Source: JAHJDO01 sp030671985 [NCBI: bacterium]
Lineage (GTDB): Bacteria; JAHJDO01
Length of the DNA: 17,814 bases
NCBI GenBank assembly: GCA_030671985.1
Contig: DAOVHI010000008.1
Location: 1-17,814, forward strand
Reading direction: 5' to 3'
Positions 1 to 17,814 of the stretch are shown here, in pieces. The notes under the pieces are model-generated. The model was not told where the DNA came from. It saw only the letters and a list, made by a program, of their open reading frames with translations, and did not search any database. Position 1 is the first letter of the stretch. The number at the start of each line of letters is the position of its first letter. A program made the position numbers and the translations under genes.

Positions 1-1559
1 ACGTGTCTTATCCTATTTATTTTCCCGAGTTCATTTACCTCTATTGTCTTATACAACTTTGTGCTTGCCTCAATATCGCCTCTGTAAACTCCTCTCAACA
101 CATTGTCTTTGCCGTCTTTATCCCCACTGAACCATGTTTCTTCGTATCCTACGGAAGGATCTACCTTTAACCAGCCAAAATACTTACGCGGCATAGATAT
201 TGTCTCGTTTACATCTACACGCTGTCTTTGAAAATTATCAGATTCTTTCTCAAGATTTACAGCGCTGCCATCCAGTTTGTAGAAGAATGCTGAATCCCCA
301 ATGCGCTGCCTCCTTGAGCCAAAATCTATCTCCGGCAGGCGGTCTATGACGTCATCATAGAAATTATTTACGCGTTTTCTTACCAACAGACTAACATAAT
401 AATAATCCCATGTCTGAGATAGGGACAAATAAGTTTTCGGCCTTCTTGTAAGTGACTCTTCCGACCATCCTTTTAGATATTCCTCATCAAAAAAATCCTC
501 ATTGTAGTCAGGATCACTGAGCTTTTCTATCTTAGTAGTACCGTAGAGTCCTTCACCAAAATCCTGCTTGTGTCTATAATACAGCTTCCATCTATTCCAT
601 TTGTCATCTTTTTCATCAGATATACTTATGCCATACTCATCCTTGTGACTGTCTCCTATTTCTTTGTAGTAACTCTTGCTTTCGTATATCTGATATCCAT
701 ATAAATATCCCTTACCTCCGGGAGTCTTGTAGTCAATATCAAATCCTTTTCCAACAGGGACTTGAAATTCATCTATTTTTTCTCCTGAGTATTCATGCTG
801 TCTGCCCCATCCTCTTTGTTCAATATAGTCTCCATATATCCGACCGCGTATATCCTTATTAACATACCAGTTATAATAAGCAAGTGTCATCCATCCACTG
901 CAATTATCATGCCCAAGCCAGATAACCCACCCATAGGGAATCTGTTTTAATGGGAAAATGCATACCGGTGTATAAAGAACAGGGATTCCTTTAAAAGACA
1001 GAACAGCATTATACGCCCAGATTCTATCATCAAGAATAATCTTCAGACGACTTGCTTTTATCACATAATGCGGCGAAGTTTTAGGACATGTTGTAAGAAC
1101 TGCATTGTGGGCATCGTATTCTTCCGAGGAAAGCCGCTCCATCTTCTCAGCATCCCAGAACCACGGAGGAGTGTATCCTTTTATGCTTTCCACTGTCGCT
1201 TGCCCACTCAGAATATCATAGAATATAATTTCTGCTTGTATCTTGTCTTTACCTTCAAAAAACGTTACATCTCCCTTAGCAATAATCTTTTTTTCTACCA
1301 GATTTACTTTACACCAGTCCCCAACCATACGCATGGACTCATATTTAACTTCCACATTGCCCTTGCCAATAATTACGTTACCTTGTTCCGAATATTCCAG
1401 CTTGTCTGCATTTATATCAATGGCGGGCTTTGCTGATTCTGAAAGACTTGTTGTTTTAGCGGGTAATCCGCCTGCTAAGGAATAGACTGAGAGACAAGAA
1501 AGCAATAAAACGCAACAAACTAAACCGACTCTAGCACCAACTCCTGATTTTAAACTCAT
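1..1559 (-). CDS. lptD: LPS assembly outer-membrane protein LptD (OstA/Imp), 3' end cut off by the window
   Basis: This frame is open from an ATG at 1559 to the window edge (519 codons) with no stop, so the gene is partial at its C-terminus. Residues 1-29 look like a signal peptide with a hydrophobic core and a likely cleavage after SLA. Residues of about 45-135 read as an OstA/LptA-like beta-jellyroll (INADKLEYSEQGNVIIGKGN, then IIAKGDVTFFEG). After that comes the LptD transition: an LTTCPKTSPHYVIKASRLKI stretch and FKGIPVLYTP, typical of LptD before the barrel. The remainder is rich in Tyr/Trp alternating strands, as expected for an outer-membrane beta-barrel. In known systems LptD inserts LPS into the outer leaflet together with the lipoprotein LptE. 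An LptE-like gene lies at the other end of this window but in a separate transcript. The gene has its own promoter and follows rnhB-yraN by 85 bases. Confidence 0.85.
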   Translation of the reverse strand, partial: MSLKSGVGARVGLVCCVLLLSCLSVYSLAGGLPAKTTSLSESAKPAIDINADKLEYSEQGNVIIGKGNVEVKYESMRMVGDWCKVNLVEKKIIAKGDVTFFEGKDKIQAEIIFYDILSGQATVESIKGYTPPWFWDAEKMERLSSEEYDAHNAVLTTCPKTSPHYVIKASRLKIILDDRIWAYNAVLSFKGIPVLYTPVCIFPLKQIPYGWVIWLGHDNCSGWMTLAYYNWYVNKDIRGRIYGDYIEQRGWGRQHEYSGEKIDEFQVPVGKGFDIDYKTPGGKGYLYGYQIYESKSYYKEIGDSHKDEYGISISDEKDDKWNRWKLYYRHKQDFGEGLYGTTKIEKLSDPDYNEDFFDEEYLKGWSEESLTRRPKTYLSLSQTWDYYYVSLLVRKRVNNFYDDVIDRLPEIDFGSRRQRIGDSAFFYKLDGSAVNLEKESDNFQRQRVDVNETISMPRKYFGWLKVDPSVGYEETWFSGDKDGKDNVLRGVYRGDIEASTKLYKTIEVNELGKINRIRH

Positions 1560-1586
1560 AATTTTATCCAAAATTTAAGTACCCAT

Positions 1587-1616
1587 AATCTATCAAAAAC
1601 AAAAGGACTATGTCAA
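1587..1616 (-). promoter_or_regulatory. sigma70-like promoter for lptD
   Basis: On the minus strand a perfect TTGACA (-35, 1611-1616) is followed after 18 bases by TAGATT (-10, 1587-1592). It lies about 30 bases upstream of the lptD ATG and just past the rnhB-yraN stop, so lptD can be transcribed separately from the upstream operon. Confidence 0.65.
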
Positions 1617-1644
1617 CAAAAATTCAAAGTATTTATATATCCCC

Positions 1645-2604
1645 CTAAAAGGCATTCTGAATTAGTTTAAAATCAACCATGTTTTTTTTTGAATCAAACA
1701 GGAGCGATATCACATCAAAGCGAAAGCAAAGATTTTGAGACTTGCTTGCCTTAATGTACGCTTCTGCAATACGGCGAATCCTATTCTGCTTAGTGCGGGT
1801 AACTGAGCTTTCAGGAGGTCCAAATTTGTCCGAAGAACGAGTTTTAACCTCAATAAACACCAAAGTATTTTTGTCCTTTGCAATGATATCGATCTCTCCC
1901 CATAAAGATCTGTAATTTCTTTCAATGATTTTATATCTCTTTGTCCTGAGGAATCTACACGAAAAATCTTCTCCATATTCTCCTAACGATATCCTGCCCA
2001 TTTGCTTGTTCTCTTTTTCCAGAACAGGAGAAAATGACCTTCTATGAATAGGGGATACGCCAAACCTTGCTATCGCTTCAAGATGGAACTGTGTAGCATA
2101 TCCTTTATGCTTCTCAAAACCATACCGAGGGTATTGCTTCCCGTAATCCACCATTATTCTGTCTCTTGTAACTTTTGCAATAATGGATGCCGCAGCTATT
2201 GATGCGCTTTTTGAATCGCCTTTAATAATTGCTATCTGCGGTCTTTTTAAACTTGCCACTCTTAATCCGTCAACCAATACACATTCAGGGGAGATATTTA
2301 AATTATCAACCGCCCTATTCATGGCAAGGTGTGTGGCGGCCAATATATTAATCTTGTCTATTTCTTCTGTGTCTGCAATTCCAATACCGACACTTAGCGC
2401 CGCATCATATATCTGACCAAATAAACTATCTCTTTTTTTTGAACTGAGCTTTTTAGAATCGTTCAAACCCTGGATATTACAACATTTAGGAAGGATTACC
2501 GCACCTGCAACAACCGGTCCCGCAAGAGGACCTCTGCCAGCTTCATCAAGCCCCGCAATTAACTTTTTGCCTCGCGCGTATAACTTGTTTTCGTAAAAAA
2601 ACAT
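1645..2604 (-). CDS. rnhB: fused RNase HII / YraN (UPF0102) protein
   Basis: One uninterrupted 319-aa reading frame carries two domains. Residues 1-201 are a full-length RNase HII, which cleaves RNA in RNA-DNA hybrids and at misincorporated ribonucleotides. It has GLDEAGRG (D20, E21), NDSKKLS, VDG (D112) and KGDSKS (D130), matching the four acidic metal ligands of the family, plus a KHKGYAT motif. Residues 202-319 are a complete YraN/UPF0102 domain, a predicted PD-(D/E)XK nuclease related to Holliday junction resolvases, with WGEIDIIA (D239) and FIEVKTR (E252, K254). The longer frame opening at a GTG (2670) would add 22 residues that merely read the 3' end of rplS out of frame, so I chose the ATG at 2604, 4 bases after the rplS stop. 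No clear ribosome binding site is visible, suggesting coupling to rplS. The two genes are usually adjacent but separate; an internal Met at 2001 could allow a stand-alone YraN. Confidence 0.9.
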   Translation of the reverse strand: MFFYENKLYARGKKLIAGLDEAGRGPLAGPVVAGAVILPKCCNIQGLNDSKKLSSKKRDSLFGQIYDAALSVGIGIADTEEIDKINILAATHLAMNRAVDNLNISPECVLVDGLRVASLKRPQIAIIKGDSKSASIAAASIIAKVTRDRIMVDYGKQYPRYGFEKHKGYATQFHLEAIARFGVSPIHRRSFSPVLEKENKQMGRISLGEYGEDFSCRFLRTKRYKIIERNYRSLWGEIDIIAKDKNTLVFIEVKTRSSDKFGPPESSVTRTKQNRIRRIAEAYIKASKSQNLCFRFDVISLLFDSKKNMVDFKLIQNAF

Positions 2605-2608
2605 GCAT

Positions 2609-3028
2609 CTAAGTTTTTTTTGCCTGCTTTTTCTTTTCCTTAACCTTAGCTGCTTTTCCAATCCTTTCACGTAAGTAATATAATTTTGCTCTTCTTACAG
2701 CGCCTTGTCTTGCAACTTCAATCTTCACAATATTAGGAGAATGCAGAGGAAATATTCTTTCCACTCCCTCGCCATAGCTGACTTTTCTTACTGTGAATGT
2801 TTCGCTGATACCGCCTCCTTTTCTTCTAATCACAATGCCCTGAAATACTTGGACGCGCTCTTTTACCTCTGCCTTTCCTTTCTTCTGCCCCATCTTTCCC
2901 TTTTTCGCTGCTGTCTTTTCCACAATCCTTACATGAACCTTAATAGTATCTCCTACGCAAAAATTTGTGATGTCGTCTTTTTTTTGTGACTTACTTACTT
3001 CATCCAGAATACTTCCTATATTTGACAT
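2609..3028 (-). CDS. rplS: 50S ribosomal protein L19
   Basis: L19 of the large subunit lies at the 30S/50S interface. The core is recognisable: [16 protein letters not shown], then [40 protein letters not shown], and [11 protein letters not shown]. At 139 aa it is longer than the usual 115 or so. The extra length comes from a Lys/Gly-rich loop after the first strand (about residues 38-60) and a Lys-rich tail after residue 122. An ATG 87 bases further upstream is in frame but would overlap the end of trmD. The ATG at 3028 has an excellent Shine-Dalgarno and begins with the family's N-terminus, so it is the start. It sits between trmD (23-base gap) and rnhB-yraN (4-base gap) in the operon. Confidence 0.95.
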
Positions 3029-3033
3029 ATCAT

Positions 3034-3040
3034 CTCCTCT
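3034..3040 (-). promoter_or_regulatory. ribosome binding site fixing the rplS start
   Basis: AGAGGAG on the minus strand lies 5 bases before the ATG at 3028 and decides between this start and the in-frame ATG at 3115 inside trmD. Confidence 0.8.
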
Positions 3041-3051
3041 TAAAAGTTGTT

Positions 3052-3738
3052 TTAATTTTTTAGAATATCCGGTCTTCTTAGTGACGTTCTTTCCAAAGAT
3101 TTCTTCTTTCTCCATAATTCTATTTGATTATGATTACCGCTAAGCAGAATCCGTGGAACTTCAAGCCCTCTGAATACAGGAGGTTTTGTGTATTGAGGAT
3201 ACCCTAAAAAAGGACCAAAAAAAGAATCGGTTTTTATAGAATGCCGATTGCCCAGCACCCCCGGTATTAATCTTACAACAGTATCAATAATAACCATTGC
3301 CGGTAATTCACCTCCTGTTAACACATAATCACCTATTGAAATTTCCCTATCAACTAAATTACGAATTCGTTCATCAACGCCTTCATATCTTCCGCACATA
3401 AGTATTAAAGTGTGTTTTTCACTTAACTCTTTCGCCATATCCTGATTAAATCTTTCTCCCTGCGGACAGGTAAGAATAATAGATATATTCTTAGTTTCAA
3501 TCTTGAATTTTTTCTTTATATAATCCACTGCTTTATATACCGGTTCAGGTTTCATAACCATGCCGCAGCCACCGCCATATGGAGTATCATCCGTAGTTTT
3601 TCTCCTGTCATCGGCAAAATCCCGAAGATTGTGCACGTTTATATCCACATGTCCTCTCTCCTGCGCCTTTTCTAACATGCTCTGATGCAGAGGATATTTA
3701 AACATATCCGGAAATATTGTAAGAACATGTATTCTCAT
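3052..3738 (-). CDS. trmD: tRNA (guanine-37-N1)-methyltransferase TrmD
   Basis: TrmD uses S-adenosylmethionine to methylate N1 of G37, 3' of the anticodon, preventing +1 frameshifting. The 228-aa product starts [13 protein letters not shown] and carries the SPOUT/trefoil-knot signatures: [14 protein letters not shown] (residues 53-66), [11 protein letters not shown] (115-125), and the knot/SAM loop [16 protein letters not shown] (132-147). R156 in LIPGVLGN and D171 in TDSF fit the catalytic Arg and Asp known from the E. coli enzyme. Length is slightly below the usual 240-250, from a short C-terminal domain. Its start codon overlaps the rpsP stop (TGATG), implying translational coupling. In most bacteria rimM lies between rpsP and trmD; here it does not. 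Confidence 0.97.
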
Positions 3739-4148
3739 CAGCGCTCTCTGCTAAGTTTCTTTTTGCTTTTTTTTGGGGCTTGCTTGTCTTTACTGTCCTT
3801 CTTACTCTGCGCTGCTTTGGTACTGGTTGCTGTCTTGCGTGTGACTTTGCCTTTTTCTTTACCTTTATCTTCTTCAACTGGTTTTTTCTTTACTTTTTCT
3901 TGTCCTTGAGATTTTTTAGCTTTCCGCAATACGCTCTTTACCGTATCAGAAAGCTGTGCCCCTTTTTTTATCCACATGTCCACCTTTTCAATATCTATAT
4001 TTGCCTTTACTGGATTCTCTACCGGCGCATAATGTCCTAACAGCTCCAAAATTTTTCCCTTAGTAGACACTCTGGAATCAACAGCAACTATCCTGTAAAA
4101 CGGTTTCTTCTTTGTTCCCAATCTTCTTAATCTAACTTTAACTGGCAT
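3738..4148 (-). CDS. rpsP: 30S ribosomal protein S16 with long basic tail
   Basis: S16 is an early-assembly protein of the small subunit. Residues 1-80 are a standard S16: [20 protein letters not shown], then [19 protein letters not shown], and [20 protein letters not shown]. Residues of about 85-136 form a low-complexity Lys/Glu/Ser tail, making the protein 136 aa against the usual 80-90. The start ATG has AAAGGGAG 6 bases upstream. It follows ffh by a 21-base gap and overlaps trmD by one base. Confidence 0.96.
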
Positions 4149-4169
4149 ATCAATCTCCCTTTATGGTTT

Positions 4170-5492
4170 TTAAATCATCCCGGGGAATAGGCCTCTTTTG
4201 CCTACCATCCCCCCTTGTTTCATTAAGTTTTTAATCATTTTTCTTGATGCAACAAAATTTTTCATAAGCATGTTAATGTCTTGAATACTTGTTCCGCTGC
4301 CTTGAGCTATACGCTTCCGTCTTTGCCCGTTAATTATCCCTATGCTTCTTCTCTCCTCTTTTGTCATTGAACTAATAATTGCTTCCTGTTTCTTCATATT
4401 CCCATCATCGATCTTTAAGTTTTTAAATTTGCCATGCATTGGAAGCATTTGTAAAATTTCCTGCATTGATCCAAGCTTTTTCATTTGCTTAAGCTGCTCA
4501 AGGAAATCCTCCAGAGTCAGGGTTTCTTTTCTTATTTTCTTCGCAAGATCCTTTTCTTGCTCAGCCTTATCTTTGAATTCCGCCTTATCAATCAAGCTAA
4601 GAATATCTCCCATTCCAAGTATTCTGGATGCCATTCTATCCGGATAAAACAACTCTAAATTATCAAGCTTCTCACCGTTTCCAATGAATTTCACAGGTTT
4701 GCCTGTAACGGCGCATACGGATATTACTGCGCCTCCTCTAGCATCTCCATCCATTTTTGTAAGAATTACACCATCTATTCCCAAAACGTCCTGATATTCT
4801 CTTGCTATCTTTACCGCATCCTGACCTGTCATGGCATCTACCACCAACAAAACCTCCTGCGCTTTTGTAGCCTTTTTCATATCCACCAGTTCTTTCATTA
4901 AGGTCTGATCAATATGAAGCCTGCCTGCCGTATCAATAATAACAATATCCTTACTATCTCTGGAAGCCAGTTTGACAGAATTAGTTGCGATCTTTACAGC
5001 GTTATTACCCTCTGTAAAAACAGGTACATTCAATTGGCTGCCAAGAACTTCCAGCTGTTTCACTGCAGCGGGTCTGTATATATCCGCTGCTGCTAGAGAA
5101 CACTGATAATTTTGTTTTGTGAAATATTTTACAAGTTTAGCACTTGTTGTTGTTTTTCCACCCCCTTGAAGACCAACCACCATTATAACCGTAGGCTGAG
5201 CTTCTGCCATATTTATACTGCACGCTGATTTTCCAAGCAAACCGATCAGCTCTTCATGCACTACTTTTATAACCTGCTGTCCTGGCTGAAGACTTTTAAG
5301 CACCTGTTGCCCAACCGCCTTTTCACTAATATTTCCAATGAACTCTTTAACAACCTTATAATTAACATCAGCTTCCAGAAGAACAAGTTGTACCTCCCGT
5401 AACGCCGCCTTTATGTTGTCCTCAGTAAGCCTGCCCGGCTTTTTAAGGTTGCGGAATATGTTCTGAAACTTTTCTGATATTACCTCAAACAT
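4170..5492 (-). CDS. ffh: signal recognition particle GTPase Ffh (SRP54)
   Basis: Ffh binds SRP RNA and signal sequences of nascent membrane proteins and delivers them to FtsY by paired GTP hydrolysis. The 440-aa product has the N-domain helix bundle (residues 1-90), a G domain with the P-loop GLQGGGKTTT (107-116), DTAGR (186-190) and TKMDGDARGG (244-253), and a Met-rich M domain (about 295-440) containing the GSMQEILQMLPM stretch. Length is normal. The start is set by GGAGG 8 bases upstream, inside the end of rpe, and the two genes overlap by 8 bases. Placement directly before rpsP is common in bacteria. No 4.5S RNA gene was found in this window. Confidence 0.97.
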   Translation of the reverse strand: MFEVISEKFQNIFRNLKKPGRLTEDNIKAALREVQLVLLEADVNYKVVKEFIGNISEKAVGQQVLKSLQPGQQVIKVVHEELIGLLGKSACSINMAEAQPTVIMVVGLQGGGKTTTSAKLVKYFTKQNYQCSLAAADIYRPAAVKQLEVLGSQLNVPVFTEGNNAVKIATNSVKLASRDSKDIVIIDTAGRLHIDQTLMKELVDMKKATKAQEVLLVVDAMTGQDAVKIAREYQDVLGIDGVILTKMDGDARGGAVISVCAVTGKPVKFIGNGEKLDNLELFYPDRMASRILGMGDILSLIDKAEFKDKAEQEKDLAKKIRKETLTLEDFLEQLKQMKKLGSMQEILQMLPMHGKFKNLKIDDGNMKKQEAIISSMTKEERRSIGIINGQRRKRIAQGSGTSIQDINMLMKNFVASRKMIKNLMKQGGMVGKRGLFPGMI

Positions 5493-6147
5493 TTACACTG
5501 CCTCCGATGCGTAACATTTCAATTGCCTCTTTTATATCGGGCGCTTCAAAAACGGCTGTTCCTGCAACTAGTATGTTAGCACCTGCTTTTACAACATCCG
5601 CTGCTGTGGCTGTGTCTATACCGCCGTCTACCTCTATATCAACAGATAAATCCGCTTCATCCACCATTTGTTTAAGCTCTTTTATCTTTGGCAGAACGGA
5701 TCTGATGAATTTCTGTCCTCCGAATCCCGGATTAACAGTCATAAGCAAAACCATATCAACCTGTTTTAGAACATGTTCTACTCGCGCAATAGGAGTAGAA
5801 GGGTTAAGCGAAACTCCGACCGTCTTGGAAAATTTTCGTATATGCTCAAGCGTCTTATGCAGATGCTCGCATGCCTCGACATGTACAGTTATAATATCTG
5901 CGCCTGCTTCTGCAAAAGCATCTATGTATTTGTCCGGATTTTCAATCATCAAATGCACGTCAAGCGGAATGTTGAGCTTGCTTTTTATTGATTTTACCAC
6001 TACCGGCCCTATTGTTATATTAGGAACAAAATGTCCGTCCATAACATCAATATGTATAAGATCCGCTCCTGCTTGTTCAGCTCTATACACCTCTTGCTCA
6101 AGCCTTGAAAAGTCCGCAGAAAGGATTGAAGGCGCTATCTTTATCAT
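5485..6147 (-). CDS. rpe: ribulose-phosphate 3-epimerase
   Basis: Rpe interconverts D-ribulose 5-phosphate and D-xylulose 5-phosphate in the pentose phosphate pathway. The 220-aa TIM barrel starts IKIAPSILSADF and has IHIDVMDGHFVPNITIG (metal ligand H32 and catalytic D34), LDVHLM (H65), MTVNPGFGGQKF (136-147) and IEVDGGID (catalytic D174), with the phosphate-binding GANILVAGTAVF near the C-terminus. Length is typical. It is the first gene of the minus-strand operon. A GGGAG-type ribosome binding site lies shortly upstream of the ATG. Confidence 0.97.
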   Translation of the reverse strand: MIKIAPSILSADFSRLEQEVYRAEQAGADLIHIDVMDGHFVPNITIGPVVVKSIKSKLNIPLDVHLMIENPDKYIDAFAEAGADIITVHVEACEHLHKTLEHIRKFSKTVGVSLNPSTPIARVEHVLKQVDMVLLMTVNPGFGGQKFIRSVLPKIKELKQMVDEADLSVDIEVDGGIDTATAADVVKAGANILVAGTAVFEAPDIKEAIEMLRIGGSVNV

Positions 6148-6177
6148 TGGATCAAACTTCTCCCATTTAAATGTATG

Positions 6178-6195
6178 GACTCAAAATTTTGAGTC
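6178..6195. repeat. perfect 18-bp palindrome upstream of rpe
   Basis: GACTCAAAATTTTGAGTC is a perfect inverted repeat in the divergent rpe-fabF intergenic region, 31 bases before the rpe start. It lies just downstream of a possible rpe -10 box, where a dimeric repressor could bind. It lacks a following T-run on either strand, so it is unlikely to be a terminator. Confidence 0.6.
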
Positions 6196-6200
6196 TTATC

Positions 6201-6229
6201 CTTTTAGCACATTTTGGTTTATGTTTCAA
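6201..6229 (-). promoter_or_regulatory. possible promoter for the rpe-ffh-rpsP-trmD-rplS-rnhB operon
   Basis: On the minus strand TTGAAA (6224-6229) and TAAAAG (6201-6206) are separated by 17 bases. The -10 is a weak match, but position and spacing fit, and the palindrome at 6178-6195 would overlap the expected transcription start. Confidence 0.4.
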
Positions 6230-6251
6230 GATGCGTTTTTATGATTTCCCC

Positions 6252-6281
6252 TTGATGTCTCAAGCCGTTTTAACGTATAGT
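6252..6281 (+). promoter_or_regulatory. sigma70-like promoter for fabF
   Basis: TTGATG (6252-6257), an 18-base spacer and TATAGT (6276-6281) lie about 30 bases before the fabF start. The surrounding bases, including ACGTATAGTA, recur upstream of the DNA methylase gene at 8673-8701. Confidence 0.6.
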
Positions 6282-6309
6282 ATCGCTAAAGATTAAGGAA
6301 TTCCCCATC

Positions 6310-7566
6310 ATGAATGAACATCGGGTTGTTATCACAGGCTTGGGCGCTGTAACACCGATTGGTATAGGCGTAAAGGATTTTTGTGAAGGATTAAAAGCCG
6401 GACGGAATGGAACTGCGAAAGTTACTCATTTTGATGTAACGGATTTTCGTTCTAAGCTCGCAGCTGAGGTAAAAGATTTTCAAGCCGAGGAATGGATTGA
6501 CAAGAAATCCGCAAAACGCATGGATCGATTCACTCAATTTGGAATTGCAGCATCTGCAATGGCAATTAAAGATGCAGAATTGGAATCTTTCTCATTTGAC
6601 AAAAATAGGGCAGGTGTCATCATTGGATCAGGCATTGGTGGTTCACAAACAATCGAAGAAGGGTATTCCAAGCTTCAAGAAAACGGACCAAGAAATTTAA
6701 ATCCGTTTCTTGTGTCCAAATTGCTCATTAACATGGCGGCGTGTATGGTTTCTATTAAATACGGCTTGAAAGGTCCACTTTCTGCTCTCTCTGTGGCCTG
6801 TTCTACCGGATCAAACGCCATTGGCGATGCCTTTCGGATTCTTCAGAGAGGAGATGCTGACATTATGCTTGCAGGTAGTTCAGAAGCATGTATAACCCCG
6901 CTTCCTTATGGATGTTTTTGCGCCACACGATCTATGACTCCAAATAATTGCGCAGAAAACGCCTCTAGACCATTTGATAAAAATCGTGATGGTTTTGTGA
7001 TGGGAGAAGGAGCAGGGATTGTTGTTTTGGAAAATCTGGAACACGCTTTAAATCGAGGGGCTAAAATTTATGCTGAAATCGCTGGATACGGCAATACGGC
7101 CGATGCCTATCATTTTACGGCGCCGGAACCAGAGGGCGATGGCATGATCCGGGTTATGCGGGCAGCGCTGCAAGACGCTGATATGGATGCTGCAAGAATA
7201 GGATATATTAATGCGCATGGCACATCCACTGTTTTAAATGACAAAAGCGAGAGCGTGGCTATTAAAAAAGCATTTGGCAAACATGCAAAAACCCTAAAGG
7301 TCAGTTCAATAAAATCAATGATTGGTCATCTTATGGCAGCCGCAGGGTCTGTGGAGTTCGTTTCGACTGTAATGAGTGTGTTTACCGGAATGATCCCGCC
7401 GACCATTAATCACAAAGAGCCTGATGCCGATTGTCATCTTGACTATGTTATCAATGGCGCCGAATCGCTGGATTTAAACGCGGCAATGAGTAATTCGTTT
7501 GGTTTCGGCGGAGGTAACGCCTGCCTTATAATTAAGAAATATGGAGATATAAATGAAAATTCCTAA
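6310..7566 (+). CDS. fabF: beta-ketoacyl-ACP synthase II (FabF/KAS II)
   Basis: FabF condenses malonyl-ACP with acyl-ACP in fatty-acid elongation. The 418-aa thiolase-fold protein starts with RVVITGLGAVTPIGIGV and has the full catalytic set: nucleophile C164 in SVACSTGSNA, H303 in NAHGTST, K335 and H340 in SIKSMIGHLMAAAGS, and the glycine-rich NSFGFGGGNA near the C-terminus. These positions match the E. coli enzyme almost exactly. AAGGA lies 10 bases before the ATG. Its 3' end overlaps the next gene by 14 bases, so the two are co-translated. No acyl carrier protein or malonyl transferase gene is nearby, so this fabF may be a second copy or simply detached from the main fab cluster. Confidence 0.95.
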   Translation: MNEHRVVITGLGAVTPIGIGVKDFCEGLKAGRNGTAKVTHFDVTDFRSKLAAEVKDFQAEEWIDKKSAKRMDRFTQFGIAASAMAIKDAELESFSFDKNRAGVIIGSGIGGSQTIEEGYSKLQENGPRNLNPFLVSKLLINMAACMVSIKYGLKGPLSALSVACSTGSNAIGDAFRILQRGDADIMLAGSSEACITPLPYGCFCATRSMTPNNCAENASRPFDKNRDGFVMGEGAGIVVLENLEHALNRGAKIYAEIAGYGNTADAYHFTAPEPEGDGMIRVMRAALQDADMDAARIGYINAHGTSTVLNDKSESVAIKKAFGKHAKTLKVSSIKSMIGHLMAAAGSVEFVSTVMSVFTGMIPPTINHKEPDADCHLDYVINGAESLDLNAAMSNSFGFGGGNACLIIKKYGDINENS

Positions 7567-8620
7567 ACTTCAGATCGGAAATTTATCCGCAAATATACCT
7601 ATTGTTCAAGGAGGCATGGGTGTCAGAGTTTCTCTTGCTTCGCTGGCTTCAGCCGTAGCAAACGAAGGAGGCATTGGTACGATATCAAGCATTGGTCTCG
7701 GAGATCTCGAAGCTTCTAAGCAAGAATATGAAAGAATATCCAGAGAAGCATTAGCAAATGAGATTCGCAAGGCTAGGAGCATGACAGACGGTCACCTCGC
7801 AGTAAACTTTATGGGTGTGCTCAGCAACGTAAATGATCTTATTAAAGTCTCAGTACAAGAAGGAATTAAAATAATCGTATTCGGCGCCGGATTGCCAACT
7901 AAACTTCCCGCTTTGGTCGAGGATCCCAGTGTAAACCTTGTGCCTATTATCGGTTCTGCCAGAGTTGCAGAATTTATCCTGCGAACATGGGACAAACGAT
8001 ATGGAAGAACCGTCGACGGACTGATCCTTGAAGGACCATTGGCAGGGGGACATCTCGGTTTTTCAGTAGAACAGTTAGAACGTCCGGAGGAATATTCTCT
8101 CGAAAAGCTTCTGCCTGAAATCCTGGAAGCGATTAAACCGTATGAAGATAAATACGGAAAGAAAATTCCCATTATTACCGGAGGCGGTATTTATAATGGA
8201 AAAGATATTGCGCGAATGCTTTCTCTAGGCGCTTCAGGAGTTCAGATGGGAACTCGTTTTGTCTGTACCGAAGAATGCAATGTGTCCCGGCAATTCAAGC
8301 AAGCTTATCTGAAGGTCAAAAAAGAGGACATTGTTATTATTAAAAGTCCTGTCGGCATGCCCGGACGAGCAATAAATAATCGCTTTTTAAAGGATTTGAA
8401 AATTAAAGGAAAGCTGAAAATAAATTGTCCTTACAGATGCCTCACGGCCTGCAAAGTTAAAACTGCAAGATATTGTATTGCGCAGGCTCTTGTAAATTCC
8501 TATTTTGGCGATGTGGATCACGGCCTCATTTTCTGCGGACAGAATGCGTATCGCATCAGTAAAATTACTACAGTTAAAGAACTTATCCAAGAACTTCTAT
8601 CCGGACTCAAAGAAGCATAA
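7553..8620 (+). CDS. FMN-dependent oxidoreductase of the nitronate monooxygenase / FabK family
   Basis: The 355-aa product is a TIM-barrel flavoprotein: IPIVQGGMGVRVSLASLASA at the N-terminus, EGPLAGGHLGF with the family's His (H167), IITGGGIYNGKDI and ASGVQMGTRFVCTEEC (phosphate-binding region). Members either oxidise nitronates or, as FabK, reduce enoyl-ACP. Direct overlap with fabF favours a role in fatty-acid synthesis or modification, but sequence alone does not settle it. The C-terminal extension has clustered cysteines (C292, C296, C300, C308) and then an FCGQNAYRI stretch, which I recall from some nitronate-monooxygenase-annotated proteins of anaerobes; it could bind metal or an Fe-S cluster. 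The ATG at 7553 is preceded by GGAG. Confidence 0.85.
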   Translation: MKIPKLQIGNLSANIPIVQGGMGVRVSLASLASAVANEGGIGTISSIGLGDLEASKQEYERISREALANEIRKARSMTDGHLAVNFMGVLSNVNDLIKVSVQEGIKIIVFGAGLPTKLPALVEDPSVNLVPIIGSARVAEFILRTWDKRYGRTVDGLILEGPLAGGHLGFSVEQLERPEEYSLEKLLPEILEAIKPYEDKYGKKIPIITGGGIYNGKDIARMLSLGASGVQMGTRFVCTEECNVSRQFKQAYLKVKKEDIVIIKSPVGMPGRAINNRFLKDLKIKGKLKINCPYRCLTACKVKTARYCIAQALVNSYFGDVDHGLIFCGQNAYRISKITTVKELIQELLSGLKEA

Positions 8621-8877
8621 GAAATATTTATGTTTTATATTTCAAGAAATGAAAGTGTTAATGCGTTTTTTATTGAGGTTTTAAGCAATTTTACGTATAG
8701 TAGCACTAAATTAACAATAAACATTCAATGATTAATGTTAGGCGTTTATCAAATAACCCCGAAAGGGAGTAAATTTGAGGCAAATTTTGATTGGTGTTTT
8801 AAAAGTTTGTCCACGATTACGAAAATCAAAGCAGATCACAAATACAGTAATATTCAGATTTTTTCAAAGGTAAAAAA
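8621..8877. other. intergenic region upstream of the methylase gene
   Basis: This 257-base gap holds a promoter-like element at 8673-8701, a short inverted repeat (AACATT/AATGTT, arms 8720-8725 and 8734-8739), a tiny CCC-cgaaa-GGG hairpin near 8758-8767, and a weaker TTGAGG-N17-TTTAAA pair at 8775-8803. No small gene or terminator was recognised. Confidence 0.5.
8673..8701 (+). promoter_or_regulatory. sigma70-like promoter upstream of the methylase module
   Basis: TTGAGG (8673-8678), a 17-base spacer and TATAGT (8696-8701). The context closely resembles the fabF promoter (shared TTTCAAG, ATGCGTTTTT, TTTTA..CGTATAGTA and CTAAA blocks). It would give a leader of about 170 bases before the methylase. 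Confidence 0.5.
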
Positions 8878-11800
8878 ATGGATGTATTAGAAAAATTATA
8901 TTCAGATCTGGATTTTAAAAACGGTGAGTTGTTTTCGTCTGCCGATACTCCGAATTTTTGTCATAAAGATGTATGGCTGGAAAAAGGGGAGTGGCTCTCT
9001 GCAGCGAAACGAGCTGGCGCTGAAAAAGTCTTTTTTATTGAGAATAATCCAATTGCCGTTTTTGCAAAGTGTGGAGAAAGTGATGTGGAAAGGCACAAGG
9101 CATTCAATCGTATTTGGAGCCTTGCACGCCCCCGGCTACTGTTTTTAGCTTCGCATGGTGAAATAGCTATCTATGACCTGGCTCAAAAGCCGTTTGATTT
9201 TTCAGAAAAAAAAAGTAAAAATCGAAATAAACTTGAAACGCTGATTACACTACAGAACATAGAAAAAGCTGCTCAAAAATTACAGGACTTTCACCGCAAC
9301 AACATTGAATCGGGAAAGATTTTTGAGAAAGGTCGTTTTGGTGACCTGAAAAATCGAGCAGATAAGTCTCTGATACGAGACTTGAAAACTGTTCGCCGTG
9401 AATTAATTCAGACCGGTTTATCTGGTAAAAAAGTAAAGTACGCTCATGCACTGATTGGCCGTTCTATTTTTATCCGTTATTTGGAAGACCGTCAAATTTT
9501 GACGGAAGAATATTTTCGTAACGTGGCACGAAAGACAGCCGGGTGGACAGACATTCTGAAGAATGGATCAGAACACACCGCATTTGACTTTTCGAAAAAT
9601 AATCCTTTCTACCCGCGTGTTCTGGGAAATAAGGATTTTACTTACGCATTGTTCAGATCATTGGCTCGCGATTTTAACGGCGATATGTTTCCTGATGTGG
9701 ATGCAGAAGAAGCAACGGTAGAGCAGCCTCATTTGAATCGCGTTCAAGAACTCTTTTACGGCAATGCCGGTATTCAAAAAAAACTATTTTTCTATTCTTA
9801 CCGTTTTGACATTGTACCGCTTGATATTATCAGTTCAATTTATGAGGAGTTTTATCATCCTGCAACCATTGATGAGGAAAAGAAAAATAAAGTCCGTCAG
9901 GACGGGGCGTATTATACTCCGCCTGTTTTGGCGGAATTTGTTCTTTCCAGAACATTGACCTCTGAAGTCTTAAAAAAAGCTCCTCGCGTACTTGATCCTG
10001 CCTGTGGTTCAGGGATTTTTCTTGTTGAAGCATTCCGTCGAATAGTTCGCTATAAACAATATGAAAAAGATACTCCTTTGTCATTCAATGAATTGAAAGA
10101 TATTCTGCAAAAACAGATAGCTGGGATTGAAGTCAACAAAGAAGCAGCTGGGATTGCCGCATTTAGCTTGTATCTCTCCATGTTGCATTATCTTGATCCT
10201 CCTTCGATTAACGAGCAGATAAAACAGGGCAATAAGCTTCCTAATTTGATTGCGTCAAACAACCGTTCTAAACATCATTATCATTGTATATGGGTCGGTA
10301 ATACGTTTAACGTGAAAGACATTGAGAGTAATCCGTTGTGGATGAAACGTTTTGGTACTCAATGTGCCGATGTGATTGTCGGAAATCCACCGTGGGGCGC
10401 ACTGGGGAAAAAGTCAGATGAAGTAACCAAAATTCGGGAACGGGTTATGCTTGAATGGTGTCATAAAAATGATAAACCAATTGGAGATAATGAAAAGTCC
10501 CAAGCTTTTCTCTGGCGAGCGCTTGACTTTCTCAAAGATGGCGGAAGAGCGGGAATGCTTGTATCAGCAGGGATCTTATTTAAGCATGGCTCAACGACTC
10601 AGACTTTTCGTGAGCAGTGGATGAATAGCGTGCGCCTGAAGGAAGTTTTTAACTTTACGCATGTAAGGAAATTTTTTTTCAAAGGAGGAGTATCTCCATT
10701 TTTATCTGTCTGCTTTATAAAAGGAAGGCAAAAAGATTTTCCTGTAACTTACTGGTCTGCAAAACAGGTGATTGCTTTGGTAAAAACGCAGTCTGTGATT
10801 CTGTCAAAGTATGATGCCCATATTCTGCGAAATGAAAATCTAACCTCTAGTAAGTTGTGGAAAAGTTATTGGTTTGGTCGACATAGTGACTGGTTATTTA
10901 TTCAAACAATCAGTCGTTGGAAGCGCTTGCTTTCTGTTGTTGACAAGAAGACTTCTGCTCGCGGCTTTCAAGAAGGCAATCGATTAAAAAAATCAGACTG
11001 GCTTCTTAAATACAGAGAACTTCCTGTAACTGAATTCGAAAAATATTCCATTATTGATGATGATATGCTTATTGATCCTCCTAATCGGGTAGAATCACGT
11101 GGAAAGAATGAAGAAATATATTCAGGAAGTCGAATTTTAATTAAGCGAGGAATTCAGCAAAAGCAGGAACCCAAAGGACAAATAATTTCAAATTTTATTG
11201 AAGAGAAGTTTTGTTTTAGAAATTCCATTCACTGTATAAAACTTTCAAATAAGAACAAAAATAATTATTTGCTTCTACAAGGAATATTATGGTCATCTTT
11301 TGCAAGGTTTTTCTTTTTTTTCACCTCTTCCAATTGGGGTTTATGGCATTATGAGATTCATCTGGAAGAAATATTTAATTTTCCGGTTGGTAATTTATTT
11401 GAAAAGAGTAATAAAATGGCTAATAAAGTCATTGCTATCGTTGATAAACTCCGCAACTATCATCCTCAAAAACAGGATATTCTAAATCTTGACGGTGTAC
11501 CCGAAAAGAAGATTGAAGCAAAACGCAGGAAATGGGAAATAGAATTGGATGAGGCAGTCTTTGAACTTTACGGATTAAATGAAGAACAAAAAGATTTGAT
11601 CCACGATTGCTGTGAAGTTATACTACCATTTTTCTACCAGCCGTTTGACGGCATCGGCGCTATGCCTGCGGTAGTCGGCAATGATCGGTTTTGGATTGAA
11701 ACTTATATAAAGATTTTTTCCAGACGCTGGAACGCTTATCTTGGGAATGATGAAGAAATACGTGCGAAAGTTCATGTGGGCGCACATGGCAATATGCTGG

Positions 11801-12075
11801 CAGTCGAGTTTTTTCCGGCAGACAAAGGAGATAGTTGGAATCTAAAACCAAAAAATGATTCATGGAGATATATTCTGGAACAAATTGGTAAAGCATTACC
11901 ACAGCCCATGGGAATTTCTCAGATATTATTGGACGGTTTAGTTTATGTTATTTCAGACGATAAAATTATTATTATCAAGCGCAATACAAAACGTTTTTGG
12001 ACTCGCAGTCTTGCGCGGGAAGACGCTAACGCGACGTTGTGTAAAGCAATGCAGAAAGATGGGAGAGATTCGTAG
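8878..12075 (+). CDS. Eco57I/type IIG-like N6-adenine DNA methyltransferase of a restriction-modification module
   Basis: This 1065-aa protein is built around an N6-adenine DNA methylase. GAYYTPP (343-349) precedes motif I, VLDPACGSGIF (371-381). Motif II is GIEVN (416-420, acidic E418) and motif IV is the catalytic GNPPWG (502-507). Residues 1-140 form a separate N-terminal domain of the type found on large Eco57I-like methylases. About 150-330 is helical (KNRADKSLIRDLKTVRREL, then YAHALIGRSIFIRYLEDRQ). About 600-880 should hold the target recognition domain. VFELYGLNEEQ near 893 closes the methylase part, and about 930-1065 is an extra domain I cannot assign. No clear nuclease triad is visible in the N-terminus. 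AAAGG precedes the ATG by 7 bases. The gene overlaps the next by one base (TAGTG), arguing that the two act together. GC and position between housekeeping blocks suggest an acquired defence module. Confidence 0.85.
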   Translation: MDVLEKLYSDLDFKNGELFSSADTPNFCHKDVWLEKGEWLSAAKRAGAEKVFFIENNPIAVFAKCGESDVERHKAFNRIWSLARPRLLFLASHGEIAIYDLAQKPFDFSEKKSKNRNKLETLITLQNIEKAAQKLQDFHRNNIESGKIFEKGRFGDLKNRADKSLIRDLKTVRRELIQTGLSGKKVKYAHALIGRSIFIRYLEDRQILTEEYFRNVARKTAGWTDILKNGSEHTAFDFSKNNPFYPRVLGNKDFTYALFRSLARDFNGDMFPDVDAEEATVEQPHLNRVQELFYGNAGIQKKLFFYSYRFDIVPLDIISSIYEEFYHPATIDEEKKNKVRQDGAYYTPPVLAEFVLSRTLTSEVLKKAPRVLDPACGSGIFLVEAFRRIVRYKQYEKDTPLSFNELKDILQKQIAGIEVNKEAAGIAAFSLYLSMLHYLDPPSINEQIKQGNKLPNLIASNNRSKHHYHCIWVGNTFNVKDIESNPLWMKRFGTQCADVIVGNPPWGALGKKSDEVTKIRERVMLEWCHKNDKPIGDNEKSQAFLWRALDFLKDGGRAGMLVSAGILFKHGSTTQTFREQWMNSVRLKEVFNFTHVRKFFFKGGVSPFLSVCFIKGRQKDFPVTYWSAKQVIALVKTQSVILSKYDAHILRNENLTSSKLWKSYWFGRHSDWLFIQTISRWKRLLSVVDKKTSARGFQEGNRLKKSDWLLKYRELPVTEFEKYSIIDDDMLIDPPNRVESRGKNEEIYSGSRILIKRGIQQKQEPKGQIISNFIEEKFCFRNSIHCIKLSNKNKNNYLLLQGILWSSFARFFFFFTSSNWGLWHYEIHLEEIFNFPVGNLFEKSNKMANKVIAIVDKLRNYHPQKQDILNLDGVPEKKIEAKRRKWEIELDEAVFELYGLNEEQKDLIHDCCEVILPFFYQPFDGIGAMPAVVGNDRFWIETYIKIFSRRWNAYLGNDEEIRAKVHVGAHGNMLAVEFFPADKGDSWNLKPKNDSWRYILEQIGKALPQPMGISQILLDGLVYVISDDKIIIIKRNTKRFWTRSLAREDANATLCKAMQKDGRDS

Positions 12076-12752
12076 TGGAACGACGCGTTATACCTTCCAT
12101 CTCCGATTTATGGAACCGACATGAAGCACTCTATGTTGATGTTTTTTCAATAGCACTTGCTCTATTGTCAAAAAAAGCATGTCCTTTGAATCATGAAGAC
12201 AAAATTTCAGAACAGCTTTGTCCTATTCTAAACACTGTATGTTTCAATGAAGGGACCAAACGAAATTGTGAAATTCGTACGCCTGATTGGGAAAAACCCA
12301 TTCAGCCTGTGACTAATAATGAACTGAAAGGCAGAAGGGGAAACTGCCCTGATTTTACCTGCAAATGTTATAATCCGTTTGCTTCATACCCCGAAGAACA
12401 TGAAATAGTCTTGCATATTGAATGTAAACGTCTGGGTAACCCAACCAGTAAAAGGTGGAAACTTAATGAGAATTATGTGATCAAGGGAATAAAACGCTTC
12501 GATTGCCCCACACATAAGTATGGCGAATGGGCGTCTTCCGGAATGATGATTGGTTACATCATAAACATGAAACCGGAACAGATCGTTTGTGAGGTAAACA
12601 ACTTTCAGCAAAAACAATTTCCAAATAATTCATCGCTTTCTTTTGATTTTATTAACTCGCCTGTGTTCAGAGGAAAACAAAATCTGAAACGAAAAAATGT
12701 AAATCCCAAATTTTTTCAACTTGTCCATTTATGGGTGGATTTAAGAGTATAA
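12075..12752 (+). CDS. PD-(D/E)XK-like predicted nuclease, partner of the methylase
   Basis: This 225-aa protein starts at a GTG coupled to the methylase stop (TAGTG), with GGGAG 9 bases upstream. The central region has a PD-(D/E)XK pattern: P92-D93 in NCPDFTCK, then a hydrophobic strand HEIVLHIECKRLG with E116-x-K118. After it come NENYVIKGIKRF, THKYGEWASSGMMIGYI and a basic C-terminus. I recall similar ECKRLG proteins beside large adenine methylases, but know of no assigned function. By context it is probably the restriction endonuclease, or a nuclease subunit, of the module. No membrane segment or signal peptide is evident. Nuclease activity is inferred from one motif and from the gene pairing. 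Confidence 0.6.
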   Translation: MERRVIPSISDLWNRHEALYVDVFSIALALLSKKACPLNHEDKISEQLCPILNTVCFNEGTKRNCEIRTPDWEKPIQPVTNNELKGRRGNCPDFTCKCYNPFASYPEEHEIVLHIECKRLGNPTSKRWKLNENYVIKGIKRFDCPTHKYGEWASSGMMIGYIINMKPEQIVCEVNNFQQKQFPNNSSLSFDFINSPVFRGKQNLKRKNVNPKFFQLVHLWVDLRV

Positions 12753-12874
12753 CTTTTTTATACAGGAAACAAAACGGATTGGGATGGAAATATCTTGATG
12801 GATGCGCATGATAATGGGATGAGTACAGATTTTAAAAACCAGTTATTCCAATCGCTAGACTCTAAATCCCCCTA

Positions 12875-12970
12875 CTATCGGAACCTGAACCCATTCTTAG
12901 CAGAGAAACCTCTGGTAAATTCTTCAAAAGATACTTTTCTACTACCCTCAAGCTGTATGTCCTTAATCAA
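12875..12970 (-). pseudogene. fragment of the 3' end of fmt
   Basis: On the minus strand this stretch reads, in frame, LIKDIQLEGSRKVSFEEFTR followed by GFSAKNGFRFR and a TAG stop. It aligns without gaps to the last 30 or so residues of the intact fmt product (LIKEVQLEGGRKVSFEEFTR, then GHPVKKGFRLNSG), with 22 of 30 aligned residues identical. No remainder of fmt precedes it, so it is a truncated copy. Confidence 0.85.
12882..12970. repeat. direct repeat, copy 1 (fmt 3' end)
   Basis: Aligns gap-free with 14752-14840, offset 1870 bases, about 76 of 89 positions identical by hand count. Longest shared runs are CTCTGGTAAATTCTTC and AAAGATACTTTTCTAC. Confidence 0.85.
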
Positions 12971-13002
12971 GTCTAAAATCCGTATTTTTACACAAAAACC
13001 CA

Positions 13003-13031
13003 TTGACACATAATAAATTATTCACTATCTT
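13003..13031 (+). promoter_or_regulatory. sigma70-like promoter for the response regulator
   Basis: Perfect TTGACA (13003-13008), 17-base spacer, TATCTT (13026-13031), 42 bases upstream of the start codon. Confidence 0.7.
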
Positions 13032-13073
13032 GAACACGATGAAGATAACTGTTCAATAAGGAGTGGATAAATT

Positions 13074-13505
13074 ATGAAATTAAGAGCTTTAGTATTTGAA
13101 GATGATGAGAGTATTTGTTTTATGATTGCTTCAATTCTTGAAAAAAGAGGATATGAAGTTTTTAAATTTTCTGAAGTAGGGGGTTGTCCTCTTTTTTTAA
13201 AACAAGATTGTCCTTGCCCGTTAAATTATGTCTGTGCTGATATTATTATTACCGACATTAACATGTCTGGGATAAACGGTCTTAATTTCATTGAAAATCA
13301 ATTAAATCATGGCTGTAAAGCTGAAAATATTGGTGTAATGTCCGGCACTTGGGACGATAATCAAATTAAGCAAGCCAATAAATTAAACACGCATATTTTT
13401 CATAAACCATTTGAACTGGAAAATCTTTTTAGTTGGCTAGAAGCTTGCGAAAGCAAAATAGATCCCGAAAGAAAGTTATCAGACTGGTTCATTAATAATA
13501 AATAA
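13074..13505 (+). CDS. stand-alone CheY-like response regulator with cysteine-rich insert
   Basis: This 143-aa single receiver domain has the acidic pocket E9-D10-D11, phosphoacceptor D61 in IIITDINMSG, the switch serine S90 in VMSG, and the conserved lysine K111 in FHKPF. There is no output domain; the C-terminal 25 residues are a short helix. A Cys-rich insert lies between the first helix and the phosphorylation strand (C38, C46, C48, C54), absent from classical CheY. Related single-domain regulators with this CPL...CPC insert exist to my recollection in other anaerobes. No histidine kinase is present in this window. AAGGAG precedes the ATG by 10 bases and a strong promoter is upstream. Its GC is low (one counted 60-base line is 28%), in contrast to the next gene. 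Confidence 0.88.
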   Translation: MKLRALVFEDDESICFMIASILEKRGYEVFKFSEVGGCPLFLKQDCPCPLNYVCADIIITDINMSGINGLNFIENQLNHGCKAENIGVMSGTWDDNQIKQANKLNTHIFHKPFELENLFSWLEACESKIDPERKLSDWFINNK

Positions 13506-13553
13506 ATTAATGGGATTATCTACCCTTCCCCAATACCTGCGTTCATATTTGAC

Positions 13554-14747
13554 ATGAATAATAAAGACACAATTACACTGAGAATCCAAGACGTGGTCTA
13601 CCGCGGACGTGGTTTGGCGCGGCTGGACGGCATGGTCTACTTTATTGACGGTGTGCTCCCTGATGAACTGGTGCGGGTACGGATCAGAAAGCAAAAAAAG
13701 AACTGTGCCGAGGCTGACATGGTGGAGATTCTGGAGGAATCGTCCCTGCGTATCGTGCCGTCTTGTGAGTTTGCTGAGAAATGTGAGGGATGTTGTTACC
13801 AACATATGGAACATGACGCAGAAATAGAATTCAAGCAGAAACAGCTTGTGAACCTTCTTGAACACATGGGCGGATGTTCTGAAGTGACCTGCAGAGAACC
13901 GATACGATGCCCATCCGCACTCGGATACCGGAACAAGATATCCATGCACGTGAAGAGACGGGGAAATGACAGGACTTTTGGATACTACATGAAGGACAAT
14001 AAGACCGTTCTTGATATCCCGAATTGCCCGTTGGCAATGAGCCCCCTTAACAATCTTCTGACAGAACTTCGAAAGGATTCATCATTCGGATGCGGTACAT
14101 CAGTCAATCTCAGGTACACGGAGCATGATGGCGCAGTGTATTGGACTAATCGCATCGTGCCTTCCAGCGCGAGACTGGTTGAGAAAACACCGCTTGGCAA
14201 TGTCAGCGTTCCAATAAAAAGTTTCTTCCAGACGAACCCACAGGTAACAGATGCGCTTTTCGACAGCTTGTCCGAAATACTAAATCGTACTGAACCTGAG
14301 ACAGTGATAGATATCTACTGTGGAGTGGGCATTTTTGCGTTCACAGCGGCAAAGATCGGAGCAAAAACAGTACTAGGCATCGATACAGACAAGCGCGCGA
14401 TCAATGCGGCAATACGCAACGGACAAACTCTGGATCTTGCTCAAGTGATGTTCCGGCATGGTTACGCAGAAGATCTACTAGAAGAAGCGCTGGACAAATT
14501 TAATATCAAGAACACGGCAGTAATACTTGATCCGCCGCGTGCCGGATTGGTGAAACGGGTAATTGAGATTTTAGGAAGAAAGAAACCTCGTGATATTATT
14601 TATGTGTCATGCGCGGCAGATACGATGGCACGTGATGTGAAGCTTCTGACCAATCATGGCTATCAACTTATAGACACAGGGCTCGTGGACATGTTCCCGC
14701 GCACCGCATATTTCGAATCCATCACACACCTGAGCTCATCATCCTGA
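13554..14747 (+). CDS. rlmD: 23S rRNA (uracil-C5)-methyltransferase, RlmD/RumA type
   Basis: This 397-aa SAM-dependent methyltransferase forms m5U in rRNA. Residues 6-65 are a TRAM RNA-binding domain (IQDVVYRGRGLARLDG). The [4Fe-4S] ligands C71, C77, C80 and C158 have RumA spacing (C-x5-C-x2-C, then NCPL). The catalytic domain has VIDIYCGVGIFAFTAAKIG (SAM site), VILDPPRAGL, and the nucleophilic cysteine in DIIYVSCAADTMARD. The Fe-S cluster separates it from TrmA. RlmD (U1939) versus RlmC (U747) cannot be settled by reading. GC is higher than its neighbours' (counted 60-base lines give 57, 52, 45 and 38%), so transfer is plausible. No ribosome binding site is obvious before the ATG, 48 bases after the response regulator stop. 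Its stop overlaps that of the convergent fmt by 9 bases. Confidence 0.9.
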   Translation: MNNKDTITLRIQDVVYRGRGLARLDGMVYFIDGVLPDELVRVRIRKQKKNCAEADMVEILEESSLRIVPSCEFAEKCEGCCYQHMEHDAEIEFKQKQLVNLLEHMGGCSEVTCREPIRCPSALGYRNKISMHVKRRGNDRTFGYYMKDNKTVLDIPNCPLAMSPLNNLLTELRKDSSFGCGTSVNLRYTEHDGAVYWTNRIVPSSARLVEKTPLGNVSVPIKSFFQTNPQVTDALFDSLSEILNRTEPETVIDIYCGVGIFAFTAAKIGAKTVLGIDTDKRAINAAIRNGQTLDLAQVMFRHGYAEDLLEEALDKFNIKNTAVILDPPRAGLVKRVIEILGRKKPRDIIYVSCAADTMARDVKLLTNHGYQLIDTGLVDMFPRTAYFESITHLSSSS

Positions 14748-15692
14748 GTTTAACCTGAACCCTTTCTTAACGGGGTGACCTCTGGTAAATTCTTCGAAAG
14801 ATACTTTTCTACCGCCCTCAAGCTGTACCTCTTTAATTAATAGTTGTCCCTTGCCTGTGCCTACTAGCCCGCCTTTATTTTTTAACAAATCCAATAAAAC
14901 ACCTGTTTTTTCTTTGCTATATGCGGACTTGTCATAAACTTCTGTTTTAAATATTCTTAATCTCTGTTTCTTGCCGGATATATTTATGAATACATAAACC
15001 CCAGGCCATGGATTCATGGCTCTTGTCATATTATTAATTTCCTCCGCGGATTTTGTCCAATCTATGAGACCGTCGGATTTTTTGAGCATTGAAACATATG
15101 TTGCCTTTGCATGATTTTGAGGAATTCGGGAACAAGTTCCTTCTTCTATCTGTAATATAGCCTCAACTAATAATTCTGCTGACAATTTGCTTAATCTATC
15201 ATGAATGGTTTCCATATTGTCTGAGAAGCTAACGCTTATTTTTTCCTGAAGCAAAATATCGCCGGCATCCATTCTTTTATTCATGAACATTATTGTTACA
15301 CCTGTTTCTTTCTCGCCGTTAAGCAATGCCCCTTGCATTGGGGCAGCGCCCCTATATTTTGGCAACAAAGACGCATGCGCATTTATGCAACCCAAGCGCG
15401 GAATATCCAGAACCTGTTTAGGAAGTATTTTGCCGTAAGCTACAACAACTACGAGATCGGGACTGAGCGCTTGAATGTTCTCAACGAATGCGTCTGTTAT
15501 TGTCTCCGGCTGAAGAATCTTAATGTTATGCTCTTGCGCGCATAATTTCACAGGAGGAGCTATCTCTCCCCTTCCTCTGCCTTTCGGCCTGTCAGGCTGA
15601 GTAACAACGCATATCACATCATGCCCGGCTTGTATAAGCGCTTTGAGACTGAGTAATGCAAAATCTGGTGTTCCCATAAAAACTAGTTTCAA
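14739..15692 (-). CDS. fmt: methionyl-tRNA formyltransferase
   Basis: Fmt transfers a formyl group from 10-formyl-tetrahydrofolate to Met-tRNA(fMet) for translation initiation. The 317-aa product has LVFMGTPDFA at the N-terminus, TQPDRPKGRGR, the hallmark INAHASLLPKYRGAAPMQ (N104, H106) and MDAGDILL (D145), giving the complete catalytic triad. The C-terminal OB-fold tRNA-binding domain (about 205-317) includes WTKSAEEINNMTRAMNPWPG. Length is normal. The usual partner def is not adjacent; the gene follows rmuC by 21 bases. Its last 90 bases are duplicated 1.87 kb away (12882-12970), and its stop overlaps that of rlmD, so this gene end has been a recombination junction. Confidence 0.97.
   Translation of the reverse strand: MKLVFMGTPDFALLSLKALIQAGHDVICVVTQPDRPKGRGRGEIAPPVKLCAQEHNIKILQPETITDAFVENIQALSPDLVVVVAYGKILPKQVLDIPRLGCINAHASLLPKYRGAAPMQGALLNGEKETGVTIMFMNKRMDAGDILLQEKISVSFSDNMETIHDRLSKLSAELLVEAILQIEEGTCSRIPQNHAKATYVSMLKKSDGLIDWTKSAEEINNMTRAMNPWPGVYVFINISGKKQRLRIFKTEVYDKSAYSKEKTGVLLDLLKNKGGLVGTGKGQLLIKEVQLEGGRKVSFEEFTRGHPVKKGFRLNSG
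14752..14840. repeat. direct repeat, copy 2 (within intact fmt)
   Basis: Partner of 12882-12970 in the same orientation. It lies inside the coding end of the complete fmt gene. Confidence 0.85.
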
Positions 15693-15713
15693 GAAAATAA
15701 CTCCTTGTATTAG

Positions 15714-16790
15714 TTATTTGGCGGACATAATGGATTTTTTATCAGACGAAGCAATATTCTCCAGTTTACTTGTGAACTTCTCCAGTCTTCGCTCTGCAGA
15801 TTCATAGGAGGATTTTGAGTGAGTGAGATGAGTGCCTATTTTTGAAAACTCCTCATAAAATCTTGCCAGATCACCATGCAGTCGAGCAAGATTGCTTATT
15901 ATGGTTTGCGCGCTTTTTTCTATCCTCATGCCTCTCAATCCCAGTAGAATTGCCTGCAAATACGCATAGAAACTGTTCGGAGACACAGGAATTACTTTTT
16001 TGCGTAAAGCGTAACTGCAAATACTTTTTTCTTCTCCCAGATTATCATCCTTTATTATGGTTTCATAATATACATTCTCTGCCGGAATATACATAAAGGC
16101 AAAATCAAACGTGCCTTCATCAGGTAATATGTATTTTGAGGCGATATTATCAACATGTTTCTTAATATCAATCACAAAGGCTTTTCTTATTTGCGACTTT
16201 TCCATTTTATCTTCTGTATTAATCAGTCTCTTAAAGTTTTCCAGCGGAAATTTTGCATCAATCGGCACCATTTGCTGAGATAGTTTAATAACAGCATCAA
16301 CCCGTTGCCCACTCTTGAAAGTATGCTGAAGCTCATAGTGCTCCGGGGACATAATCTGAGAAAGAAGATCCCCCAATAAGAACTCTCCAAAGCCTCCCCT
16401 TAACTTTGGCGCCCTGAGTATTTCCTGCAAAGACGAGATATCCTTGCCAATATCATATATCCTTTTATTTGCTTCCGCTAATTGCGTAAGCCGATTCTGC
16501 ACATCCCCAACTACTTTGGTCGTGCCTTCCAGTTTGTCGGAAAAGCTTTTATTGGCTGTTTCAAGCATTTTTATATTATTCTGCAGTTGTGTGTTTATCT
16601 GGCTAACTATCAGGGACATCTGCTGATTGAGAACCTGACTATTATCTGAGAGACTTTTACTAACCTGTTCTCTCAGATTATTCATCTCTTGATGTATAAG
16701 TGGATCAGGCAGCTGTTTTCTGTCTTTAAATAAAAGAACCAGTACCGCAAAAAACAAAAAAGTCAATATAGCTATAATATAACCTGACAT
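15714..16790 (-). CDS. rmuC: DNA recombination protein RmuC
   Basis: RmuC-family proteins limit inversions and rearrangements at short inverted repeats and carry a nuclease-like core. The 358-aa product has one N-terminal membrane helix (residues 3-21, YIIAILTFLFFAVLVLLF), then a Gln/Asn-rich coiled coil (about 30-125), then the RmuC domain: LRGGFGEFLLGDLLSQI, VDAVIKLSQQMVPIDAKFPL, FAFMYIPAENVYYETI, and SPNSFYAYLQAILLGLRGM. The VDAVI...PIDAKFP spacing fits the PD-(D/E)XK-like active site proposed for the family. It is slightly shorter than E. coli RmuC. It is first in a two-gene unit with fmt and divergent from rpsT. Confidence 0.93.
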   Translation of the reverse strand: MSGYIIAILTFLFFAVLVLLFKDRKQLPDPLIHQEMNNLREQVSKSLSDNSQVLNQQMSLIVSQINTQLQNNIKMLETANKSFSDKLEGTTKVVGDVQNRLTQLAEANKRIYDIGKDISSLQEILRAPKLRGGFGEFLLGDLLSQIMSPEHYELQHTFKSGQRVDAVIKLSQQMVPIDAKFPLENFKRLINTEDKMEKSQIRKAFVIDIKKHVDNIASKYILPDEGTFDFAFMYIPAENVYYETIIKDDNLGEEKSICSYALRKKVIPVSPNSFYAYLQAILLGLRGMRIEKSAQTIISNLARLHGDLARFYEEFSKIGTHLTHSKSSYESAERRLEKFTSKLENIASSDKKSIMSAK

Positions 16791-16866
16791 ACCAATACAT
16801 CCCCTGTTTTTCTAAAAGCTATCACTTAATACAGGCAAACTCAAGAGAATTTTAGCAGAACAGAAC

Positions 16867-16894
16867 TTGACAAAAACTTTTTATCATATAGAAT
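16867..16894 (+). promoter_or_regulatory. sigma70-like promoter for rpsT
   Basis: Perfect TTGACA (16867-16872), 16-base spacer, TAGAAT (16889-16894), 28 bases before the rpsT ATG. Confidence 0.7.
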
Positions 16895-16922
16895 TACCCG
16901 CAAACGCAAGGAGATTTTACAT

Positions 16923-17222
16923 ATGCAGAGACATAAATCAGCTCTTAAGAGAGTAAGAACAAGTAGAAAAGGATACAAAAAAAACAGAGCAGTAAAGAGA
17001 AATGTTAAAGTTGCCGTAAAGAATGTTGGCAAGCTTATAGATGAAAAAGCAAACGCGGTAGACCTGCAAAAATCCATAAGTAAATCGATCTCTTTAATAG
17101 ACAAAGCTGCTACTAAGGGAATTATTAAGAAGAACACCGCCCGCAGAAAAAAATCTCAGATAATGCAAAAAGTGAACGAGCACAACAAAAAAGCAGAAAA
17201 AGCCGGTTCTACCAAAAATTAA
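16923..17222 (+). CDS. rpsT: 30S ribosomal protein S20
   Basis: S20 is a primary 16S rRNA-binding helical protein. The 99-aa product has the family pattern: HKSALKRVRTSRKGYKKNRA at the start, KRNVKVAVKNVGKLI, and IDKAATKGIIKKNTARRKKS near the C-terminus. It is slightly longer than the usual 85-90, with a Lys-rich end. AAGGAG lies 8 bases before the ATG. It is transcribed alone from its own promoter and converges on lptE, overlapping its 3' end by 14 bases. Confidence 0.95.
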   Translation: MQRHKSALKRVRTSRKGYKKNRAVKRNVKVAVKNVGKLIDEKANAVDLQKSISKSISLIDKAATKGIIKKNTARRKKSQIMQKVNEHNKKAEKAGSTKN

Positions 17223-17709
17223 TAACTTCACTCACAATATTTCTTGCCAGATTTTCAATAGCTTTGTCTGTGGCTGCTTTCTCTGACATTCCTAATCTGC
17301 CGGAAGTATAATAAGAAGTGCTGCCTTTGATGGTTTGGGCACAGATTATCTCATTCTTATTAAGATTTCTGAATACAACTTGTGCGGTTACTATCACTCT
17401 ATACTGTTCCACGTCGTTGTTTTTATCATATCCAAGCGGCTCCGTCTTATATTCTGTTACTTTCCCTTCAAGTATAGTGTCTGCTTCTTCCTGCTTTAAT
17501 AGCCTCAGGTTTCCATCGAGAATAAGTTCATTTATGACGGCATCCGTTACCGTTACATGAATATCGTGCTCATAGGTCTTGTTCTTAAACATCGGGACAT
17601 ATACGGAGCTTATCCCAGCGTCTTTTATTGTACTGGTAGTATATCCACATCCTGCCAGGACAATCGGAATTAAAAATACAATTAAAACCTTACTCATCCG
17701 CTTATTCAT
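17209..17709 (-). CDS. lptE: LptE-like LPS-assembly lipoprotein
   Basis: This 166-aa lipoprotein has a signal peptide MNKRMSKVLIVFLIPIVLAG and a lipobox ending at C21 (VLAGC), followed by GY, as in LptE. The body shows the LptE-type alternation of strands and helices: SSVYVPMFKNKTYEHDIHVT, AVINELILDGNLRLLKQEEA, ILEGKVTEYKTEPL, and a C-terminal helix AIENLARNIVSEVI. LptE plugs and supports the LptD barrel in the outer membrane, and an lptD gene lies at the other end of this window. GGGAGG lies 5 bases before the ATG. Confidence 0.82.
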   Translation of the reverse strand: MNKRMSKVLIVFLIPIVLAGCGYTTSTIKDAGISSVYVPMFKNKTYEHDIHVTVTDAVINELILDGNLRLLKQEEADTILEGKVTEYKTEPLGYDKNNDVEQYRVIVTAQVVFRNLNKNEIICAQTIKGSTSYYTSGRLGMSEKAATDKAIENLARNIVSEVINFW

Positions 17710-17758
17710 CTTTGCCTCCCTTGATTTTTTGACCTTTATACATCCAATATCTATTTTG

Positions 17759-17788
17759 ATTCTATCAGAATGATTGAATTCATGTCAA
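17759..17788 (-). promoter_or_regulatory. sigma70-like promoter for lptE
   Basis: On the minus strand TTGACA (17783-17788) and TAGAAT (17759-17764) are separated by 18 bases, about 50 bases before the lptE start. The same pattern (TTGACA-N18-TAGATT) precedes lptD. Confidence 0.65.
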
Positions 17789-17814
17789 CTACAGAAGGCG
17801 CGTAAAAGTTAAAT

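Follow-up and report, generated by a model that had tools for sequence, protein, structure and literature searches.

Insertion with long target duplication is reportedly the subject of work by Nobusato et al. in 2000 and Furuta et al. in 2010. Protein-gene 3′ ends are also occupied by integrative elements, with icd as an example site. Those parts of the literature that treat insertion with long target duplication describe it mainly for restriction-modification genes (PMC1643837, PMC3031569, PMC3154945, PMC3874152, PMC4978471), including cases with target duplications of the order of 100 bp (PMC3874152). The passages of PMC3240628 on recircularisation followed by a single crossover report duplications of 109–950 bp (14 clones sequenced), detected in 56 of 60 clones by PCR.

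The insert at the fmt locus analysed here is read as a further case of this known insertion class, with unusual cargo. It shares with the class direct target copies of the order of 100 bp, the lack of a known recombinase in the fmt segment, recognition from relatives with and without the insert, and the presence of restriction genes among the cargo elsewhere in the genus. In contrast, the cargo at fmt encodes an rRNA methyltransferase of housekeeping type, other cargo in the genus includes toxin-antitoxin pairs and an AAA ATPase, and the fmt insertion is old, being common to species with core genes that differ by about 15%. Restriction-modification cargo, which is the usual association and not a defining one, lies outside the bracketed segment, at 8878–12752, and also occurs at the efp site of a related genome (G003). 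As in the single-crossover integration of recircularised linear DNA treated in part of PMC3240628, a duplicated gene end of about 100 bp flanks the cargo; that system is a laboratory plasmid in E. coli with duplications of 109–950 bp, whereas at fmt the duplication is about 96 bp and the end product alone is seen. Homology-facilitated illegitimate recombination, as covered in the same source, likewise combines one homologous junction with one short-word junction. The shared word there measures 3–10 bp in most cases, compared with up to 7 nt at fmt, but that reaction generally removes recipient DNA, whereas at fmt recipient DNA is duplicated. Integrative elements such as SGI1 at trmE, in the relevant section of PMC8409611, also duplicate the 3′ end of the target gene.

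The duplicated fmt end and its cargo

The window, i.e., the whole 17,814-nt stretch of DNA analysed, belongs to genome G000, which was compared with four genomes of the same genus (G001–G004). Its features, by position in the window, are the following.

5485–6147, minus strand: rpe, neighbour of fmt in G004
6202–6231, minus strand: conserved block ahead of rpe, interpreted as its promoter (CTTGAAAC...TGTGCTAAAA; about 97% identity over 30–31 bp to G002 and G004)
8878–12752, plus strand: type IIG restriction-methylation gene (8878–12075; PADLOC REase_MTase_IIG, E 1.9e-53) and an unmatched ORF (12075–12752)
12875–12970, minus strand: fmt 3′-end remnant, the displaced repeat copy; about 31 codons and stop TAG (orthologous remnant in G003, L034:6473–6567)
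12965–12971, no strand: joint where the promoter end of the insert meets the remnant (CTTGATT, given for the fmt strand)
12965–13057, plus strand: promoter/leader repeat R1, read from a consensus: TTGACA (13003–13008), 17 nt, TATCTT (13026–13031), then TTGAAC...GTTCAA
13074–13505, plus strand: single-domain response regulator receiver (PF00072; GC3 0.23)
13554–14747, plus strand: rlmD, 23S rRNA m5U1939 methyltransferase (TIGR00479), old, shared cargo, with a stop that overlaps that of fmt in convergent orientation
14739–15692, minus strand: complete fmt, methionyl-tRNA formyltransferase (TIGR00460; orthologues 82–83% identical in G002, G003, and G004)
14742–14840, minus strand: fmt 3′ end, the functional repeat copy (85% to the remnant)

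A repeat search in the window aligned 12882–12970 with 14752–14840 as direct copies, gap-free and at 85% identity, exactly as a previous sequence-only reading had claimed. Within the G000 genome the match reached E = 3.1e-23, and the search reported no third copy. Homology between the copies extends over ~96 bp, from about position 12875 to 12971; the direct target repeats flanking the insert are 89–96 nt long in the window and 95 nt in G003. Translation confirmed that the displaced copy is an fmt C-terminus with its own stop (CTA at 12875–12877, TAG on the minus strand), the complete gene ending at 14739. The remnant corresponds to fmt codons 285–314, with no internal stop and 73% amino-acid identity; its C-terminus is GFRFR-stop, as in the fmt of G003, and that of the window's own fmt is GFRLNSG-stop. 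In the profile search, fmt scored 312.3 bits against TIGR00460 (cut-off 201.5). The remnant probably does not function as a gene.

The cargo gene rlmD (257.8 bits against TIGR00479; cut-off 183.55) has orthologues 85–87% identical in G002 and G003 and no match in G004. Its GC3 is 0.50–0.55, compared with 0.27–0.39 in four neighbouring genes. A search for a donor across 385 genomes at E ≤ 1e-40 matched 15, three of them from the genus, and the best match outside the genus (E 9.2e-69) was far weaker than those within it. For the response regulator, the best match among the other four genus genomes was not close (E 1.8e-4). Since its coding sequence lacks a close counterpart in the relatives and its composition differs, it is probably a later addition in the genome of the window; alternatively, it may be ancestral and have been lost in G002 and G003. 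On the same grounds it was set aside as original cargo, the promoter before it being the shared part. Both genes do lie between the copies, as the sequence-only reading held, but the bracketed segment does not appear to be one unit: the common insert appears to be rlmD with its promoter, both old, from which the regulator differs. The statement that no integrase is present there stands, as the segment holds rlmD and, in G000, the PF00072 protein, neither of them a recombinase, with no other sizeable gene seen. RNA families gave 0 matches in the window at gathering scores.

Copies resembling R1 occur upstream of unrelated ORFs in G002, G003, and G004, and a promoter scan returned 8 sites, compared with 5.1 in shuffles. 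In both G000 and G003 the promoter repeat is joined to fmt at codon ~284, a novel joint at the outer repeat edge. Because the G003 remnant and adjoining promoter match those of the window over 163 bp at about 82%, the two genomes share one joint. The word CTTGATT occurs in the promoter repeat (G003 C32, G004 C77) and in the fmt of G004, and is absent from the fmt of G000, G002, and G003. A 7-nt microhomology depends on the ancestral sequence, since G004 alone carries the word in fmt: at the joint, the promoter repeat and the fmt of the window have about 3 nt in common, and the figure would be 7 nt if the ancestral fmt resembled that of G004. The simulated chance of a shared word at a random joint was 0.0005 for at least 7 nt and 0.0016 for at least 6 nt.

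Relatives, the empty site, and age

In G004, fmt lies directly before rpe with no rlmD match, an empty site of the kind the sequence-only reading had envisaged. G003 carries fmt and rlmD followed by the same fmt remnant, and G002 carries rlmD with the remnant absent. Both G003 and the window show the order fmt-rlmD-promoter-remnant, and in both of them additional DNA precedes rpe. Rather than one order in all relatives with no empty site, the genomes show differing orders; this empty site, together with differing DNA at the same spot between relatives, bears out the proposal that the repeat marks inserted DNA. Cargo between fmt-tail repeats, which the same reading suggested looking for in related genomes, was encountered within the genus in G003, representing one shared event only. 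Outside the genus, a second fmt tail was found in 0 of 79 fmt loci, some of them with short flanks; in the scan of 80 fmt loci, 9 yielded a second match, of at most 56 nt.

Towards rpe, the conserved promoter block also occurs in G001 and G003, and in G004 it stands close behind the fmt stop. The genes at 8878–12752 gave only weak matches in the relatives (E 4e-5 or worse) and appear to be a separate insertion between the remnant and rpe.

A rooted fmt tree with outgroups was built with FastTree only, and an unrooted five-genome tree with IQ-TREE and FastTree. Because G000 branches first in the gene trees, the insertion was probably already present in the ancestor of the genus, and the empty site of G004 is probably a secondary loss rather than a never-occupied ancestor. 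Within one genome the two tails differ at 12 and 13 of 84 sites, which falls within the range between species (8–19); hence, no foreign tail is needed, and a foreign donor tail was dropped. Among the alternatives raised in the sequence-only reading, homologous recombination comes nearest to our preferred reading. The remnants of the window and G003 differ at 17 of 84 sites, below the silent-site divergence between species (dS of G000 versus G002 and G003, 0.56–0.68 in fmt, ffh, and rmuC, and 0.42–0.43 in rpe). Given this shortfall, the remnant appears not to have drifted freely, owing to gene conversion by fmt, constraint, or later exchange; regarding gene conversion, one G000-only change is common to both fmt-tail copies.

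Similar duplications in the genus

Across 1.014 Mb from the genus there were 9 two-copy direct repeats, or 7 once the two fmt pairs are set aside, versus 2 in 1.387 Mb of control; the genus loci were not randomly chosen, and most of the control comes from Clostridia. These counts leave out repeats present in three or more copies (2 pairs in G000, 7 in G003, 1 in G004, and 11 in the control). A 108-nt pair at lolA in G003 (L225), among those left out, looks like a real scar. No two-copy pair was present in 164 kb sampled from G000 outside the window.

The 7 other genus pairs are 57–177 nt long. Four of them reach the 5′ end of a gene, two reach a 3′ end, and the remaining one is internal to a gene. 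Gene-end duplications of 71–177 nt flank toxin-antitoxin, restriction, and ATPase genes, and two of these sites are uninterrupted in sister genomes. Toxin-antitoxin cargo is associated with duplications of 71, 76, and 75 nt (L226, L253, and L270, respectively; L253 is panD). The loci sampled from the relatives contained no panD orthologue. A fixed duplication of ~75 nt as the sign of an enzyme was nonetheless set aside, since other pairs measure 57, 94, 95, 101, and 177 nt and the efp layout is different. At that site, G000, G002, and G004 have efp next to a pepQ-like gene, and the order in G003 is pepQ-like gene, restriction genes, an efp head joined to a pepQ-like tail, toxin-antitoxin genes, and efp. 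The head-to-tail joint, with ATGGGG as its short shared word, is of the kind that a circle predicts.

Proposed route of insertion and its implications

We give about an even chance to an insertion with long target duplication in which a recircularised fragment entered by one crossover in the fmt tail. The starting order would have been fmt then rpe in one direction, as in G004. A fragment with the fmt 3′ end, rlmD, and the rlmD promoter would have closed into a circle, its promoter end meeting the fmt tail at a short shared word, as the joint suggests. One homologous crossover within the ~96-bp tail may then have brought the circle into the chromosome, an event that would yield fmt with an intact tail, rlmD, the promoter, a spare fmt tail, and rpe, with no integrase needed. 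Presumably later, the response regulator would have entered between promoter and rlmD, and the restriction genes and a native fabF block between the remnant and the rpe promoter. As a homology patch, the remnant would permit clean deletion of the insert, which may explain the empty site in G004. This route is favoured by the order among relatives (G004 empty, G003 with rlmD and remnant, G002 with rlmD alone), the short words CTTGATT (if the ancestral fmt was like that of G004) and ATGGGG, the commoner two-copy repeats in the genus, the G003 efp joint, and precedents in parts of PMC3240628 and PMC3874152. Against it, the circle is reconstructed from its product, a further deletion must be assumed for G002, the 7-nt word shrinks to about 3 nt if the fmt of the window is used, the mobile unit could be the promoter repeat itself, and rlmD has only far weaker matches beyond the genus.

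Replication or break repair with template switching would leave the same structure. A broken fork would copy rlmD from another location and re-enter fmt about 96 bp upstream of its exit, duplicating the target; shared words at two joints and variable duplication lengths agree with this course, which we consider unlikely but serious, as it leaves the efp joint, head-to-tail across two genes, unexplained unless combined with tandem duplication. Quite unlikely is the site-specific element suggested by the sequence-only reading, with the fmt 3′ end as attachment site, the gene restored by the element's own copy, and the integrase since lost. Though the repeat covers the 3′ end of a gene as far as its stop codon, and rlmD looks foreign in composition (GC3 0.5), the locus differs from SGI1-type elements, as far as the cited section of PMC8409611 portrays them, in lacking an integrase, in the absence of fmt re-use in 79 loci, and in the duplication of gene 5′ ends across the genus. 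Moreover, duplication lengths vary and the two tails show no extra divergence. The partial, directly oriented fmt copy could also recall an old tandem duplication, mostly deleted since, with rlmD caught in between, but this is very improbable: the remnant starts abruptly at codon ~284, with the same joint in two species and beside a promoter repeat found elsewhere, and none of the genus genomes examined has two long fmt copies. An assembly artefact is scarcely credible even for draft genomes (G000 is in 152 contigs), given that two genomes share the joint at about 82% identity and that the copies differ at 15% of sites, unlike assembly duplications.

It is doubtful, although worth entertaining, that insertion with long target duplication is a main road by which recombinase-less cassettes (toxin-antitoxin, restriction, AAA ATPases, and rlmD) enter operons across the genus, each fragment closing into a circle at a short shared word and then crossing over once within a gene end. 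If so, essential genes would be regenerated while a short scar keeps each insert removable, and the efp-head/pepQ-like-tail joint of G003 would be a fossil circle, answering how such insertions arise. The relatives show a foreign-looking housekeeping gene entering between two conserved genes, neither of them destroyed, with no mobile-element enzyme seen. Duplicated gene ends are a simple mark by which such insertions can be catalogued in genomes without a recognisable recombinase, and the joints, if confirmed as circle junctions, are relevant to how insertion with long target duplication works.

Gene order around the duplicated fmt end

The window corresponds to contig C122 of the draft genome of JAHJDO01 sp030671985 (G000; 1.25 Mb, 152 contigs). 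Its minus strand carries rnhB, rplS, trmD, rpsP, ffh, and rpe and, toward the right, fmt and rmuC. For rmuC and the left-hand genes, names derive from a reading of translations, not from a family search. In the rpe-fmt interval, the plus strand harbors fabF, an NMO-family gene, a type IIG restriction-methylation gene, and an unmatched ORF. An fmt remnant on the minus strand follows toward fmt, and then the response regulator and rlmD, both on the plus strand. Repeat comparison in the window and the genome confirmed the sequence-only reading in describing two fmt tails that flank these last two genes:

12875-12970, minus strand: remnant, a displaced copy of the fmt 3' end
12965-13057, plus strand: promoter- or leader-like repeat adjoining the remnant
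13074-13505, plus strand: response regulator
13554-14747, plus strand: rlmD
14739-15692, minus strand: complete fmt

The fabF-NMO block (6307-8632) is native to the genus and lies elsewhere in the related genomes G002, G003, and G004, which indicates that it moved next to rpe in G000. Only weak matches to the type IIG restriction gene were seen in relatives. The 225-aa ORF behind it (12075-12752), which matched nothing in Pfam, NCBIfam, or PADLOC, is possibly its partner.

The fmt-rpe site in related genomes

Comparison with four other genomes of the same genus revealed that the five genomes, G000 included, share a conserved block before rpe, and that the DNA just upstream of it differs in each. 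The empty site envisaged in the sequence-only reading exists in G004 (90% complete), where fmt directly precedes rpe at a distance of 65 bp, with nothing between them and no rlmD match. G002 displays fmt, rlmD convergent to it, and rpe, and lacks the remnant. The order in G003 is fmt, rlmD, a 95-nt fmt remnant, a DUF1284-type gene, and rpe; this genome also bears two further ORFs between ffh and rpsP (L034:9758-12100), without long flanking repeats. In G001 (62% complete), rpe and its preceding block are followed upstream by unrelated DNA up to the contig end, and an fmt orthologue was not found.

Between G003 and the window, the remnant plus its adjoining 65 bp align over 163 bp with about 82% identity, so the joint is common to both. 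This flank belongs to the promoter-like repeat, further copies of which lie upstream of unrelated ORFs in G002, G003, and G004 (96.5% identity over 115 bp between copies of the latter two). In G003 the repeat stands directly before rlmD, whereas in the window the response regulator lies between them. Searches of the four other genomes gave no close relative of the response regulator, the best match having an E of 1.8e-4. Third-position GC is 0.23 in this gene, 0.50-0.55 in rlmD, and 0.27-0.39 in rpe, ffh, fmt, and rmuC. Another dispersed repeat of about 75 nt (window 8667-8740; L174:5512-5567 and 8874-8929 in G003) has 54 matches in the five genomes, and 20 aligned copies depict a strongly conserved, unstructured, promoter-like leader. 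Its 3' half (ACTGTTCAAT..ATGTTA) resembles, by eye, the promoter repeat at 12965-13057.

In each of the four genes compared, silent divergence makes G000 the outermost genome, with G002 and G003 nearest each other, and the outgroup-rooted fmt tree agrees (support of 0.86 for G004 grouped with G002 and G003). Since the rlmD dS between G000 and G003 (0.566) resembles that of host genes (0.43-0.60), rlmD has probably occupied the site since the genus ancestor. Given this ancestry and the outermost position of G000, the empty site of G004 is best interpreted as precise loss of the insert, which would result if the two repeats recombined, or else as acquisition of an allele lacking it. Compared with most of its host genes, the G002 rlmD (L033:2664-3863) shows less divergence from G000 (dS 0.396) and more from G003 (dS 0.337), hinting at allele exchange between species. 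Remnant sequence is less diverged than silent sites and hence has not been drifting freely. One G000-only base common to its fmt and remnant hints at gene conversion between them.

The joint and its possible origins

The promoter repeat ends where the outer edge of the remnant lies. At this joint, CTTGATT is shared by the promoter repeat and G004 fmt; the whole word is absent from fmt of G000, G002, and G003. In simulation, at least seven shared nucleotides arise at a random joint with a chance of about 0.0005, and at least six with 0.0016. Within one genome, the two tails differ at 12 of 84 sites (G000) or 13 of 84 (G003). Between these genomes, fmt tails differ at 10 of 84 sites and remnants at 17. 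Within-genome divergence shows no excess, and thus no sign of a foreign tail.

The observed order would arise if a circle that carried the fmt tail, rlmD, and the promoter, and had closed at the promoter-repeat/fmt joint, integrated by one crossover in the fmt tail. Precedent comes from E. coli, where PMC3240628 reports a duplicated gene end in 56 of 60 clones (109-950 bp in the 14 sequenced) and attributes it to recircularisation with single crossing-over; a circle-based model of gene movement accompanied by flanking repeats has also been put forward for Arabidopsis (PMC2869330). The seven-nucleotide word holds only for the G004 form of fmt. This lowers our confidence in the circle route, whose prospects we hold to be evenly balanced, and in a genus-wide reading driven by circles, which we consider rather unlikely, and slightly raises that in the two main rivals, template switching and site-specific integration. 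Template switching would leave a finished sequence that looks alike, and we regard it as a possible but distinctly weaker candidate. Site-specific integration at the fmt 3' end, as raised in the sequence-only reading, did not withstand scrutiny: neither an integrase among the segment genes nor re-use of the site at 79 fmt loci outside the genus was found, making such an element improbable.

The structure at fmt matches the "insertion with long target duplication", a term from H. pylori (PMC1643837); restriction-modification genes inserted with target duplications of order 100 bp are described in PMC3874152. The difference is that the bracketed cargo at fmt is not restriction genes. The literature consulted on such insertions does not settle their mechanism and contained no example in which the cargo was rlmD or a toxin-antitoxin system, which is no proof of absence. 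PMC2654758, on toxin-antitoxin systems, does cite the 2000 paper on these insertions.

Gene-end duplications across the genus

Duplicated gene ends recur at other loci. In G003, two inserts part a pepQ-like gene and efp (L226:5888-17809), which are adjacent in G000, G002, and G004. The order runs through helicase and type IIG restriction genes, an efp head joined to a pepQ-like tail at ATGGGG, a YefM/ParE pair, and efp; DNA of this pair likewise precedes efp in G001. Also in G003, an AAA_14/DUF4143 ATPase gene is bracketed by a 177-nt duplication of the start of an amidohydrolase gene (L219:8687-11799), a site uninterrupted in G002. Copies of the panD start flank a nucleotidyltransferase-HepT pair in G002 (L253:7465-8611), and copies of a piece of lolA near the gene start flank a YefM/YoeB-like pair in G004 (L270:17732-19047). 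The G003 lolA (L225:8014-10196) lacks that pair but has a different duplicated insert, so that lolA is affected in two genomes with different cargo. A 94-nt duplicate of a ComEA-like nuclease gene end occurs upstream of fabF in G003 (L174:3644-8280), beside a 512-aa ORF that looks like comM from its translation.

We counted direct repeats present in two copies that were 50-250 nt long and at least 80% identical, lay 0.3-12 kb apart, and were not contained in a single ORF. The genus sample (1,014,339 bases; four genomes, 70 loci) contained nine pairs, all at least 85% identical and including two fmt pairs: one in G000, two in G002, five in G003, and one in G004. The G000 sequence counted yielded no pair other than that of the window. 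The control (79 loci of other bacteria, 1,386,799 bases) contained two, both at about 80% identity. With the fmt pairs excluded, 7 versus 2 gives p of about 0.03 conditional on the totals, in a sample where some genus loci had been selected because of this case or because of other repeats. The excess of two-copy pairs in the genus over the control is only indicative.
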